Shown piece after piece: positions 1 through 64,000 of a stretch of DNA of 64,000 nucleotides; position 1 is the first letter of the stretch, and every line of letters begins with the position of its first letter. The position numbers and the translations under genes are program-made. The notes below the pieces were generated by a model. That model was not told where the DNA came from and ran no database searches. It saw nothing but the letters and a program-made list of their open reading frames with translations. This stretch comes from Psychrilyobacter piezotolerans. GTDB lineage: Bacteria; Fusobacteriota; Fusobacteriia; Fusobacteriales; Fusobacteriaceae. Location: positions 124,001 through 188,000 of the forward strand of contig NZ_QUAJ01000003.1 in the NCBI RefSeq assembly GCF_003391055.1. Direction: 5' to 3'.

Positions 1-1770
1 GGGTATGTATGTTCTATAAATCCATTACTATTAAATAAAATTGAGATTAAAGAAATAGTGGGGATTATTTCTATAACAGGAAGTATGTATTATCCACTTT
101 TACAAAAAAATAAAGAGATTAAAGAAAAATTAAAAAATGTAGATTATGAAAAAGAAGTGGAGGATTTTTATAAAAAATTAGATAAAGTCCAAGATATAGA
201 AGATATAATAGAATCTAAATTTTTTATATCTTCTATACTAGAGGATGAGAAAAATAAAATAAAATTTAAAGAGGAGCATAAAAGGGAATTAGAAATTTCA
301 GATTATAAATTAACTAGAAAGATAAAAATTAATATAAGTGTGATGAAATTATTAAAAGAGAAAATGAATGAAGAAGAGTTTTGGGAAGAAATAAAAAGTA
401 TATATTCGTTAGGTCAGACTAATGTAAATATATATGAAAAAGAAATATATTTTAAATATAAAGAAATAATTGATAAAACTCCTATTAAAATGCCGATTGA
501 ATTTTATGAGAATTTATTTTATAAGGTAGAAGAAATTTTGGAATTAGAAGAATTGTATAAAAATTATATAGAGAAGGCAAGGCAGAAAAAATATTTTGAA
601 ATTACTTATTCTTATCAAGAAGCTATAATAAATAAATTTAGAACCTTGGAAAATGATAATAAGTTAACTGACGAATATGAAGAGTTTGTAGAAAGGATAT
701 TTCGAATAGGAGAGAGAATAGAAGGTATTTATGGAGATAAATTTTCTAAAAATTCTGGTGAAAATCCTTCAAGATATTTAAATTTAATGTTTTTACCGCT
801 GTACTATAGTAATATGGATGATCAGGAAAAATTGAATCTAGTGTTAAAAAGAATTGATTCAAAGAAAGATGTTTTTCCAGATGGAGTAGATTATGAAATA
901 GGTAGAAATTTATTTGAATTTTATGATATGAAAAAAAAAAAAATTTTAGAAGAGACAAAATGGAGAGAAATTTTAGAAAAAAAATCTAGTGGATTTATTA
1001 GAAGTTTTAGAGAGGCAAGAAATTCTAAAATGCCAAGGGAATTATATGAAGAATTATTTGAGAATAATTTCTTTATAGAGATGTTAAATGCAGGGGAATT
1101 AGAAAAAATAGATGTGGCTATATTTTGGGGATTGTTAATAGAAGGGATAAAAAAAGATACAAAAACTATAAAAAAATTAGATGAAATTAAAGAAATGAAT
1201 CAGTTTATTGTAGGAGAGATGATCTTATATATTGATAGATTGGGAAAAAGGTTTGGAGAAATTGGTTGCAATTCTCAAGATAAAGAAATGTATAAAACTA
1301 TAAAAGAAAAATTATTAAAAATGATTTTAGATCTTATAAAAAAAGATAAAGTGAAATGGATGGAAGGTTATTTTGATATGAATTTTTTAGACCTTTGTTT
1401 AGATGAAGAAATTATAAAAAATGAAAAACAAGTAATGGACATATTTATATATAATTTCGAAATCAAAAAATTAAATAAAAATGATTCTTTATTTTATCTT
1501 AAAAATAATCCTGAAAAGATATACGAAAAAATTAAAAAAATAGATAAATATCTTGCAGGTGTATTTATTATTTTCGTTGTAATGAACGGGTATAGATATA
1601 AAGAAAAATTATTAAAGAATAAAAAATTAATTAAGGAAAAGGAATTAAAAAAATTAAGTTTTAAAAATTTTGATAAAGATTTAAAAGAACTTATAAAGGA
1701 TTGTTTAATGGATGATGAATTGAAAATAGATATAGAAAAGCTAAAATTAAAGATACAATTTAATAACTAA
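1..1770 (+). CDS. Hypothetical protein, 5' end outside window
   Basis: The reading frame is open from base 1, so the gene probably begins upstream; a GTG at 58 is the first in-frame start-like codon but has no good ribosome site. At least 590 residues are visible, rich in Lys, Glu and Ile, with no signal peptide and no catalytic motif that I recognise. The composition suggests a mostly helical cytoplasmic protein with coiled-coil-prone stretches, such as the first 70 residues after the GTG. Codon use is even more A/T-biased than in the genes that follow, which may indicate horizontally acquired or fast-evolving DNA. A clear terminator follows the stop. I do not recognise the family and assign no function. 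Confidence 0.75.
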   Translation, partial: GYVCSINPLLLNKIEIKEIVGIISITGSMYYPLLQKNKEIKEKLKNVDYEKEVEDFYKKLDKVQDIEDIIESKFFISSILEDEKNKIKFKEEHKRELEISDYKLTRKIKINISVMKLLKEKMNEEEFWEEIKSIYSLGQTNVNIYEKEIYFKYKEIIDKTPIKMPIEFYENLFYKVEEILELEELYKNYIEKARQKKYFEITYSYQEAIINKFRTLENDNKLTDEYEEFVERIFRIGERIEGIYGDKFSKNSGENPSRYLNLMFLPLYYSNMDDQEKLNLVLKRIDSKKDVFPDGVDYEIGRNLFEFYDMKKKKILEETKWREILEKKSSGFIRSFREARNSKMPRELYEELFENNFFIEMLNAGELEKIDVAIFWGLLIEGIKKDTKTIKKLDEIKEMNQFIVGEMILYIDRLGKRFGEIGCNSQDKEMYKTIKEKLLKMILDLIKKDKVKWMEGYFDMNFLDLCLDEEIIKNEKQVMDIFIYNFEIKKLNKNDSLFYLKNNPEKIYEKIKKIDKYLAGVFIIFVVMNGYRYKEKLLKNKKLIKEKELKKLSFKNFDKDLKELIKDCLMDDELKIDIEKLKLKIQFNN

Positions 1771-1804
1771 ATTAGAAAAGCTAAGAATATTGTATATAAA
1801 ACAT

Positions 1805-1857
1805 AAAAAAGCTAGGGAAAATGGATTAATAGTTCAATTTCCATAGCTTTTTATTTT
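1805..1857 (+). terminator. Intrinsic terminator after the first gene
   Basis: An inverted repeat (AAAAAGCTAGGGAAA with TTTCCATAGCTTTTT, one bulge) around a loop of about 16 bases, followed by a T-rich stretch, lies 35 bases past the stop codon. The near symmetry of the A and T runs means it could also end leftward transcription from the rubredoxin side. Confidence 0.75.
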
Positions 1858-1861
1858 ATGA

Positions 1862-2015
1862 GACCGCTATCTTCTTTGCAACCTTAGCTACATATTTACC
1901 TTGAAACGTGCGATTTCCAATTCATTTTCTGATGGTTTTTGGTTTCCATCTGCCCCTGGAAGGGGTATTACATCTCCTCCATATTGAGAGGGATAAATAC
2001 ATTTTCCCAAACTTT
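1862..2015 (-). pseudogene. Decayed wrbA fragment
   Basis: Read on the minus strand, this stretch matches two separate parts of the intact wrbA at 5420-6067. The part encoding the [16 protein letters not shown] region is joined directly to the part encoding [19 protein letters not shown], so roughly 55 codons between them are missing. A lost base at the ARFQG codons breaks the frame, and several in-frame changes are present. It lies directly after the rubredoxin stop at 2040. A short, more eroded trace (about 4637-4676) also follows the second minus-strand rubredoxin. It is best read as the relic of a duplicated rubredoxin-wrbA segment. Confidence 0.75.
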
Positions 2016-2039
2016 CTCATTGAACAAGCATAATTTTAT

Positions 2040-2198
2040 TTACATTTTTTCGAATTGATCTTTTCCTACAGCACACAATGGACAAATCCAGTCTTCTGGA
2101 ACATCTTCCCATTTTGTTCCTGGTGCAACTCCAGAATCTGGATCTCCTGCTTCTGGATCATAAACATAACCACATAGTATACACATCCATCTGTCCAT
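2040..2198 (-). CDS. Rubredoxin
   Basis: A 52-residue protein with the two rubredoxin cysteine pairs, [15 protein letters not shown] near residue 6 and CPLCA near residue 39, which bind a single iron. The spacing and length are typical of the family. Rubredoxins carry single electrons in anaerobes to partners such as rubrerythrins, superoxide reductase or flavodiiron proteins. The second pair reads CPLCAVG instead of the usual CPLCGVG, a mild change. The start has a GGGGGGAATAG ribosome site. It is closely related to the rubredoxin at 4677-4835 and less so to that at 4339-4500. A promoter lies about 50 bases upstream, so it is probably a single-gene unit. Confidence 0.93.
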
Positions 2199-2244
2199 AC
2201 CTATTCCCCCCTAATTATTATTTTTTTTTAGTCTTTCTGTTTTA

Positions 2245-2273
2245 AGATTACCATCTAAATCAGATTTTTTCAA
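2245..2273 (-). promoter_or_regulatory. Sigma-70-type promoter for the minus-strand rubredoxin
   Basis: On the minus strand, TTGAAA and TAATCT are separated by 17 bases, about 45 bases upstream of the rubredoxin start. The spacing is ideal and the boxes are close to consensus. Read from sequence only. Confidence 0.5.
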
Positions 2274-2360
2274 TTTTTATTTCAATCTAAATAAAGGAAA
2301 AATTTAAAATGATCGGTATATGCTTTATGTAAATTTATAAAATAAAAAAGGAGGAAAAAA

Positions 2361-2540
2361 ATGGCTTATAGAATCAATGAGGATGAGTGTATTGCCTGTG
2401 GTGCTTGCGAACCGGTATGCCCGGTAGAATGTATCTCTGAGGTGGCAGACGGTAAAAGAAGAATTGATGAAGACGTGTGTATAGACTGTGGTGCCTGTGC
2501 AGGAGTCTGTCCTGTGGAATGCATAGCCCCGGTAGAATAA
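2361..2540 (+). CDS. 2[4Fe-4S] ferredoxin
   Basis: A 59-residue clostridial-type ferredoxin. It has two CxxCxxCxxxCP cluster motifs (CIACGACEPVCPVEC around residues 10-24 and CIDCGACAGVCPVEC around 40-54), enough for two [4Fe-4S] clusters. It would serve as a low-potential cytoplasmic electron carrier. A strong ribosome site (AGGAGG) sits 7 bases before the ATG. The gene is 36 bases upstream of the hybrid-cluster protein gene with no terminator between, so the two are probably co-transcribed and the ferredoxin may supply electrons to that enzyme (inference). Confidence 0.95.
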   Translation: MAYRINEDECIACGACEPVCPVECISEVADGKRRIDEDVCIDCGACAGVCPVECIAPVE

Positions 2541-2576
2541 TTTTTATATCATAATATATTTAGGAGGAGTTGTTAT

Positions 2577-4322
2577 ATGTCAATGTTTTGTTATCAGTGT
2601 CAAGAAACAGCAATGAATAAAGCCTGTACTGTAAGGGGTGTATGTGGTAAGACCCCTGAAACAGCTAAATTACAAGACCTATTAATCTATACAGCTAAGG
2701 GAGTTTCAGCATACTGTAATATGCTGGAGGATAAAGCAGATGTATCGGGAGATAAATACGTATGGGTTGTAAATTCTTTATTTATGACTATAACCAATTC
2801 AAATTTTGATGATGATGCTATTATGGAAGAAATCAAAAAAGGAGATTCTTATAAAAAAGAATTAGAGGCAAAGGTAGCAGAATTAGGACTAGAAGTACCT
2901 AAAAAATACCGTCAATTTTTAAAATGTACTTATCGTATTACTTCTGAAGACGATAGTATAGAATTTGATGAGAAAGGAATTTCTACGCCAAATGAGAATA
3001 ATCCGCTCTTAGACCGTGCTTGTGATATTTCTTCTAAAGAAAGTATGATTGAATTAGGAGAAAAAGTAGGAGTACTCAGAACTGAAAATGAAGATGTTAG
3101 ATCTTTAAGAGAGATGATTACCTATGGTCTGAAAGGAATGAGTGCTTATGTAGAGCATGCTATGAATCTTGGTAAGGAAGACTGTAAAATATACAGCTTT
3201 ATGACAAGAGCATTGGCAGATCTGGATGACAATGATCTGTCTGTAGATGAATTGGTAGCTCTCACATTGGAAACAGGAAAATATGGTGTAGAAGCCATGG
3301 CACTTCTGGATGGAGCAAATACTAGTACATATGGCAATCCTGAGGCAACGAAGGTAAATATTGGTGTGAAAAATAATCCAGGTATATTAATATCCGGACA
3401 CGATTTAAAAGATTTACACCAGTTATTGGAACAAACAAAGGGTACCGGAGTGGATGTATATACTCACTCTGAGATGTTACCTGCTAACTCATATCCTGCA
3501 TTTAAAAAATATGATAATTTAGCTGGAAACTACGGAGGTTCTTGGTGGCATCAGACTAAGGATTTTGTTTCATTTAACGGACCAGTATTATTCACAAGTA
3601 ACTGTATAGTCCCTCCCAGAGGACAGGCGACAGAATATCTGGATAGAGTATATACCACTAACTCAGCAGGGTTAGGCGGATGTAAACACATCCTTAAAGA
3701 TGCAGATGGTAAAAAAGATTTTTCTGCAATTATAGAACATGCTAAAAAATGTGCTCCTCCTATAGAAATAGAAACTGGTACTGTTACTGGCGGTTTTGCC
3801 CATAACCAAATATTGGCTGTTGCTGATAAAGTAGTGGAAGCAGTCAAATCTGGAGCTATAAAGAAATTCTTTGTAATGGGCGGTTGCGATGCCAGAATGC
3901 AGGATAGAAAATACTATACTGAATTCGCAGAAAAATTACCTAAGGATACAGTAATTCTTACTGCCGGATGTGCAAAATACAGATATAATAAATTAGATTT
4001 AGGAGATATTGGAGGAATACCCAGAATGCTGGATGCCGGGCAGTGTAATGACTCATATTCCCTTGCTGTAGTAGCTCTCAAGTTAAAGGAAGTATTTGAA
4101 TTAGAAGATATCAATGATCTTCCCATTGTATTCAATATAGGTTGGTATGAGCAAAAAGCAGTTCTGGTGTTGCTGGCATTACTATCTTTGGGTATAAAGA
4201 ATATTCATGTAGGACCTACACTTCCGGCATTCTTATCGCCAAATGTCACAGATGTATTGGTAAAGAATTTTGGCATTGCCGGTATTGGTGATGTGGATAG
4301 TGATTTAGCAAAATTCTTATAA
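2577..4322 (+). CDS. hcp: Hybrid-cluster protein (hydroxylamine/NO reductase family)
   Basis: 581 residues, slightly longer than the roughly 550 of typical class I Hcp. The N-terminal cysteines (C5-x2-C8-x8-C17-x5-C23) form the CxxC...C...C motif that carries the [4Fe-4S] or [2Fe-2S] cluster. Later conserved blocks such as [38 protein letters not shown] and [11 protein letters not shown] provide the Cys, Glu and His ligands of the hybrid cluster. Family members reduce hydroxylamine and NO and are linked to nitrosative stress. It sits between a ferredoxin and a rubredoxin on the same strand, 16 bases before the latter, so the three form one redox operon. AGGAGG precedes the ATG. Confidence 0.95.
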
Positions 4323-4338
4323 AAAAAGGAGGAAAAAT

Positions 4339-4500
4339 ATGGAAAAATGGTTATGTGTACCTTGTGGTTATATTTATGACCCTGAAATTGGTGATGATGC
4401 TGGTGATATAGAACCAGGTGTGAAATTTGAAGATTTACCTGAAGACTGGACGTGCCCTCTATGTGGAGCACCAAAGGAAGATTTTGAAAAGGTAGAATAA
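4339..4500 (+). CDS. Rubredoxin, third gene of the hcp operon
   Basis: A 53-residue rubredoxin with [15 protein letters not shown] near the start and [11 protein letters not shown] near the end; the four cysteines bind one iron. The GYIYDPE and EDWTCPLCG blocks and the PGVKFEDLP linker are standard. It starts 16 bases after hcp with a GGAGG ribosome site and is followed by a strong terminator, so it closes the ferredoxin-hcp-rubredoxin operon. It differs more from the two minus-strand rubredoxins than those do from each other. It probably delivers electrons to Hcp or a related oxygen/NO detoxifying enzyme (inference). Confidence 0.95.
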
Positions 4501-4535
4501 TTGTGATTTTTTTTAATTTATTGTAACTTTAAAGC

Positions 4536-4588
4536 AAAGCTGTCCCAGTCATTGAAAGTAAATTCAATGGCTGGGACAGCTTTATTAT
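4536..4588 (+). terminator. Terminator of the hcp operon
   Basis: A long, nearly perfect inverted repeat (AAGCTGTCCCAG paired with CTGGGACAGCTT, extended by CATTGAA/TTCAATG) is followed by TTATTATTA. It lies about 35 bases after the rubredoxin stop. Confidence 0.85.
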
Positions 4589-4590
4589 TA

Positions 4591-4619
4591 TCTAGATACA
4601 ACGTCATGTTGCTTTTTTT
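4591..4619 (+). repeat. Mini-hairpin repeat, copy A
   Basis: CAACGTCATGTTG followed by a T run; the same element in the form GCAACGTCACGTTGC plus T run occurs at 27790-27816 and 33421-33449. Each can fold as a 4-6 bp stem with a short loop and a trailing U tract, like a minimal terminator. The flanking CT(A/G)GAT is also shared. Confidence 0.6.
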
Positions 4620-4676
4620 ATGCCTTAAAAAATATTCAGGTTTTTCCAACTTTCTCATGGAATAATCATATTTTAT

Positions 4677-4835
4677 TTATAATTTTTCAAATTGATTTTT
4701 TCCTGTACCACACAATGGACAGCTCCAGTTTTCTGGAATATCTTCCCATTTTGTTCCAGCTGGAATTCCTGACTTTTTATGCCCTATTTCTGGGATATAT
4801 ACATAACCGCAGACTGTACATGCCCACCTTTCCAT
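4677..4835 (-). CDS. Rubredoxin (paralogue of 2040-2198)
   Basis: A 52-residue rubredoxin with CTVCGYVYIPEIGH and CPLCGTGKNQF cysteine pairs. Unlike most rubredoxins it reads YIPEIGHKKSG instead of YDPExGDPDxG, so the acidic surface patch that commonly docks partners is partly lost. It starts 18 bases downstream of the ferritin-like gene on the same strand, so it may be the last gene of a wrbA/ferritin-like/rubredoxin unit. About 30 bases beyond its stop still match the sequence following the other minus-strand rubredoxin, which shows the two arose by duplication of a longer segment. Confidence 0.92.
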   Translation of the reverse strand: MERWACTVCGYVYIPEIGHKKSGIPAGTKWEDIPENWSCPLCGTGKNQFEKL

Positions 4836-4853
4836 ATCTATCTCCTCCTGATA

Positions 4854-5357
4854 CTATTTTTTAACTTTTTCCATCATAATCTTAATATCCTGTAAAATTG
4901 CCTGTAAATCTTCTTCATGTTCTTCTTCCTGCTCCAATATTTTAAGAGCTAGGTTGTAAGTTACCACATCTTTATCTTTTGTAAAATCCATTAGATTTTT
5001 GTATGCATTAATGGCACATTGTTCTCCAGCTATATTTTGTTTTAATATTTCTTCCACATAGGAATCTGACGGGGTTGTATACCCGCAAGAAGTTTCCTTA
5101 AGTAAAGCTTCCGGTGAAAGTAATGGATCCCCTTCAAGCTGAATTATCCTGTCACAAATCCACTGTGCATGTGTAAGTTCTTCAGTAGCATGCTGTAAAA
5201 GTTCTGCAACTGTAGCTTCTCTCATGGGTCCTTTTACAACCTGAGCCCCTATCCAATATTGATAATATGCAAGCCATTCATCTGCAAATGCCTCATTTAA
5301 TAACTTTATTAATTCATCCACATCTAAATTCACAATCTCTCTACCTCTTGTCCCCAT
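4854..5357 (-). CDS. Ferritin-like diiron protein (Dps-like/thioferritin type)
   Basis: 167 residues, an all-helical ferritin-like protein. Iron-ligand motifs are visible: ADEWLAYYQYW (about 25-35), EELTHAQW (59-66), AGEQCAINAY (about 110-119) and EQEEEHEEDL (about 143-152), giving the paired E...ExxH pattern of a carboxylate-bridged diiron site. Cysteines in TSCGY and GEQC, about 23 residues apart, match the pair reported in Dps-like (DPSL/thioferritin) proteins. That suggests peroxide-dependent iron oxidation or storage in the cytoplasm. The neighbouring rubredoxin could be its electron donor. The start follows a GGGAGG site. A bacterioferritin or rubrerythrin lacking its rubredoxin domain is the alternative. 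Confidence 0.8.
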   Translation of the reverse strand: MGTRGREIVNLDVDELIKLLNEAFADEWLAYYQYWIGAQVVKGPMREATVAELLQHATEELTHAQWICDRIIQLEGDPLLSPEALLKETSCGYTTPSDSYVEEILKQNIAGEQCAINAYKNLMDFTKDKDVVTYNLALKILEQEEEHEEDLQAILQDIKIMMEKVKK

Positions 5358-5419
5358 TTAATTTACCTCCCTATTTATAAACAATTTTTTTTTATTTGTA
5401 TAAGTTTTTGATAGATTCC

Positions 5420-6067
5420 CTAATGTATGCCCGATGTATCGCTTGGGCAGTCTGATTCAATGGATGAAGCAGCCATTTTCTTTGCAGCCTTGGCTACATG
5501 TTCCCCTTGAAAACGTGCGATTTTTAGTTCATTTTCCGATGGTTTCCGGCTTCCATCTGCCCCTGCAAGGGTAGTAGCCCCATAGGGAGTACCGCCGCTG
5601 ATCTCCTCCATGTTGAGGATTGCCTGACATGAGTAAGGAACTCCTACAACGATCATCCCATGATGGAATAGGGTGGTATGAAATGAAGTTATTGTTGTCT
5701 CCTGGCCTCCATGCTGAGAGGCAGTAGAGACAAATACACTTCCTACCTTTCCGATTAGAGCTCCATCCATCCAGTGTTTTCCTGTCTGGTCCAGAAAATT
5801 CCTCATCTGGGAACACATATTCCCAAATCTGGTAGGGGTTCCAAAAATAATGGCATCATATTTCGGGAGCTCTTCAACCGATGCAATAGGAGCCTCCTGA
5901 TCTAATTTAGCCCCTGCATTACGTGCGGCTTCTTCAGACATAGTTTCCGGCACCCTCTTAATAGTTACTTCAACCTCATCAATACTACCAGCACCTTTGG
6001 CTACGGCTTTTGCCATGGTTTCCACATGGCCGTACATGCTGTAATATAGGATCAATATCTTTGTCAT
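5420..6067 (-). CDS. wrbA: WrbA-type flavodoxin-fold NAD(P)H:quinone oxidoreductase
   Basis: 215 residues from the ATG of [11 protein letters not shown] longer frame reaches 6082, but its first codons are the AGGAGG ribosome site itself, so the later ATG is the start. The N-terminus ([19 protein letters not shown]) is the FMN-phosphate loop; [21 protein letters not shown] and [12 protein letters not shown] are typical WrbA flavin-binding blocks. WrbA enzymes carry out two-electron quinone reduction and protect against oxidative stress. The last 15 residues ([12 protein letters not shown]) are a poorly conserved tail. It is the intact version of the broken copy at 1862-2015. It lies upstream of the ferritin-like and rubredoxin genes on the same strand. 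Confidence 0.88.
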
Positions 6068-6216
6068 TAGCATCCTCCTCATTTTTGTGAATAAAAAAAA
6101 CTTCTATAGATATATTAACTAAAAACAAAAAAATCCTTTTAATTTTATGGATTAGAAATTTTAATAGAATTGAGATTTTAGAAAAAGGCGGATGGAAAGA
6201 GGCATTGAGGGGAATA

Positions 6217-6258
6217 AAAAAGACCGGGAAAATTTGATATTTTCCCGGTCTTTTTTTA
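6217..6258. terminator. Bidirectional terminator before the ABC importer
   Basis: AAAGACCGGGAAAA and TTTTCCCGGTCTTT form a 14 bp stem around a 7-base loop with A and T runs on either side, so it can act in both directions. It ends the leftward ABC operon, whose last stop is at 6277. Confidence 0.85.
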
Positions 6259-6276
6259 TATGTTATATCGCGTTGC

Positions 6277-7926
6277 TTAGATGTTTAATTTTTTTCCCCT
6301 GGAAAAGAATTTAAACATAAGAATAGAAAGAATAGATATAATTGTCAGGATAGTTGAAAGGGCAGCAGCACTTCCAAAACTATCACGAATAACTTCTGTA
6401 TATATTGCAACAGCAATAGTTCCTGTTTTTCCAGTATATAATATAATTGTTGAACTCAGTTCATTTATAGTTGAGATCCAGCTGAGGATCAATCCGGAAA
6501 ATATACCGGGACCCATCATGACAGCTGTGACCTTAAAGAATGTCTTCATAGGAGAAACTCCTAAATTTATAGAAGCTTCTTCTATACTGGGATCTATCTG
6601 GTGCAGGATAGCTGTTCCCGATCTCACTGTATATGCTAATTTCCTGATAATATAGGAAACTATAAGGATAAACCCTGTTCCGCTTAAAAGTAATGGTCTT
6701 TTATTAAAACATACCAATAATCCTATTCCCAGGACCGATCCCGGAATAACATAGGGAAACATAATTAAAATATCCAAGATAGGAGCCAATCTGTTTTTCT
6801 TCTTAAAGATAATATAAGAGAGGACAAGCCCTAATAATAACATGATCAATATAGATATAATAGAATACAGGAATGTATTATAGATATTAGATGAAAGTTT
6901 ATTCATAATTTCATAATAACTGTCTAAACTAAATCCTGAAACAAATAACGGCCCGTTGGTTTTTAAAAACGAAGTATAGATAACAACTAACTGGGGCAGG
7001 AATGCTATAAATGATATAACTCCTACAAATACAGTAGCTGAAACTCTGCTGCTGGGTTTAAGTATAGATGTTTTCGGCGGCCTGAGGGCATTCATCTTGT
7101 AGTTTTTCCTGGAAATAAGATATTTCTGAAGGAAAAGTACAATGGTAGAACAGGCTACAACCACAACACTGATAGTACTTGCAACAGTGGCATCTCCACC
7201 CATTTCACTCATAAACTCATCATAGATCATAACAGGTAAAACCTTATATCCTTCACCGATCAGCATAGGCGTTCCAAAATCAGCCAGGGATGTCATAAAT
7301 ACCATAAGAGCTCCGGCAGTGATAGAAGGCATAACCAGAGGAAAAGTTACTGTGAATAATCTCTGCAATCTGCTCATACCTAAGTTTTCAGAAGCCTCCT
7401 CCAAAGAAGCGTCGATACTGTTTAGAGCTCCCGAAGTATAGATATATACATAGGGGAAGAATTTTAGAGTAAATACAATTACTATCCCTGTAAATCCATA
7501 GATAGTAGGCATAACTATTCCAAAGGGGCTCAGCAGGTTAGTGATCCATCCGTTTCTCCCCAAGAGCAAGATCCAAGAATATGCCCCGATAAATGGAGGA
7601 GACAGGAGGGAGATCATGATAACCAGATCTAAAAATCCTTTGAAATATATATTGGTCCTGCTCATAAAATAAGCCACAGGAATCCCTATTAAAGTGGCAA
7701 AGACAGTTGTAGCAAAACAAACTGCTAAACTATGCTTTAACGCATTGAAATAATAAGGCAGGGAAAAGAAATCTATATAGTTTTCTAAAGTCAATTTTCC
7801 TGTTGTAGAACTTATAAAACTTTCACTTACCAGGGAAAATGAAGGATAGATCAAAAACAAAAATATAAGTGCCAGAGATGTTATGGAAATTATATTCCAG
7901 AAGTTTAAATATTTATTTATCTTCAT
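6277..7926 (-). CDS. ABC importer permease, two fused membrane domains (FbpB/AfuB type)
   Basis: 549 residues with about 12 membrane segments arranged as two tandem BPD_transp_1 domains. Each carries the EAA loop that contacts the ATPase: SLEEASENLGMSRLQRLFTVTFPLVMPS (about 175-200, shown in parts) and SIEEASINLGVSP (near 450). One polypeptide therefore forms both halves of the channel, as in iron(III) permease FbpB and AfuB. It overlaps the ATPase gene by one base, and the binding-protein gene is upstream. The substrate cannot be fixed from sequence: ferric iron, hexose phosphate (as shown for one AfuABC) or a phosphonate are all used by this family. Confidence 0.9.
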   Translation of the reverse strand: MKINKYLNFWNIISITSLALIFLFLIYPSFSLVSESFISSTTGKLTLENYIDFFSLPYYFNALKHSLAVCFATTVFATLIGIPVAYFMSRTNIYFKGFLDLVIMISLLSPPFIGAYSWILLLGRNGWITNLLSPFGIVMPTIYGFTGIVIVFTLKFFPYVYIYTSGALNSIDASLEEASENLGMSRLQRLFTVTFPLVMPSITAGALMVFMTSLADFGTPMLIGEGYKVLPVMIYDEFMSEMGGDATVASTISVVVVACSTIVLFLQKYLISRKNYKMNALRPPKTSILKPSSRVSATVFVGVISFIAFLPQLVVIYTSFLKTNGPLFVSGFSLDSYYEIMNKLSSNIYNTFLYSIISILIMLLLGLVLSYIIFKKKNRLAPILDILIMFPYVIPGSVLGIGLLVCFNKRPLLLSGTGFILIVSYIIRKLAYTVRSGTAILHQIDPSIEEASINLGVSPMKTFFKVTAVMMGPGIFSGLILSWISTINELSSTIILYTGKTGTIAVAIYTEVIRDSFGSAAALSTILTIISILSILMFKFFSRGKKLNI

Positions 7927-8921
7927 TAACTTTCCTCACTTTTATCAAAATGTTTTCTTTTATCTTCAGGGAAAAGAATTCCAACTTTTTCTCCCATATG
8001 TTTAATACCCGTATCTTTAGAAAATACTTTTACTTCTATCTCTTCACCATTTTCTAATTTAACTTCGTAGGAGACACATTCACCCAAGAATGTAGTCAAA
8101 GTTATCTCTCCATTGATAGTTCCAGAATCCTTCTCTACAATTAAAGTATCTTCAGGTCTTACAGAAAGAAGCTTTGCAGGATCTCCTGTAAGAGCAGTAT
8201 CGTAGATAAAGTTTGAGGTACCTATAAAATTAGCAACAAATGCATTGGCAGGAGAGGAATATATCTCTTCAGGAGTTCCGATCTGCTGAACTCTTCCTCT
8301 ATTCATAACTGCGATCCTGTCTGAAACAGCAAGTGCTTCCTCCTGGTCATGAGTTACATAGATAGTTGTGATATCCAAAGAAGACTGAAGTTTTTTTATG
8401 GTAGCTCTCATCTTAACTCTGAGTTTAGCATCCAGGTTAGACAGGGGTTCATCCATTAAAAGGATCTCAGGATGGATAACGATAGCTCTGGCAAGAGCTA
8501 CCCTTTGCTGCTGTCCACCGGAAAGTTCAGCAGGTTCTTTTGTCGCCTGGTCTCCCATCTCAACCATCTCAAGAGCATTTAAAACTCTTTCTTTTATCTC
8601 TGTTTTAGAGACCTTCCTGGCTTTTAATCCATAAGCCACATTTTCAAATACACTCATATGAGGGAAGATGGCGTAGTTTTGAAAAACCATTCCTATATTT
8701 CTTTTATGAGCAGGAGTATTGTTTATTTTATTCCCGCTTATAATAACATCCCCGGAGGTGATCTCGTTAAATCCTGCAATCATCCGGAGGAGAGTGGTTT
8801 TTCCGCAGCCGGAAGGTCCAAGGAGGGTAAAAAATTCACCTCTTTTTATATCTAAATCAGCTTTATTAACAGCTATAAAATCATCGTATTTCTTAGTTAG
8901 GTCTTTAATATTAACACCCAT
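7926..8921 (-). CDS. ABC importer ATPase (FbpC/PotA-like)
   Basis: 331 residues from the ATG of MGVNIKDLTKKY. A longer frame to 8960 would overlap the upstream gene by 31 bases, whereas this ATG has a GGAG site and leaves an 8-base gap. Walker A (GPSGCGKTT), Q loop (VFQNYAIFPHMSV), signature (ELSGGQQQRVALARAI), Walker B (EILLMDEPLSNLDA) and the switch His (YVTHDQEEAL) are all intact. A C-terminal TOBE-like region (about 235-331) follows, as in iron, polyamine and sulfate importers. It powers the permease encoded directly downstream. Confidence 0.94.
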   Translation of the reverse strand: MGVNIKDLTKKYDDFIAVNKADLDIKRGEFFTLLGPSGCGKTTLLRMIAGFNEITSGDVIISGNKINNTPAHKRNIGMVFQNYAIFPHMSVFENVAYGLKARKVSKTEIKERVLNALEMVEMGDQATKEPAELSGGQQQRVALARAIVIHPEILLMDEPLSNLDAKLRVKMRATIKKLQSSLDITTIYVTHDQEEALAVSDRIAVMNRGRVQQIGTPEEIYSSPANAFVANFIGTSNFIYDTALTGDPAKLLSVRPEDTLIVEKDSGTINGEITLTTFLGECVSYEVKLENGEEIEVKVFSKDTGIKHMGEKVGILFPEDKRKHFDKSEES

Positions 8922-8929
8922 TTTTTTTC

Positions 8930-9964
8930 TTACTCCTTTCCTGAAACTATATTTTTCCATCTTTTTACTATTGTCTTTTTACTTTCTGAAGCCCAACCAA
9001 AATCATAGTCAACTAACTTGATCTCTGAGAGAGGAAGTAAACCTTCTGGAGCAGCAACATCGTCTCTTACTCCTCTGATCTTAAATTCATCAGCTAAAGT
9101 TTTTTGAACCTCTTCACTTACGATGTAATCTAAGAACAATTTAGCATTTTCTTCATTGACAGCATCTTTAATTAAAGCAGCAGCATCAGGAACAGCAGAA
9201 GTACCCTCAGACGGGTATACTATTCCTAGATGCCCACCGGCATTTTTATATTTAACAGCCCCTTTTTCATGAGCTAATCCAATAGAATATTCCTTATCTA
9301 CAACACCTTTAGGAACACCAGAAGAACTTCCTAAAATCTTACCATCCAGGTTAGCTATAAATTTCTTGATGAAATCAAAACCGGTTTCTGTATCTTTTCC
9401 AAAGGCAGTCAACAGAGTAGCAGTTATAGTATAAGAAGATCCGGATTTAACAGGAGAAGCCATAGCAACCTTTCCTTTCCATTTAGGATCAGTTACATCG
9501 GCCCAAGAAGTAGGGATATCGTCTCCGGTTACAAGATCGGTATTATAGATAATAACCATAGGCAGTAGTGCAAAACCAAACCATTTATCTTCAGGATCTC
9601 TGAATAAAGGGTCTATCTTATCGTGACTTGTAGTTTTATATGGTGCAAAATATTCCTTGAATGAGTTAAGAGATTCTGCTCCTCCACCCCAGATAACATC
9701 TCCCAAAGGATTTGTACTTTCAGCTTGAATTCTCTTAAGGATTTCTCCAGTCCCGGCTGCAACGATATTAACCTTTATTCCTGTTTGTTCAGTAAAACTA
9801 TTTGTAATAGTGTTTAGAAGTTGAGATGGGTGTGATGAATATACAGTCACCTCGTTACTTTTAGTTACAGTTTGAGTAGTCTCTGTTTCTTCTTTCCCGC
9901 AGGCTACAGCCAATAGAAGTGAGAGTGCCAGTACTAATTTTAAAATTTTTGTTAAATTTTTCAT
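8930..9964 (-). CDS. ABC importer substrate-binding lipoprotein (iron/AfuA type)
   Basis: 344 residues starting with a lipoprotein signal peptide; the lipobox LLAVAC puts the acylated Cys at residue 22. The mature part has the periplasmic type 2 fold (TVYSSHPSQLLNTI, NPLGDVIWGGG, YNTDLV, PTSWADVTDPKWKGKVAMA, VYPSEGTS) of the iron(III)/AfuA family. It would be tethered outside the cytoplasmic membrane and hand substrate to the fused permease. It is the first gene of the SBP-ATPase-permease operon with a good promoter upstream. A relic of a second copy lies 160 bases upstream. Confidence 0.9.
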   Translation of the reverse strand: MKNLTKILKLVLALSLLLAVACGKEETETTQTVTKSNEVTVYSSHPSQLLNTITNSFTEQTGIKVNIVAAGTGEILKRIQAESTNPLGDVIWGGGAESLNSFKEYFAPYKTTSHDKIDPLFRDPEDKWFGFALLPMVIIYNTDLVTGDDIPTSWADVTDPKWKGKVAMASPVKSGSSYTITATLLTAFGKDTETGFDFIKKFIANLDGKILGSSSGVPKGVVDKEYSIGLAHEKGAVKYKNAGGHLGIVYPSEGTSAVPDAAALIKDAVNEENAKLFLDYIVSEEVQKTLADEFKIRGVRDDVAAPEGLLPLSEIKLVDYDFGWASESKKTIVKRWKNIVSGKE

Positions 9965-10028
9965 ATAATTCCTCCTAGTAATGTTTTATAATAAATCTAA
10001 TAGTAAAATTTTTAGACGATTACATTAA

Positions 10029-10057
10029 ATAATATCAAATTTAATTAACGATTGCAA
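10029..10057 (-). promoter_or_regulatory. Promoter of the ABC importer operon
   Basis: On the minus strand TTGCAA and TATTAT are 17 bases apart, about 65 bases upstream of the binding-protein start. Upstream of it lie several TCTTAAT/TCTTGAT direct repeats (about 10075-10117) that could be operator sites; no regulator can be named from sequence. Confidence 0.55.
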
Positions 10058-10126
10058 TTGAATATCTTGTTTTATCTTAATTGTGTCTTGATTTTATTTT
10101 AACTATATCTTAATCTTAGTTTTTTA

Positions 10127-10243
10127 TTATTTTCCTGAAACTGTATTTTTCCATCTTTTAACTATATTTTTTTTCTGGGATGCCCAGTCGAAATCATAAT
10201 CTGGCAATTTCTCCCCTTTTATTTTGTTGTATTGTAATAGTTC
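10127..10243 (-). pseudogene. C-terminal relic of a second binding-protein gene
   Basis: The last 38 codons match the C-terminus of the binding protein at 8930-9964: PDYDFDWASQKK aligns with VDYDFGWASESK, and IVKRWKNTVSGK with IVKRWKNIVSGK, ending at an equivalent stop codon. Nothing resembling the other 300 residues is found upstream. An ancestral tandem copy has therefore been deleted except for its 3' end, or this copy marks a recombination endpoint. Confidence 0.8.
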
Positions 10244-10466
10244 TAAAAGAACGAGTTTCAGACACGCCTACAAATTTTACCAAATTAAGATGGCTAATGC
10301 AATTTAAACCATAGAAAAATTCCGGATAAAATTACCTGTGGTATATTTGGATAACTAAATATAAAGGAAAGATAAATAATAAAATGACCTCTATTAAGAG
10401 GGGTTATTTTTATGTTATACTTTTTTATTAACTAGGAAATTAAAAATTTTTTAAAGGAGAATTAAA
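10244..10466. other. Gene-free stretch with a weak hairpin
   Basis: No open frame or recognisable RNA is seen between the binding-protein relic and the nucleotidyltransferase gene. At 10381-10416 an imperfect inverted repeat (ATGACCTC...GAGGGGTTAT) flanked by A and T runs may be a weak terminator. The promoter of the next gene should lie between it and 10455. Confidence 0.4.
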
Positions 10467-11408
10467 ATGAAAAAAAGACCTACATTGGTTATTATGGCAG
10501 CAGGAATGGGAAGCAGGTATGGAGGCTTAAAGCAAATTGACCCGGTTGGTCTAAATGGAGAAATCATAATGGATTATTCTATCTACGATGCCAGGTTAGC
10601 AGGATTCGGGAAAGTGGTATTTGTTATAAAGGAAGAATTTTATGATATATTTAAGAAAAAAATAGGGGACAGGATATCAAAATTAGAAGATATAGAAGTC
10701 AGATATGTATTTCAGGATATAAAATCTATCCCTAAGAAATATAAACTTCCCCAAGACAGGGTAAAACCCTGGGGGACAGGGCATGCTGTTTTATCCTGCA
10801 AAGATGTGATAGATGAACCTTTTGCAGTTATAAATGCCGATGATTTCTATGGTTCAACAACCTTTAAGCTGATTTATGATGAACTTGCAAACCAGACAGA
10901 TGAATATGGATATTCCATGGTAGGTTTCCAATTAGATAAAACCATCAGTAAAAATGGCAGTGTAGCAAGGGGAATATGTACATTGGATAAAGATAGCCAC
11001 CTGGTTACAGTGGAAGAAAAGACTAAAATAGAGGAAGTTTCAGGAACTATCTATTCCTTTGAAGATAAATATAATTCTTTAGCAGAAAAAACAGAACTTA
11101 TAAAAATAGAATTAGAAGGAAATACTCCTGTATCTATGAATATTTGGGGGTTTATGCCGTCTATTTTTAAGGAATTAGAATCAGGGTTTGAAAATTTTTT
11201 AGATGAAAATCTAGGGGAGTTAAAATCTGAATTTTATATTCCCAGCCTTGTAGATAATTTAATTAAATCAAAAAAAGCTTTTGTGAAAGTAATAAAAACT
11301 GTGGAAAAATGGCATGGAGTAACTTATCAGCAGGATAAAGAGGATGTTTCTAAGGCTTTAAAAAATATGACCCCCGATATCTATCCGGACAGATATATAA
11401 ATAGTTAA
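10467..11408 (+). CDS. Sugar-phosphate nucleotidyltransferase-like protein
   Basis: 313 residues with the N-terminal nucleotide-binding signature of the NTP_transferase family: LVIMAAGMGSRYGGLKQ (about 7-23) followed by an LNGEIIMDYSIYDA block. INADDFYG (near 115) supplies the metal-binding Asp. Relatives transfer a nucleotide onto a sugar-1-phosphate (for example UTP-glucose-1-phosphate uridylyltransferase) or onto phosphocholine. The product here cannot be decided from sequence. It is a single-gene unit with an AAAGGAG ribosome site and a terminator 12 bases downstream. Confidence 0.8.
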   Translation: MKKRPTLVIMAAGMGSRYGGLKQIDPVGLNGEIIMDYSIYDARLAGFGKVVFVIKEEFYDIFKKKIGDRISKLEDIEVRYVFQDIKSIPKKYKLPQDRVKPWGTGHAVLSCKDVIDEPFAVINADDFYGSTTFKLIYDELANQTDEYGYSMVGFQLDKTISKNGSVARGICTLDKDSHLVTVEEKTKIEEVSGTIYSFEDKYNSLAEKTELIKIELEGNTPVSMNIWGFMPSIFKELESGFENFLDENLGELKSEFYIPSLVDNLIKSKKAFVKVIKTVEKWHGVTYQQDKEDVSKALKNMTPDIYPDRYINS

Positions 11409-11420
11409 AAAAGTAGGTAT

Positions 11421-11462
11421 AAAAAGAGATAAAAAATTGTATTTTTATCTCTTTTTATTTTT
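11421..11462 (+). terminator. Terminator after the nucleotidyltransferase gene
   Basis: AAAAAGAGATAAAAA and TTTTTATCTCTTTTT form a 15 bp, A/U-rich stem with a short loop and a T run. It works in principle in either direction. Confidence 0.75.
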
Positions 11463-11615
11463 TTTTCTGTGTTTTTAAATCGGGGAAAAAGGAGGTATAC
11501 TAGAGGTAGGATATTTAAAATATATTCAAGATTTAATGGATATTTTTAGTGATCCATTACAGATGAGTTTTTTTATTTGAAAAAAGTCTGAATACCTTAA
11601 AAGGAGAGGGGAGTT

Positions 11616-12419
11616 ATGAGGGGATTAATTGAATCAATTCAGGATAAAAATGCTATTTTATTTATTGGTGCCGGGGTATCGATGAACCTGGGGCTGCCTT
11701 CGTGGAATTCACTGCTGGATTATATTGCTGAGGAATTAAAATATGAACCTGAAGTTTTTAAATCTTTTGGAAATGCACTGACATTGGCAGAATATTATAA
11801 AATAAAGAACGGTGGTATCGGCCCGCTGAGGAGCTGGATGGATAGAAACTGGCATGGCAATCATATAAAAATTGAGAATTCCAAAATACATAAATTAATA
11901 TTTGATCTGGATTTTCCCATTATATATACTACAAACTATGACAGGTGGATAGAAAGAACATACGACTGCTACAAAAAAAAATATAAGAAAATAACCAATG
12001 TAGGAGATCTGGTGAATTTAAATGGTATGGTTACCCAGATTATTAAATTTCATGGGGATTTTGATGATGAAAAATCCATTGTATTGACTGAATCCAGCTA
12101 CTTTGAAAGGCTGGACTTTGAAACACCGCTGGATATTAAACTCAGGTCGGATATACTGGGTAAATCAATTTTATTTATCGGATACAGTCTTCATGATATC
12201 AATCTTCGATACCTCCTCTATAAGCTGAATAAACTTTGGGAAAATAGTAACCAATCGAGCTCGAGACCCAAATCTTACATATTTTTAGTGGATTCCAACC
12301 CTGTAGAAGATTTAATCTTAGAAAAAAGAGGGATTAAAACTTTTACTTCGGAAAATAAAAATCCCAGCGAGAGTCTGCTTGAATTTTTGGAAGAACTAAA
12401 TAATAATTTATCAGAATAG
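11616..12419 (+). CDS. SIR2-like domain protein (possible NADase)
   Basis: 267 residues with the motifs of the SIR2-like (SIR2_2) fold: FIGAGVS (16-22) for NAD binding, YTTNYD (104-109) whose Asn107 corresponds to the catalytic Asn, KFHGD (144-148) whose His146 corresponds to the catalytic His, and [15 protein letters not shown] near residue 190. It lacks the Zn-binding cysteines of protein deacetylases. Proteins of this type are often NAD-consuming effectors in anti-phage systems (Thoeris ThsA, DSR, SIR2-HerA). No TIR, HerA, Argonaute or SLOG partner is next to it, so a stand-alone defence or housekeeping role stays open. GGAGAGGGGAG precedes the ATG. Confidence 0.82.
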
Positions 12420-12446
12420 GAGGATTTATTTCTCCTCTTTTTTTAG
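12418..12446 (+). terminator. Terminator after the SIR2-like gene
   Basis: GAGGA...TCCTC with a T7 run begins within the stop codon region of the SIR2-like gene. The stem is short, so the strength is uncertain. Confidence 0.5.
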
Positions 12447-12539
12447 GTCTTTATAGACGTTGAAGGAACTGTTATTGTAAACAGGTATAAAATAAAGAGA
12501 AAAAATATAGATTTAGGGGGGGTAAAATAAGGAGGAAGG

Positions 12540-15125
12540 ATGAAAAAATTAATATATCATTTGGATACCAAGGATATTGTAAAATTGTCGGAAGTAGGAG
12601 GCAAAGCCAAGTCTTTGATAGAGAGTACAAGGATTGGTTTAAATGTACCCGATGGATTTATTCTGACTGTGGAATTTTTTACTCCCTGGACAGAAGATCT
12701 AAAAAAAAATGAAATATGGGAGGAGTTTTTAAAAAATCCTTCCAGGGAAAGCTGTGATAAATTAAAAAAAATAGCTGATAAGTTTGAATTTAAAGAAGGT
12801 CAAGGGAAGATCTTAGAAGGTGCAAAAAAGAGGTATGCAAAAGATTCTATTTTTGCAGTTCGTTCTTCTTCTCCCGAAGAAGATTTGGAAGGGATTAGTT
12901 TTGCCGGGATGTATGAGACCAGTCTGGGGATAACTGCAGATAATTTAAAAATAGCCATAAAAACAGCATTTGCTTCTATGCTGGATACAAAGGTGGTGGA
13001 ATATAAAAAAATACAGGGGATATCCATAGAAAATCCTGAGATAGCAGTAATAGTTCAAAGACAGATATATTCTGAAATCAGCGGGATAGCATTTTCATTG
13101 AATCCGCAGAATAACTGTTATGATGAGGCATATATCAATGCAAGTTTTGGGTTGGGAGAAACCATTGTATCCGGGCAGGTAACACCGGATACATATGTTG
13201 TAGAAAAGGTTCAGAGAAAGATAATAGAAAAGACTATTGCGGAAAAGAAAACAGGGCTGTGGTTAGAAGAAGATGGTGGCATAGTAGAAAGAGAAAACGA
13301 AGATAGGAATGCTCCAGCATTGACAGATGAAGAGATCCTTTTGGTGTCGGATTTTGTGTCAAAATGTGAAAATTATTACGGTTTCCCAATGGATATAGAG
13401 TGGGCCATGGCAGAAGGGGAACTTTATCTATTACAGGCTCGTCCCGTAACCAGTTATCTGCCCATCTATGAGGAGATGATGACACAACCGGGGGAAAGAA
13501 AGATTCTCTATCTGGATTTGACTGTACTAACCCAGGGGTTTTCAGAAAATATTTCTATCCTGGGTTTAGAAATATGGGGGAAGATGTTAGATGCTGCCAA
13601 GGGCGGGGTAATGCCTGTTGGTAAAGATGGAGGGGTAATAAATATCCACGGCAGACAGTATATGAATATATCCAATTATTTAAAACTCATGGGAGGAAAT
13701 AGAACTACCCAGTTATGGGGGAATTATGATAAACCTACCAGGATGATCTTTGAAAGTATAAATTTAAAGGAAGAATATGAGGCTGAAACATTAACTCCCA
13801 AAATGAAGGGGGTAAAAAAAGCTATATTGAGGCAAATATTTAATATGAGTTTATTTTTTATAAAAGGGTTGTATAAGGAAAAAAAATTACTTCAGGAATA
13901 TGTGGATAAGGGGGAAGAGGTATATCAATATGCTGTAACCAAGGTAAAAAATGACCGGCCCTTTGATGTGGTAGTAGATGAAGTTTTTAAAGAATTTGAA
14001 GGGTTGATAAAACCGGCATATATAATTATGCTGGGAATATCCAATTATTCTAAGATAAAGAAGATGTTTAAGGGGATGGGGTTGGATGATGAAATCATCT
14101 CTTTAAGTATGGATCTTCAGGGGAATCCAACCAGTAAAATGGGCCGTGAGATGTTAAGATTGGCTTCTTTTGATGAGGTTCAAAAGATATCAACGGGGAA
14201 GGAGTTTGCAGAAAAACTTTCTAGAAATGAATTCTCCGAAGAATTTACGGCATTTTATGAGGAGTATATCCACAGATACGGAGCCAGGGGATTTAAGGAG
14301 ATAGATATAGCAGCCCCCCGGTCCTACGAAAATCCGGAAAAATTCTTTATCCAGCTGAAGGCATTAAATATCCATGATAATGTAGTGCTGACGGTAAAGG
14401 AAAGAAAGCAAAAAGCCTACAATAAATTGTTGGAGAAAGCAAAAGAATTAGGAAAAAAGAAAAAGTTTATTAAATATGCGGGGATATACGATGAAACCAT
14501 GGGGTATAGGGAACATCCTAAATATCTCTATGTGATAATCAACGATGCTCTCAGAAAGGTGGCCCTTGAAATAGGCAGGCAGTTTAAAGATGAAGGAAGA
14601 CTAAAATTCAAAGATCAGATATTTGATCTGACTATAAAGCAGGTAAGGGAGGCTCAAAACAATAAAGAGAATTTACAGGGTATAATTGAAAAAAATCTGA
14701 AATTACGAAAAACCAGGGAACACATTAAAGACTGGCCGAAGATTATAGACAGCCGGGGGAAGATATTCAGGTATATAAGGGAATCGGAAGAGGGAGATCT
14801 GGCAGGAGATCCTATCTCGCCTGGAGTTATCCGTGGCAGAGCCAAGGTACTTAATTCTCCCTATGAAAAATCCCTGGAAAAAGGAGAAATTTTAGTAGCC
14901 AGAGCTACAGAACCAGCATGGACTCCTATTTTTGTAAATGCATCGGGGGTGGTCATGGAAATCGGCGGACCTCTCCAGCACGGGGCAATAATAGCTCGGG
15001 AATATGGAATTCCCTGTGTAAGCGGCATCCATAAGGCTACAGAAATTATTAAGGATGGAGATTTACTGGAAGTTGACGGATCCAGCGGAATAGTTAAGAT
15101 CGTAGAAAAAAAGGATCACAGATGA
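12540..15125 (+). CDS. PEP-utilising dikinase, PEP synthase / rifampicin phosphotransferase-like
   Basis: 861 residues. The N-terminal part (about 15-320) is the PPDK_N ATP-grasp domain (VGGKAKSLIES, FAVRSSSPEEDLEGISFAGMYET, ASFGLGETIVSGQVTPDTY, IEWAMAEGELYLLQARPV). The last 100 residues form the phosphohistidine swivel domain, with His814 in GGPLQHGAIIAREYGIP. The C-terminal PEP/pyruvate TIM barrel of true PEP synthase is absent. The order ATP domain, middle domain, His domain and the length near 865 match rifampicin phosphotransferases, which move the beta phosphate of ATP onto the drug. The middle region (about 330-750) would set the acceptor; its target here is unknown. Confidence 0.82.
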   Translation: MKKLIYHLDTKDIVKLSEVGGKAKSLIESTRIGLNVPDGFILTVEFFTPWTEDLKKNEIWEEFLKNPSRESCDKLKKIADKFEFKEGQGKILEGAKKRYAKDSIFAVRSSSPEEDLEGISFAGMYETSLGITADNLKIAIKTAFASMLDTKVVEYKKIQGISIENPEIAVIVQRQIYSEISGIAFSLNPQNNCYDEAYINASFGLGETIVSGQVTPDTYVVEKVQRKIIEKTIAEKKTGLWLEEDGGIVERENEDRNAPALTDEEILLVSDFVSKCENYYGFPMDIEWAMAEGELYLLQARPVTSYLPIYEEMMTQPGERKILYLDLTVLTQGFSENISILGLEIWGKMLDAAKGGVMPVGKDGGVINIHGRQYMNISNYLKLMGGNRTTQLWGNYDKPTRMIFESINLKEEYEAETLTPKMKGVKKAILRQIFNMSLFFIKGLYKEKKLLQEYVDKGEEVYQYAVTKVKNDRPFDVVVDEVFKEFEGLIKPAYIIMLGISNYSKIKKMFKGMGLDDEIISLSMDLQGNPTSKMGREMLRLASFDEVQKISTGKEFAEKLSRNEFSEEFTAFYEEYIHRYGARGFKEIDIAAPRSYENPEKFFIQLKALNIHDNVVLTVKERKQKAYNKLLEKAKELGKKKKFIKYAGIYDETMGYREHPKYLYVIINDALRKVALEIGRQFKDEGRLKFKDQIFDLTIKQVREAQNNKENLQGIIEKNLKLRKTREHIKDWPKIIDSRGKIFRYIRESEEGDLAGDPISPGVIRGRAKVLNSPYEKSLEKGEILVARATEPAWTPIFVNASGVVMEIGGPLQHGAIIAREYGIPCVSGIHKATEIIKDGDLLEVDGSSGIVKIVEKKDHR

Positions 15126-15154
15126 ACTTAGAAGCTCATCTGTGATCCTTTTTG
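15109..15154 (+). terminator. Terminator overlapping the end of the dikinase gene
   Basis: AAGGATCACAGATGA and TCATCTGTGATCCTT form a perfect 15 bp stem; the left arm includes the last codons and stop of the dikinase gene. T runs on the right and an A run on the left allow it to end the leftward GGDEF-EAL transcription too. Confidence 0.88.
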
Positions 15155-15169
15155 AGTAAGCAGGATTTA

Positions 15170-18034
15170 TTACAATCCCTTATTCAATAGATTAACAAAG
15201 TCTTTTTCTGGCATAGGTTTTCCAAAAAAGAATCCCTGGGCATGGGTAACCCCTTCTTTCTTTAAAAAATCACTTTCACTGGCTTCTTCTATCCCTTCAG
15301 CCACTGAAATATAATCCATATCGCTGCATAGCCTTATGAGGGTACGATATATTTTTTTACCTTTAACAGAATTTTCTTTAACCGACTCCAGCAGGCTTCT
15401 GTCAAATTTTAAGGAATCTATATTTAACTTCCCCAGCTCCCTCAGTGAGGAATAACCAGCTGTAAAATCATCCAGTGCCACTGATGTACCCAGCTTATCT
15501 TTAATGGAGTTTAGTTCACCAAGTATTTTACTGAATTTCTTTATAAATACACTTTCTGTAAGCTCTATTTCAACAGCTTCTCCAGGTACATCGTATTTAT
15601 CCAGCAGGTACTTTATCTGCTCATATACATCTATTTCACCAAAGGTCTGTGCAGAGACATTAAAGGATGCCTTAAAACCTTTATCTATAATCCCTCTTTC
15701 CTGCCAATCTTTAACTGTTTTTATGGTGAGTTCCGCAATTTTCATATCCAACTTATATACCAAGCCGATCTCCTCAGCCAAGGGGATGAAGGTAATTGGA
15801 GAAATAATGCCCTTTTGGGGATGTACCCAACGTGCCAGGGCTTCTAAACCAATTATTTTGTTTGTCTGCAGATTGACCTTTGGCTGGAAATAAGGAATAA
15901 TCTCATTTTTTTGCAGTGCTACCTTAAAATCTCTTTCCAGATTTTTACTTTCCTCGAATTCCCTTACCAGTTCCTTGCTGGCAACAACTATAGACCCGCT
16001 TCCATTCTTTTTGGCCGCAAACATGGCTATATCTGCTTTGTGTAGAAAATAATCCATATTATCAATTTTTTCATGGAGCTCACATATCCCTATACTTGCA
16101 CCTATATTAAAGGTTGTTTCCAGGATATTTATTGACTTATTCAGCTCCGCCAGGGCATTTTCGGCAAGCTTTATTCCTTCATCAACAGAAGCATCCCTGT
16201 GAAATACAAAGAATTCATCTCCTGCCAGCCTGTAGACGGTATCCTTACAAAATATTTTCTGAAGTCTGGAAACTGACTCTTTGAGGATCATATCACCTGC
16301 ATGGTGTCCATAGTTATCGTTTATCACCTTAAAGTCATTGAGATCTATGTACATACCCAGACCCCTGTCTCTTTTAAAGTCTATCTTATTCATAGCTTCC
16401 TTAAAGCTTACCCTGTTTAAGGCTGTAGTAAGGTGGTCATAATAGGCTAAATTTTTCAATTTTTTATTGGTTCTGTATTTAAATCCAGTAAAAAAAGCTG
16501 CTGTGAAAAAACCGAATAATGAGATCACCAGAGAAAGAGATTTTCTATTCTTTTTTTGCTCATCTGCTTTTATCGTTTTAAAAAAAGACATCTCACTTAA
16601 AAATTCATCTTCTACCCTCTTATAGTCTAAGAAGTTATCCATTACCTTATTTAATATGCCAATTAAGATTTCGTCATCTTTTTTTACTGCTATTGCAAAG
16701 GGTAGCTTATCTAAAATATCTACTTTATAAAAATTAATATCAAACCGCGCTTGCTGCAGGTAACGGAACATATCGGCATCCATAACACAGCTGTCGATCT
16801 CCTTATCTTTCAAGGCATCTACCATGGTTTGAGAGTGGGGAAATTCAGTTATTTCTGTATCTTTAGGCAGGTATTTTCGGATTGAAGCAGCTGAGATATC
16901 GGTTTTTACAACCCCAACCTTATTTACTTTTTTCTCAACTCCTATCTTTTTTGGACCTGCAGCCACAATCAGGATATCCTTGTAGGTCAATGACTTGGTA
17001 AATTTATATATATTTTCTCTTTCTTCAGTGAACAGCATCCCTCTCAGATCAGCTTCCTCACTATTTAAATTTTCATTTGAAACTTCCAGGGGTATCCCCC
17101 AAAATTGTGAGATTTCCTCCATCATTTGAACGAAGGATCCGTCATATTTTTTTTGAGCTCCATCATAATATGAAGTAGGGTAAAAATCACTCTGGAAAAT
17201 CACCTTAAGACTTTTCTTATTGTTCAAATAATCAATCTCCTGCTGGTTTAAAAAATTATGAAAAACTCTCTTTCTCCTCTTGTTTTTTTCATACTCCAGC
17301 AGCTTTAAAAACTTTTCTCTATGGGAAAACTCCAGTGCCTTGTCGATTACCGATTTCAGCATGGGTTGGCTCTTTGCTATCCCCAATCCAATTGGGTCTA
17401 TTCTTCCTAATTCAAATATAGGTTCGGTTTTATCATAGATATCTTCCTTGGAAACGACAATATAGTCAGAGGCAGAACCTTCAGCAGTCTCATGGACCTC
17501 TCTTAACCTGAAATTTAAATTCTTTTCCCTTTTAAACTTTTTCAAATACTCACTGTATGCAGATGGAGAAATAACTGTAAGTTCCTTTCCTTCCAGATCA
17601 TCAAAGGATCTCAAAGGAATATTTTTATTTGTAGTGATAACATAGAGCTTGTCGCTGTGTATCGGAATGGATAGGTTAATTTTATCCTTTCTTTCTTCAG
17701 ACAGGGTAAAGTTAAGCAGAAGATCGATCTCCTCCCTTTCCAGCATTTCATAAAGATTTTCCCAGGAATCCGTCTCCACCTTAACGTCCATATGGAAAAA
17801 CTCTTCAAGGAGATCTTTATATTTATATACCAAACTGTCATCGGGATTTTCAAGATCGATATAAGGACTTCCTGTATGAACCCCCATCCGTATTCCAGAA
17901 TTTTGCAGACTTTTTATATAATTGATTTCATCCTCAGAATAGATACCTGAAGATATATAATTTGTGGCCTGAACTATTAAACTAATAAAAACCAACATTA
18001 AAGAAAATAGAAATTTCCTGTTAAGTTTAATCAT
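15170..18034 (-). CDS. Membrane GGDEF-EAL protein with two periplasmic solute-binding sensor domains
   Basis: 954 residues from the ATG of MIKLNRKF, which follows a GGGAGG site (a TTG 12 bases earlier lies in that site). Order: signal peptide (1-22); two extracellular SBP_bac_3-like domains (about 35-255 and 265-490), the type that bind amino acids; a membrane helix (near 505-525); GGDEF (about 540-690) with site RLAGDEFFVF; EAL (about 700-950) with GLEALARW and DDFTAGYSSL. AGDEF variants are often still active, and the EAL metal and catalytic residues look intact, so it may make or break c-di-GMP in response to an extracellular ligand. It lies 29 bases downstream of its paralogue, within one operon. 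Confidence 0.88.
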   Translation of the reverse strand: MIKLNRKFLFSLMLVFISLIVQATNYISSGIYSEDEINYIKSLQNSGIRMGVHTGSPYIDLENPDDSLVYKYKDLLEEFFHMDVKVETDSWENLYEMLEREEIDLLLNFTLSEERKDKINLSIPIHSDKLYVITTNKNIPLRSFDDLEGKELTVISPSAYSEYLKKFKREKNLNFRLREVHETAEGSASDYIVVSKEDIYDKTEPIFELGRIDPIGLGIAKSQPMLKSVIDKALEFSHREKFLKLLEYEKNKRRKRVFHNFLNQQEIDYLNNKKSLKVIFQSDFYPTSYYDGAQKKYDGSFVQMMEEISQFWGIPLEVSNENLNSEEADLRGMLFTEERENIYKFTKSLTYKDILIVAAGPKKIGVEKKVNKVGVVKTDISAASIRKYLPKDTEITEFPHSQTMVDALKDKEIDSCVMDADMFRYLQQARFDINFYKVDILDKLPFAIAVKKDDEILIGILNKVMDNFLDYKRVEDEFLSEMSFFKTIKADEQKKNRKSLSLVISLFGFFTAAFFTGFKYRTNKKLKNLAYYDHLTTALNRVSFKEAMNKIDFKRDRGLGMYIDLNDFKVINDNYGHHAGDMILKESVSRLQKIFCKDTVYRLAGDEFFVFHRDASVDEGIKLAENALAELNKSINILETTFNIGASIGICELHEKIDNMDYFLHKADIAMFAAKKNGSGSIVVASKELVREFEESKNLERDFKVALQKNEIIPYFQPKVNLQTNKIIGLEALARWVHPQKGIISPITFIPLAEEIGLVYKLDMKIAELTIKTVKDWQERGIIDKGFKASFNVSAQTFGEIDVYEQIKYLLDKYDVPGEAVEIELTESVFIKKFSKILGELNSIKDKLGTSVALDDFTAGYSSLRELGKLNIDSLKFDRSLLESVKENSVKGKKIYRTLIRLCSDMDYISVAEGIEEASESDFLKKEGVTHAQGFFFGKPMPEKDFVNLLNKGL

Positions 18035-18063
18035 TTTTCCTCCCAATATTATGTAAATATTAC

Positions 18064-19581
18064 CTAAGCTACTATTTCCGATTCACTGCAGGTATTTTTT
18101 TTAAGTTTTAATTCCGACCTTTCATTTATCAGGACCGCAACCAAGTCATTTTCAGGCATAGGTCTTCCAAAGTGGTACCCCTGGGCATATTTGACTCCCT
18201 CTTTTTTCAAAAATTCACTCTCAGCTGCGTCCTCTATCCCCTCGGCAACAGATATGTATCCCATATCGTCTGAAAGATCAATTAGGGTGCTGTATATCCT
18301 CTGCCCCTTATCTACGTTTTCTTTGACTATCTGAAGGAGGCTTCTGTCAAACTTAAGTGTGTCTATTTCTAAAACTCCCAGCCCTTTCAGGGATGCATGT
18401 CCCGCTGTAAAGTCATCTAAAGCTATTGAAATACCCAAACGTTCCTTTAAGAGGTTCATCTCGTAGAGCACCTTCTGGATGTTGTTTATAAAGATACTTT
18501 CCGTTATTTCTATCTGTACTCTATTCCCTGGAACACCGTATTTTTTTAACATATTTTCGATGTGGTCATACACATCCAGGCCTTCTAAAGTTTTAACTGA
18601 AATATTAAAGGATAAATTGAAGTCATCTCCAACTATCCCCTCTTCTATCCAGGTTTTTAATGATTTTATTGCAGATTCTGCAATGAGAAAATCAAGATCG
18701 GCGATCACCTCATTTTTTTCAGCTATGGGGATAAAAACTCCTGGTGGTATAAAGCCCTCCTCTGGATGGATCCAACGAGCCAGGGCTTCGACCCCCACTA
18801 TTTTTTCAGTCTCAAGTTCAACCTTTGGCTGGAAGTATGGGAAAATTTCCTTGTTTTCAAGGTGATATATGAAATCTTTTTCCAGCTGACGATATCTGTC
18901 AAATTTTTCTATCATCTGGTCGTCTGCCACTACAAAGGTCCCCTTCCCATTTTTTTTAGCTGTGTACATAGCTACATCGGCTCTGTGCAGAAATTCCGAG
19001 GTACTTTTTATCTTTGGGCTAATAGGGCAGATCCCTATACTCCCGTGAACTTTCAGAGTTGATCCTAATATTTCCAGAGGTTTTCTCAGTTCCTTAAGTG
19101 TTTCCGCTGCTTTTTTTTCTATATCATCTTCTTCGATATTCTTATGCAGTATAAAAAATTCATCTCCAGACAATCTATAGATACTGTTGTGATCGAATAT
19201 TTTATGCAGCCTTTTCACCACTTCCCTGAGAACAAGGTCTCCCATATGGTGACCATAGGTATCATTTATCCGCTTAAAGTTATCTAAGTCTAAAAACATC
19301 CCCAGCCCTCTGTTACTTTCAAAGTTTAACCTTCCCATTTCCTTTCTGAACCTGGTCTTGTTTTTAGCTGTGGTGAGTTCATCAAAGTATGCTTTTTGAT
19401 AAAGGTCTTTTATCCATCGGTACTTTGCCAGTAAAGATATGATAACTATAACTAAGATATACGTTGTAATCTTATAGATCAGACCTTTCTCATGTTTTAA
19501 CAAGGTGTCTCCCTGGCCATAGACTGCCGTTCCCAGAGAAAAAATTGTCAAACTTAACAGTAATTTGAACCTTTGTTTCAT
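18064..19581 (-). CDS. Membrane GGDEF-EAL protein without a sensor domain, under a c-di-GMP riboswitch
   Basis: 505 residues: signal peptide (1-22), a short outside loop, one membrane helix (about 36-52), GGDEF (about 65-215) with RLSGDEFFIL, and EAL (about 225-480) with GVEALARW, ISFNISVKTL-type and DDFTAGHASL blocks. SGDEF is a tolerated variant of the cyclase site, and the EAL residues look complete. It is clearly homologous to the downstream protein across both catalytic domains but has lost, or never gained, the two periplasmic binding domains. An AGGAGG site precedes the ATG. The 5' leader holds a c-di-GMP-I riboswitch and terminator, so its product likely feeds back on its own expression. 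Confidence 0.88.
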   Translation of the reverse strand: MKQRFKLLLSLTIFSLGTAVYGQGDTLLKHEKGLIYKITTYILVIVIISLLAKYRWIKDLYQKAYFDELTTAKNKTRFRKEMGRLNFESNRGLGMFLDLDNFKRINDTYGHHMGDLVLREVVKRLHKIFDHNSIYRLSGDEFFILHKNIEEDDIEKKAAETLKELRKPLEILGSTLKVHGSIGICPISPKIKSTSEFLHRADVAMYTAKKNGKGTFVVADDQMIEKFDRYRQLEKDFIYHLENKEIFPYFQPKVELETEKIVGVEALARWIHPEEGFIPPGVFIPIAEKNEVIADLDFLIAESAIKSLKTWIEEGIVGDDFNLSFNISVKTLEGLDVYDHIENMLKKYGVPGNRVQIEITESIFINNIQKVLYEMNLLKERLGISIALDDFTAGHASLKGLGVLEIDTLKFDRSLLQIVKENVDKGQRIYSTLIDLSDDMGYISVAEGIEDAAESEFLKKEGVKYAQGYHFGRPMPENDLVAVLINERSELKLKKNTCSESEIVA

Positions 19582-19645
19582 TAAATGTTCCTCCTAGTTT
19601 ATATGTTTTTTTTATTATCTTAATTTTTCAAAAAGATATATTTGC

Positions 19646-19679
19646 AAAAAAAAAAGGATACTAAAAGATAATCTTTTAG
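19646..19679 (-). terminator. Riboswitch expression-platform terminator
   Basis: On the minus strand CTAAAAGAT and ATCTTTTAG pair around a single base and are followed by TATCC and ten Ts. It lies between the c-di-GMP aptamer and the GGDEF-EAL start, as expected for a transcription-terminating switch. Confidence 0.75.
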
Positions 19680-19699
19680 AATTCCCTACATTGACTCTG

Positions 19700-19798
19700 A
19701 AATTATTTCGATAACTGGCTGCCATAATAAGAATAGTTAAGGCCCTTTAGCTTTGCGTCACAGTGTTTCCATTGTTTTGCCTTTTCGGATTATCACGA
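19700..19798 (-). promoter_or_regulatory. c-di-GMP-I (GEMM) riboswitch
   Basis: The minus strand carries the conserved core of the class I c-di-GMP aptamer in order: AAAGGCAAAACAATGGAAAC (P2 with its GAAA tetraloop), TGACGCAAAGCTAAAGGGCC (tetraloop receptor and ligand-binding region), and ATGGCAGCCAGTTATCG (P3 with the GGNAGCC element). A Rho-independent terminator follows about 25 bases later, and the regulated gene encodes a GGDEF-EAL protein. Whether ligand turns the gene on or off depends on antiterminator pairing, which I did not resolve. Confidence 0.88.
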
Positions 19799-19800
19799 GG

Positions 19801-20337
19801 AATTAATTAAATTGTTTTATTTAAAATTTTTATAGATAAGATATAATTTTTAGGAGAATCTGTTACTAAAAATCTCTCTTATTACCTTAAGATTAAATAT
19901 AACATACGGTTTTATTATTTGTCCATTTTTTAATGTATAAAGATAGAGTCAAATTGTTGCAGTTAAAAAAAACTTAATTTTATTGAGTTATCTGAAGCCA
20001 TTCATCATCTATTGTAAAATTATACAATGTTTCCATTGCTGCCTTTTGTTATATCCTTCTTTGTCATGGTTTCATCTATAATGAAACCAATAAAAGTAAC
20101 GATTATTGTAACTATTAAAATGAATTTGTTTTCCACAACAGCTTTTTTCAATTAAATTTTAATATAAAATTAATGGAAAGTGCTCGTAAATTATAATGTA
20201 TATGTTGAAAGAAGTCAATTTTAAATGCAAACCTGAATAGGGAGAAAGAGAAGGAGTAAGTTAGGAGATTTTATATGGAAAAAACAATGAGATAAAAGAT
20301 GCGACTTAAGGGAGAAGTAAGGCTAGGAAAATCTAAA
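19801..20337. other. Gene-free stretch, with a possible eroded second aptamer
   Basis: No plausible gene is present. At 19985-20055 (minus strand) AAAAGGCAGCAATGGAAAC and a later GGCTTCAGATAAC recall the c-di-GMP-I aptamer, but the GACGCAAAGC core is missing. At 20079-20099 a perfect hairpin (GGTTTCAT/ATGAAACC) has no T run. The promoter for the riboswitch transcript should lie around 19805-19860, but I cannot assign clear boxes. Confidence 0.35.
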
Positions 20338-20378
20338 TAAAAACCAGGAATTCCGGTTAGGAATCCCTGGTTTTATTT
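20338..20378. terminator. Terminator of the met operon
   Basis: AAAACCAGGGATTCC and GGAATTCCTGGTTTT (minus-strand reading) pair with one bulge around a small loop and end in a T-rich run. It is 20 bases beyond the metH stop. Confidence 0.8.
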
Positions 20379-20397
20379 AATGGAGGAATCCTATTTA

Positions 20398-23300
20398 TTA
20401 ACAAATAGAAATACCTAAATTTTCTTTCATTTTGTTAAAATCAACTTTTCTGAATTCCGCCAGAGATTCTATCTGATTTTCATCAATTTTTCCCAGATCA
20501 AAATATTTGGCATTTTCGCTGAAAAACAGCAGACCGCAGACAGTGTGAACAGGTGTCATGGTATAAGTGGAACTAAGGGTTACTCCTAATTCCCAGATAT
20601 TCATAAGATCAAAGATCTCTTTTTTCATGGAGTGATCGGGTAAAATAGGATAACCTACTGCCGGTCTTATCTTAACCTGAATTACCTCACTTGCTTTAGT
20701 CTCTAAATAATATGCAGCAGCCTCTGTCAGTCTGTTTCCCAGTAATTTATACATGATATCCTCATATTCTGTTTTCCCGGATACAGTATCTATGGATACT
20801 GCAAAGGTACCTATATAATCTTCATTTTCTACAAAATCTGCCAGGGACAGTGAACTTTCCCATTGCTGGGTTCTCACCATGGGAAGTTCCAGACCATTAA
20901 TTTTTAAAATATCCATGGGTCTTTTCTCCACATTAAAAATTCCATACCTTGCAGATATTTTTAATTTTTTATCTTTCAATATTTCTAGATATTTTTCAGC
21001 CTCCCTTAAAATATCTTCCTCTTTAAAGGTGTCTTTTACCTTCCAATCGTGTAAAAATATATCCCAGTGGATATATTTTTCTATGTCTGCAACAGTGATT
21101 TTTATATCGAAAACTCCTGTTTTGGACGGTTTTATTACCTTGTTGGTTATTTTTTCCCTTTTTTTAAAACCTTCTTCTAAACTCAGATAAGACCTGTCTT
21201 CTTCAGTTTTTTTATAGGCCTTTCTCAATTTTTCATGTGAATTTAATACAGCCTCTTTATATTCCAGGTCTCCTCCCAGGATTTTATCCAGTACTATTAC
21301 GGTATTGGAAGCATCTGTAAGATGAAATACACGACCCCTATAATTGGGTTCTATTTTTATGGCAGTATGAAGGCTGGATGTAGCAGCTCCTCCAATGAAA
21401 AGGGGGATATTTATTCCTTCATTTGCCATCTCTTTAGCTACCCTTGCCATCTCATGGAGAGAAGGGGTGATGAGTCCGCTTAAGGCCAGGCCATGGACTT
21501 CTTCATTTTTTATTGCGGTTATTATCTTATCCATAGAAACCATGACTCCTAAATCGATGATCTTATACCCGTTGCATTCTAAAACTGTTTTTACTATATT
21601 TTTCCCGATATCATGGACATCGCCGTCTACAGTTGCCATAACAATAGTTCCCCTGTGCTCCATATTAATTTTTTCATTTTTAATCAGGGGGGTTAAATAA
21701 GTTACGGCCTCCTTCATGATCACAGCACTTTTAACTATCTGGGGCAGGAATAACTTTCCGCTATTGAAATGTTCTCCTACTCTTTCCATCCCTTCCATCA
21801 ATATATCCTGTATTATTGAGATGGGAGAATACTCCTTTAACAACAGGTCTATAAGGGTTGTTAAATTTAATTTATTCCCGTTAATCAGATTATCTGTAAT
21901 CTGAACCCTTGGATCGGATTCTTTTTCTGCTGTTTTAGGAGATATAATTTTTTCTATCTGTTCATCCAACAATGAATCTAAGACATCTTCTGTATTCATT
22001 ATTAAACTGCAGATCTTATCTTCCAGAGATTTTTTTATCTCAATTGTTTTTTCTGCAGGGTTCATTATCACCATATCCAGCCCATTTTCTCTGGCTAATC
22101 TCAAAAATACCTGATGAATAGCATGTCTTAACGGATTGTTTCCCCTGAAGGCAAATGAAACATTGCTGAGTCCCCCGCTTGTTTTGGCATGGGGCAGATT
22201 TTCTTTTATCCATTTTATGGAGTTTATATAATCTTTTGCATAATCCCTGTCTGTTTTTTCCCCCGTTCCGATAGTTAAAATATTAGTATCAAAGATAATA
22301 TCAGCAGGAGAAAAACCTATTCCCAGCAGCAGATCATAGGATCTTTTGGAAATTGCTATCTTTTTTGTGAAGGTATCTGCCTGACCGTGTTCATCAAAGG
22401 CCATGACTACCAGAGCTGCACCATATTTTTTTACTATTTCAGCTTTTCTAATAAACTCCTCTTCCCCGTCTTTGAGACTGAGTGAATTGACAATTCCCTT
22501 AGATGGAAGGTTTTTTAATCCTTCCTCTATTATCTCAAAATCAGAAGAGTCGATCATAATGGGAATGTTAGCAGTATCAGCAGAAGATAAAAGCAGTTTT
22601 ATATATTTTTTCATCTCTGTTTTGGAATCTATCAGTCCATCGTCTAGGTTGAGATCCAAGATATGAGCTCCGGCCTTGACCTGGGTTCTTGAAATTTCCA
22701 GAGCCTCATCATATTTTTTTTCTTTTATCAGTCTTGCAAACTTTCTGGATCCTGCTACATTATTTCTTTCTCCTACAATTAAAAATCCCTCTTCATCTAA
22801 GACTTCATTTCCCGATATATTAAATTCTAAAGATCTTTCCCTCAAAATTCGAGGTGTTTGATCTTTTACTGCCTCTGCTATGAGCTCTATATGTTTAGGA
22901 GTTGTACCGCAGCATCCTCCTATGATGTTTATTCCAGAATGTCTTATGAGGTCGTTTAAAATTTCTGCCGTTTCCTGAGGAGTCTCGGTGTACTCCCCTA
23001 CTTCGTTGGGTAATCCGGCATTGGGATATATGGAGATCGGTTTATGGGTAAATTTCCCCAGTCTATGAATCAGGGGCAGGAGCTCAGCAGCTCCAAATGA
23101 ACAATTCAAACCAAAGGACAGGATAGAGTCTCTGTCCAGGGAAATAACCAATGATTCCATGGTCTGCCCGGACAGGAGTCTCCCGAATCTATCCACTGTG
23201 GCTGAGATCATAATTGGAAGAGTTTTACCTTCCTCACAAAAGATCTCTTCTGCTCCGACAACCGCTGCCTTTGCATTTAAACCGTCAAATATAGTTTCAA

Positions 23301-23787
23301 TAAGGAGGAGATCTCCACCCCCGTGAAGGATTCCCCTGATTTGTTTCTTATAGGCTTCCTTTAATTCATCAAAATTGATCTCCGACGAATCGAGACCTAT
23401 ACTTTTATTTGAAGGGCCTACTGATCCTGCTATCCATACTTTTTTTCCGGTCTCTAAAGCCGCTGATTTTGCCAGCTTGGTTCCTTCCAAAGACACTTCA
23501 TATGCCAAATCTCCCAGAGAATAATCCCCCATAGATATGGTGTTGCCGTTAAAGGTATTGGTTTCTATGATATCTGCTCCGGCCTCTATATAACTATTGT
23601 AGATCTCCTTTACAATATCAGGTCTGGTCAGGTTGAGGAGTTCGTTAGCCCCCTTTAATTTAGAAGGGAAATTTTTGAACCTCTCCCCCCTGAAGTCCTC
23701 CTCGGTTAAGTTATAGTTTTGTATAGATGTTCCCATGGCACCGTCTAAAACCATTATTTTTTCTTTTAAAAGATCTTTTATGTCCAT
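20398..23787 (-). CDS. metH: Cobalamin-dependent methionine synthase
   Basis: 1129 residues, close to the size of full-length MetH. Domains: homocysteine-binding (about 1-310) with Zn ligands in LNCSFG and GGCCGTTP; pterin-binding (about 325-590); cobalamin cap and Rossmann domains (about 620-860) with VDGDVHDIGKNIV, whose His is the lower axial cobalt ligand; and the SAM-binding activation domain (about 870-1129), with RPAVGYPILPDH. It methylates homocysteine from 5-methyltetrahydrofolate in the cytoplasm and needs B12. It is the last gene of metY-metF-metA-metH, 27 bases after metA, and lies upstream of a terminator. Expression is presumably set by the leader at 26906-27147. Confidence 0.97.
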   Translation of the reverse strand: MDIKDLLKEKIMVLDGAMGTSIQNYNLTEEDFRGERFKNFPSKLKGANELLNLTRPDIVKEIYNSYIEAGADIIETNTFNGNTISMGDYSLGDLAYEVSLEGTKLAKSAALETGKKVWIAGSVGPSNKSIGLDSSEINFDELKEAYKKQIRGILHGGGDLLLIETIFDGLNAKAAVVGAEEIFCEEGKTLPIMISATVDRFGRLLSGQTMESLVISLDRDSILSFGLNCSFGAAELLPLIHRLGKFTHKPISIYPNAGLPNEVGEYTETPQETAEILNDLIRHSGINIIGGCCGTTPKHIELIAEAVKDQTPRILRERSLEFNISGNEVLDEEGFLIVGERNNVAGSRKFARLIKEKKYDEALEISRTQVKAGAHILDLNLDDGLIDSKTEMKKYIKLLLSSADTANIPIMIDSSDFEIIEEGLKNLPSKGIVNSLSLKDGEEEFIRKAEIVKKYGAALVVMAFDEHGQADTFTKKIAISKRSYDLLLGIGFSPADIIFDTNILTIGTGEKTDRDYAKDYINSIKWIKENLPHAKTSGGLSNVSFAFRGNNPLRHAIHQVFLRLARENGLDMVIMNPAEKTIEIKKSLEDKICSLIMNTEDVLDSLLDEQIEKIISPKTAEKESDPRVQITDNLINGNKLNLTTLIDLLLKEYSPISIIQDILMEGMERVGEHFNSGKLFLPQIVKSAVIMKEAVTYLTPLIKNEKINMEHRGTIVMATVDGDVHDIGKNIVKTVLECNGYKIIDLGVMVSMDKIITAIKNEEVHGLALSGLITPSLHEMARVAKEMANEGINIPLFIGGAATSSLHTAIKIEPNYRGRVFHLTDASNTVIVLDKILGGDLEYKEAVLNSHEKLRKAYKKTEEDRSYLSLEEGFKKREKITNKVIKPSKTGVFDIKITVADIEKYIHWDIFLHDWKVKDTFKEEDILREAEKYLEILKDKKLKISARYGIFNVEKRPMDILKINGLELPMVRTQQWESSLSLADFVENEDYIGTFAVSIDTVSGKTEYEDIMYKLLGNRLTEAAAYYLETKASEVIQVKIRPAVGYPILPDHSMKKEIFDLMNIWELGVTLSSTYTMTPVHTVCGLLFFSENAKYFDLGKIDENQIESLAEFRKVDFNKMKENLGISIC

Positions 23788-23814
23788 ATTTATCAGGCCT
23801 CCTTCTTATCGTAT

Positions 23815-24645
23815 TTATACAGTTATCATCTTCAGCCAATTCTTATAAAAAATATCCCTGTGTTTATCCCAGGTAAACAATATCTCTTTATCCGGATCGT
23901 TATCCCTATAATAGTTTTCGGGAATATTTTTTTTATCTCTCCGGTATTCTTTATCCAGCCTGTTTATTTGATATTCACCATGTCCTGAGATATAGATATT
24001 TTTTAAATCTTTTGTAGCTGCCATATACACTCCGGCTCTTTTATTTTCGGCGATTATCATGAGTCCTGCTCCTAGGATATCTTCTTTTTTGTTGTAGGTG
24101 TTCCTTGAATGGGGGGCATGGAATTCATCCAACTGGATCAACTTATTTTTATTGACTCTATGGTTAAAAACCCCGAACATCTTTTCTTTTAGTGGATGTT
24201 TTAAAATTTTATAACGATGGTATAGTGCTCCCTGGCTGGCCCAGCAGATATAGATGCTGGGAATATTCAAATTAAAGGCAGGTTTTAATTCATTCCAATA
24301 TTTCACATCTTCAAATTCTATATTCTCTATGGGAGTACCTGTTATAATCAATCCCTGATAGTTCCTTTCCTCTAATTTACTCAGCGGGATATAGTTTTTT
24401 TCTAAATATTCCATGGAGGTGTTTTTTGAAATATGGTTATCCGGGTACAGAAATTCGATCTCTACCTCCAGATTATATCGGCCTAAGATATTAAAAAACT
24501 GGGATTCTACTTCATCTTTAAAGGGCATTAAGTTTATAATTCCTATTTTTATTTTTCCTGCAGTATCACCTTTATTTTTAAAGATGATGCCGCTGTCTTT
24601 AGATTCTGCTATCCCTCTCAAATTATTATTGCATAGAATAGACAT
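23815..24645 (-). CDS. metA: Homoserine O-acyltransferase, probably acetyl-CoA-specific
   Basis: 276 residues, somewhat shorter than the roughly 300 of most MetA. The catalytic Cys is in ICWASQGALYHRY (near 140), the glutamine-amidotransferase-like fold shows in NLMPFKDEVESQF, and the catalytic His in SGHGEYQ. In TGTPIENIEF a Glu sits where succinyl-transferring enzymes have Gly; in the family this marks acetyl-CoA use. That fits the O-acetylhomoserine sulfhydrylase encoded by metY in the same operon. It starts one base after the metF stop. The specificity call is inference from one residue plus context. Confidence 0.9.
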   Translation of the reverse strand: MSILCNNNLRGIAESKDSGIIFKNKGDTAGKIKIGIINLMPFKDEVESQFFNILGRYNLEVEIEFLYPDNHISKNTSMEYLEKNYIPLSKLEERNYQGLIITGTPIENIEFEDVKYWNELKPAFNLNIPSIYICWASQGALYHRYKILKHPLKEKMFGVFNHRVNKNKLIQLDEFHAPHSRNTYNKKEDILGAGLMIIAENKRAGVYMAATKDLKNIYISGHGEYQINRLDKEYRRDKKNIPENYYRDNDPDKEILFTWDKHRDIFYKNWLKMITV

Positions 24646-24646
24646 T

Positions 24647-25522
24647 TTACTCTGCCTCCCTAATTCCTTCCCGGATATATTTTATATTTTCCAAGATTCT
24701 TCTGGTTACATGGACCTTATTCATTGTATAGATATGGATCCCTTCTACCCCGGAAGCTATCAAATCAATGATCTGCTCTGTGGCATAGGTTATTCCAGCT
24801 TCTTCCAATGCTTTTGGGTTATCTTTGAATTTGTCCAATATGGCCTGGAATTTCCTGGGAATCCTTGCATTGCACAGTTTCCTTACTTTTTGAATCTGTT
24901 TATAATTTGTCACAGGTAATATCCCTGCAACTAAGGGTACAGTTAAATTTAATTTCTGGGTTTTTTCCCTGAATGCATAAAAATCTTCATTGTCAAAAAA
25001 TAATTGTGAGACTAAAAAATCAGTTCCGGATTCTACCTTTGTCTTCAGGTGAAAAAGATCCAGCAGGTCATTATTTTCAAAGTGCACCTCAGGATAAAAA
25101 GCACCGGCCACAGAAAAAAACGTTTCTTTTTTTATGTGTTTTACCAGATCACTGGCATAGGCAAAATGCGAATTATGGATCTCATCTCTGGGAATATCCC
25201 CTCTCAGGGCCAATATATTTTTGATTCCATTATTTTTTAACTGTTTCAGAGTATCATTTATAGATTCCTCGGTAGCCCCTATACAGGTCAGGTGAGCCAT
25301 GGTTTCTATCTTATTTATATTTTTGATTCTATTGGTGATCTCAACGGTTCTGCCCTGGGTGGTTCCTCCTGCTCCATATGTTACACTTATATAATCCGGC
25401 TTTAACTCTGCCAGTTCATCGATGGTTTTATATATTTTTTCTATGGGGAATTTATTGTTTGGCGGAAAAATCTCAAATGAGATTACGGTATCTTTATTTT
25501 TAAATATATCTTTTATTTTCAT
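24647..25522 (-). CDS. metF: 5,10-methylenetetrahydrofolate reductase
   Basis: 291 residues, the standard bacterial MetF length. The family pattern is seen as SFEIFPPN near the start, DYISVTYGAGGTT (about 40-52), HLTCIGA, ILALRGD, GADFLVSQLFFDN-type (here SGTDFLVSQLFFDNEDFY) and PLVAGILPVTN. The enzyme reduces methylene-THF to methyl-THF with FAD and NAD(P)H and so supplies the methyl donor of MetH, encoded two genes downstream. AGGAGAG precedes the ATG. It lies 63 bases after metY, and the next gene starts one base past its stop. Confidence 0.96.
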   Translation of the reverse strand: MKIKDIFKNKDTVISFEIFPPNNKFPIEKIYKTIDELAELKPDYISVTYGAGGTTQGRTVEITNRIKNINKIETMAHLTCIGATEESINDTLKQLKNNGIKNILALRGDIPRDEIHNSHFAYASDLVKHIKKETFFSVAGAFYPEVHFENNDLLDLFHLKTKVESGTDFLVSQLFFDNEDFYAFREKTQKLNLTVPLVAGILPVTNYKQIQKVRKLCNARIPRKFQAILDKFKDNPKALEEAGITYATEQIIDLIASGVEGIHIYTMNKVHVTRRILENIKYIREGIREAE

Positions 25523-25585
25523 AATTTCTCTCCTTTATTGAATGTTGTGGGTCTTTACATATGTTTAATTGAATAAAAGGCCGGT

Positions 25586-26857
25586 TTATCTGGATCTTTT
25601 TATTGCATTTTCCAGATCCGCTATGAGATCATCTATATTTTCCAACCCTACTGAAATTCTTATCATATTTGGTTTTATTCCTGCTGCTTTTAACTGTTCG
25701 TCATTTAACTGGCCGTGAGTTGTACTTGCAGGATGGATGATCAAAGATTTGGCGTCGGCTACATTGGCCAGATGGGAAAATATCTCCAAATTTTCTATAA
25801 ATCTTTTTGCTCTTTCCTTCCCTCCGTGCAGTCCAAGGGTAAATATCGATCCTACACCTTTTTTATAATATTTATGGGCTAATTGTTTTTGTTCTTTTGT
25901 TGTAAACTCCGGATGAGTGATCCAATCTACCTCTGGATGGGAATTCAGATATTGGGCTACTTTTTTTGAATTTTCTACATGCCTTTCTACCCTGAGGGAA
26001 AGTGTTTCTATCCCCTGTAATATCAAGAAAGCATTAAAGGGCGAAAGAGCTGCTCCTGTATCCCGTAATAACCTTACTCTGGCTTTTACTATAAATGCCT
26101 GCTCCCCCAAATCTGAATAGACCAGATTGTTGTACCCGGAATCAGGGATATTAAATGATTCAAATTTATCATCTTTCCAATTAAAATTTCCCCCGTCTAC
26201 GATAACTCCCGCTATTGTTGTTCCATGACCGCCTAAAAATTTTGTAGCAGAATGAACTACTATATTAGCTCCATGTTCAATAGGCTTTATCAGATAGGGT
26301 GTCCCAAAGGTATTGTCCACAACCAGAGGGAGCCCATGTTTTTTAGCTACCTTTGATATGGCATCCAGATCGACTATTTGTCCTGTTGGGTTTTCCAATG
26401 TTTCTATGAAGATTACCTTTGATTTAGAAGTTATTGCGTCCTCCAGAGTCTTCAGATCAGAAGTTTCAAAAAATCTTGTTTTTATCCCAAAATCCTCTAT
26501 TGTATTGGATAAAAAATTATAGCTGCCCCCATAGATCCCCTTTGCTGAAACAATCTCATCTCCCGACCGGGCGATAGTCAGTAGGGCATAAGTTATAGCT
26601 GCTGATCCTGATGCTACTGCCAGCCCTCCTACACCACCTTCTAATGCCGCTATCCTGTCTTCCAATACTTCGGTTGTAGGATTTCCTATCCTTGTATAGA
26701 TATTCCCCTTCTCTTCTAGGTTAAATAACCTGGCCCCGTGATCTGTGTCTTTAAAAGTATAGGATGCAGTCTGGTAGATAGGTACAGCCCGGGCTCCTGT
26801 CAAGGTATCTTTTACCTGTCCTGCATGTAATTGCAATGTCTCAAATTTTAAATTCAT
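25586..26857 (-). CDS. metY: O-acetylhomoserine sulfhydrylase
   Basis: 423 residues, a cystathionine gamma-synthase family PLP enzyme. The PLP lysine is in VVHSATKFLGGHGT (near residue 205). YTRIGNPTTEVLEDRIAALE and IFIETLENPTGQ are typical, and the insertion IPDSGYNNLVYSDLGEQAF and overall length near 425 mark the MetY branch rather than MetB (about 380). It makes homocysteine from O-acetylhomoserine and sulfide. As first gene of the met operon it directly follows the leader with the Met-rich peptide and terminator. AGGAGG precedes the ATG. Confidence 0.95.
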   Translation of the reverse strand: MNLKFETLQLHAGQVKDTLTGARAVPIYQTASYTFKDTDHGARLFNLEEKGNIYTRIGNPTTEVLEDRIAALEGGVGGLAVASGSAAITYALLTIARSGDEIVSAKGIYGGSYNFLSNTIEDFGIKTRFFETSDLKTLEDAITSKSKVIFIETLENPTGQIVDLDAISKVAKKHGLPLVVDNTFGTPYLIKPIEHGANIVVHSATKFLGGHGTTIAGVIVDGGNFNWKDDKFESFNIPDSGYNNLVYSDLGEQAFIVKARVRLLRDTGAALSPFNAFLILQGIETLSLRVERHVENSKKVAQYLNSHPEVDWITHPEFTTKEQKQLAHKYYKKGVGSIFTLGLHGGKERAKRFIENLEIFSHLANVADAKSLIIHPASTTHGQLNDEQLKAAGIKPNMIRISVGLENIDDLIADLENAIKRSR

Positions 26858-26905
26858 CTTGTTCCTCCTTTTATTTTGATCACGTTATTTTTTTTTAATT
26901 CTGTA

Positions 26906-26940
26906 AAATAAAAAAGCCTGTGGAGTTTCCCACAGGCTTT
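26906..26940 (-). terminator. Attenuator terminator of the met leader
   Basis: AAAGCCTGTGG and CCACAGGCTTT (minus strand) form a GC-rich stem with a small loop and a TTTTTTATTTT tail, about 50 bases before the metY start. The location between promoter and first gene marks it as regulatory. Confidence 0.85.
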
Positions 26941-27024
26941 CTGGTTAAAGATGCTTGTGAACAAACTCGTAGGTTACTACAAAACGAGTCTGTTCTTAAA
27001 TTTAAAAAATTTAAGTTACAAACT

Positions 27025-27078
27025 CTACCAAAGCATCATCATTAGCATATTTAATTGTCCGATTCTTGAATTAACCAT
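27025..27078 (-). CDS. Methionine leader peptide
   Basis: A 17-codon ORF, MVNSRIGQLNMLMMMLW, with four Met codons in the last seven (ATG CTA ATG ATG ATG) ahead of CTT TGG TAG. It starts about 70 bases after the predicted transcription start, with GTGAG upstream as a possible ribosome site. The Met codons lie in the strand that can pair with AAGCATC before the terminator. A peptide of this kind would sense charged tRNA-Met through ribosome pausing, as TrpL or LeuL do for their amino acids. No protein function beyond this is expected. It is too short for ordinary gene finders. Confidence 0.7.
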   Translation of the reverse strand: MVNSRIGQLNMLMMMLW

Positions 27079-27153
27079 CTTAATCAGCTCACTTATTTTT
27101 ATTTTTTTTCTTGGAATAAAACTTTTTTAGTACTAAAGTTTTAATTTTTAAAC

Positions 27154-27182
27154 ATTCTAGCATAAATTTTTTTTTATGTAAA
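27154..27182 (-). promoter_or_regulatory. Promoter of the met operon
   Basis: Minus strand: TTTACA, 17 bases, TAGAAT, both close to consensus and preceded by an A/T-rich tract. It is about 300 bases upstream of metY and points at the attenuator leader. Confidence 0.75.
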
Positions 27183-27409
27183 ATTAAATTTTTTTATTAC
27201 GATATCTTTTTCTCTGAATTTTTTATTCTATTTTTAGATAAAAAAAATTCCCAACTAAAGAATTTGTCTAACTAAAAAATTATAAAAGTGCAATAAATTA
27301 GTTTTTTGATCTTATGAAAAAAACTCTCTAAGTCCAGCAGTATCAATAATTTAATCCGAATGTCCGGATATTGAGTATGTTTTTTTATTTTTATTTTTAA
27401 AAATAGTTG

Positions 27410-27438
27410 TTGACATAAAAAAATTAAACTGTTATTAT
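27410..27438 (+). promoter_or_regulatory. Promoter of the leu operon
   Basis: A consensus -35 TTGACA, a 17-base spacer and TATTAT lie 34 bases before the leader peptide ATG and about 415 bases before leuA. Confidence 0.85.
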
Positions 27439-27471
27439 CTTTCTTAATCACAAAACAAGGAGGAAAAAAAT

Positions 27472-27591
27472 ATGATTTTAACTAATATCTTATCTATAAA
27501 TATATTGTTACTGCTGCTGTTATTATTACCATTAGACTGCAAGCAATTGAATAGATTTAAAATGATATTGGGGAAATTATATACTTTTTGA
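27472..27591 (+). CDS. leuL: Leucine leader peptide of the leu operon
   Basis: A 39-codon ORF with a perfect AGGAGG site. After MILTNILSINI come eight Leu codons in a row (TTG TTA CTG CTG CTG TTA TTA TTA), then Pro and another Leu; Ile is also frequent near the start. The sequence after the stop contains CCTG...CAGG, a possible pause hairpin, and the first terminator. The CTGCTG repeat in the Leu codons is complementary to AGCAG in that hairpin and GCAGC in the terminator. This is the layout of ribosome-mediated attenuation by leucine, known from LeuL of enterobacteria. The peptide itself is probably degraded. Confidence 0.88.
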   Translation: MILTNILSINILLLLLLLLPLDCKQLNRFKMILGKLYTF

Positions 27592-27632
27592 ACATCCTGT
27601 TTTAGAAGAAGCAGGAAAAGTATAACTATGAT

Positions 27633-27662
27633 GGCAGCTGATATTATTGGCTGCTTTTTTTT
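27633..27662 (+). terminator. First leu attenuator terminator
   Basis: GGCAGC and GGCTGC form the base of a hairpin whose stem continues through wobble pairs, followed by eight Ts. It lies 42 bases past the leader peptide stop. Confidence 0.8.
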
Positions 27663-27697
27663 ATAAAAAATTATAAAAGAAAATATAAATTTTTTTA

Positions 27698-27727
27698 GGC
27701 AGCTATAATTATAGCTGCTTTTTTTAT
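27698..27727 (+). terminator. Second leu leader terminator
   Basis: GCAGCTATAATTATAGCTGC is a perfect palindrome followed by seven Ts, 35 bases after the first terminator. Its arms share GCAGC/GCTGC with that terminator, so both could answer to the same antiterminator strand. Confidence 0.8.
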
Positions 27728-27789
27728 AGTCTAGGAAGCATAAAATTTATGAAATAAAAAAAAAGTATAAAAATTATAGACTGTACCTG

Positions 27790-27816
27790 TCTGGATGCAA
27801 CGTCACGTTGCTTTTT
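27790..27816 (+). repeat. Mini-hairpin repeat, copy B, in the leu leader
   Basis: TCTGGATGCAACGTCACGTT and GCTTTTT: a 6 bp stem (GCAACG/CGTTGC) with a 3-base loop and a T5 run. It lies 37 bases before leuA, downstream of both attenuator terminators. It is nearly identical to copy C at 33421. Confidence 0.7.
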
Positions 27817-27853
27817 ATAATCATTAAAGGATAAAAATCGGGAGGATTGAACT

Positions 27854-29371
27854 ATGGAAAAGATGATAAAGATATTTGATACAACACTGAGAGACGGGGA
27901 ACAGTCACCGGGATGCAGCATGAACATAGGAGAAAAAATAGAAGTTGCCAGACAATTGGAAAAATTAGGAGTGGACATAATAGAGGCGGGATTCCCGGCT
28001 TCATCCAGGGGGGATTTTAATTCGGTCAAGGCAATAGCAGAAAGTGTGGTAAATGTAAGGGTGGCAGGGCTGGCAAGAGCATTAAAAGGAGATATAGATA
28101 CCACATGGGAAGCCATAAAAGGTGCTCGATATCCAAGGATCCATACATTTATAGCCACCTCGGATATCCATATGAAATATAAATTAAAAAAGACCCCGGA
28201 AGAGGTTTATAAACAGGCTGTAGAGATGGTCAGATATGCAAAATCTAAGTGTGATGATATAGAATTTTCAGCAGAGGATGCTACCAGAACCAGGCCGGAA
28301 TTCCTTTATAGGATAGTGGAAGGTGCTATAGAAGCAGGTGCTACAGTTATAAATATCCCAGATACAGTGGGATATACCACCCCGGATGAATTTTATAAGA
28401 TAATAAAAGGAGTCAGGGAAAACGTAAAAAATATAGACATGGCAGATATCTCTGTACACTGTCACAATGATTTAGGTCTGGCAGCAGCTAATTCTCTGGC
28501 AGCAGTAAAGGCAGGAGCTACCCAGATAGAATGCACCATAAATGGTATAGGAGAAAGAGCGGGGAATGCAGCTTTAGAAGAAGTGGTTATGGCCATGGGG
28601 GTAAGAAAAGATATCTACCCGGGACAGAACAGGATAAATACAGAGGAGATCTACAGAACCAGTCAGCTTATCACAAAGATAACAGGAGTTGAGGTACAGC
28701 CCAATAAAGCCATTGTAGGGGAAAATGCCTTTGCCCATGAATCGGGAATCCATCAGCATGGGGTACTGGAAAATAAAGAAACCTATGAAATTATGACCCC
28801 TGAATCCATAGGACTGAGTAAAAATAAGATGGTACTTGGAAAACATTCGGGGAAACATGCCTTTGAAAGCCATTTGAAGGAATGCGGTTATGAACTGAGC
28901 AGGGAGAAAATGGAAGAAATTTTTATACGGTTCAAAGAACTGGCAGACAAGAAAAAAGATGTATCCACAGAAGATATCGAAGCTCTCATAGACGGCACAA
29001 AGGAAATAAAAGACAAGACCTACAGATTGAACAGATACACTGTAAATACAGGGAATACAATCACTCCTATAGTATCCATAAATATGGATAAAAATGGAGA
29101 AAGCATAGAAAATGTAGCCATTGGAGACGGACCTGTAGATGCAGCATTTAAGGCTATCGATAAGATTGTAAATGTGGAATTTAAACTGAATAAATATGTG
29201 ATAAAGGCAGTAACAGAGGGAAGCGATGCCCAGGGAGAGGTATTCATAAGGCTGGGTAAAGATAAGAAAAATTATAACGGAAGGTATACAAGTACCGACA
29301 TAGTAGAAGCCAGTATCATGGCATATATGGGAGCTATAAATAATTATTTTAACGAAGAAGGGAGAAGATAG
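27854..29371 (+). CDS. leuA: 2-isopropylmalate synthase
   Basis: 505 residues, full length for the bacterial enzyme. The TIM barrel (about 1-275) has the LeuA/HMGL signature FDTTLRDGEQSPG (with metal Asp), SVHCHNDLGLAAANSLAAV (metal His residues) and the ECTINGIGERAGNAALEE block. A linker (HESGIHQHGVL) and the C-terminal leucine-binding regulatory domain (about 390-505) follow. It condenses acetyl-CoA with 2-oxoisovalerate, the first step specific to leucine, and is probably leucine-inhibited. It is the first gene of leuACDB-ilvE, behind the leucine attenuator. GGGAGG precedes the ATG. Confidence 0.97.
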   Translation: MEKMIKIFDTTLRDGEQSPGCSMNIGEKIEVARQLEKLGVDIIEAGFPASSRGDFNSVKAIAESVVNVRVAGLARALKGDIDTTWEAIKGARYPRIHTFIATSDIHMKYKLKKTPEEVYKQAVEMVRYAKSKCDDIEFSAEDATRTRPEFLYRIVEGAIEAGATVINIPDTVGYTTPDEFYKIIKGVRENVKNIDMADISVHCHNDLGLAAANSLAAVKAGATQIECTINGIGERAGNAALEEVVMAMGVRKDIYPGQNRINTEEIYRTSQLITKITGVEVQPNKAIVGENAFAHESGIHQHGVLENKETYEIMTPESIGLSKNKMVLGKHSGKHAFESHLKECGYELSREKMEEIFIRFKELADKKKDVSTEDIEALIDGTKEIKDKTYRLNRYTVNTGNTITPIVSINMDKNGESIENVAIGDGPVDAAFKAIDKIVNVEFKLNKYVIKAVTEGSDAQGEVFIRLGKDKKNYNGRYTSTDIVEASIMAYMGAINNYFNEEGRR

Positions 29372-30688
29372 ATGACTATAGTAGAGAAAATTTTAGCAGA
29401 CAGATCCAATAAAGACCAGGTAAAACCTGGAGATAATATCTGGGTAGATGTGGATATCCTCATGACCCATGATGTATGCGGGCCGGGAACCATGGGGATA
29501 TTCAAGGGAAATTTTGGTGAAGATGCCAGGGTATGGGACAAAGGAAAGATAGTTTTAATACCGGATCATTATATATTTACAAAAGATAAATATGCCATGA
29601 GAAATATAGACTATGTGACTAAATTTGCCAAAGAACAGGAGATTGTGCATTTTTATGAACCCTTTACCGATGACTACAAAGGTGTATGCCATGTAGCTCT
29701 GGCAGAAGAAGGACACAATAAACCGGGAGATGTATTGTTTGGAACAGATTCCCATACATGTACCTCAGGAGCCTTCGGGCAGTTTGCTTCTGGGATAGGA
29801 AATACAGATGCAGGGTTTATTATGGGAACGGGAAAACTATGGGTGAGGGTGCCCGAATCCATAAAATTTCAGTTTGAGGGCGAATTTCCAAGCTATATCA
29901 TGGGAAAGGATGTAGTTCTTCAGACAATTAAAGACATAGGTTTTGATGGTGGTACCTACAGATGTATGGAATACGGGGGAGATGCCGTCTCGGGATTAAA
30001 TATGGAAGAGAGGATGACCATCTGTAATATGGCCATAGAAGCCGGAGGAAAGTGCGGAATAATAGCCGCCGATGAAATAACTAAAAAATATTTAGAGGAA
30101 AGGGGAGTAACAGATTACCAGATCCATAACTCAGATAAAGATGCAGTTTATCATTCTGTACATACCTATGATGCCGGTAAGATAATTCCGGTAGTTGCAA
30201 AACCCTATTCCCCCGGGAATGTAGAACCGGCAGAAAACTTATCCCATATAGAGGTAACCAGGTCATATATAGGATCCTGCACAGGGGGAAAAACTACAGA
30301 TTTTGTAGCAGCAGCCAAGATACTGAAAGGGGAAAAGGTAAAGATAGAAACCTTTATAGTCCCTGCTACAAGGAACGTAGAAAGAAATTTTGAAAAGATC
30401 AGGATAGGCGGGGAAACACTGAAAGAGATCTTTGAAAATGCCGGATGTAAGATAGGGCCTCCATCATGTGCAGCATGTTTAGGAGGACCAGAGGATACCT
30501 TTGGCCGAACTCACGCAGATGAGGTGGTTATATCCACAACCAACAGAAATTTTCATGGGAGGATGGGATCTATGGATTCCAAGGTATATCTGGCCTCTCC
30601 CTATACGGCTGCAGCATCGGCATTGACAGGAAAGATAACAGACCCGAGAAAATACATAAAAAAAATAGAGGTGGAAATAGATGGATAA
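29372..30688 (+). CDS. leuC: 3-isopropylmalate dehydratase large subunit
   Basis: 438 residues, an aconitase-family large subunit. Cluster cysteines are in YIGSCTGGKTTD (near 303) and GPPSCAACLGGPEDTFG (near 365); DSHTCTSGAFGQFASGIG is the substrate-region signature. It works with LeuD to isomerise 2- to 3-isopropylmalate through a labile [4Fe-4S] cluster. The ATG follows the leuA stop with no gap, and its end overlaps leuD by 8 bases, so all are translated as a coupled set. The sequence style (short, HacA-like) is that of anaerobes and archaea. Confidence 0.96.
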   Translation: MTIVEKILADRSNKDQVKPGDNIWVDVDILMTHDVCGPGTMGIFKGNFGEDARVWDKGKIVLIPDHYIFTKDKYAMRNIDYVTKFAKEQEIVHFYEPFTDDYKGVCHVALAEEGHNKPGDVLFGTDSHTCTSGAFGQFASGIGNTDAGFIMGTGKLWVRVPESIKFQFEGEFPSYIMGKDVVLQTIKDIGFDGGTYRCMEYGGDAVSGLNMEERMTICNMAIEAGGKCGIIAADEITKKYLEERGVTDYQIHNSDKDAVYHSVHTYDAGKIIPVVAKPYSPGNVEPAENLSHIEVTRSYIGSCTGGKTTDFVAAAKILKGEKVKIETFIVPATRNVERNFEKIRIGGETLKEIFENAGCKIGPPSCAACLGGPEDTFGRTHADEVVISTTNRNFHGRMGSMDSKVYLASPYTAAASALTGKITDPRKYIKKIEVEIDG

Positions 30689-31220
30689 GATAAGGGGAAA
30701 GGCATATGTAGTAGGGGATAATATCGATACAGATCAGATAATTCCAGCTATTCATTTGGTGTATAGAACAGATATAGAGGAAGAGGCTAAAAATTACGGT
30801 AAATACGCCATGTCCGGGATGGATCCCAGTGCTGTAAAAAAAACCTTCATAGAGGGAGACAGATATGAATCGGACTATACAATAATGATTTCAGGAAAAA
30901 ACTTTGGATGCGGGTCATCCAGGGAACATGCTCCTCTAGCCCTTGATAAGGCAGGGATAAAAGCAGTGGTAGCCGAGAGCTATGCGAGGATATTTTACAG
31001 GAATTCTGTAGACGGGGGATTTTTGATCCCCTATGAAAGCAAAGACAGACTGATAGATGAGATTAAAACCGGAGATGAGATAGAAATTACAGGAAATTTA
31101 TTAAAAAATATAACTGCAGATAAAGAATATATCCTGGGAGAACTAGGAGATATAGAGGGGATAATAACAGCCGGCGGGATATTTAATTATGCTGTACAGA
31201 ATGGATTTATATCTAAATAG
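30681..31220 (+). CDS. leuD: 3-isopropylmalate dehydratase small subunit
   Basis: 179 residues with the swivel domain of the small subunit: GKAYVVGDNIDTDQIIPA near the start and GKNFGCGSSREHAPLALDKAG (about 73-93), in which the Ser and Arg contact the substrate. The length fits the short HacB/LeuD type rather than the roughly 200-residue enterobacterial form. It overlaps the end of leuC by 8 bases and precedes leuB by 26 bases with an AGGAGG site between. Confidence 0.95.
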   Translation: MDKIRGKAYVVGDNIDTDQIIPAIHLVYRTDIEEEAKNYGKYAMSGMDPSAVKKTFIEGDRYESDYTIMISGKNFGCGSSREHAPLALDKAGIKAVVAESYARIFYRNSVDGGFLIPYESKDRLIDEIKTGDEIEITGNLLKNITADKEYILGELGDIEGIITAGGIFNYAVQNGFISK

Positions 31221-31246
31221 ATTTATATTAAATTAGGAGGCTAAAG

Positions 31247-32305
31247 ATGGAATATAGAGTAACTGTGATGCCGGGAGACGGAATAGGCAGGGAAATCGTA
31301 GAAGGAGCAGTAAAGGTAATAAAAAAAATAGAAGAAAAGTACAACCATAAATTTAATATAAACTATGCCGATATTGGCGGGATAGCCATAGATAATCATG
31401 GGACACCATTGCCGGAAGAAACAATTGAGATGTGCAAAAACAGTGACGGGATAATCTTAGGGGCTGTAGGAGGACCCAAATGGGATAGTCTCAAGGGGGA
31501 AGACAGGCCGGAAAGGGGACTGCTGAATATCAGAAAAGAATTGGGTCTCTATACAAATCTAAGACCGGCTATAGTATATGAACCCCTAAAAAATGCTTCT
31601 CCATTGAAACCGGAGATAATAGGAGAGGGTCTTGATATCTGTATAGTCAGGGAACTGACCGGAGGAATTTATTTCGGGGAAAAAGGAGTAAAGGAAGACG
31701 GGACAGCATATGATGTCCTCTCCTACAATGAGGAGGAGGTAAAAAGGATAGCGGTAAAGGGGTTTGAAACAGCCATGAAGAGGGGTAAAAAACTGACAAG
31801 TGTGGATAAATCCAATGTATTGGAAAGTTCCAGGTTGTGGAGAAGAGTTGTGATAGAGGTTTCCAAAGACTACCCAGAGGTAGAATTAAACCATATGTAT
31901 GTAGATAATGCAGCTATGCAGTTACTGATAAACCCGACTCAGTTTGATGTTATCTTAACTATGAATATGTTTGGAGATATATTATCCGATGAAGCCAGTA
32001 TGATAACGGGCTCCATTGGGATGCTGCCATCAGCCAGCATAGGAGAAAAATACGGGTTATATGAGCCCATCCATGGATCTGCACCGGATATAGCAGGGCA
32101 GGATATAGCCAATCCCATAGCCACTATTTTATCGGCTGCTATGATGTTTAAGCATTCTATGGGACTCCCAGAGGAAGGCACAGCCATAGAGAAAGCGGTA
32201 GAAAAAGTTTTAAATGACGGGATAAGGACAAGGGATATCCATACAGATTCAACTAAATTAGTTGGGACCGAGGAGATGGTAAGTTTGATCGTGAAAAATA
32301 TTTAA
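31247..32305 (+). CDS. leuB: 3-isopropylmalate dehydrogenase
   Basis: 352 residues, normal for LeuB. The beta-decarboxylating dehydrogenase motifs are [10 protein letters not shown] at the N-terminus, NLRPA with [13 protein letters not shown] for substrate binding, the catalytic Lys/Tyr region ([16 protein letters not shown]), [12 protein letters not shown] with metal Asp residues, and [18 protein letters not shown] for NAD binding. It oxidises 3-isopropylmalate to the precursor of 2-oxoisocaproate, which IlvE, encoded next, converts to leucine. Confidence 0.97.
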
Positions 32306-32329
32306 TGAATGATATATTTAGGAGGAAAG

Positions 32330-33247
32330 ATGATAAACACTAAAAAAATATGGATGAATGGGGAGATGATCGATCATGACAATGCCAATGTTCATGTTTT
32401 ATCCCATGTAATGCACTATGGAACCAGTTTTTTTGAAGGAATAAGAGCATATAAAACAGAGGAAGGAACAGCTATATTCAGACTGGATGAACATATTGAC
32501 AGACTGTACAATTCTTGTAAAATATACAGAACAGAGATCCCGTATACCAAAGAAGAGATAAAAAAAGCAATATCTGACACCATAAAAATCAACGGGATAA
32601 AAACAGCCTATATCAGACCATTGGTATACAGGGGATATAATTCTTTAGGAGTAAATCCGTCTAATTGCCCCGTGGAAACCATGATTGCCACCTGGGAATG
32701 GGGAGCATATTTAGGGGAGGAGGCATTGACTCAGGGAGTGGACGTCTGTGTTTCATCTTGGAGAAGATTAGCACCAAATACAATGCCCACAGCTGCCAAG
32801 GCCGGAGGAAATTATCTGAGTTCCCAGCTTATTAAGGTGGAAGCACTGGAAAATGGGTACGATGAAGGGATAGCACTGGATTATTCAGGGAATGTCAGTG
32901 AGGGAAGCGGAGAAAATTTATTTGTGATTTCCAACGGGAAGATATATTCTCCCCAATCGGGGTCATCTGCACTTATCGGTATCACCCGGGATTCGGTGAT
33001 AACAATAGCCCGTGACTTAGGTTACGAAGTTGTGGAAGAAACAATCTCCAGAGAATCACTATATACGGCAGATGAACTCTTTTTTTCCGGGACTGCAGCT
33101 GAGATAACACCAATAGCCAGTGTGGACAAGATAAAAATTGGAATTGGTAAAAGGGGGCCTATTACAGAAAAAATTCAAGAAGCTTTCTTTGAGATGACCG
33201 AGGGGAAAAACATTAAATATAATTCATGGTTAACTTACATTAAATAG
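32330..33247 (+). CDS. ilvE: Branched-chain amino acid aminotransferase
   Basis: 305 residues from the ATG of [13 protein letters not shown], which has AGGAGG 5 bases before it; an ATG 21 bases earlier would put that site inside the gene. It is a class IV PLP aminotransferase: [20 protein letters not shown] near the start, the PLP lysine in [14 protein letters not shown] (near 160), [10 protein letters not shown] (near 195) and [12 protein letters not shown]. It performs the last step of leucine, isoleucine and valine synthesis and closes the operon. A strong terminator follows within 10 bases. Confidence 0.96.
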
Positions 33248-33255
33248 GTTTAAAT

Positions 33256-33292
33256 AAAAAATGAGGCCGATCCTTTTAGCCTCATTTTTATA
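33256..33292 (+). terminator. Terminator of the leu operon
   Basis: AAAAATGAGGC and GCCTCATTTTTA pair around a loop of about 11 bases, just after the ilvE stop. Confidence 0.85.
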
Positions 33293-33420
33293 GTTTGGAA
33301 AATTATACCAGCAAGTGGCATCACCAAAATGCTAGTAGTTTACTCTGTAAACATAGAATTTTGAGATAGAGATTATTACATAATCTAAGAATCTTGAGAT
33401 AAAAGTCTAGATTATGCCTA

Positions 33421-33449
33421 TCTGGATGCAACGTCACGTTGCTTTTTTT
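33421..33449 (+). repeat. Mini-hairpin repeat, copy C, at the end of a yczE-like gene
   Basis: TCTGGATGCAACGTCACGTT then GCTTTTTTTG, nearly identical to copy B in the leu leader. It overlaps the 3' end of the minus-strand gene at 33434-34096, adding Ala-Thr and a new stop compared with the neighbouring paralogue, which ends at SKK. Confidence 0.7.
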
Positions 33450-34096
33450 GAAATATATGTTCTTAGGAGGATCACTTCATCTTTTATATTCCTGTGAGTT
33501 ACCGATTTAACGTCAAAATCAAAGATCTTAAAAACTCCCTGTATAAAAGTTCCGGTGAAGACTGCTGTGATGACCGTCCCCACTCCTACATATCCTCCTA
33601 AAAAATATCCTATAACTAGAACAGTAATTTCAATGGAGCTTCTTATAAATCTCACAGAAAAATCAGTTTTTTTCGTGAGAGCAACCATAAGTGCGTCCCT
33701 GGGACCGCAGCCAAGACCGGTAGAGATATAGAGATAACAGCCGATACCTAAGATAAATAATCCCATAAACATCATAGGAACACCAATAAGAGGATTGCGG
33801 CTTAGGGGGATTACCTCTAAAAAAAGAATTAAATCCATAAAACTTCCAATAAATATGATATTAAATATGGTGCCGCTGCCTATTTGTTCTCCCAATAAAA
33901 TATCCAAAGTTATGACTAAGATTCCAACAAGGATACTGGCCTGACCGATTGTAATGTCTCCAACTTTTGAGATACCCTGGTGGAGAACATTCCAGGGAGA
34001 AAACCCCAGATTGGATCTTATAATGAGAACAATTCCTAAAGAACAGACAAAAAACCCAAGAAATAATTTTATATATTTTAAAATTTCATTTTTCAT
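33434..34096 (-). CDS. YczE/YyaS-like membrane protein, copy 1
   Basis: 220 residues with five or six hydrophobic segments and the family features RSNLGFSPWNVLHQGISK, TIGQASILVGI and GCGPRDALMVAL (near 130), typical of the YczE/YitT-related family. It is an integral protein of the cytoplasmic membrane. YczE in Bacillus affects surfactin production, but no general function is known. It lies 33 bases downstream of a closely similar gene, so the two are a tandem duplication and probably co-transcribed. Its last two codons and stop come from mini-hairpin repeat C. Confidence 0.82.
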   Translation of the reverse strand: MKNEILKYIKLFLGFFVCSLGIVLIIRSNLGFSPWNVLHQGISKVGDITIGQASILVGILVITLDILLGEQIGSGTIFNIIFIGSFMDLILFLEVIPLSRNPLIGVPMMFMGLFILGIGCYLYISTGLGCGPRDALMVALTKKTDFSVRFIRSSIEITVLVIGYFLGGYVGVGTVITAVFTGTFIQGVFKIFDFDVKSVTHRNIKDEVILLRTYISKKAT

Positions 34097-34129
34097 TAAA
34101 GGCCTCCCGTATATACATTTTTTTTAAAT

Positions 34130-34786
34130 TTATTTTTTCGAAATATATGCTTTTAAAAGGATCGCTTCATCCTTTATATTCCTGTGATCCACAGATTTAA
34201 CGTCGAAATCAAACATATTAAAAATTCTCTGCATAAAACCTCCGATTAAAACTGCCGTAATTATTGTTCCCATTCCGGCATATCCTCCTAAAAAATATCC
34301 TATAACTAAAACAGTAATTTCAATAGTACTCCTTATAAATCTCACAGAAGAATTAGTTTTTTTGGTGAGAGCCACCATCAATGCATCCCTCGGCCCGTTC
34401 CCAAGACCAGGAGATATATACAGGTAAGTTCCTATCCCAAATACAAATATCCCTAAAAACATCATAGGAATACCAGTAAGAACACTATGACTTAGGGGGA
34501 TTATCTTTGAATAAAGAATTAAATCCATAAAAATTCCAATAAATATAATATTAAATATGGTGCCGCTGCCTATTTGTTCTCCTAACATTACATCTACAGT
34601 TATTACTATTATTCCAACAAGGATACTTGCCTGACCGATTGTAATATGTCCAATTTTTGAGACACCCTGATGGAGAACATCCCAGGGGGAGAACCCCAGA
34701 TTAGATCTTATAATGAGAACAATTCCTAAAGCATGTACAAAAAAACCAAGAAATAATTTTATATATTTTAAAATTTCATTTTTCAT
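34130..34786 (-). CDS. YczE/YyaS-like membrane protein, copy 2
   Basis: 218 residues, very similar to the neighbour over the full length (shared N-terminus MKNEILKYIKLFLGFFV, shared LGEQIGSGTIFNIIFIG and FIRS(T/S)IEITVLVIGYFLGGY). The GCGPRDA motif reads GNGPRDA here, and the periphery of the last helix has changed, so the copies have begun to diverge. It is an integral membrane protein of unknown role. An AGGAAT ribosome site and a promoter (34822-34850) precede it. It is the first gene of the two-gene unit. Confidence 0.82.
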   Translation of the reverse strand: MKNEILKYIKLFLGFFVHALGIVLIIRSNLGFSPWDVLHQGVSKIGHITIGQASILVGIIVITVDVMLGEQIGSGTIFNIIFIGIFMDLILYSKIIPLSHSVLTGIPMMFLGIFVFGIGTYLYISPGLGNGPRDALMVALTKKTNSSVRFIRSTIEITVLVIGYFLGGYAGMGTIITAVLIGGFMQRIFNMFDFDVKSVDHRNIKDEAILLKAYISKK

Positions 34787-34821
34787 TGAATTCCTCCCGT
34801 ATATATTTTTATTATTATTTT

Positions 34822-34850
34822 AGTATAACTTGTTTTTCAGGTAATCACAA
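34822..34850 (-). promoter_or_regulatory. Promoter of the yczE-like pair
   Basis: Minus strand TTGTGA, 17 bases, TATACT, about 35 bases before the gene start. Confidence 0.5.
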
Positions 34851-34983
34851 GGTGATAAGAAATTTATTGTGGAATAAAAAACTCATTGTTATTTTAAAAG
34901 ATTTTTTTTTTATCACAGTATAATCTATTACTGAAAAAGATGGAACTCTCATCGGGAATTTATAATTATAAATGGAGGCAATT

Positions 34984-35901
34984 ATGGAATTAAATTTAAA
35001 ACAGATGGTAACTGAAAGCAGAAATAAAAATACCATGAATATAGATCTCTTGAATACCATGGAGATGGTAAGGGTAATAAATGATGAGGATAAAAAAGTT
35101 GCCTTGGCAGTTGAAAAAGAATTGGAAAATATTGCAAAAGCTATCGATAAGATAAGCTATGCATTTTTAAATGGGGGAAGACTCATATATATAGGTGCCG
35201 GAACATCTGGAAGGCTGGGGATCCTAGATGCCAGCGAATGCCCTCCTACATTCGGAACACCGGCAGAATTAGTGGTAGGACTCATTGCAGGAGGAAAAAA
35301 TGCGATTCTGAGAGCGGTGGAAAATGCCGAGGATAATAAAGAGCTGTGTGTGGATGATTTAAAAGGTATCGGTTTTAATTCTAAAGATATATTGGTAGGA
35401 ATAGCAGCCAGCGGAAGAACACCATATGTAATGGGTGGAATTGAGTATGCCAAGGAATTAGGAGCTGCCACAGTGGGCCTAAGCTGTAATCCGAGTAGTA
35501 TACTGGCCGAATCTGTAGATATCCCGATCTCTCCAGTAGTAGGAGGGGAAGTGGTGACAGGGTCGTCAAGGTTAAAGGCTGGAACGGCACAAAAGTTAGT
35601 ATTGAATATGCTGACCACCGGATCCATGATAAAGATCGGAAAGGTATATGGAAATCTAATGGTAGATGTAGAACCTACCAATGAAAAGCTGGTGGAAAGA
35701 CAAAAAAAGATAGTAATGGAAGCCACTGATTGCACCAGGGAAGAAGCCATCTATGCCTTAAGGGATACAGGGGGGCATTGTAAGACCGCCATTCTCATGA
35801 TCTTGGGAGGTTTAGAGGCAGAGGAGGCTGAAATGCTCCTGTCGGAAAAAAAAGGATTTATCCGAGAGGCGTTAAAAACAGTTAAATCAGTCTTGAAATA
35901 G
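34984..35901 (+). CDS. murQ: N-acetylmuramic acid 6-phosphate etherase
   Basis: 305 residues from the ATG of [14 protein letters not shown]; an upstream ATG at 34972 is part of the ATGGAGG ribosome site. Family motifs: SIS fold with [23 protein letters not shown] (active-site Glu), [34 protein letters not shown]. It cleaves the lactyl ether of MurNAc-6-phosphate to GlcNAc-6-phosphate in cell-wall recycling. It is 71 bases upstream of the MurNAc-specific PTS gene, and together they form an uptake and breakdown unit. TATAAT at about 34919 suggests its promoter. Confidence 0.96.
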
Positions 35902-35972
35902 AGGTTTTAAATTCACGAATTGCCCAGATTCATTAAGTTTTTAATTTCGCCATAGGCGAAAAGGGGGAAGAG

Positions 35973-37376
35973 ATGGATTATAAGAAAATTGCAGAAAAAA
36001 TAATGAAGCTTGCAGGGGAAAAGAAAAATATTTGTGGTTATACCAGCTGTATGACGCGTCTGAGGATATCGGTAAAGAATTTGGAGAAAGTTGATCTGGA
36101 AGGGTTAAAAGCTATCGAGGGGGTATTGGGATTAAATCAAAATGGTGATGAACTGCAATTAATATTCGGTCCTGGGAAGGTCAAAAAAGCATATACAGCT
36201 CTGGATGAACTCTATAAATCAACAGCTGAAAATCAAATCGGTGAAAAAGAAAGTTTTCAAGAGACGGTAAAAAATCAAAAAAGTACTGTAAAAGCCAGGA
36301 GAACAAGCAAGTTTCAAGGATTTATGGCAAAGTTTTCCAATATATTTGTTCCGTTAATTCCAGGATTTATCGCAGCAGGGATGCTGGCAGGATTAGCAGG
36401 GCTGTGCAGGGAATTAAATATAACAGGTGACTGGGTTGACTATATAAGTGTATTTAATAAATCACTGACTAAATTTATGTATATAATGATAGGATTCAAT
36501 GCTGCTAAAGCATTTGGAGGGTCAGGAGTAATAGGGGGGATGTTATCGGGGCTGTTCTTACTTGGATATGGTGATGGCGGAAACAGCGGTATGACAGAGT
36601 TTTTTGGTCGGACTATTGAACCCCGCGGGGGAATGATAGGGATATTATTCACTACAATTATTGCAGCTAAATTTGAAATATTTATCAGGGAGAAATTTTC
36701 ATGGGAACCCACAGATATAATTACAACTCCTATAATTACCCTGTTGGCCATGGGAACCCTGGCTTATACACTGATCATGCCATTGTCCTTTAAACTATTC
36801 GGTCTCATGAACTATGCCTTTGCAAATCTAAACGGGAATCCAATTGGAGGGGGTATTTTGGCAGGACTATTCCTTCCTTCAGTGATGATGGGAATACACC
36901 AGGGGTTTGTGCCGGTATATCAGGGATTACTACAGACAACTGGGATGAACTCATTATTTCCGATTTTAGCTATGGCGGGAGCAGGGCAGGTAGGAGCAGC
37001 ACTGGCACTCTATGTGAAATCTCCTAAAGAATCCAGTCTGCGTGAAAATATAAGGGGAGCCATTGTACCGGGTTTCTTAGGGATAGGAGAACCGTTGATC
37101 TACGGTGTGACGCTGCCCAGGGTAAAGCCGTTCTTTACATCTATGGCAGGAGGAGCCATTGGAGGAATATATATAGGTATAATGTCTCAGATAGGATTTA
37201 CCTTTGGATTAAACACTGTATTTGGATCTTCAGGGATCCTGGGATCATTTGCTATGACATCTAAGAGCGGGGTGCTGACAGCAATAATTCTGTATATGTC
37301 AGCATTAGGAGTTGCATATATTTCCGGATTTATCCTTACATACCTGTTTGGATGTAAAAATGTAGATCTGTCCTAA
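35973..37376 (+). CDS. murP: PTS MurNAc-specific EIIBC component
   Basis: 467 residues. The N-terminal EIIB domain has the phosphocysteine in YTSCMTRLRI (near 28), then a linker rich in Lys and Glu, and an EIIC membrane domain from about residue 115 with some ten helices. Blocks such as FIAAGMLAGL, AFGGSGVIGG, IHQGFVPVY, LAMAGAGQVGAALALY, GIGEPLIYGVTLPR and the end GCKNVDL match E. coli MurP closely. There is no EIIA domain, so phosphate must come from a separate EIIA-Glc-like protein. It imports MurNAc as the 6-phosphate that MurQ uses. Confidence 0.93.
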   Translation: MDYKKIAEKIMKLAGEKKNICGYTSCMTRLRISVKNLEKVDLEGLKAIEGVLGLNQNGDELQLIFGPGKVKKAYTALDELYKSTAENQIGEKESFQETVKNQKSTVKARRTSKFQGFMAKFSNIFVPLIPGFIAAGMLAGLAGLCRELNITGDWVDYISVFNKSLTKFMYIMIGFNAAKAFGGSGVIGGMLSGLFLLGYGDGGNSGMTEFFGRTIEPRGGMIGILFTTIIAAKFEIFIREKFSWEPTDIITTPIITLLAMGTLAYTLIMPLSFKLFGLMNYAFANLNGNPIGGGILAGLFLPSVMMGIHQGFVPVYQGLLQTTGMNSLFPILAMAGAGQVGAALALYVKSPKESSLRENIRGAIVPGFLGIGEPLIYGVTLPRVKPFFTSMAGGAIGGIYIGIMSQIGFTFGLNTVFGSSGILGSFAMTSKSGVLTAIILYMSALGVAYISGFILTYLFGCKNVDLS

Positions 37377-37395
37377 ATGATTTTAATCTACAACT

Positions 37396-37442
37396 AAAAC
37401 TTGTAAACATTAAAAAAAGTGTTTTTTTTACAAGTTTTTTTA
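37396..37442 (+). terminator. Terminator of murQP
   Basis: AAACTTGTAAA and TTTACAAGTTT pair around an A/T-rich loop, followed by a T run. A TATAAT shortly after (about 37457) probably belongs to the promoter of the glucosidase gene. Confidence 0.75.
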
Positions 37443-37495
37443 GTCTATAAGGTATAATAGCACCAAGGATAAAACATAGGGAGGAAATAAAAAAT

Positions 37496-39100
37496 ATGAA
37501 TGAAAATTTTAAAGATAAAGTAGTATACCAGATATATCCCATGAGTTTTATGGATACCACCGGAAATGGGATGGGGGATATCAGGGGGATAATAAGTAAA
37601 TTGGACTATTTAAAAGAATTAGGCGTAGATCTTCTATGGCTGACCCCTGTATACAGCTCTCCTAAAAACGATAATGGGTATGATATTGCCGATTATTACC
37701 AGATTGATCCGGACTTTGGGACTATGGAAGATTTTGAGGAGCTTTTATCCGAGGCAGAGAAAAGAGGGCTGGGAATCCTTATGGATATAGTGGCTAATCA
37801 TACATCTACAGAGCATACTTGGTTTAAAAAAGCCCTTGAAGGGAGTAAAAAACATCAGGATTATTATGTCTTCAGGGGAAAGGAGTTTGTAAAGGATCAT
37901 CCCGTAACTTCAATATTTGGAGGAGATGCCTGGGAGTATATTGAGAATTTAGACCTGTACTATCTGCATAACTTTGATAAAACCCAGGCTGATCTGGACT
38001 GGGATAACAAAGAAGTAAGGGAAGAAACCTACAGGATGATGAATTTTTGGCTGGAGAAAGGAGTGAAAGGGTTTAGATTTGATGTAATAGACATGATCAG
38101 CAAGGTCTGGGAAAGGTGTGAGATGTCCAATGGGCCGAAACTCCATGAATATATAGAGGAGATGGCAGATGCTACCTACAGAAATTATGATGATAGTTTT
38201 ACTGTGGGGGAAACCTGGTCGGCTGATTTAGAGCATGCTGAAAAATACTCCAATCCGGATAACAGTGAATTTTCAATGATCTTTACATTTGAACACACCA
38301 TGTTTGGAATAGATAAGTGGAAATCATCTATCGATCTGCTGAAGTTAAAAGAGATTTTTGAAAAGTGGCAGAAAGGACTGCATGGAAAGGGATGGAACTC
38401 ACTTTTTTATAACAACCATGATCTGCCCAGGGCAATATCCAGATTTGGGGATGACAGGGAGAAATTCAGGGAGATTTCAGGAAAGGGGCTGGCAATCCTC
38501 CTTTATTTGATGGAGGGAACCCCCTATATCTATCAGGGGGAAGAGATAGGAATGACCAACAGATCCTGGACCAGGGAAGAGATGCAGGATGTGGAAGCTA
38601 TAAATTATTTTGAGATGGCAGCAGAAAAAGAAGATGAGGCAGAGGTACTCAAAAAAATAGGTAATATTTCCAGGGATAATGCAAGAACACCTGTCCAGTG
38701 GAATGACAGCAAAAATGCCGGATTTACAGGAGGAAAGCCCTGGATTGTAGTCAATGAAAATTATAAAACAGTAAATGTCAGAGGTGCACTCAGGGATAAA
38801 AACTCTATATTTTATACTTATAAGGAGCTGATAAAAATAAGGAAAAAAATGGATCTTATTAAAAATGGGACCTTTGATCTGATAGATAAAAAATCTAAGG
38901 AGCATTTTTCATATGTCAGGGAATATAGGGGGGGAAAACTCTATGTTTTTTCCAATATGACAGATAAAGGTATAGTGATCCCGGAGATGACAGGGGTGAA
39001 AGACGGGGAAATAATTATCTCAAATTATAATGAAACAGAAAAAAATGGCAGGCTGAGACCATATGAAACTCTGGCAGTGAGAGTTAAAGCGAAAGGGTAA
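37496..39100 (+). CDS. GH13 alpha-glucosidase (oligo-1,6-glucosidase / phosphotrehalase group)
   Basis: 534 residues of glycoside hydrolase family 13. Catalytic regions: DIVANHTS (region I), GFRFDVIDMI with the nucleophile Asp (II), TVGETWS with the acid/base Glu (III), NNHDLPR (IV, transition-state Asp). The start KVVYQIYPMSFMDTTGNGMGD and the YDIADYYQIDPDFGTMEDF block place it with oligo-1,6-glucosidases, alpha-glucosidases and TreC. Whether the substrate is phosphorylated is not decided by sequence. There is no signal peptide, so it acts in the cytoplasm. It lies next to murQP but has its own terminator-separated promoter, so a link to MurNAc is unlikely. Confidence 0.9.
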   Translation: MNENFKDKVVYQIYPMSFMDTTGNGMGDIRGIISKLDYLKELGVDLLWLTPVYSSPKNDNGYDIADYYQIDPDFGTMEDFEELLSEAEKRGLGILMDIVANHTSTEHTWFKKALEGSKKHQDYYVFRGKEFVKDHPVTSIFGGDAWEYIENLDLYYLHNFDKTQADLDWDNKEVREETYRMMNFWLEKGVKGFRFDVIDMISKVWERCEMSNGPKLHEYIEEMADATYRNYDDSFTVGETWSADLEHAEKYSNPDNSEFSMIFTFEHTMFGIDKWKSSIDLLKLKEIFEKWQKGLHGKGWNSLFYNNHDLPRAISRFGDDREKFREISGKGLAILLYLMEGTPYIYQGEEIGMTNRSWTREEMQDVEAINYFEMAAEKEDEAEVLKKIGNISRDNARTPVQWNDSKNAGFTGGKPWIVVNENYKTVNVRGALRDKNSIFYTYKELIKIRKKMDLIKNGTFDLIDKKSKEHFSYVREYRGGKLYVFSNMTDKGIVIPEMTGVKDGEIIISNYNETEKNGRLRPYETLAVRVKAKG

Positions 39101-39134
39101 AAAAAAGAAGCGGAAGACGGATAAATTCCATTTT

Positions 39135-39950
39135 CTACTCCTTTTCAATGTTTATAGTCCCGTTGGATGTTCCCAGGATTAAAAATTTATTGGTCTTTAA
39201 TTTTGCAAATTCATTTTTTACATGGATCAGGTCACCGAAAATAGAAAAATTAAAATTATGTTTTTTAGGTATCTTTATAGTGAGACTCTGATTTGATGTA
39301 ACTATTTTTGAATCCGAGGTAATACTCCGGAATTCAGCTGAAATAGGGGCATTAGACGTGGAAATCTCTCCTATTTTTTCAGCATTTTTTATCTTAATTT
39401 TTTTATTGGTAGTTCGGATATTGAGGGTGCCCAGGGTATTTTTAGTAGTTACCCGGCTGAACCAGCTTTTTACAGAAATATCTCCTACAATGTTGGATAA
39501 TGTAATATCTTTATTTGAATTCAGAAGGTCCAGATCTCCTACCAGGTTATCTATAGCAACCTCCCCCCTGGAGTTATCTATGGAAAGTTTTCCATTTATT
39601 CCATGTACAGAGATAGAACTGTTTGTAGTTTTTATAAGGTATTTAAAATTAGTATTCTGGGGGATCAAAAGGTCGAATTTAACCTTGGTTTTAAAAAAAC
39701 TGTTTTTTTTATCGTTGTTTAAATTATATTGTAAACTATCTTTAGTTATATTGTTTTTTATTATGGGGTTTTTTTTGTCCGAAAGCTGATTTAATACTAT
39801 ATTTTCTCCACCATAGGGTGAAATGGTAAGATCGATATACTGTCCCTTGATCTCAATGATTTTAATACCTTTAGAGGGAATTGTCCCGTTGGAAAAGGCA
39901 GTAATATTTATCAGGATTAAGAAAAAAAAGAAAAATATTGAGTTTTTCAT
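39135..39950 (-). CDS. Exported DUF4097-like beta-repeat protein
   Basis: 271 residues with a signal peptide (FFFFFLILINITAFS, cut near residue 20). The rest is Asn-, Ser- and Ile-rich with repeating short beta units (ISVHGINGKLSIDNSRGEV, AIDNLVGDLDLLNSNKDI, TLSNIVGDISVKSWFSRV), the pattern of DUF4097 'putative adhesin' beta-helix folds. There is no lipobox and no obvious outer-membrane anchor. It is probably periplasmic or secreted; the function is unknown. It is transcribed leftward and converges with the glucosidase gene, without a clear terminator in the 34 bases between. Confidence 0.7.
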   Translation of the reverse strand: MKNSIFFFFFLILINITAFSNGTIPSKGIKIIEIKGQYIDLTISPYGGENIVLNQLSDKKNPIIKNNITKDSLQYNLNNDKKNSFFKTKVKFDLLIPQNTNFKYLIKTTNSSISVHGINGKLSIDNSRGEVAIDNLVGDLDLLNSNKDITLSNIVGDISVKSWFSRVTTKNTLGTLNIRTTNKKIKIKNAEKIGEISTSNAPISAEFRSITSDSKIVTSNQSLTIKIPKKHNFNFSIFGDLIHVKNEFAKLKTNKFLILGTSNGTINIEKE

Positions 39951-40081
39951 GAACTCTCCTCCTAAATGATTGGTATTAAATAAATTATATCATTTTATTG
40001 AAAAAAATGCATGGAAACTTAAAAGAAAAAAACATCTTTAGGAAAACTTAATAAAGAGCCCTGTATTATTGAAATTAATTA

Positions 40082-40111
40082 TTGAATAAGAATATAGATG
40101 TGTAGTATACT
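40082..40111 (+). promoter_or_regulatory. Promoter of lysR-gmhA
   Basis: TTGAAT, 18 bases, TATACT, about 32 bases upstream of the TTG start of the LysR gene. Confidence 0.5.
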
Positions 40112-40143
40112 GAAATATAATTAAATTATTGAGGTGGGGAAAA

Positions 40144-41013
40144 TTGGATTTACATTATTTAAGAATATTTTATGAAGTTGCCAAAGAGTGTAGTTTTACA
40201 AAAGCGGCACATAATTTATACATAAATCAATCGGCAGTTTCTATACAGGTAAAAAAGTTTGAAGAATTGCTGGGAACTAAGTTGTTTGACAGAAGTTCAA
40301 AAAAGATAAAATTAACTTATTCGGGAGAAGTTTTGTATAAGATGAGTGAGGATATCTTCCAGAAAGTTAAAAGGGTAGAGAAAGAAATGGCAAGAATAGT
40401 AGAAGTAGACAGAGCCAGGATAAGTATTGGTGCTACCACTGTTATAGGAGAACCATTGCTGCCAAAATTGATGAAGGAATTTTCTAAGATATATCAGGAA
40501 ATAGAATATGATGTTGTGATAGCCTCAAAAAAGGAAATTTTGGAAAAATTAAGAGACGGAGATATAGATGTAGCTATCATCGATGAAACTCATATAACAG
40601 ATGTAAATTTAGAAATTATAGATGTAGGGAAGTTCCCGCTGTGTTTGGTCAGTGCAAGGGATTATAGGGATATCAAGGAAGTTGCTGACACTCCCCTTAT
40701 TGTACGTAAACAAATATTAAAACATAATGAGGCGGTAACAGCCATAGAAAATAACCATGAAATAGAATTTAAAACTAAAATTCCAATTAGTGGAAGTTTA
40801 AGTGTGATCAAGTCTTTCGTCAGAGAAGGAGTAGGAAATGTAGTACTGCCTTTTTATACGGTTTATGATGAGGTTAAATCAGGGGAATTTAAGGTTATCG
40901 AAAAGGTAAGTGAAGTATCAGATGGATATCAAATAGCTATCACAAAGGATAAAAGAAGCTTACTGGAAATAATTAAATTTATAAATTTCACGAAAAATTT
41001 TAAAATTATATAA
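40144..41013 (+). CDS. LysR-family transcriptional regulator
   Basis: 289 residues if it starts at TTG 40144 (MDLHYLRIFYEVAKE), which has GAGGTGGGG just upstream; the longer frame to 40129 would place that site inside the gene. The N-terminal winged helix-turn-helix (CSFTKAAHNLYINQSAVSIQVKKFEELLGTKLFDR region, residues about 18-52) is typical, and the rest is the LysR substrate-binding domain (about 90-289). It is 15 bases upstream of gmhA on the same strand, so it is co-transcribed with its possible target. The ligand and regulon are unknown; CysB/CbbR-like relatives sense metabolites. Confidence 0.9.
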   Translation: MDLHYLRIFYEVAKECSFTKAAHNLYINQSAVSIQVKKFEELLGTKLFDRSSKKIKLTYSGEVLYKMSEDIFQKVKRVEKEMARIVEVDRARISIGATTVIGEPLLPKLMKEFSKIYQEIEYDVVIASKKEILEKLRDGDIDVAIIDETHITDVNLEIIDVGKFPLCLVSARDYRDIKEVADTPLIVRKQILKHNEAVTAIENNHEIEFKTKIPISGSLSVIKSFVREGVGNVVLPFYTVYDEVKSGEFKVIEKVSEVSDGYQIAITKDKRSLLEIIKFINFTKNFKII

Positions 41014-41028
41014 GAAAAGGAGAAAAGA

Positions 41029-41604
41029 ATGAATTTAATTGAATCATATGAGATAGAATTAAATCTATTGAAAGATTTTATAGAGAAGGAAAAAGAAGAA
41101 AAACTGACAGAGAAGGTAGCTGAAAAACTGACAGAAGCCTTTGAAAATAAAAAGAAGGTGCTTATCTGTGGAAATGGTGGGAGTAACTGTGATGCCCTTC
41201 ATTTTGCAGAGGAATTTACAGGAAGATTCAGGGGAAACAGGAGAGCACTGCCTGCCATCTCACTTTCAGATTCATCTCACATTACCTGTGTGGGAAATGA
41301 TTTTGGTTTCGATGAGATATTTTCAAGGGGTGTAGAAGCTTATGGCATGAAGGGAGATTTCTTTATCGGATTATCTACCAGTGGAAACTCTGCCAATGTA
41401 ATAAGAGCGGTGGAAGAAGCCAAAAAAATGGGGATGACTACCTGTGTGCTCCTTGGAAAAGACGGAGGAAAGTTAAAGGGAATGTGTGACTATGAATTTA
41501 TCATTCCGGGGGAAACTTCAGATAGGATACAGGAGATCCATATGATGATCCTACACATTATCATAGAGGGTGTAGAAAGAATAATGTTTCCTGAGTTATA
41601 TTAA
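41029..41604 (+). CDS. gmhA: Phosphoheptose isomerase
   Basis: 191 residues of the SIS-domain GmhA family. CGNGGSNCDALHFAEEFTGRF (about 47-67), PAISLSDSSHITCVGNDFGFDEIFSRGVEA and GLSTSGNSANVIRA are the hallmark blocks, and HMMILHIIIEGVER near the end carries the conserved His. It turns sedoheptulose-7-phosphate into D-glycero-D-manno-heptose-7-phosphate, the first step to the LPS inner-core heptose. No hldE or gmhB neighbours are seen. Its presence supports an outer membrane with LPS. It is transcribed with the LysR gene and followed by a terminator. Confidence 0.93.
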   Translation: MNLIESYEIELNLLKDFIEKEKEEKLTEKVAEKLTEAFENKKKVLICGNGGSNCDALHFAEEFTGRFRGNRRALPAISLSDSSHITCVGNDFGFDEIFSRGVEAYGMKGDFFIGLSTSGNSANVIRAVEEAKKMGMTTCVLLGKDGGKLKGMCDYEFIIPGETSDRIQEIHMMILHIIIEGVERIMFPELY

Positions 41605-41629
41605 CTCGAGAGATAAACTTCGAAGAAAC

Positions 41630-41669
41630 AAAAAAGCTGGAAAATCAAAATGATTTTCCAGCTTTTTTA
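41630..41669 (+). terminator. Terminator after gmhA
   Basis: AAAAAGCTGGAAAATCA and TGATTTTCCAGCTTTTTT form a 15 bp or longer stem with a small loop and T run. Confidence 0.85.
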
Positions 41670-41740
41670 ATACTAAGAATGGTGCAATGAATATGAAAAA
41701 TAGGTCTTTATTAGTTTAGTGAAATTGCAGTAAAAAAGAT

Positions 41741-42217
41741 TTAGGAAAAATATATAGCACTGAGAGCATAGTAGATAGCCAGCAGGCTGGAAAAAACAGC
41801 ACTGGAAAAAAATCTGAATCTTATGGGAATAAGGTTTTGTATGATAAAATTACCTGCAATACTTATGGGCAGAGCTCCTATATAACTTTTTAACCCAATA
41901 TTTAAAATAAACCATCCAATTTTTTCATGGGAAAAAAGACGGATGAAAAAAATATGTCTGGCTATCCAAATGGGGTTGAAATAACAGAGAGCTAAGACAG
42001 TTTTTATGGTTTTTTTATGTTTGAAATGGGTAACTTTCTGGTCGATCCAGATAAAATAATTTGGGATTTCAAAGGCGTAGATGGTTCCTCCAAGCAGCAT
42101 CATCCCCAATATCCTCAGGGGATGAAATTCCCCTCTTATGAGAGTTGCTATGGTATCCCCGGCAGAGTAGATCAATATTCCCCTTAAAATATTATTTTTA
42201 GTATATATTAATTTCAT
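41741..42217 (-). CDS. Small membrane protein, possibly Mpv17/PMP22-like
   Basis: 158 residues with about four hydrophobic helices and no signal peptide. The start (YSAGDTIATLIRGEFHPLRI), a GGTIYAFEIPNYFIWID block and the end (AGNFIIQNLIPIRFRF) fit the Mpv17 pattern: GD near the start, R at the first helix, NF..IP..R near the last. In that family, mostly eukaryotic, the proteins form small-solute channels in organelle membranes. The match is by eye and weak, so membrane protein of unknown function is the safe label. GGGGGG precedes the ATG. It is transcribed alone, leftward. Confidence 0.55.
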   Translation of the reverse strand: MKLIYTKNNILRGILIYSAGDTIATLIRGEFHPLRILGMMLLGGTIYAFEIPNYFIWIDQKVTHFKHKKTIKTVLALCYFNPIWIARHIFFIRLFSHEKIGWFILNIGLKSYIGALPISIAGNFIIQNLIPIRFRFFSSAVFSSLLAIYYALSAIYFS

Positions 42218-42487
42218 AGAAATCCCCCCCTTTTTTTCTATCTTGTCTAACTTTTTTTAACCGCAATAATGCTAATGATACTAATCTAGTGATATTTAGA
42301 GACCTTTTATACTTTAATCAATAAATAAGAATTACATCTTAATATTATTATGTGCTTAGTAAGCATGAAACATCAATTTTAAACTGTTTTTATTTTGCTT
42401 ATATAAATATAATTTACTGGGAAAATTAAAAAATCCTATTAGGTATATAAAAAAGACTTAACCCCTGACAAACCTCTAAGAAAACTG
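42218..42487. other. Gene-free stretch before the structured RNA
   Basis: No gene, repeat or hairpin with a T run is seen. It should hold the promoter of the leftward membrane-protein gene near 42240-42300 (several TATACT/TATATT-like boxes, none with a convincing partner). Confidence 0.4.
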
Positions 42488-42516
42488 TTGACATCACCTA
42501 TATCTTGTAGTATTAT
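42488..42516 (+). promoter_or_regulatory. Promoter of the structured RNA
   Basis: Consensus TTGACA, a 17-base spacer and TATTAT give a predicted start near 42523. Confidence 0.85.
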
Positions 42517-42522
42517 TTAATT

Positions 42523-42753
42523 AACAAGAGACCTTACCTATTAGCGACCATCTTGATGTTTTGGGCCTAATGTCGTCGCCGGGGTTGGCGCTGTGTATGA
42601 TAGATCAGAAAAATCACGAGGGTATAACGAGCCCCTACGGATACTGTATATTGTATATATCTGACTACCACTTTTTGAACCAGGCGACCAAAACTATACA
42701 GAGGGCTGTAGGTCAGGGCTTGTTTAAAGACTTCTATGAGGTCTTTTTTTTTT
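42523..42753 (+). ncRNA. Structured RNA of about 230 nt, possibly 6S-like
   Basis: A unit with a consensus promoter, GC content well above its surroundings, and a terminator (AAAGACTTCTATGAGGTCTTT plus ten Ts, 42725-42753). The ends pair: AACAAG with CTTGTT, and GACCTTAC with GTAGGTC. Inside, GTTTTG...GTCGCC pairs with GGCGACCAAAAC, leaving an open region of about 20 and 13 bases between the two helices. A long closing stem, central bubble and apical stem are the layout of 6S RNA, but I cannot match conserved sequence. A 5' leader element of rapZ (62 bases downstream) is the main alternative. RNase P, tmRNA and SRP signatures are not seen. Confidence 0.7.
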
Positions 42754-42814
42754 ATCTATTAAATTGAGCCTTATTTTGATAGTATATAGGTATAAAATTA
42801 TTTGAGGTGAAATA

Positions 42815-43672
42815 GTGGAAATATTAATTATAACGGGGATGAGTGGTGCCGGAAAGTCAACAGCACTTAATTATTTTGAAGACCGGGGGTATATGACCAT
42901 AGATAATATGCCGTGTTTTTTTATAGATGGATTTAAGCTGTCTGTATATAAAGAAAGGATAAAAAAAATCGCCATAGGGATGGATATAAGGTCCTTTGAA
43001 AGTACAGATGAATTTTTAGAACTATTAGAGAGCCTGAAAGGGAAGGGGGTTTCTTACAGGATCCTTTACTTGGATGCCAAGGATGAAGTGATTTTAAACA
43101 GGTATAACCTGACCAGAAGATACCACCCCTTGGAAAAATCCAATTCTATGATTGAAAATATCTCTTTAGAGAGAAGGATGTTGTCCGAAATAAGGGAATT
43201 AGCGGATATAATAATAGACACCAGTGATTTTACCCCGAAAAAAATGATTGAAAATTTAAAGGTAAGATTGGAAGATGAAAAGATAAGGGATCTGGTATTA
43301 ACCATAACTACATTTGGATTTAAATATGGAGCACCTATAGATTTGGATATGATGTTTGATACAAGATCACTGCGGAATCCGTATTATGTAGATGAACTGC
43401 GGCCTAAAAATGGAAATGATAGTGTGGTTCAGGAATATGTAATGAATGGAAGTGGAAGTAAAGAATACCTGAAGAAGATAGAGGAGATGCTGGAGTTTTT
43501 GCTGCCCCACTTTATAAAAGAAGGGAAGACCCATTTAACTGTAGGAATAGGATGCAGCGGGGGAAAACACAGATCGGTGACTATAGCCAGGAAACTTTAT
43601 GAATATTTTAGTCAAAAGGAAAATATTAAGGTATTATTAAATCATAGGGAGCAGGAGAAATGGAACCTTTAA
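42815..43672 (+). CDS. rapZ: RNase adapter / nucleotide-binding protein RapZ (YvcJ)
   Basis: 285 residues with a GTG start behind GAGGTG. Walker A is GMSGAGKS (7-14). Conserved blocks DNMPCFFIDG-type (here IDNMPCFFIDGFK), FLDAKDEVILNRY-type (LYLDAKDEVILNRYNLTRR), FGFKYGAP, DTRSLRNPYY and GIGCSGGKHRSV (near 250) are all present. In E. coli RapZ binds small RNAs and glucosamine-6-phosphate to control GlmS; in Bacillus YvcJ hydrolyses GTP. Its last 13 bases overlap uvrC, the usual pairing in Gram-positive-like genomes. Confidence 0.95.
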   Translation: MEILIITGMSGAGKSTALNYFEDRGYMTIDNMPCFFIDGFKLSVYKERIKKIAIGMDIRSFESTDEFLELLESLKGKGVSYRILYLDAKDEVILNRYNLTRRYHPLEKSNSMIENISLERRMLSEIRELADIIIDTSDFTPKKMIENLKVRLEDEKIRDLVLTITTFGFKYGAPIDLDMMFDTRSLRNPYYVDELRPKNGNDSVVQEYVMNGSGSKEYLKKIEEMLEFLLPHFIKEGKTHLTVGIGCSGGKHRSVTIARKLYEYFSQKENIKVLLNHREQEKWNL

Positions 43673-45435
43673 TAGATAAATATGAGATTCCAGATCTTCC
43701 TGGAGTTTATTTAATGAGAGGGAAAAAAGAAGTAATCTATATAGGAAAAGCTAAAAATTTAAAAAAAAGAGTTTCCTCATACTTTAAGAAGATTCATACA
43801 GATAAAAAAACAATGGAACTGGTAGATCATATAGAAGACCTTGAATTTATAGTGTGCAAGAGTGAATTAGATGCACTTATTTTAGAAAATAATTTAATAA
43901 AAAAATATCTGCCGAAATATAATATCCTCCTAAAAGATCAAAAGACCTATCCTTATATCAAGATATCCATAGAAAGATTTCCTAAGATTTCCATTATCAG
44001 GAGGAGCAGGGATATAGATGTTAAAACTGGAGATTATTTCGGACCCTATCCAAATGGGAGTGGTTTTTTATTAAAGACCCTTGTAAAGATATTTAAAATA
44101 AGGGATTGTAAGAGGGATATGAAAAAAACTTATCCTAAACCCTGTTTAAAGTATTATATGAACCGGTGTATGGGGCCTTGTGCTTATAAAGATATAGAGG
44201 TAACATATAAAGAAAGTGTTGAAAATGCAAAATACTTTTTGAAGGGCAGGGGAGACAAACTGTTAAAACAGCTGAAAGAGGAGATGAATAGACTCAGCAC
44301 CTCTATGGAGTTTGAAAAAGCCATACAGTACAGGGAACAGATTACAGCCATTGAAAATTCATTGAAAACACAGGTAACGGAAGTTTTGAAAGATATAGAT
44401 GAGGATGTCTTTGTATGCAGACAGGATGGAGATATATTATTTTTGACTATATTAAAAATCCGGGATGGGAAGATCATAGGGGTAAATAACTTAAAGGTAG
44501 ATATACTCATAGAAGATGATATTTTGGTCGAGAGTTTTTTGAGATATTATTCCAATGAAAAAATGCCTAAAAATATAATCTTAGACAGTTTGTTCATAGG
44601 GAAAAAAGAAATTTTAGAGGGATGGGGGAAAAGTTTCCTGGATATAAATTTAAAACTATATTTTCCTATATTGAAGAGCAGGCGGAAAAAACTCTTAGAG
44701 ATGGCATATCTTAACCTGGAGGAAGAGATCAAAAAATATCATAACCAAAAAAATGTGTTGGAAGAGGGGATGAAAGTTCTCTATGAAACTTTAAATTTAA
44801 ATAGATTTCCCCGGAAAATAGAATGTTTTGATATATCTAATATTTCCGGAAAGGATGCTGTAGGAGCAATGAGTGTGGCTGTGGAAGGAAGACTGGCTAA
44901 GAAGTATTATAGAAAGTTTAAAATAAAAACCAAGGACACTCCTGATGACTACCATATGATGAGAGAAGTGGTAGAAAGAAGGTATTCTAAATTAGCCCAG
45001 ACAGATCTGCCCGATCTGATCCTGATAGATGGAGGATTAGGGCAGCTGAATGCAGTGGAGGGAGTTTTTTTCAGGCTGAGAAAGGATCATCTGGTGGATA
45101 TAATCAGTATAGCCAAAAGGGAAGAAGAAGTGTTTAAAGCCGGGGAAACAGGCTCCTATATCTTTCCTAAAAATTCAGAATCTCTGAAGATATTACAGAG
45201 GTTAAGGGATGAGGCTCATAGATTTGGAATAACCTACCATAGAAATTTACGTAAAAAAAGGGTAATATCTAGTGAGTTAGATGAAATACAGGGGATAGGT
45301 CCAAAAAGAAAAAAGGATCTCCTAAAAAGATTTAAATCGGTAAAAAGGATAAAGGAAGCAACTTTGGAAGAATTATTAGAAGTAGTACCAGAGAGAATAG
45401 CAAGGCAGCTGAAAAAGATTAAAAACAATAACTAA
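43660..45435 (+). CDS. uvrC: Excinuclease ABC subunit C
   Basis: 591 residues, standard for UvrC. N-terminal GIY-YIG nuclease (about 12-90; motif PGVYLMRG...VIYIGKAKNLKKRVSSYF, shown in parts) cuts 3' of the lesion. A cysteine group (CKRDMKKTYPKPCLKYYMNRCMGPC, shown in parts, about 148-172) is likely the Fe-S or Zn binding set. A UVR domain (FEKAIQYREQITAIE) binds UvrB. The RNase H-like domain (about 380-540; CFDISNISG, LILIDGGLGQLNA) cuts 5'. A C-terminal helix-hairpin-helix pair (IQGIGPKRKKDLLKRF) binds DNA. It overlaps rapZ by 13 bases. Confidence 0.96.
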   Translation: MEPLIDKYEIPDLPGVYLMRGKKEVIYIGKAKNLKKRVSSYFKKIHTDKKTMELVDHIEDLEFIVCKSELDALILENNLIKKYLPKYNILLKDQKTYPYIKISIERFPKISIIRRSRDIDVKTGDYFGPYPNGSGFLLKTLVKIFKIRDCKRDMKKTYPKPCLKYYMNRCMGPCAYKDIEVTYKESVENAKYFLKGRGDKLLKQLKEEMNRLSTSMEFEKAIQYREQITAIENSLKTQVTEVLKDIDEDVFVCRQDGDILFLTILKIRDGKIIGVNNLKVDILIEDDILVESFLRYYSNEKMPKNIILDSLFIGKKEILEGWGKSFLDINLKLYFPILKSRRKKLLEMAYLNLEEEIKKYHNQKNVLEEGMKVLYETLNLNRFPRKIECFDISNISGKDAVGAMSVAVEGRLAKKYYRKFKIKTKDTPDDYHMMREVVERRYSKLAQTDLPDLILIDGGLGQLNAVEGVFFRLRKDHLVDIISIAKREEEVFKAGETGSYIFPKNSESLKILQRLRDEAHRFGITYHRNLRKKRVISSELDEIQGIGPKRKKDLLKRFKSVKRIKEATLEELLEVVPERIARQLKKIKNNN

Positions 45436-45606
45436 AAAAAGGTGAAAAAATCTTTTGTTACAGATTACACAAATTTTCATGGATTTAAAAACTAAAAAAT
45501 CAGAGTTAATCTGAGAAATCTGCGATGAAAAAGTGTTTTGAATTTACCTTTTTAAGTTTTTAATTAATAAGTTATAAGTTTGCTAAAGGCAATAAGGGGG
45601 AGAGAG
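45436..45606. other. Gap between uvrC and the receiver gene
   Basis: 171 bases without an ORF. A loose inverted pair (CAGATTACACAAATTTTCATG / CATCGCAGATTTCTCAGATTA region, shown in parts) and A/T-rich flanks are present, but no convincing terminator stem. The ribosome site AAGGGGGAGAGAG decides the start at 45607. Confidence 0.35.
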
Positions 45607-46008
45607 ATGAAAAAGGTATTGGTTATAGATGATGAATTGAGTATTAGATTGTTACTGAGAGAGATAATTGAAGACATAGATATGGAGGTCTTTGAAGCAG
45701 AGACAGCCATAGTGGGCTTACAGATGTTGGAAGAGATGCAATTTGACCTGATTATAATGGATATCCAGATGCCGCAGATGAATGGGCTGGATGCCATGAG
45801 AAAGTTAAGGGAGTTAGCAGATACTCCGGTGTTTATTTTGACTGCATTTAGTCACCTGGAGGGGGTCGTTGAAAACCTGGGAGTAGAGATCCAGGGATTT
45901 ATAGAGAAACCCTTTGATATAGATGAATTAGCCGAGAAGATAAAAAAACAGGTAGAGGCTGATAACGATGGACAATTGGAAAAAAAATTAAACTTACTGA
46001 ACGCCTAA
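45607..46008 (+). CDS. Single-domain response regulator (CheY-like)
   Basis: 133 residues from the ATG of MKKVLVIDDE, behind GGGGGAGAGAG. A receiver domain only: acidic pair D8/D9, phosphorylatable Asp52 in LIIMDIQMP, the Thr in FILTAFS and the Lys in FIEKPFD. There is no output domain; the last 15 residues are a short charged tail. Such proteins work by contacting partners. The genes that follow encode a lipoprotein and a GAF-PP2C phosphatase, 49 bases on and overlapping respectively, so the three may be one signalling unit (inference). Confidence 0.92.
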   Translation: MKKVLVIDDELSIRLLLREIIEDIDMEVFEAETAIVGLQMLEEMQFDLIIMDIQMPQMNGLDAMRKLRELADTPVFILTAFSHLEGVVENLGVEIQGFIEKPFDIDELAEKIKKQVEADNDGQLEKKLNLLNA

Positions 46009-46057
46009 AAGGCTTTATAGCTAAAAAATTATAAAAAATTAAGAAAGGAGAAAAATA

Positions 46058-47044
46058 GTGTATAAATATATATTGCTTTTAGTACTGGCCTTAAGCACTG
46101 CTTCCTGTACAGGAGTATCCAAGGTAAAGGAAAGATATCATAGGGCACCATTTGAAAAGGAGATAAAAAAAGGAGATTATGAGCTGACTCTCTATAGTAT
46201 TAATTATCCCCAGAACTATGAAGAAAAAATAAAATTTTATGATGATTTTGATATTCTCATGAGGAAATTACTGGTTTATGATTCAACGATAAATATGATG
46301 TATTCTCAAAAATTTAAAGATGATATTATCCATCTGAAAAACAGCTATATCCTCCCGGAAGAGGCAGCATTTTCAAAATCTGCATCGGAACTGTCACAGG
46401 TAGACAGAGACAGTATAGATGAAAAAGTGGCAGTAAAATTGGATGAAAAAATCGGAAGAACTCAATATTACCTGAATAAACAGGTTTATTTTTGGAAAAA
46501 AATAATGAACAGTGATGAGAAATTTAACAGTGAGGCAACTTATACAGAGTTAGATAAGGAAAAACTTATTTTACAGATGGAAGATAAGAGGAAAAAACTA
46601 TTTAAAGTAGCAGAGCAGGTAGAATTAAATTTAATTCTAAAGATAAAGGATCCCTATTCCCATGATGAAAATGAATATTGGCAGGAAAAAGATGTCTATA
46701 TAGACAGGAGTACAGATTTAACTCCTAAAGTTTTCAAGGAACAGGGATATATCTACCTGAGTGATGTAGAGGATAGAGATGTAAAAAAAATAATGGGGAA
46801 CCAGTTAAATTTTGATTCGAAAATTGTAGTAGTGGAAAATAGATTATACAATGGTTATACAGTTTCAGCTGGAAAGTATATCTTTTTTTACGGGGGAAAA
46901 TACAGGATTAGCTATTATAACGGTTATAATCTGGAGATAAAGGTGAAAGAGGTATCCTTAAAAGACTTATTGACTGTAGATGAAGAAATTTTGATAGATG
47001 ATTTTTTAAACCCAAAATCTTATAAAGAGAGGCAGGAAAAATAA
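46058..47044 (+). CDS. Lipoprotein of unknown function
   Basis: 328 residues starting at GTG behind AGAAAGGAG. A lipoprotein signal (LLLVLALSTASC, Cys near residue 17) is followed by an acidic and basic, probably mostly helical mature protein, with a few beta-prone stretches near the end (YTVSAGKYIFFYGGKYRISYYN). I recognise no domain. The stop codon overlaps the ATG of the PP2C gene by one base (TAATG), so translation is coupled. It may be the outside-facing partner of that phosphatase (inference). Confidence 0.75.
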   Translation: MYKYILLLVLALSTASCTGVSKVKERYHRAPFEKEIKKGDYELTLYSINYPQNYEEKIKFYDDFDILMRKLLVYDSTINMMYSQKFKDDIIHLKNSYILPEEAAFSKSASELSQVDRDSIDEKVAVKLDEKIGRTQYYLNKQVYFWKKIMNSDEKFNSEATYTELDKEKLILQMEDKRKKLFKVAEQVELNLILKIKDPYSHDENEYWQEKDVYIDRSTDLTPKVFKEQGYIYLSDVEDRDVKKIMGNQLNFDSKIVVVENRLYNGYTVSAGKYIFFYGGKYRISYYNGYNLEIKVKEVSLKDLLTVDEEILIDDFLNPKSYKERQEK

Positions 47045-48555
47045 TGGAATATGTTTTAATTGTTTTTATAGCGGGAGTGTTATCACTGATCCTGCTGAAA
47101 AAACTTGAAAGAAAAAGTATAGATGAGATGCACACCCTCATAGAAAAAATAGGTAAGAGGGAAGATTATTCGGAAATAATGGATGAGCTCAAGGAATCCT
47201 ATGAAGAAACGGTAAAAACCATAAGGTTTCAAGAGGCACAATTAAATAACTCGGTTAAGGAGCTGAAGGAATTTAAGGAAGAACTGAACGCTACCTATGA
47301 TTCCCTCTTAAAAAAATCAGCCCAGCTGGAATATTCCAATGAGGAACTGGAAAAAAAAGTAGCTAATTTGTCCAATATAAATGCAGTGGCAAGAACTGTC
47401 CTGTCAACCCTGGAATTAGATAAGATAATAGGAGTTATCCTGGATGCCTACTTTGTTCTGACAGGGGTAAAAAAAATAGCTATATACCTGTGGAAAAACG
47501 GGGAGTTAGAGCTGAAACAGACTAAAGGTAAGTTTATAAATACAGGGAATGTAAATTTTTCATTGGAAGAGTTAGCTAAATATAATAGACGTGATTATAA
47601 AAACGTATATGCCCAGATATCTAAATCTATAGAAGCTACAGAGGATGAAAGTATAGTTATTTCCGATCTGGTGGTAAAGGGTAAGGAACTGGGAGTAATC
47701 TATATAGTTGAAGATAAAGATAAATTAAGCTATAGTGATGAAGCTACAATTTCAGCTCTGGCTATCCAGGTAGCTATCGCTATAAATAATGCGTTAATAT
47801 ATTCAGAACTGATAATAAAGGAACGTCTGGACAATGAATTGGAAGTTGCCTCAAATATTCAGAAAAAATTATTACCCCAGTCATTGGGGGATATAAATGG
47901 TGTGGAGATAGCCCAGTATTTTAATCCGGCCAAGGAAGTGGGGGGAGATTATTACGATTATTCCCTTTCAGGGGAGAATAAACTCTGGATAACTATAGGA
48001 GATGTAAGCGGGAAAGGAGTTCCTGCTGCATTTTTGATGGCCTTAATAAGGTCTGTGCTGAAAACATTGGAATATAAAGATTCGTACCCGCTTGAAGTTT
48101 TAACAGATTTAAACGATATTATCTATCCGGATATAAGTGAAGATATGTTTGTAACTATCTTTCACAGCCAGTATGATTTCTTAACTAAGACACTTTATTA
48201 CTCCAATGCAGGGCACAACCCCCTTATCTTGTATAGAGCCGGAACGGGAGAGGTTTTAGAGGAAAATGTCAAAGGGGTAGCAATAGGATTTTTGGAATTT
48301 TATGAATATAAGATGGGGAAGATAAAGTTAGAGAAGGGAGATGTTCTTTTATATTATACCGATGGACTGACAGAGGCTGAAAATCCAAAGAAAGAACTCT
48401 ATGGAACCGAAAGACTGAAAGAAGTTATCGAAAAGAATTATGATCTCAGTGCCGAAGGAATAAAGGCTGAACTACTGACTTCCCTCAATGATTTTGTGGA
48501 AGAAAAAGAACAAATAGATGATATGACATTCGTAATTTTAAAAATCGAATTATAA
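47044..48555 (+). CDS. GAF-domain PP2C (SpoIIE/RsbU-type) serine phosphatase
   Basis: 503 residues. An N-terminal hydrophobic helix (about 1-17; YVLIVFIAGVLSLILL) anchors it, followed by a coiled coil (about 25-115), a GAF domain (about 120-255) and a SpoIIE-type PP2C domain (about 265-503). Metal sites are visible in AKEVGGDYYDY, TIGDVSGKGVPAAFLMALIRS and YYTDGLTEAENP. Such enzymes dephosphorylate anti-sigma-antagonist (STAS) proteins in partner switching. No STAS or anti-sigma kinase gene is beside it, so the partners are elsewhere. The coupled lipoprotein and the receiver are likely inputs. Confidence 0.9.
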   Translation: MEYVLIVFIAGVLSLILLKKLERKSIDEMHTLIEKIGKREDYSEIMDELKESYEETVKTIRFQEAQLNNSVKELKEFKEELNATYDSLLKKSAQLEYSNEELEKKVANLSNINAVARTVLSTLELDKIIGVILDAYFVLTGVKKIAIYLWKNGELELKQTKGKFINTGNVNFSLEELAKYNRRDYKNVYAQISKSIEATEDESIVISDLVVKGKELGVIYIVEDKDKLSYSDEATISALAIQVAIAINNALIYSELIIKERLDNELEVASNIQKKLLPQSLGDINGVEIAQYFNPAKEVGGDYYDYSLSGENKLWITIGDVSGKGVPAAFLMALIRSVLKTLEYKDSYPLEVLTDLNDIIYPDISEDMFVTIFHSQYDFLTKTLYYSNAGHNPLILYRAGTGEVLEENVKGVAIGFLEFYEYKMGKIKLEKGDVLLYYTDGLTEAENPKKELYGTERLKEVIEKNYDLSAEGIKAELLTSLNDFVEEKEQIDDMTFVILKIEL

Positions 48556-48580
48556 AAAGGACTCATGTCCTTTTTATTTT
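48554..48580 (+). terminator. Terminator after the PP2C gene
   Basis: AAAAAGGAC and GTCCTTTTT pair around TCAT, with a following T-rich run. The left arm starts in the stop codon of the gene. Confidence 0.85.
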
Positions 48581-48675
48581 TGTTTTTAAACAGTATTATT
48601 TGTTTAGAATAAGAGCTGAAATTTCATTAGTGTGCACTTATGACATCAAATCTTGCGTGAATAGGTGGAATAGCT

Positions 48676-48704
48676 TTGACTTGCTCTTTAAATTTTAGTA
48701 TAAT
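48676..48704 (+). promoter_or_regulatory. Promoter of the YgjV-GNAT / purine salvage cluster
   Basis: TTGACT, 17 bases, TATAAT, 28 bases before the GTG start. No terminator is seen between the genes up to nupQ, so this could drive the whole cluster. Confidence 0.75.
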
Positions 48705-48732
48705 ATAAAAACTGTTTATAGGAGGTTATTAG

Positions 48733-49347
48733 GTGGAAATTAACTGGATTGACTGGTTTGGTTACTTAGCTTCATTGGTAGTTCTTGTATCTTTAACTAT
48801 GAGTTCAATCATTAAACTTAGATGGATTAACTTTGTGGGGTGTATATTGTTTGCGACGTTTGGATTTTTAATCCATTCCCTGCCTACAGCATTAATGAAT
48901 ATTGGGATAGCGTTTATAAATTTATATTTTTTATATAACATTTATAACACCAAGGAGGAGTTTCAACTGGTAGAAGCTGAGACTGAATCTGAATATTTTA
49001 ATTATTTTTTAAAGGTAAATATGCAGGAGATAGAAAAACAAATATCCAAAGATGAATTAAAGGCTCAAAATAAAGGTTTATATATGTTGAGAAATAACAA
49101 TATAGCCGGGATTTTACTGGGAGAAAAGAGTGCAGATGGGGTCTTTTTTATAAAAGTGGACTATGTGACTTCCCCATACAGAGATTATAAACTGGGGAAA
49201 TATTTCTTCGATGAGCACACAGAGTATTTTAAAAAGAATGGGATTCACAAATTAATGACAGAAGGTACGGAGGATTCCCATAGACAGTACCTAAAGAAAG
49301 TTGGATTTAAAGAAACAACAAAAGATCTATATATCAAAAAAATTTAA
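48733..49347 (+). CDS. YgjV-like membrane domain fused to an acetyltransferase-like domain
   Basis: 204 residues, GTG start behind AGGAGG. Residues 1-75 hold three hydrophobic helices with the YgjV-like pattern (DWFGYLASLVVLVSLTMSS, KLRWINFVGCILFATFGFL). Residues about 80-204 look like a GNAT domain: NIAGILLG beta strand, VDYVTSPYRDYKLGKYFFDEH (the acetyl-CoA loop region) and a C-terminal MTEGTEDSHRQYLKKVGFKE block that is typical of the last GNAT motif. The soluble part would face the cytoplasm. The substrate is unknown. It is followed within 16 bases by the nucleoside phosphorylase. Confidence 0.75.
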   Translation: MEINWIDWFGYLASLVVLVSLTMSSIIKLRWINFVGCILFATFGFLIHSLPTALMNIGIAFINLYFLYNIYNTKEEFQLVEAETESEYFNYFLKVNMQEIEKQISKDELKAQNKGLYMLRNNNIAGILLGEKSADGVFFIKVDYVTSPYRDYKLGKYFFDEHTEYFKKNGIHKLMTEGTEDSHRQYLKKVGFKETTKDLYIKKI

Positions 49348-49362
49348 ATGGAGGTAAAATTC

Positions 49363-50178
49363 ATGTATAGTAAGGTAGTTGAAACAACAAATTTTTTAAA
49401 AGAAACAACAGAATATAGACCCAAAGTAGCCATAGTATTAGGTTCTGGATTGGGAAACCTGGTGGATTTTATAGATGAAAAAATGGAGATAGATTATAGT
49501 GATATTCCAAATTTTCCTGTATCAACTGTAGCAGGTCATGACGGTAAATTAGTATTTGGGAAAATTGGCGGAATAGAAGTCGTGGCAATGAAGGGAAGAT
49601 TTCACTTCTATGAAGGATATGAGATGAAAGAAGTAACTTATCCTATGTATGTAATGAAGCAGTTTGGGATTGAAAAATTAATAGTTAGTAATGCTGCCGG
49701 GGGGAGTAATAAAACTTATGACCCGGGGACATTGATGTTAATAACAGATCACATCAATGCATTTGGAACTAACCCCCTTATTGGTAAAAATGATGATAGG
49801 TTTGGACCGAGATTCCCGGATATGACAGAAGCTTATAAAATATACCTTAGAGATTTGGCAAAGGAAGTTGCAGATAATTTGGGTATAGCTTATAAAGAAG
49901 GTGTATATCTAGGGACAACAGGACCTACATATGAAACTGGAGCAGAGGTAAGGGCATTTACTGGTATGGGAGCAGACGCCATAGGGATGTCTACGGTACC
50001 GGAAGTAACTATAGCAAACTATCTGGGAATAGATGTACTGGGAATATCTTGTATCACAAATATGGCTACAGGAATAGCAGAAAAAGCTCATTCCCATGAA
50101 GATGTAGTGGATGTAGCGAAAAAAGCTGGGGAAAATTTTTGTAACTGGGTAATAAATATAGTAAAAAAAATAGGATAA
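49363..50178 (+). CDS. punA: Purine nucleoside phosphorylase
   Basis: 271 residues from the ATG of MYSKVVETTN; the ATG 15 bases earlier is part of the ATGGAGG ribosome site. It belongs to the trimeric inosine/guanosine-type family: VLGSGLGN phosphate loop, TVAGHDGKLVFG, GRFHFYEGY, IVSNAAGGSN, GTTGPTYETGAEVRAF and GMSTVPEV, all in the expected order. It splits purine nucleosides to base and ribose-1-phosphate. The next three genes encode a nucleoside-type ABC importer, so uptake and first catabolic step are linked. Confidence 0.95.
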   Translation: MYSKVVETTNFLKETTEYRPKVAIVLGSGLGNLVDFIDEKMEIDYSDIPNFPVSTVAGHDGKLVFGKIGGIEVVAMKGRFHFYEGYEMKEVTYPMYVMKQFGIEKLIVSNAAGGSNKTYDPGTLMLITDHINAFGTNPLIGKNDDRFGPRFPDMTEAYKIYLRDLAKEVADNLGIAYKEGVYLGTTGPTYETGAEVRAFTGMGADAIGMSTVPEVTIANYLGIDVLGISCITNMATGIAEKAHSHEDVVDVAKKAGENFCNWVINIVKKIG

Positions 50179-50208
50179 AAAAATATAAAAGGTTCTAGGA
50201 GGATCAGA

Positions 50209-51726
50209 GTGACAAACTATATTTTAGAAATGAAAAATATGAGAAAAACTTTTTTAGGTGGAAAAGTCGTAGCAAATGATGATATCACTTTAAACATAGT
50301 AAAAGGGGAAAAACATGCTATTGTAGGAGAAAACGGTGCCGGTAAATCCACACTGATGAAGATATTAAACGGGTTATATACTCCTACATCGGGAACTATA
50401 TCTTTAAATGGAAAGACTGTAGACATAAAAGGACCTGGAGAAGCAGCTAAATTGGGAATAGGAATGGTATATCAGCATTTCATGTTAGTACCTACCCTGA
50501 CAGTTGCAGAAAATATGATCTTAGGTGTAGAGCCCACTAAGGGAATGAACCTGGATATAAACAAGGCTCGTGAAGATGTGAGAAAAGTATCTGAAAAATA
50601 TGGTTTGGCTATAGACCCGGATGCTATAATATCGGATCTTTCAGTTGGAATCCAGCAGAGGGTAGAGATCTTAAAGATATTATTTAAGGGAGCTGACCTG
50701 CTTATATTTGATGAGCCAACAGCTGTACTTATTCCCCAGGAAGTAAAGGAACTATATAAGATAATGGATAACCTTATTGAAGAGGGGAAGACTATTATAT
50801 TTATCTCCCATAAACTTCAGGAGGTATTGGATATTTCAGATAATATCACAGTAATCAGAAGGGGAAAAGATGTAGCAAACTTTGAAACTAAAGATGCCAC
50901 AAAACAAAAAATTGCCAATGCCATGGTAGGCAGACCGGTACTATTTACTACTGAAAAACCAGAAGTTACTATCGGTGATAAGATAGTGGAGATCAAAGAC
51001 TTAAATGTGAAAAATAATAAAGGGTTACCGGCAGTAAAAAAAGTATCCCTTGACATAAGAGCAGGAGAGGTATTAGGAATTGCAGGTGTAGAAGGATCCG
51101 GGCAGTCGGAACTTGTAGAAGCTATTACAGGATTAAGAAAGATTGAATCTGGAGACTTCACTTTAAATGGTGAAAGTCTGGCTGGTAAAACTCCCAGACA
51201 TATTACATTAGCAGGATTAGCTCATGTACCGGAAGACAGACATGCAAGAGCAGCAGTATCAGAATTTTCAGTTAGGGATACATTTGCCTTTGGGGTACAT
51301 AGAGAAAAATTTACAAAGAACAAGATATTGCTCGATGTAGATAAGTTGGAAAAAGAAGCAGATTTCTTTATGGAAGCTCATGATATAAGACCTAGAGGAA
51401 CAAAAACAGCCTTTGGAAAATTATCAGGGGGGAACCAGCAAAAGATAATTGTAGCCAGAGAATTGGAGAAAAAACATGACTTCATCATAGCCTCTCAGCC
51501 TACAAGGGGAGTAGATATTGGAGCCATCGAAGCTATCCATAAGCTGATCTTGGAAGAAAAGAAGACTGGAAAGGCAGTGATGGTAGTATCAGCAGAACTA
51601 TCTGAAATTTTAAACTTAAGTGACAGAATAGCAGTTATGTGTGGTGGAGAGGTTACAGGAATTCTCGACAGGGAAGATGCTACTGAAGAAAAGATCGGAA
51701 TCTTAATGGCCGGAGGGAAGTTATAA
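50209..51726 (+). CDS. nupO: Nucleoside ABC importer ATPase (two ATPase domains)
   Basis: 505 residues with GTG start behind AGGAGG. It has two tandem ATPase domains like RbsA and NupO. The first is complete: GENGAGKST, LSVGIQQRVEIL, LIFDEPTAVL. The second has degenerate Walker A GVEGSGQS with Gln for Lys, LSGGNQQKIIVARE and a Walker B-like FIIASQPTRGVDIGA, as usual in the family. It energises the two permeases encoded next, overlapping the first by one base. The name is by family and context; galactose or ribose importers are excluded by the permease types. Confidence 0.9.
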   Translation: MTNYILEMKNMRKTFLGGKVVANDDITLNIVKGEKHAIVGENGAGKSTLMKILNGLYTPTSGTISLNGKTVDIKGPGEAAKLGIGMVYQHFMLVPTLTVAENMILGVEPTKGMNLDINKAREDVRKVSEKYGLAIDPDAIISDLSVGIQQRVEILKILFKGADLLIFDEPTAVLIPQEVKELYKIMDNLIEEGKTIIFISHKLQEVLDISDNITVIRRGKDVANFETKDATKQKIANAMVGRPVLFTTEKPEVTIGDKIVEIKDLNVKNNKGLPAVKKVSLDIRAGEVLGIAGVEGSGQSELVEAITGLRKIESGDFTLNGESLAGKTPRHITLAGLAHVPEDRHARAAVSEFSVRDTFAFGVHREKFTKNKILLDVDKLEKEADFFMEAHDIRPRGTKTAFGKLSGGNQQKIIVARELEKKHDFIIASQPTRGVDIGAIEAIHKLILEEKKTGKAVMVVSAELSEILNLSDRIAVMCGGEVTGILDREDATEEKIGILMAGGKL

Positions 51727-52781
51727 TGAATAGAAAATTACAAGGATTATTAGTTCCTATTTTAGCTGTATTTATTGCACTGGTTTTAGGTGCAGGAATA
51801 ATAACTTATCTAGGAGAAAATCCATTAAAAGCATATTACTATCTATTTACAGGGGCTTTTGATGGTGAAAGAGCCATTGCAAGAACACTGTTAGAAGCAA
51901 CACCTATGATCTTTACAGGATTATCTGTATTGGTAGCTTTTAAAGCAGGATTATTTAATATCGGAGCTCAAGGTCAGGTTATAATGGGTGGATTGGCAGC
52001 AGCAGCAGTTGGAGCTTTTGTACACAACATTGGTATAAACAATGTATTCGTAGTACTTGTCATAGCAGCAGCAGCAGGTTTTGCCTGGGCAGGAATTGCA
52101 GGTTGGTTAAAGGCAAAATTAGGAGTACATGAAGTAATATCTACTATCATGTTAAACTATATAGCGTTAAACTTTGAACAATACGGATTAAACTATCCAT
52201 TGAAAGCTGGTGGGCCTATGGGACCAAGTCCGCAGACTCCTCCAGTATTTGAAGCCAGCAGACTGGCTATGCTGATGCCCGATACAAAAGTGGCACTTAA
52301 CGTAGGATTTATCATAGCAGTAATAGCTGTGATCCTTATCTGGTTTATGTTTGAAAAGACTATCACCGGGTATGAGATCAAAGCCGTGGGACTTAATCCT
52401 ACAGCTTCTGAAAATGCAGGGATAAATGTAAAATGGAGAATATTATTTGCCATGGGAATAGCAGGATCGTTATCTGGATTGGCAGGTGCCGAAAGAATCC
52501 TTGGAGGAGTAGGACAATATACCTACAGACAGGGAATCATGGGAAGTTATGGTTTTGACGGTATCGCAGTAGCACTGCTTGGTAAGAATTCACCAGTAGG
52601 TGCACTCTTTGCAGCTATACTATTTGCGGCACTTAGAACTGGTGGTAGATCTATGCAGTTTAACACATCTATCCCGAGTCAGATCATAATAATCATTCAG
52701 GCTATCATAATATTACTGATTGCTGCGGAAAATATGTTCCACGCAATATTGGATAAAAAAAAGAAGAAGGTGAGTAACTAA
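51726..52781 (+). CDS. nupP: Nucleoside ABC importer permease 1
   Basis: 351 residues with eight or more hydrophobic helices of the BPD_transp_2 family. Blocks such as AYYYLFTGAFDGERA, LSVLVAFKAGLFNIGAQGQ, KLGVHEVISTIMLNYIAL, GYEIKAVGLNPTASENAGI and AGAERILGGVGQYTYRQG match NupP/YufP-type permeases. It pairs with the NupQ-like protein encoded directly downstream, the start codons overlapping by one base. The operon has no binding-protein (BmpA/NupN) gene before or after it in this window. Confidence 0.9.
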   Translation: MNRKLQGLLVPILAVFIALVLGAGIITYLGENPLKAYYYLFTGAFDGERAIARTLLEATPMIFTGLSVLVAFKAGLFNIGAQGQVIMGGLAAAAVGAFVHNIGINNVFVVLVIAAAAGFAWAGIAGWLKAKLGVHEVISTIMLNYIALNFEQYGLNYPLKAGGPMGPSPQTPPVFEASRLAMLMPDTKVALNVGFIIAVIAVILIWFMFEKTITGYEIKAVGLNPTASENAGINVKWRILFAMGIAGSLSGLAGAERILGGVGQYTYRQGIMGSYGFDGIAVALLGKNSPVGALFAAILFAALRTGGRSMQFNTSIPSQIIIIIQAIIILLIAAENMFHAILDKKKKKVSN

Positions 52782-53659
52782 TGTCTATCTTTATAAGTTT
52801 AATCTTAGCTACAATTAGACAAGCAGCTCCTATATTAATTACGGCAATTGGTGGAATGTTCTCTGAACTAACAGGTGTTGTAAATATAGGATTAGAAGGA
52901 ATGATGCTGATGGGTGCATTCTCAGCAGCGGTAGTTTCATACTATACAGGGAACCCATATGTTGGAATTCTTGGCGGTATGATGGCTGGTGGAATCATGG
53001 CATTACTTCATGCAATCCTCAGTATTAAATACAAAGGAAACCAGGTAGTATCAGGGGTAGCGATCAACTTGTTCGCATCTGGATTTACAGTATTTATGTT
53101 AAGAGTATTGTTTAACCAGTCTGGAAACACTCCTACAGTACCTAAAACAGCTACATTCTTCGGGATGTCTATAATAGTATTTATCATCTATGCAATTGCC
53201 TTTGCATCTCACTGGTTTATCTATAAAACAGTATGGGGTCTCAGGATGAGAGCTGTCGGGGAACATCCACTGGCAGCAGATACAGTGGGTATCAATGTAT
53301 TAAATGTAAGATATTTTGGTGTAATCATGTCAGGACTGTTAGCTGGTCTTGGAGGAGCTTACCTGTCTATCGGAGCATTATCACAGTTTACCAAGGAAAT
53401 GTCGGCAGGTAGAGGATTTATAGCCCTGGCAGCCTTAGTATTTGGTAAATGGACACCAGGCGGGGTATTAGGAGCAAGTTTACTCTTTGGTTTTGCAGAT
53501 GCAGGACAGACTTTAATCCAACAATATGTAACCGGGGTACCGCCTCAATTTATTCAAATGTTACCATACATCCTTACACTATTAGCCTTAGCAGGAGTAG
53601 TAGGAAAGGCAGTGGCACCAGCTAGTTCTGGAAAGCCGTATGATAAGAGTGACGACTAA
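52781..53659 (+). CDS. nupQ: Nucleoside ABC importer permease 2
   Basis: 292 residues, BPD_transp_2 family with about eight helices. Markers: GGMFSELTGVVNIGLEGMMLMGAF (shown in parts, near 20-45), KYKGNQVVSGVAINLFASG and GLRMRAVGEHPLAADTVGI. Its last 48 codons lie inside a 319 bp direct repeat, so a second, truncated copy of the 3' end is found at 56975-57120. It starts one base before the end of nupP. Expression is likely coupled through the operon and ended by the terminator at 53791-53830. Confidence 0.9.
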   Translation: MSIFISLILATIRQAAPILITAIGGMFSELTGVVNIGLEGMMLMGAFSAAVVSYYTGNPYVGILGGMMAGGIMALLHAILSIKYKGNQVVSGVAINLFASGFTVFMLRVLFNQSGNTPTVPKTATFFGMSIIVFIIYAIAFASHWFIYKTVWGLRMRAVGEHPLAADTVGINVLNVRYFGVIMSGLLAGLGGAYLSIGALSQFTKEMSAGRGFIALAALVFGKWTPGGVLGASLLFGFADAGQTLIQQYVTGVPPQFIQMLPYILTLLALAGVVGKAVAPASSGKPYDKSDD

Positions 53660-53832
53660 GACCCTCCAGACCTCACGTCTAACTCCTCTCCCGATGACGA
53701 GTATTAAAATTAAGTATATTTAATACTAAATTTTAAATGTCAAGGAGAGGCGGACTTTTAGAGAAACCGAGGCAGGAGAGTTAAAATATAAAAAAGCAGT
53801 AAATCTAATTAGATTTACTGCTTTTTTTATTT
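53514..53832 (+). repeat. 319 bp direct repeat, left copy
   Basis: It contains the last 48 codons of nupQ, a structured 3' region (CTCTCC ... GGAGAG with an inner AGTATTAAA/TTTAATACT stem) and the terminator. The right copy at 56975-57293 has the same length with five mismatches by eye, two of which are silent changes within the nupQ codons. The two are 3461 bases apart and in the same orientation. Confidence 0.93.
53791..53830 (+). terminator. Terminator of the nup operon (left repeat copy)
   Basis: AAAGCAGTAAATCTAATTAG and its continuation ATTTACTGCTTT form a perfect palindrome with flanking A and T runs. A second copy is in the right repeat near 57252-57291, where one base of the loop differs. 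Confidence 0.85.
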
Positions 53833-53927
53833 ATGGATATCCATTAGCTTATGCTGTTGGTTCTAATTTCTATCTGTTCATAGAACGGTACAATTCCATT
53901 GGTTGGATTAGTATTCAGAAATCTAGT

Positions 53928-54878
53928 TTAAGCGTATCTAGATACTATTTTATTCCCTTTAAAATATTTATCAATTGAATATAGTTTTTCCTCTATAAAA
54001 ATGTCTATAATTTTAGGAGAGAATTGAGTCCCTCTATTTTTTAGAAGATCTTCAATTGCTTCTTCTTCACTTAATTTATTTTTATATGATCTTTTTGATG
54101 TCATTGCATGCCAACAGTCTGCTACACATATGATTTGAGATAGTAATGGGATCTCATCTCCAGTTAATCCATTTGGATATCCTTTTCCATCCCAACGTTC
54201 ATGATGAGATAAAATATATTTAGATATATCTTTTAATGTCTTGTTCTTTGAAATTATTTCATATCCTATCTGTGGATGTTTTTTTATAAGGTCAAATTCT
54301 GAATCAGTTAGTTTTTCTGTCTTATTTAATATATCAACAGGAATCATTATCTTTCCAATATCATGCATCACAGCAGCCCAATATAAATTCTCAAGTTGTT
54401 TTTTATCTAATCCTAACGACTCGCCTATTCTTACAGAATAGATTGCCACAAGTTCAGAATGTCCCTTTGTATAATCATCGTAAACTTCTAATGTTCTTAT
54501 AAAAGATTGTACAATATTATTTTGTAGTATTGTTTTATCAAAATAACTTTTGCTTGAACCTTTATTTATATCTAAACTAAAACCATCTATAGGTTCCTTG
54601 TTTTTTAATTTTTGTTCCACTTCTTTTTTATACTTTCTATTTATAATTGTTTTTTTAGGAGATGTTTTATAGAAATCTATATTTTTATTCAATTCTTTTA
54701 AATCAAAACCAATGGAATCTATATATTCTGCTTTTCCATTATTAATAGTATATGCACGGCCTAAATCATTTTTATTTGATATGGGAGATGCAATTCTAAA
54801 TATTTTTTTTATAAAATATTTATCATTATATTCTATTGAACTCAACATTTTCATAGATAGACCGAATAAATTATTCAT
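53928..54878 (-). CDS. HD-GYP-domain cyclic-di-GMP phosphodiesterase
   Basis: 316 residues from ATG 54878 (MNNLFGLSMKML); the frame is open to 54989, but that longer start has no good ribosome site. A variable N-terminal region (about 1-130) of unknown fold precedes an HD-GYP domain (about 135-300): GHSELVAIYS, MHDIGKIMIP (the HD pair), LSHHERWDGKGYPNGLTGDEIPLLSQI (shown in parts, with the GYP motif) and VADCWHAMTSKRSYK. HD-GYP proteins usually cut c-di-GMP. No receiver or sensor domain is visible. It lies in the segment between the 319 bp repeats, divergent from the HTH-TPR gene. Confidence 0.85.
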   Translation of the reverse strand: MNNLFGLSMKMLSSIEYNDKYFIKKIFRIASPISNKNDLGRAYTINNGKAEYIDSIGFDLKELNKNIDFYKTSPKKTIINRKYKKEVEQKLKNKEPIDGFSLDINKGSSKSYFDKTILQNNIVQSFIRTLEVYDDYTKGHSELVAIYSVRIGESLGLDKKQLENLYWAAVMHDIGKIMIPVDILNKTEKLTDSEFDLIKKHPQIGYEIISKNKTLKDISKYILSHHERWDGKGYPNGLTGDEIPLLSQIICVADCWHAMTSKRSYKNKLSEEEAIEDLLKNRGTQFSPKIIDIFIEEKLYSIDKYFKGNKIVSRYA

Positions 54879-54916
54879 ATAGTTTCTGCATGATAAGTAT
54901 ATAGGTTTCTTATCAT
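54875..54916 (-). CDS. Short upstream ORF coupled to the HD-GYP gene
   Basis: ATG at 54916 with an excellent GGAGGG site 1-7 bases upstream opens a 13-codon frame (MIRNLYTYHAETI) whose TGA overlaps the ATG of the HD-GYP gene as ATGA. The gene's own ATG has no good ribosome site, so translation is probably coupled. The alternative is that an old start was moved out of frame by an indel, and the longer ORF is a remnant. Confidence 0.45.
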   Translation of the reverse strand: MIRNLYTYHAETI

Positions 54917-55153
54917 ACCCTCCTTTTTTATTTATTTTAAATATCCTATAAATATTTTTTATTTTAATCTTTAGGAACGTTAATATCAATTTTTCAAGAA
55001 CTAATTTATATATATTATTAGAATACTATTTTTAGAATTGTTCTTAGGTTTTTTACGATAATCGTATTGAATACTTTTTCAGTTCTCTTTTAAGAGTTCC
55101 TATAGTATGATATACTAGTTACAACTAATCCCTCAAGTTTTTTAGAAAAACAG

Positions 55154-55300
55154 ACAAAAACTGAATTTTAAACACCTTTTTTATTCAGTTTTTCCATAAA
55201 TGGATAGGCTACAATAAGTTGGACAGTTTTTTAAGGTCATATAAAATAAACAAAAACTGAATTTTAAACACTTTTTTATTCAGTTTTTTCCATAAATTGA
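55154..55300. repeat. Twin hairpin repeats, 96 bp apart
   Basis: Two copies, at 55154-55204 and 55250-55300, of a roughly 51-base unit: AAAACTGAATTTTAAACAC then TTTTTTATTCAGTTTTT and CCATAAAT. Each folds as AAAACTGAAT/ATTCAGTTTT with a T run on both strands, so they may act as terminators that insulate the divergent HD-GYP and HTH-TPR genes. They differ by only a few bases. Confidence 0.75.
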
Positions 55301-55359
55301 ATTTTAGTAGAAAAAAATGAACATTAATTATATAATACAAGTATATTCCAGGAGGTTAT

Positions 55360-56568
55360 ATGGAAGATAAAATATTTGAAATAGCTAAAATGTATAAAAT
55401 AACTTTTAAAGAACTGGGGTGTAAGGGACTTAGTTCTTCTTATCTCACTAAAATAAAAAAAGGGCATAATTCTTTTAAAGAAAAACACATCCCTTTATTA
55501 GTTGATTCTTTCAATAAAATTTTTCAGGAAAGAAGTATAAATAGAGTTCTTACTGTAGAAGAATTATACATTACTTCTCAGCAGGAACTGGATCAATTGG
55601 TCAACGAAAGTCTTATAAATAAAAGTATCTATTCCAAAGAAAAACAAGAAGAGATCGAGTTATTTGGACGAAAGAAAGAAGTTCATAGCTGTAAATACCA
55701 ATATATTATAGCCAAATATAATCAAAAGACAGGTGAAAAAGAAAAAGCTTTAAAGATCTATTACGATCTCTTAGATCATTTCTCTTGTTTTCCTTTTTTT
55801 TACTCTATCTTAATAGAAATTATCAGATTAGAAAAATTAGAATTTGTCTATGAAATATACCTGAAATATCAGAAGGAAATCGACAGAGCTCCATATAAAA
55901 CAAAGGCTAATTTAATCTACAATACCGGGGTGAGTCTCTTAGTAACTAAAAAATGGAGTAAAGCTGTCTCATTTTTTAAAGTTATTATTGATATGCCAGA
56001 GATTACAAAAAATTACTATTATTCCTACAATAACCTTGGGGCTTGTAATCAAAACTTAGGAGAATATGAAAAAGCCATTGAATATTTTAAAAAAAGTGTA
56101 AGCGATCCATTAAATTATTATGATTTAGAAATTTGTTACACCAACATTATTTCTTGTGCTAAAAAAATGAAAAATGAAATACTGGTAAAAGTTACTGTTA
56201 ATAAACTTGAGAATATACTCAAAAAAATAAAAAACAAAGTTTTATATCAAACTTATTGGAATTTGGGGTTATCTTATCTATATTTAGGGGAGAAAAAAAA
56301 AGCTATCAATGCATTTGAAATGGAAATTTCATTTCCTTTAGATCTTAACCATCGTTTCTTTAACCCAACTAAATATTTAGACTCTATCAAACACCTTGTT
56401 TTACTCCATGGTCATCAGCCATTAAAACAGCAGGAATTAATAAAAATAATCTGTAAGATACCAAAACAAATGATGTGTTACGACTTTACTATGTATATAT
56501 TAAAATTTTATATAAATAATTCTTTAGAATATGAAGCTAATCTTCTTATTCAGAAAATACAACTATAA
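55360..56568 (+). CDS. HTH-TPR regulator, RRNPP-like candidate
   Basis: 402 residues. Residues 1-60 resemble an XRE-type helix-turn-helix (YKITFKELGCKGLSSSYLTK, then IKKG and HIPLLVDSFNKIF). From about 100 to 402 the protein is helical with TPR-like repeats: YNTGVSLLVTKKWSKAVSFF, YNNLGACNQNLGEYEKAIEYF and YWNLGLSYLYLGEKKKAINAF. HTH plus TPR at this length is the architecture of RRNPP receptors (PlcR, NprR, Rgg) that bind short imported signal peptides. A gene for a small exported peptide starts 19 bases after the stop. AGGAGG precedes the ATG, and TATAAT is at 55331-55336. The HTH call is by eye. Confidence 0.72.
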   Translation: MEDKIFEIAKMYKITFKELGCKGLSSSYLTKIKKGHNSFKEKHIPLLVDSFNKIFQERSINRVLTVEELYITSQQELDQLVNESLINKSIYSKEKQEEIELFGRKKEVHSCKYQYIIAKYNQKTGEKEKALKIYYDLLDHFSCFPFFYSILIEIIRLEKLEFVYEIYLKYQKEIDRAPYKTKANLIYNTGVSLLVTKKWSKAVSFFKVIIDMPEITKNYYYSYNNLGACNQNLGEYEKAIEYFKKSVSDPLNYYDLEICYTNIISCAKKMKNEILVKVTVNKLENILKKIKNKVLYQTYWNLGLSYLYLGEKKKAINAFEMEISFPLDLNHRFFNPTKYLDSIKHLVLLHGHQPLKQQELIKIICKIPKQMMCYDFTMYILKFYINNSLEYEANLLIQKIQL

Positions 56569-56587
56569 ATTTAAAGGGGGAATTCAA

Positions 56588-56725
56588 ATGAAAAAAAAAT
56601 GGCTAGTATTAATAGGTGCTTTATTACTCTTCAGTATGACTTTTGCTAATAAAACTGCTGGAATGGATAGATCAATTTCTGACGTGGAAACTAAAACTAA
56701 AATTGAAAAAGTTAATAAAAAATAA
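56588..56725 (+). CDS. Small exported peptide, candidate signal propeptide
   Basis: 45 residues with an AAGGGGG ribosome site 6 bases before the ATG. It has a clear Sec signal peptide (MKKKWLVLIGALLLFSMTFA, probable cut after TFA) and a charged 25-residue remainder (NKTAGMDRSISDVETKTKIE then KVNKK). There is no lipobox and no leaderless-toxin pattern. It sits directly behind the HTH-TPR gene and before a strong terminator, as Phr and PapR-type propeptides do behind their receptors. It could also be a small periplasmic or membrane-associated protein unrelated to signalling. Confidence 0.7.
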   Translation: MKKKWLVLIGALLLFSMTFANKTAGMDRSISDVETKTKIEKVNKK

Positions 56726-56770
56726 AAAATAACCCTTAAACCATATATGGTTTAAGGGTTATTTTTTTAT
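56724..56770 (+). terminator. Terminator after the HTH-TPR / peptide genes
   Basis: AATAACCCTTAAACCATATA and TATGGTTTAAGGGTTATT form a perfect long palindrome, with T7 after it. Confidence 0.9.
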
Positions 56771-56780
56771 AGTATACAAA

Positions 56781-56826
56781 AACCTGCAAATTAGACACTT
56801 TTTTTCTAGTGTCCAGTTCACAGGTT
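56781..56826. repeat. Nested inverted repeat of unknown role
   Basis: AACCTG...CAGGTT encloses GACACT...AGTGTC with a T-rich loop. It lies between the terminator and the right 319 bp repeat. It could be a degenerate mobile-element end or a protein-binding site; no transposase gene is near. Confidence 0.4.
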
Positions 56827-56974
56827 ACAGTATAAAATTTGAGGACCTTTTTTATTAAATTTGTTTCATAAATTATATCATATATTTTATGATAAATATT
56901 GGATTAAGAATGAAAAGTCTTTTAAAAAATAAATCAGTACTCTTTAATTCAGAATTACTTAAATTAGCATTACT
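56827..56974. other. Gene-free stretch before the right repeat
   Basis: 148 bases with no believable gene. A short frame that runs from here into the repeat (56889-57086) has no ribosome site and reads the nupQ copy in the wrong frame. Confidence 0.5.
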
Positions 56975-57120
56975 TAATCCAGCAATATGTAACCGGGGTA
57001 CCGCCTCAATTTATTCAAATGTTACCATACATCCTTACACTATTAGCCTTAGCAGGAGTAGTAGGAAAGGCAGTGGCACCAGCTAGTTCTGGAAAGCCAT
57101 ATGATAAGAGTGACGACTAA
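56975..57120 (+). pseudogene. 3' fragment of nupQ
   Basis: The final 48 codons of nupQ, still in frame and ending at the same TAA, with two silent differences (CAA to CAG and CCG to CCA). There is no start codon or upstream part. It is inert as a gene but is the clearest evidence of duplication or of homologous integration here. Confidence 0.9.
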
Positions 57121-57293
57121 GACCCTCCAGACCTCACGTCTAACTCCTCTCCCGATGACGAGTATTAAAATTAAGTATATTTAATACTAAATTTTAAATG
57201 TCAAGGAGAGGTGGACTTTTAGAGAAACCGAGGTAGGAGAGTTAAAATATAAAAAAGCAGTAAATCTAATGAGATTTACTGCTTTTTTTATTT
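56975..57293 (+). repeat. 319 bp direct repeat, right copy
   Basis: Same length and orientation as 53514-53832, with five mismatches by eye. It carries the 3' end of nupQ (to 57120), the structured region and the terminator. The terminator also supplies the last codons of the neighbouring minus-strand gene fragment. Confidence 0.93.
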
Positions 57294-57828
57294 TCTTTCG
57301 TTGAGAATAACTCCTTGTAGAAAGCAGAAATACTATTGTCTAATTTCCCATTTTTATAATAGACATTATTTTCTATCTTCCCATCTTCAGAATAACTACT
57401 GGCTAATCCATGTTTTATTCCATCTTTAAAATTTATTTTATATTTAATTTTTCCACTTCTGTAATACCCAATAAATTCACCATTTGCTTTATCATCTTTA
57501 AAATTTCCTTTTACATCAATTTGACCATTTTCATAAAATGTAATGGATTCACCAATTTTTATTCCATTTTCATAATTTTCTTTAAATTTGATTTTTCCAT
57601 TTTTATAATACGACACAGATTCTCCATTGAGTTTCCCATCTATATAATTTGCTTCGGTACTAATTTCCCCATTTTTATAATAACTTCTCCTGTATATGGA
57701 GTTAGTTGATTGACTTCATAATGCACCCCATTTCTACGCTGTAATTGATCTCTACTAATTGAACGCTCAGGTTTCCCACAACTAATGAAACTAAAACTTA
57801 TCAATAATATCAATAATATTTTTTTCAT
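57266..57828 (-). pseudogene. Frameshifted MORN-repeat (YwqK-like) lipoprotein
   Basis: The 5' part encodes a lipoprotein signal (LILLISFSFISCGK) and LTPYTGEV. After a one-base shift near 57675-57686 (at GAAGTTATTATAAAAATGG, where one T seems lost), the other frame continues YYKNGEISTEANYIDGKLNG and at least five more YY.NGKI repeats. This MORN-like pattern occurs in YwqK-family proteins. The 3' end (NKKSSKSH) is encoded by the terminator hairpin of the right 319 bp repeat, so the original C-terminus has been replaced. It was formerly an exported protein of unknown role; a sequencing error could explain the frameshift. Confidence 0.72.
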
Positions 57829-57900
57829 TTTCATCTCCTATTTTTTACATGAATTTTTAACTTAGTTTTATTAAGTCAATTATTAACTGGTTAGAGAATA

Positions 57901-58320
57901 TTATTTATTTACCACGAGGCAACCTGCCATTTTGTCATGTAATCCCTGTTTTTTCGAGGTAAATGCCGCCATTAGAAAACCGATGTATAGTGTTAGGATT
58001 GAAATGATTTTCCCAAAATATCGACCTGATGCCTTACTAAAGCTAATACGGTTTCCATTAATATCTGTAACTTTTATTCCAAGAGCCATTTTCCCCAAAG
58101 TTGCTTGTTTGGTGGAAGATTCAAATGCTGCAAAATAGATCCATCCTGTAATAAACCCTGTAATTCCCCCTGCAATCCTCTCTGCTCCTATTGCTCCAGT
58201 TCTCGACATTGTAGAAGTAATAACTCCTACAATAAATCCTGTTATTACACCAAGTATAAATGTAATAAAACCATCGATAAAAGATGCCCCAAACCTTTTC
58301 CAAAACCCTGCATAAGTCAT
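57901..58320 (-). CDS. RDD-family membrane protein
   Basis: 139 residues with the RDD pattern (GFWKRFGASFIDGFI near the start, containing the conserved R and D) and three hydrophobic helices, GKMALGIKVTDINGNRISF and KKQGLHDKMAGCLVV near the end. It is an integral membrane protein; family members are linked to ion exchange or to unknown transport. It is transcribed leftward, alone, with an AGGAGAA site. Nothing in the context defines its role. Confidence 0.85.
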   Translation of the reverse strand: MTYAGFWKRFGASFIDGFITFILGVITGFIVGVITSTMSRTGAIGAERIAGGITGFITGWIYFAAFESSTKQATLGKMALGIKVTDINGNRISFSKASGRYFGKIISILTLYIGFLMAAFTSKKQGLHDKMAGCLVVNK

Positions 58321-58569
58321 AAATTTTCTCCTTTTTATAAATTTAATTGTATTTTAAAAAGTATTTAATAACTATTTAAGTATATATGGAAAAATTTAAA
58401 AAGTCAATCCTCAAAGAAAATCGCTTAGAAGAATATTAAAGTTTAAAAGGAAATTATGGAGTTTATAAGAATTAAGTTATTAGGTAATGAAAGGTTAGGG
58501 GTATATAGAAAAAGATCATTTAAAGGGGAGTGAAATGAATTCCCTATTGTTTAAGATGGAGGGGAGAAT

Positions 58570-59154
58570 ATGAAAAATTTAATCAAACAGCAGCAATGGA
58601 GTTGGTTTATAAGTGGTATAGTTCTGGGTCTTATTTTTATTATCGCTGTAGTTCTTGTAAAACCAATTGGTGTTTCTACACAGTTTGTAATATTTGATGG
58701 TGTGGTATGGAATTCAGTTCAAGAACTAGTCATTGAAGAAGCAGGAGCCGAGAGCGGCTATTCTAGCTTCAACGCATATATAAATAAAAGCGGAGGAAAA
58801 TACGCCGAAAGTATTGCTAATCCTCTAAATTATAGTTTTATATTTGTATTTGCAATGATACTAGGCGGTTTTACCGCCAGTAAATTACAGGATAAAAAAG
58901 TCAAAAAAGATGAACAGTCCCTCCCTAAGGTCTGGAAGGATAGGTTTGGGAAATCACCCAAAAAAAGATACTTGGCATCCTTTTTAGGAGGAATACTGGT
59001 ATTGTTCGGTGCCAGGCTTGCTGGTGGATGTACCAGCGGGCACATGATGAGCGGAATGATGCAGACATCAGTCAGCGGTTATCTATTTACTCTGGGAACA
59101 TTTGCTGTGGCAGTACCCGCAGCCATAATTTTATATAAAGGAGATAAAATATGA
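58570..59154 (+). CDS. YeeE/YedE sulfur transporter, first half
   Basis: 194 residues with about five hydrophobic helices. The marker ARLAGGCTSGHMMSGMMQ (near 155) carries the cysteine and glycine pattern of YeeE/YedE (TsuA-type) thiosulfate channels. This is one of two half-size proteins encoded in tandem and overlapping by 4 bases; in many genomes the two parts are fused. The product would insert in the cytoplasmic membrane and with its partner import thiosulfate or a similar sulfur compound. AGGGGAG precedes the ATG. Confidence 0.87.
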   Translation: MKNLIKQQQWSWFISGIVLGLIFIIAVVLVKPIGVSTQFVIFDGVVWNSVQELVIEEAGAESGYSSFNAYINKSGGKYAESIANPLNYSFIFVFAMILGGFTASKLQDKKVKKDEQSLPKVWKDRFGKSPKKRYLASFLGGILVLFGARLAGGCTSGHMMSGMMQTSVSGYLFTLGTFAVAVPAAIILYKGDKI

Positions 59155-59705
59155 ATATAATACCAGCTCTTGTAATAGGATTTTTATTTGGATTTATCCT
59201 CCAGAAAATTGGAGCTTCAAATCCACAAAAAATTATAGATATGCTCAGGTTAAAAGATTTTCATTTAATGAAAACAATACTTTTTGCCATCGGACTCAGT
59301 AACCTTTTATTATTTACCCTTCTGTTACTTGGAATTGTGGATGTATCACATCTAAGTATAAAATCATCATATATGGGAGTTATAGTAGGGGGAGGTATAA
59401 TGGGACTGGGCTGGGCTATATCTGGATTTTGCCCAGGAACAGGTTTGGTTGCCCTTGGAGAAGGTAGAAAGGATGCACTTTCATTTGTTTTGGGAGGAAC
59501 GATTGGAGCATTACTTCTAACCCTTGTATATGAAAAAATTAAAGATACAGTCTTATTTTTTGATCTGGGAGGAAAGATGACTTTGGCTGTAACTAATGTC
59601 AAGGGAAGTCCTGCTTTATTTCCTGCCATTTCTGGGATATTTGTTGCAGGAGGGATAGGCATCCTTTTTATAATTATTGCGTTTATATTGCCAGATAAAA
59701 AATAA
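59151..59705 (+). CDS. YeeE/YedE sulfur transporter, second half
   Basis: 184 residues, about four or five hydrophobic helices, with GWAISGFCPGTGLVALGEGRKDAL (shown in parts, near 90), the second conserved cysteine block of the family (DUF6691 type). The ATG lies within the last codon and stop of the first half (ATGA), so the two are translated together, presumably as a 1:1 complex. The sulfur substrate is inferred. No rhodanese or TusA gene is next to it. Confidence 0.87.
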   Translation: MNIIPALVIGFLFGFILQKIGASNPQKIIDMLRLKDFHLMKTILFAIGLSNLLLFTLLLLGIVDVSHLSIKSSYMGVIVGGGIMGLGWAISGFCPGTGLVALGEGRKDALSFVLGGTIGALLLTLVYEKIKDTVLFFDLGGKMTLAVTNVKGSPALFPAISGIFVAGGIGILFIIIAFILPDKK

Positions 59706-59856
59706 AACTTTACTTTTTATAACGATTATGATATTATTTAATGGTAACAGAGAGTAAGACAAAAGTTTCATTAGTTAAAAAACCTTGAATGGATTAAAAG
59801 TTAAATGGATTTTAAGAAAAACTTATCTGTATTAAAATTTTACGGAGGAAATATAT

Positions 59857-60057
59857 ATGTTAAAAGGAACAGTTAAATGGTTCAACGATGATAAAGGATT
59901 TGGATTTATTTTGGCAGAAGACGGGAACGATTACTTCGCACATTTTTCACAAATCAACAAAGAAGGATTTAAAACTCTGCAGGAGGGAGCGGAAGTAACT
60001 TTCGAAATTACTGAAGGTGCTAAAGGTCCTTGTGCTACAAACATAGAAACTGTATAA
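59857..60057 (+). CDS. cspA: Cold-shock domain protein
   Basis: 66 residues, a complete CSD OB-fold with RNP1 GFGFILAE (KGFGFI) and RNP2-like YFAHFSQI. It binds single-stranded nucleic acid and acts as an RNA chaperone. The start is unusual only in being followed by [13 protein letters not shown], standard for CspA. GGAGG precedes the ATG by 9 bases, a clear terminator follows, and it is a single-gene unit. The symbol denotes family membership, not orthology to a named paralogue. Confidence 0.95.
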
Positions 60058-60078
60058 TTATGTAAAATTTTGAGTATT

Positions 60079-60112
60079 AAAGTGGTGGAAATTTCTGCCA
60101 CTTTTTTATTTT
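60079..60112 (+). terminator. Terminator after the cold-shock gene
   Basis: AAAGTGG and CCACTTTTTT pair around an inner GAAATTTC palindrome, followed by TATTTT. Confidence 0.75.
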
Positions 60113-60389
60113 GCCGTTTTTAGGATGTTAAATTATGAAAAGTTAGTAAATCAGCAAATAATTTCTTGTGCATTTTTTTAGTATTTTTTAATTTTTGAAC
60201 AAGTCAGGTTAGTAACAAGATTATCTATAGAAAAGTAAGATTAATTGGAATATGGAGGTTATTATAGTAATATATAATTACTTATCATACAAGCAAGAAT
60301 GACCTACGTTTGTAGAAAAACTAGGTTCTTAATAACTGAACTAATACCGGTAATTTACATGATGAGATTTTTAAAATTGGAGGATTAGT
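60113..60389. other. Gene-free stretch before cheR
   Basis: No gene found; short frames have no ribosome sites. ACCTACGTTTGTAGAAAAACTAGGT (shown in parts, near 60303-60327) is a weak hairpin. The promoter of the cheR operon must lie here, but I cannot pick convincing boxes. Confidence 0.4.
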
Positions 60390-61229
60390 ATGAATAGATA
60401 TATGAATGATATCATCGATGTATTAAAAGTCGATTTTGATATAAATATCTCTATTTTTGATGAGTCTTTTTTAACGAGAATTATTAATATGAGAATATCT
60501 GATACAAAATCAAAAAATATTAAAGAATACAAAAAGCTGATTAAAGAAAACATTCAAGAAGCTATAGTATTAAAGAGACTGCTAAACATTACATACACAA
60601 GATTTTTTAGAGATTCTTTGATATTTGCTCAGTTACAGAAGATAGTTTTACCAAGTATTATAACAAGTATTAATCAACAAAGAGAATTAAGAATTTGGTC
60701 AGCTGGATCTTCAGGTGGTCAAGAGGCATATTCTTTAGCTATTTTAATTTCCGAATTTGAAGAGGAATTAGGAATCAAGATTCCATATCGAATAATTGCT
60801 ACTGATATATCAGAAACTAAGCTTAAAAAAGGCAGGAGTGGTATTTTTAGAAAAAATGAAGTTATTGATCTAAAATTGAAATATATAGAAAAGTATTTCA
60901 CCAGCAGGGGGAGTGAATATATTATAAGTGAAAAATTAAAGAAGAATATCAGTTTTTCATATTTTGATTTAACTGATGATAAAAATATAAAACCACCTGA
61001 AAGTATTTATGGTGACTTTGATTTGGTATTGTGCAGCAATTTATTATTTTACTATAATCCGGAAGTTCAGAAAAAAATAATAGTAAAATCAGAGTTGTCG
61101 TTAGGACCAAATGGCTATTTTATAACTAGTGAAGCTGAAAAAGTATTAGTAAAAGATTTTACAAAATTAAAACAAATAAATCCAACCTCTTCAATTTTTA
61201 AATTGAACAACCAAGGAGCAATACTATGA
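60390..61229 (+). CDS. cheR: CheR-family protein-glutamate methyltransferase
   Basis: 279 residues: an N-terminal helical domain (about 1-80) and a SAM-binding domain with LRIWSAGSSGGQEAYSLAILISE (shown in parts, near 107-128; the canonical SAGCSTGEE-like motif reads SAGSSGGQE), IIATDISE and LVLCSNLLFYYNPE (near 210). It uses SAM to methylate glutamates of receptors. The overlap ATGA with the next gene couples it to a hybrid kinase that begins with a receptor-like sensor region. No cheB, cheW or cheA is seen in the window. Confidence 0.88.
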   Translation: MNRYMNDIIDVLKVDFDINISIFDESFLTRIINMRISDTKSKNIKEYKKLIKENIQEAIVLKRLLNITYTRFFRDSLIFAQLQKIVLPSIITSINQQRELRIWSAGSSGGQEAYSLAILISEFEEELGIKIPYRIIATDISETKLKKGRSGIFRKNEVIDLKLKYIEKYFTSRGSEYIISEKLKKNISFSYFDLTDDKNIKPPESIYGDFDLVLCSNLLFYYNPEVQKKIIVKSELSLGPNGYFITSEAEKVLVKDFTKLKQINPTSSIFKLNNQGAIL

Positions 61230-64000
61230 GAATAAGAGATTTTAAAATTGGAACAACGCTATTATTTAGTTTTTCAATAATACTAACCCTTGTTGCTATT
61301 ATTGGACTAGTTGCATATTCCCAAACAAACACATTACAAGGTCAAGTAGAAACTTTATATGAGCATCCTTTACAAGTTAGACGTGCAATTGATAATTTGA
61401 AATTAAATATTGCTGAACAAAGGATAAATACTAAAGATTTAATCCTTGAGGATAACGTAGAAAAACATCAAGAAATTATAGCTAGAGCGGCAGTTCTGGA
61501 TGCTGATATTGAAGCTAAATTTAATACGATTGAAGAATTGTATCTAGGTCCTTCTTCGGATATATCAGACGCTTATGATGCTTTTGTTGTTTGGAGAGTT
61601 TTAAGAGAAGGAAATTTTGATAATATTTTAAATGGAAATACTGAAGAAGTAATTGTAAGCATCTCACCTGGTGGGACTGAAGCAATAAAAAGAGATGATC
61701 TGCTGGCAAAAACTGAACTTATAGATGTTTTTGCTCAAAAAAAAGCTGATGAATTATATACATCATCTATCAGATTACATGAAAATATGGTATTACAATT
61801 AATAATTATAGTTTCTGCAATATTTGCCCTTACTTTGATTATAGGCTACTGGTTATATAACTCTATCAGGAAACCAATTTTTATTATGATTGATGCCGTT
61901 TTAAAATTTCAATCCGGGAGTATGAGTTCAAGAATTACTTATAAATCTAAAAATGAATTTGGGACACTGGCATATAGTATAAATACAATGTCAGATATTA
62001 TTCAAAGAAACGCAGTCTTAAATCAACAAACAATTCAAATGTCAGGTAAAATGATGATTGAAAATGACGCTCATGAATTCTTTAAGGTAACATTGAATAG
62101 TCTGGCTGACTTTTCAGGTGCTCAAATAGCTGCTGTTTATCTTTTGAGTGAAGATAATAAAACATTCAGACATTTTGAATCTATGGGGTTAGCTGTAAAG
62201 GCTAAAGAAGAGTTTTTGATAAATGAACTTGAAGGTGAGTTTGGATCTGTATTATTAAATAAGGAAATACAACATATCAGAGAAATACCTGATGATACAA
62301 GATTTGTATTTAATACAGTCAGCGGGGAGTTTTTACCAAAAGAGATTATTACATTTCCTATTCAATCAAATAATCAAATAATCGCTATCATTTCTTTAGC
62401 ATCAATAAATACTTTTGGTGATAATGCGGTAAATCTAATTGAGAATATAGCCGATGGATTAACTGCCCGTATTGAATCGATAATATCTGAAAATAAAGTT
62501 AAAGAATTTATGACTGAATTAGAACAACAATCTGCAGAATTAGTTGAACAAAATACTAAACTGGAAATGCAAAAAAAACAACTTAATGAAGCAAGTAATT
62601 TAAAGTCTAACTTCTTATCAAATATGAGTCACGAGTTAAGAACCCCATTAAACTCTGTTATTGCATTATCCGGAGTTCTTTCTAGAAGATTAATGGATAA
62701 AGTTCCTGAGGAAGAATATGGATATTTAGAAATTATTAGTAGAAATGGTAAGAATCTCCTGGATTTATTAAACGATATTCTTGATATTTCAAGGATTGAA
62801 TCAGGTTATGAAGAAATTGACGTTACTAAATTTAATGCCAATAAACTTTTAAATGAAATTGTTGAAATGCTTGAGGCCCAAGCAAATAAAAAAGGTATTA
62901 AATTAAAACACAACAAAAAAAGCAATAAATTAATTATTATTAGTGATTATGATAAATGTCTTCATATACTCCAAAACTTAGTAGGAAACGCTGTTAAGTT
63001 CACTGAAAAAGGGAGTGTAACAATTGATGCTTCATTTACAAAGGATGCATTGGAAGTGAAAATTATCGATACAGGAATTGGTATTTCTGAAGAATTCTTG
63101 GAAAACATTTTTGACGAATTTAGACAAGCTGATGGCGGAACTGCCAGAAAATTTGGTGGGACAGGACTTGGTCTTGCAATTGCAAAAAAATATGCTGAAT
63201 TACTCGGAGGAACAGTAACTGTCCAAAGTGAAGTTGGTATAGGATCGACATTTACTTTAATAATTCCAAGTGCTCATAACAATTACGAATTAGTTAATTC
63301 TATTAAAGATGAAAATCAATATGTTGCTGCAAAAACCCTCACCTCTGCATCTAACAATTCAAAGAAGAAAACAATTTTATTAGTTGAAGATAACGAATCA
63401 GCTATTATTCAAATAATTGATTTGGTTGAAGGAATGGGAGTAGAAATTATATCTGCTGAAAATGGAGAATTAGCTCTGGAAATTTTAGAACATACTATTC
63501 CTGATGCAGTGATTCTTGATTTGATGATGCCAAAAGTTAATGGTTTTGAAGTGCTTGAATCAATTAGAAACAATGATTCAACAGCCTCTGTGCCCGTATT
63601 GGTATTGACTGCCAAACATTTGAATAAAGAAGAATTAATTAATTTAAAAAGAATTAACATTCATCAACTAATTCAAAAAGGAGATATTGATAGAATTAGA
63701 CTTCAAACTTCGATATTTAATATGCTGTTTCCTACAGATGAGAACTTGTTAAAGAAAGATTCTATATCTAAAGAAGGTATGCCAAACATATTAATAGTTG
63801 AAGATAATCCAGATAACATGATTACAATAAAAGCTATTCTTGATGGCTTATATAATATTATTGAGGCTAAAGATGGTATTGAGGGAATCCGAAAAACAAA
63901 AGAACATCATCCTGATTTGGTTTTAATGGATATTGCTCTACCTGGAATTAGCGGAATAGAAGCATTTAAGGAAATAAGAAAAATAAGTGCCTTAAGAGAC
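61226..64000 (+). CDS. Hybrid histidine kinase with two or more receiver domains, 3' end outside window
   Basis: At least 925 residues, open to the last base. Order: membrane helix (about 12-35); an extracellular four-helix-bundle-like sensor (about 36-190); second membrane helix (about 192-212); HAMP (about 213-265); GAF (about 285-425); coiled coil; HisKA with SHELRTPLNS (phospho-His, near 470); HATPase with FRQADGGTARKFGGTGLGLA (near 635); receiver 1 (about 715-835; LLVEDN, AVILDLMMPKVNG, LVLTAKH); receiver 2 (from about 855; LIVEDNPDN, LVLMDIALPGISG), cut off by the window. It overlaps cheR by 4 bases, so the methyltransferase may act on its sensor region. Confidence 0.92.
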   Translation, partial: MRIRDFKIGTTLLFSFSIILTLVAIIGLVAYSQTNTLQGQVETLYEHPLQVRRAIDNLKLNIAEQRINTKDLILEDNVEKHQEIIARAAVLDADIEAKFNTIEELYLGPSSDISDAYDAFVVWRVLREGNFDNILNGNTEEVIVSISPGGTEAIKRDDLLAKTELIDVFAQKKADELYTSSIRLHENMVLQLIIIVSAIFALTLIIGYWLYNSIRKPIFIMIDAVLKFQSGSMSSRITYKSKNEFGTLAYSINTMSDIIQRNAVLNQQTIQMSGKMMIENDAHEFFKVTLNSLADFSGAQIAAVYLLSEDNKTFRHFESMGLAVKAKEEFLINELEGEFGSVLLNKEIQHIREIPDDTRFVFNTVSGEFLPKEIITFPIQSNNQIIAIISLASINTFGDNAVNLIENIADGLTARIESIISENKVKEFMTELEQQSAELVEQNTKLEMQKKQLNEASNLKSNFLSNMSHELRTPLNSVIALSGVLSRRLMDKVPEEEYGYLEIISRNGKNLLDLLNDILDISRIESGYEEIDVTKFNANKLLNEIVEMLEAQANKKGIKLKHNKKSNKLIIISDYDKCLHILQNLVGNAVKFTEKGSVTIDASFTKDALEVKIIDTGIGISEEFLENIFDEFRQADGGTARKFGGTGLGLAIAKKYAELLGGTVTVQSEVGIGSTFTLIIPSAHNNYELVNSIKDENQYVAAKTLTSASNNSKKKTILLVEDNESAIIQIIDLVEGMGVEIISAENGELALEILEHTIPDAVILDLMMPKVNGFEVLESIRNNDSTASVPVLVLTAKHLNKEELINLKRINIHQLIQKGDIDRIRLQTSIFNMLFPTDENLLKKDSISKEGMPNILIVEDNPDNMITIKAILDGLYNIIEAKDGIEGIRKTKEHHPDLVLMDIALPGISGIEAFKEIRKISALRD

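Follow-up and report, generated by a model that had tools for sequence, protein, structure and literature searches.

The metYFAH operon of the window (the whole stretch of DNA analysed, 64,000 nucleotides) is preceded by a leader that is very likely a ribosome-mediated transcription attenuator sensing charged elongator tRNA(Met), a reading inferred from sequence alone. Comparison of related leaders shows the features on which it rests: conservation of the Met codons, their 7–8 nt spacing from the next RNA element, compensatory changes in hairpin H2, family-specific complementarity between element 4 and the terminator, codon swaps that match the downstream pathway, and SAM-I riboswitches at the same genes in relatives. 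Translation of the ORF, ribosome stalling, dependence on aminoacyl-tRNA, the kinetics of the 2:3 and 4:terminator pairings, and the response to methionine are inferred. Attenuation at Met codons was the core claim of an earlier note on this locus, and that claim is supported by sequence comparison. The genes of the operon are as follows:

25586–26857, minus strand: metY, O-acetylhomoserine aminocarboxypropyltransferase, first gene of the operon (TIGR01326 above cut-off)
24647–25522, minus strand: metF, methylenetetrahydrofolate reductase (TIGR00676 above cut-off)
23815–24645, minus strand: metA-family homoserine O-acyltransferase (MetA families are the best matches, below their cut-offs)
20398–23787, minus strand: metH, cobalamin-dependent methionine synthase (TIGR02082 above cut-off)

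Upstream of metY, the leader has the following basic parts:

27154–27182, minus strand: sigma-70-like promoter, TTTACA-17-TAGAAT with TG, from a sequence scan
27025–27078, minus strand: leader ORF MVNSRIGQLNMLMMMLW, 17 codons, with Met-rich homologues in relatives
27034–27048, minus strand: regulatory codons ATG CTA ATG ATG ATG (Met at codons 11, 13, 14 and 15)
26911–26942, minus strand: intrinsic terminator of 14 pairs; the T-rich run after it extends to about 26906

Taken alone, the promoter-like site is at chance level (three sites found in the scan, 3.2 expected); relatives show the same -35/-10 hexamer pair ahead of their hom, metY and metN leaders. No further promoter-like site was found by the scan between the terminator and metY. 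The ORF is unique among the 1150 short ORFs of the window in having four ATG codons within seven, an arrangement expected 0.03 times per 64 kb of simulated sequence. Its ribosome-binding site is weak in the window copy (AAGTGAG), and most relatives have AGGAG or GAGG. A 14-pair terminator is expected 0.0 times in shuffles, and relatives likewise have a terminator between the leader ORF and the gene that follows. The leader as a whole folds with z = -4.9, better than 200 of 200 shuffled sequences. Two complementarities lie within it, one between GATGCTT (27037–27031) and AAGCATC (26956–26950) and the other between GAGTTT and the terminator loop.

No known RNA family accounts for the leader. An Rfam scan returned no family at its cut-off, and SAM and T-box families were not listed for the leader even at E <= 10; neither the SAM-I riboswitch (RF00162) nor the T-box (RF00230) matched. 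Sub-threshold Rfam matches at E up to 10 were treated as chance. The known Rfam amino-acid leader families remained below their gathering cut-offs, the best being Thr_leader with 22.4 of 55 bits, and at nine related loci none of these families exceeded its cut-off. The promoter, the 17-codon ORF with four Met codons, and the strong terminator described in the earlier note hold, as does its statement that the leader contains no SAM or T-box element, for which the covariance-family check in Rfam gave no match.

Other regulatory RNAs were observed nearby or in the same genome. A c-di-GMP-I riboswitch lies at 19707–19791 on the minus strand, upstream of two GGDEF/EAL-type genes. The genome has a single T-box-like element below the Rfam cut-off (G000:C28:3246-3421, 72.5 bits), located on a contig other than that of the leader; it is found in five genomes of the genus. 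In front of the leuA operon, positions 27410–27725 on the plus strand hold a leucine leader, MILTNILSINILLLLLLLLPLDCKQLNRFKMILGKLYTF, with a promoter and hairpins that resemble terminators. Runs of 8–12 consecutive Leu codons are conserved in this leader within the genus, and several genomes have a second copy. As to the suggestion that the next operon uses the same logic with leucine, the Leu leader is real (27472, plus strand), and its RNA scaffold is different.

Homologues of the methionine leader are found throughout much of the genus. A DNA search located another copy ahead of metN in the same genome, and matches in six of the eight genomes of the genus, amounting to 12 full copies; the two genomes without a match are incomplete. 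Copies before metY or hom encode the peptide MVNSRIGQLNMLMMMLW or MYNSKIEQLNILMLMMLW, and those before metN encode MKNLEFRQLNMMMMLWKGL and variants of it. At the site of the regulatory codons, three to four Met codons are kept in all 12 leaders. In two species only (L010 and L011), a Met leader precedes the gene for a divergent second, or accessory, methionyl-tRNA synthetase, which is frameshifted in G005. Control of a synthetase gene fits the sensing of tRNA charging better than the sensing of SAM. A partial leader ORF, MINSRIGQLNMLMMQN, was also observed at positions 1501–1554 of L017 (G005:C2:1158977-1159030); it lacks the stems and the terminator and is a decaying duplicate.

Between the regulatory codons and the terminator, the RNA is organized as a chain of mutually exclusive pairings among elements 2, 3 and 4 and the 5′ arm of the terminator:

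27019–27025, minus strand: element 2, GAGTTTG, overlapping the stop codon and 8 nt past the last Met codon
26995–27015, minus strand: hairpin H1 (CTTAAATTT/AAATTTAAG), which draws elements 2 and 3 together
26986–26992, minus strand: element 3, CAGACTC, whose partner is element 2 or element 4
26980–26985, minus strand: GTTTTG, a conserved NTTTT(G) immediately past element 3 in almost all members
26960–26994, minus strand: hairpin H2, the 3:4 pairing (AACAGACTCGT/ACGAGTTTGTT), with compensatory changes at 3 pairs in 12 leaders
26953–26968, minus strand: element 4, GAGTTTGTTCACAAGC, the antiterminator strand, pairing with the terminator 5′ arm and loop
26950–26956, minus strand: AAGCATC, the 3′ side of an outer helix with GATGCTT (27031–27037)

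Support for these pairings is uneven. Within the genus, 99.7% of H2 cells are paired, and 11 cells carry double changes, compared with 3.7 in shuffles. Covariation of H2 was counted on a model-guided alignment, which was used because MAFFT misplaces the 3′ arm of H2 between metY-type and metN-type copies; as the alignment was fitted to the structure, the count is biased toward it. The 2:3 pairing holds at five or more of its seven positions in all members. Double changes in it separate the Tyr type from the Met and His types (described below), and inside the Met/His set only one-sided changes occur. In copies of the metY and metN types, the outer helix forms between the sequence past the Met codons and a stretch located 3′ of element 4; it is interrupted in metN and metG copies.

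Pairing of element 4 with the terminator is modest in the window copy, where it reaches -11.5 kcal/mol and 46 of 500 shuffles do as well. The value is -12.3 kcal/mol in most metN copies and -16.1 kcal/mol in the metN copy of G003, in which GUCUGCC/GGUAGAC has become GUUUGCC/GGCAAAC. The metY leaders of another genus (g3) reach -14.6 kcal/mol, and the leaders of a further group (f4) reach -13.4 (Met), -11.2 (His) and -11.6 (Cys) kcal/mol. When the partners were re-dealt among eight groups, the native sum was attained in 0.12% of permutations (p = 0.0012). The groups are mutually related, and this p counts as support rather than as a strict probability. In the Tyr leaders, the pairing is no better than in shuffles.

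The distance from the last regulatory codon to element 2 is 7–8 nt in nearly every member, regardless of whether the codons are Met, His, Cys or Tyr, and element 2 itself has a GRGUUYG-like sequence. Relative to the start of element 2, the stop codon is found 2 nt upstream or 5, 7 or 17 nt downstream, and the reading frames differ. Because the spacing is fixed and the frame and stop position vary, the constraint acts on the RNA. The leaders of the second metN in g3 have an additional Met codon only 1 nt before element 2.

Both complementarities proposed in the earlier note exist, and the pairing scheme built on them has been revised. The GAGTTT past the stop codon had been matched to the terminator loop; as the sole antiterminator, this pairing was dropped after comparison. 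Instead, the GAGTTTG at the stop most likely pairs with CAGACTC (26992–26986), and the partner of the terminator's 5′ arm and loop is a second copy of GAGTTT, at 26968–26963 within element 4. The pairing of GATGCTT with AAGCATC, the latter just before the terminator, belongs to the outer helix and does not itself block the terminator.

Leaders of related build occur in other Fusobacteriota. A model (R1) of the metN and metG leaders gave weaker matches in g3, which are Met leaders as well. Those in front of metY, an aspartokinase gene or a solute-binding protein gene encode MFDKIIKTTMMNMMPLGVGTKN or a variant of it; those in front of a second metN encode MTTYNLISKTTMMNMMMPMGVGTKN or a variant. 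A core model (R2) was confined to the stretch from element 2 to element 3 plus the following NUUUU, with the regulatory codons excluded. Its training set comprised 12 sequences, including one His leader and several Met leaders; given this overlap, independence holds for the codons and not for all loci. Besides the Met leaders of g3, R2 recovered two kinds of f4 leader at E 3e-7 to 3e-5: one preceding hisZ and carrying HHH, the other preceding a sulfite-reductase-like gene and carrying CMC. A Met leader of f4 before metY (MINYKYINDNMMMYMRYRV), in a third genus, matched more weakly (E 0.06). With that exception, R2 matches at E of about 0.007 to 0.1 were judged to be chance, as most lay inside genes or lacked a fitting leader, and one in G089:C29 (E 7e-4) resembles no more than a terminator. 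R2 found nothing convincing in 78 metY neighbourhoods from other phyla. A Cys/Met leader, MENKINIINYNMCMCSRRV, was observed at L193 (G090:C1:538442-538487) before a sulfite or nitrite reductase-like gene.

The Tyr leader of g3 (MKQKIVFNTNAYYYYYLT, with YYYYY; L019-L025) precedes a gene for an AGCS-type transporter, for which tyrosine is a possible substrate on this evidence. Such leaders were found through DNA matches to the terminator only in other genera and, as MAFFT could not align them, were left out of R2. The Tyr leader shares the order of the elements and the conserved NUUUU(G) past element 3. Its membership in the scaffold is less certain, since its 4:terminator pairing does not exceed shuffles.

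Across these leaders, the codons track the downstream gene: Met before metY, the second metN and aspartokinase, His before hisZ, and Cys/Met before the sulfite-reductase-like gene. The earlier note had staked its claim on conservation of the Met codons alongside the stems. This conservation holds for the 12 leaders that the genus contributes and for independent ones in two further genera; the shift of codon identity to His, Cys or Tyr along with the downstream gene supports the core claim further.

Relatives commonly control the same genes with a SAM-I riboswitch. Sequences read by eye revealed a SAM-I consensus upstream of 23 of 25 metN loci in other genera; one of the two exceptions is cut by a contig end, and the other has no SAM-I consensus. 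SAM-I is present in 83 of 98 Fusobacteriota genomes, and in another Fusobacteriaceae MAG it lies upstream of metY in a metY-metF-hom operon. The genus therefore has a different device at genes that its relatives control by SAM-I. Each of its genomes except the least complete has kept one SAM-I, which in G000 precedes ECF transporter genes and then metK on the same strand, and in G004 lies directly before metK. A bolder reading is that a homologous Fusobacteriota scaffold (element 2-H1-element 3-NUUUUG-element 4-terminator) has been re-addressed among Met, His, Cys and perhaps Tyr by codon swap, and has displaced SAM-I at the methionine supply genes of a single genus, where SAM-I persists at the metK locus. 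The evidence tips toward this reading, if only by a small margin.

In the mechanism proposed, a ribosome would closely follow RNA polymerase as the short ORF is transcribed. With Met-tRNA plentiful, the ribosome would reach the stop codon and cover element 2 (GAGUUUG); elements 3 and 4 would then pair as H2, the terminator would form, and metYFAH would remain untranscribed. If Met-tRNA were short, the ribosome would stall on the run of AUG codons with its leading edge at about the start of element 2. Elements 2 and 3 would then pair, and element 4, set free, would bind the terminator at its 5′ arm and loop, permitting read-through. Judging from ribosome footprints in general, stalling with the last regulatory codon in the A site would put the leading edge near the start of element 2, and a ribosome at the stop codon would cover element 2 or its neighbourhood. 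When the ribosome was set at four positions, equilibrium folding favoured the terminator in all but one case, so the switch would have to be kinetic. The NUUUU(G) past the 2:3 hairpin could be a pause site for RNA polymerase that keeps ribosome and polymerase in step, a possibility that is purely inferential. The outer helix might provide basal termination when no ribosome is present. A difficulty is that methionine shortage should affect initiator tRNA as well, and this could empty the leader of ribosomes.

Other readings of the leader can be entertained. It could be a so far undescribed riboswitch whose ligand is SAM, methionine or something else and in which the Met-rich ORF is incidental. 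In favour of this are the three-way junction that H1, H2 and the outer helix can form and the near invariance of the sequence around H1 between paralogues. However, the element 2-H1-element 3 core also stands before hisZ and the sulfite-reductase-like gene with His or Cys codons, which unties it from any one ligand; in addition, the codon-to-element spacing is fixed and no Rfam riboswitch matches, leaving this reading very improbable. A regulatory nascent peptide, in which the chain itself (QLNMMMMLW or KTTMMNMM) would respond to methionine or SAM by arresting the ribosome, is also very improbable. QLN(M)nLW and KTTMMNMM are strongly conserved inside their groups, but the groups have only the Met run in common, this run gives way to His, Cys or Tyr as the downstream gene changes, and the C-terminal residues and stop position vary.

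A basal or inverse logic would have the outer helix and H2 bring about termination in the absence of a ribosome, with control exerted by how often the leader is translated, through initiator Met-tRNA, and not by stalling at internal Met codons. The outer helix does pair sequence past the Met codons with the segment 3′ of element 4 in the metY and metN types, and methionine is the initiating residue as well. Members with His, Cys or Tyr codons have the same layout, however, and cannot act via initiator tRNA, which makes this logic highly unlikely. In the last alternative, the locus would be a separate gene for a small protein or small RNA, complete with terminator and playing no part in metY control. 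In its favour, the leader has its own promoter and terminator and ends before metY. This alternative is extremely unlikely, as the paralogues always lie upstream of and co-oriented with metY, hom, metN, metG, hisZ or lysC, with codons that fit the gene, and the scan gave the gap before metY no promoter-like site of its own. Attenuation through charged elongator tRNA(Met) remains the preferred reading.

If this reading is true, methionine sensing by leader-peptide translation gains a well-supported example. There would also be a natural exchange between a SAM riboswitch and a sensor of Met tRNA charging, with sister genera using one or the other at the same genes. Within the genus the two would divide the work, SAM-I acting at metK and Met codons at synthesis, import and the accessory synthetase. 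A shared scaffold with interchangeable codons would offer a simple test of how attenuator specificity changes, and a puzzle would remain as to how a leader initiated with Met can sense Met shortage.

Leader-peptide attenuation itself is of a known kind. In the open-access literature searched (subscription journals were outside its scope), nothing relevant was found on fusobacterial leader peptides, and the only methionine leader was a weak proposal, metL of S. lividans (PMC8079986). Located upstream of metNIQ, metL is a proposed methionine leader peptide, MSTTSDRTPATEATTTPGARCMCRRMCAF, with only two internal Met; its authors report no typical Rho-independent terminator (PMC8079986), and the bearing sections of PMC8079986 hold no comparative support. 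SAM-I (S-box, RF00162) serves the same genes, metN and metY, in other Fusobacteriaceae, and senses SAM directly. The staphylococcal Met T-box couples transcription of the met operon to the charging of methionine tRNA (PMC3771891). Unlike the proposed attenuator, it binds uncharged initiator tRNA directly and without translation (PMC3771891); the window leader has no T-box, and a T-box survey recorded none in its two Fusobacteria/Thermotogae genomes (PMC2494555). Another counterpart is uORFC-8-2, a cysteine leader before cysS in Rhodobacterales and a comparatively defined ribosome-mediated attenuator (PMC8632094). Both leaders concern a sulfur amino acid, and both kinds are found before a tRNA synthetase gene; uORFC-8-2 differs in its phylum, its amino acid, and its translation-coupled control of cysS only. 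In enterobacteria, the trp, his, leu and thr attenuators consist of a short ORF rich in the regulated residue, mutually exclusive pairings, and an intrinsic terminator. The window leader follows the same plan of ORF, exclusive pairings and terminator, and differs from them in sensing methionine, in its extra hairpin H1, and in its 2:3 / 3:4 / 4:terminator chain.
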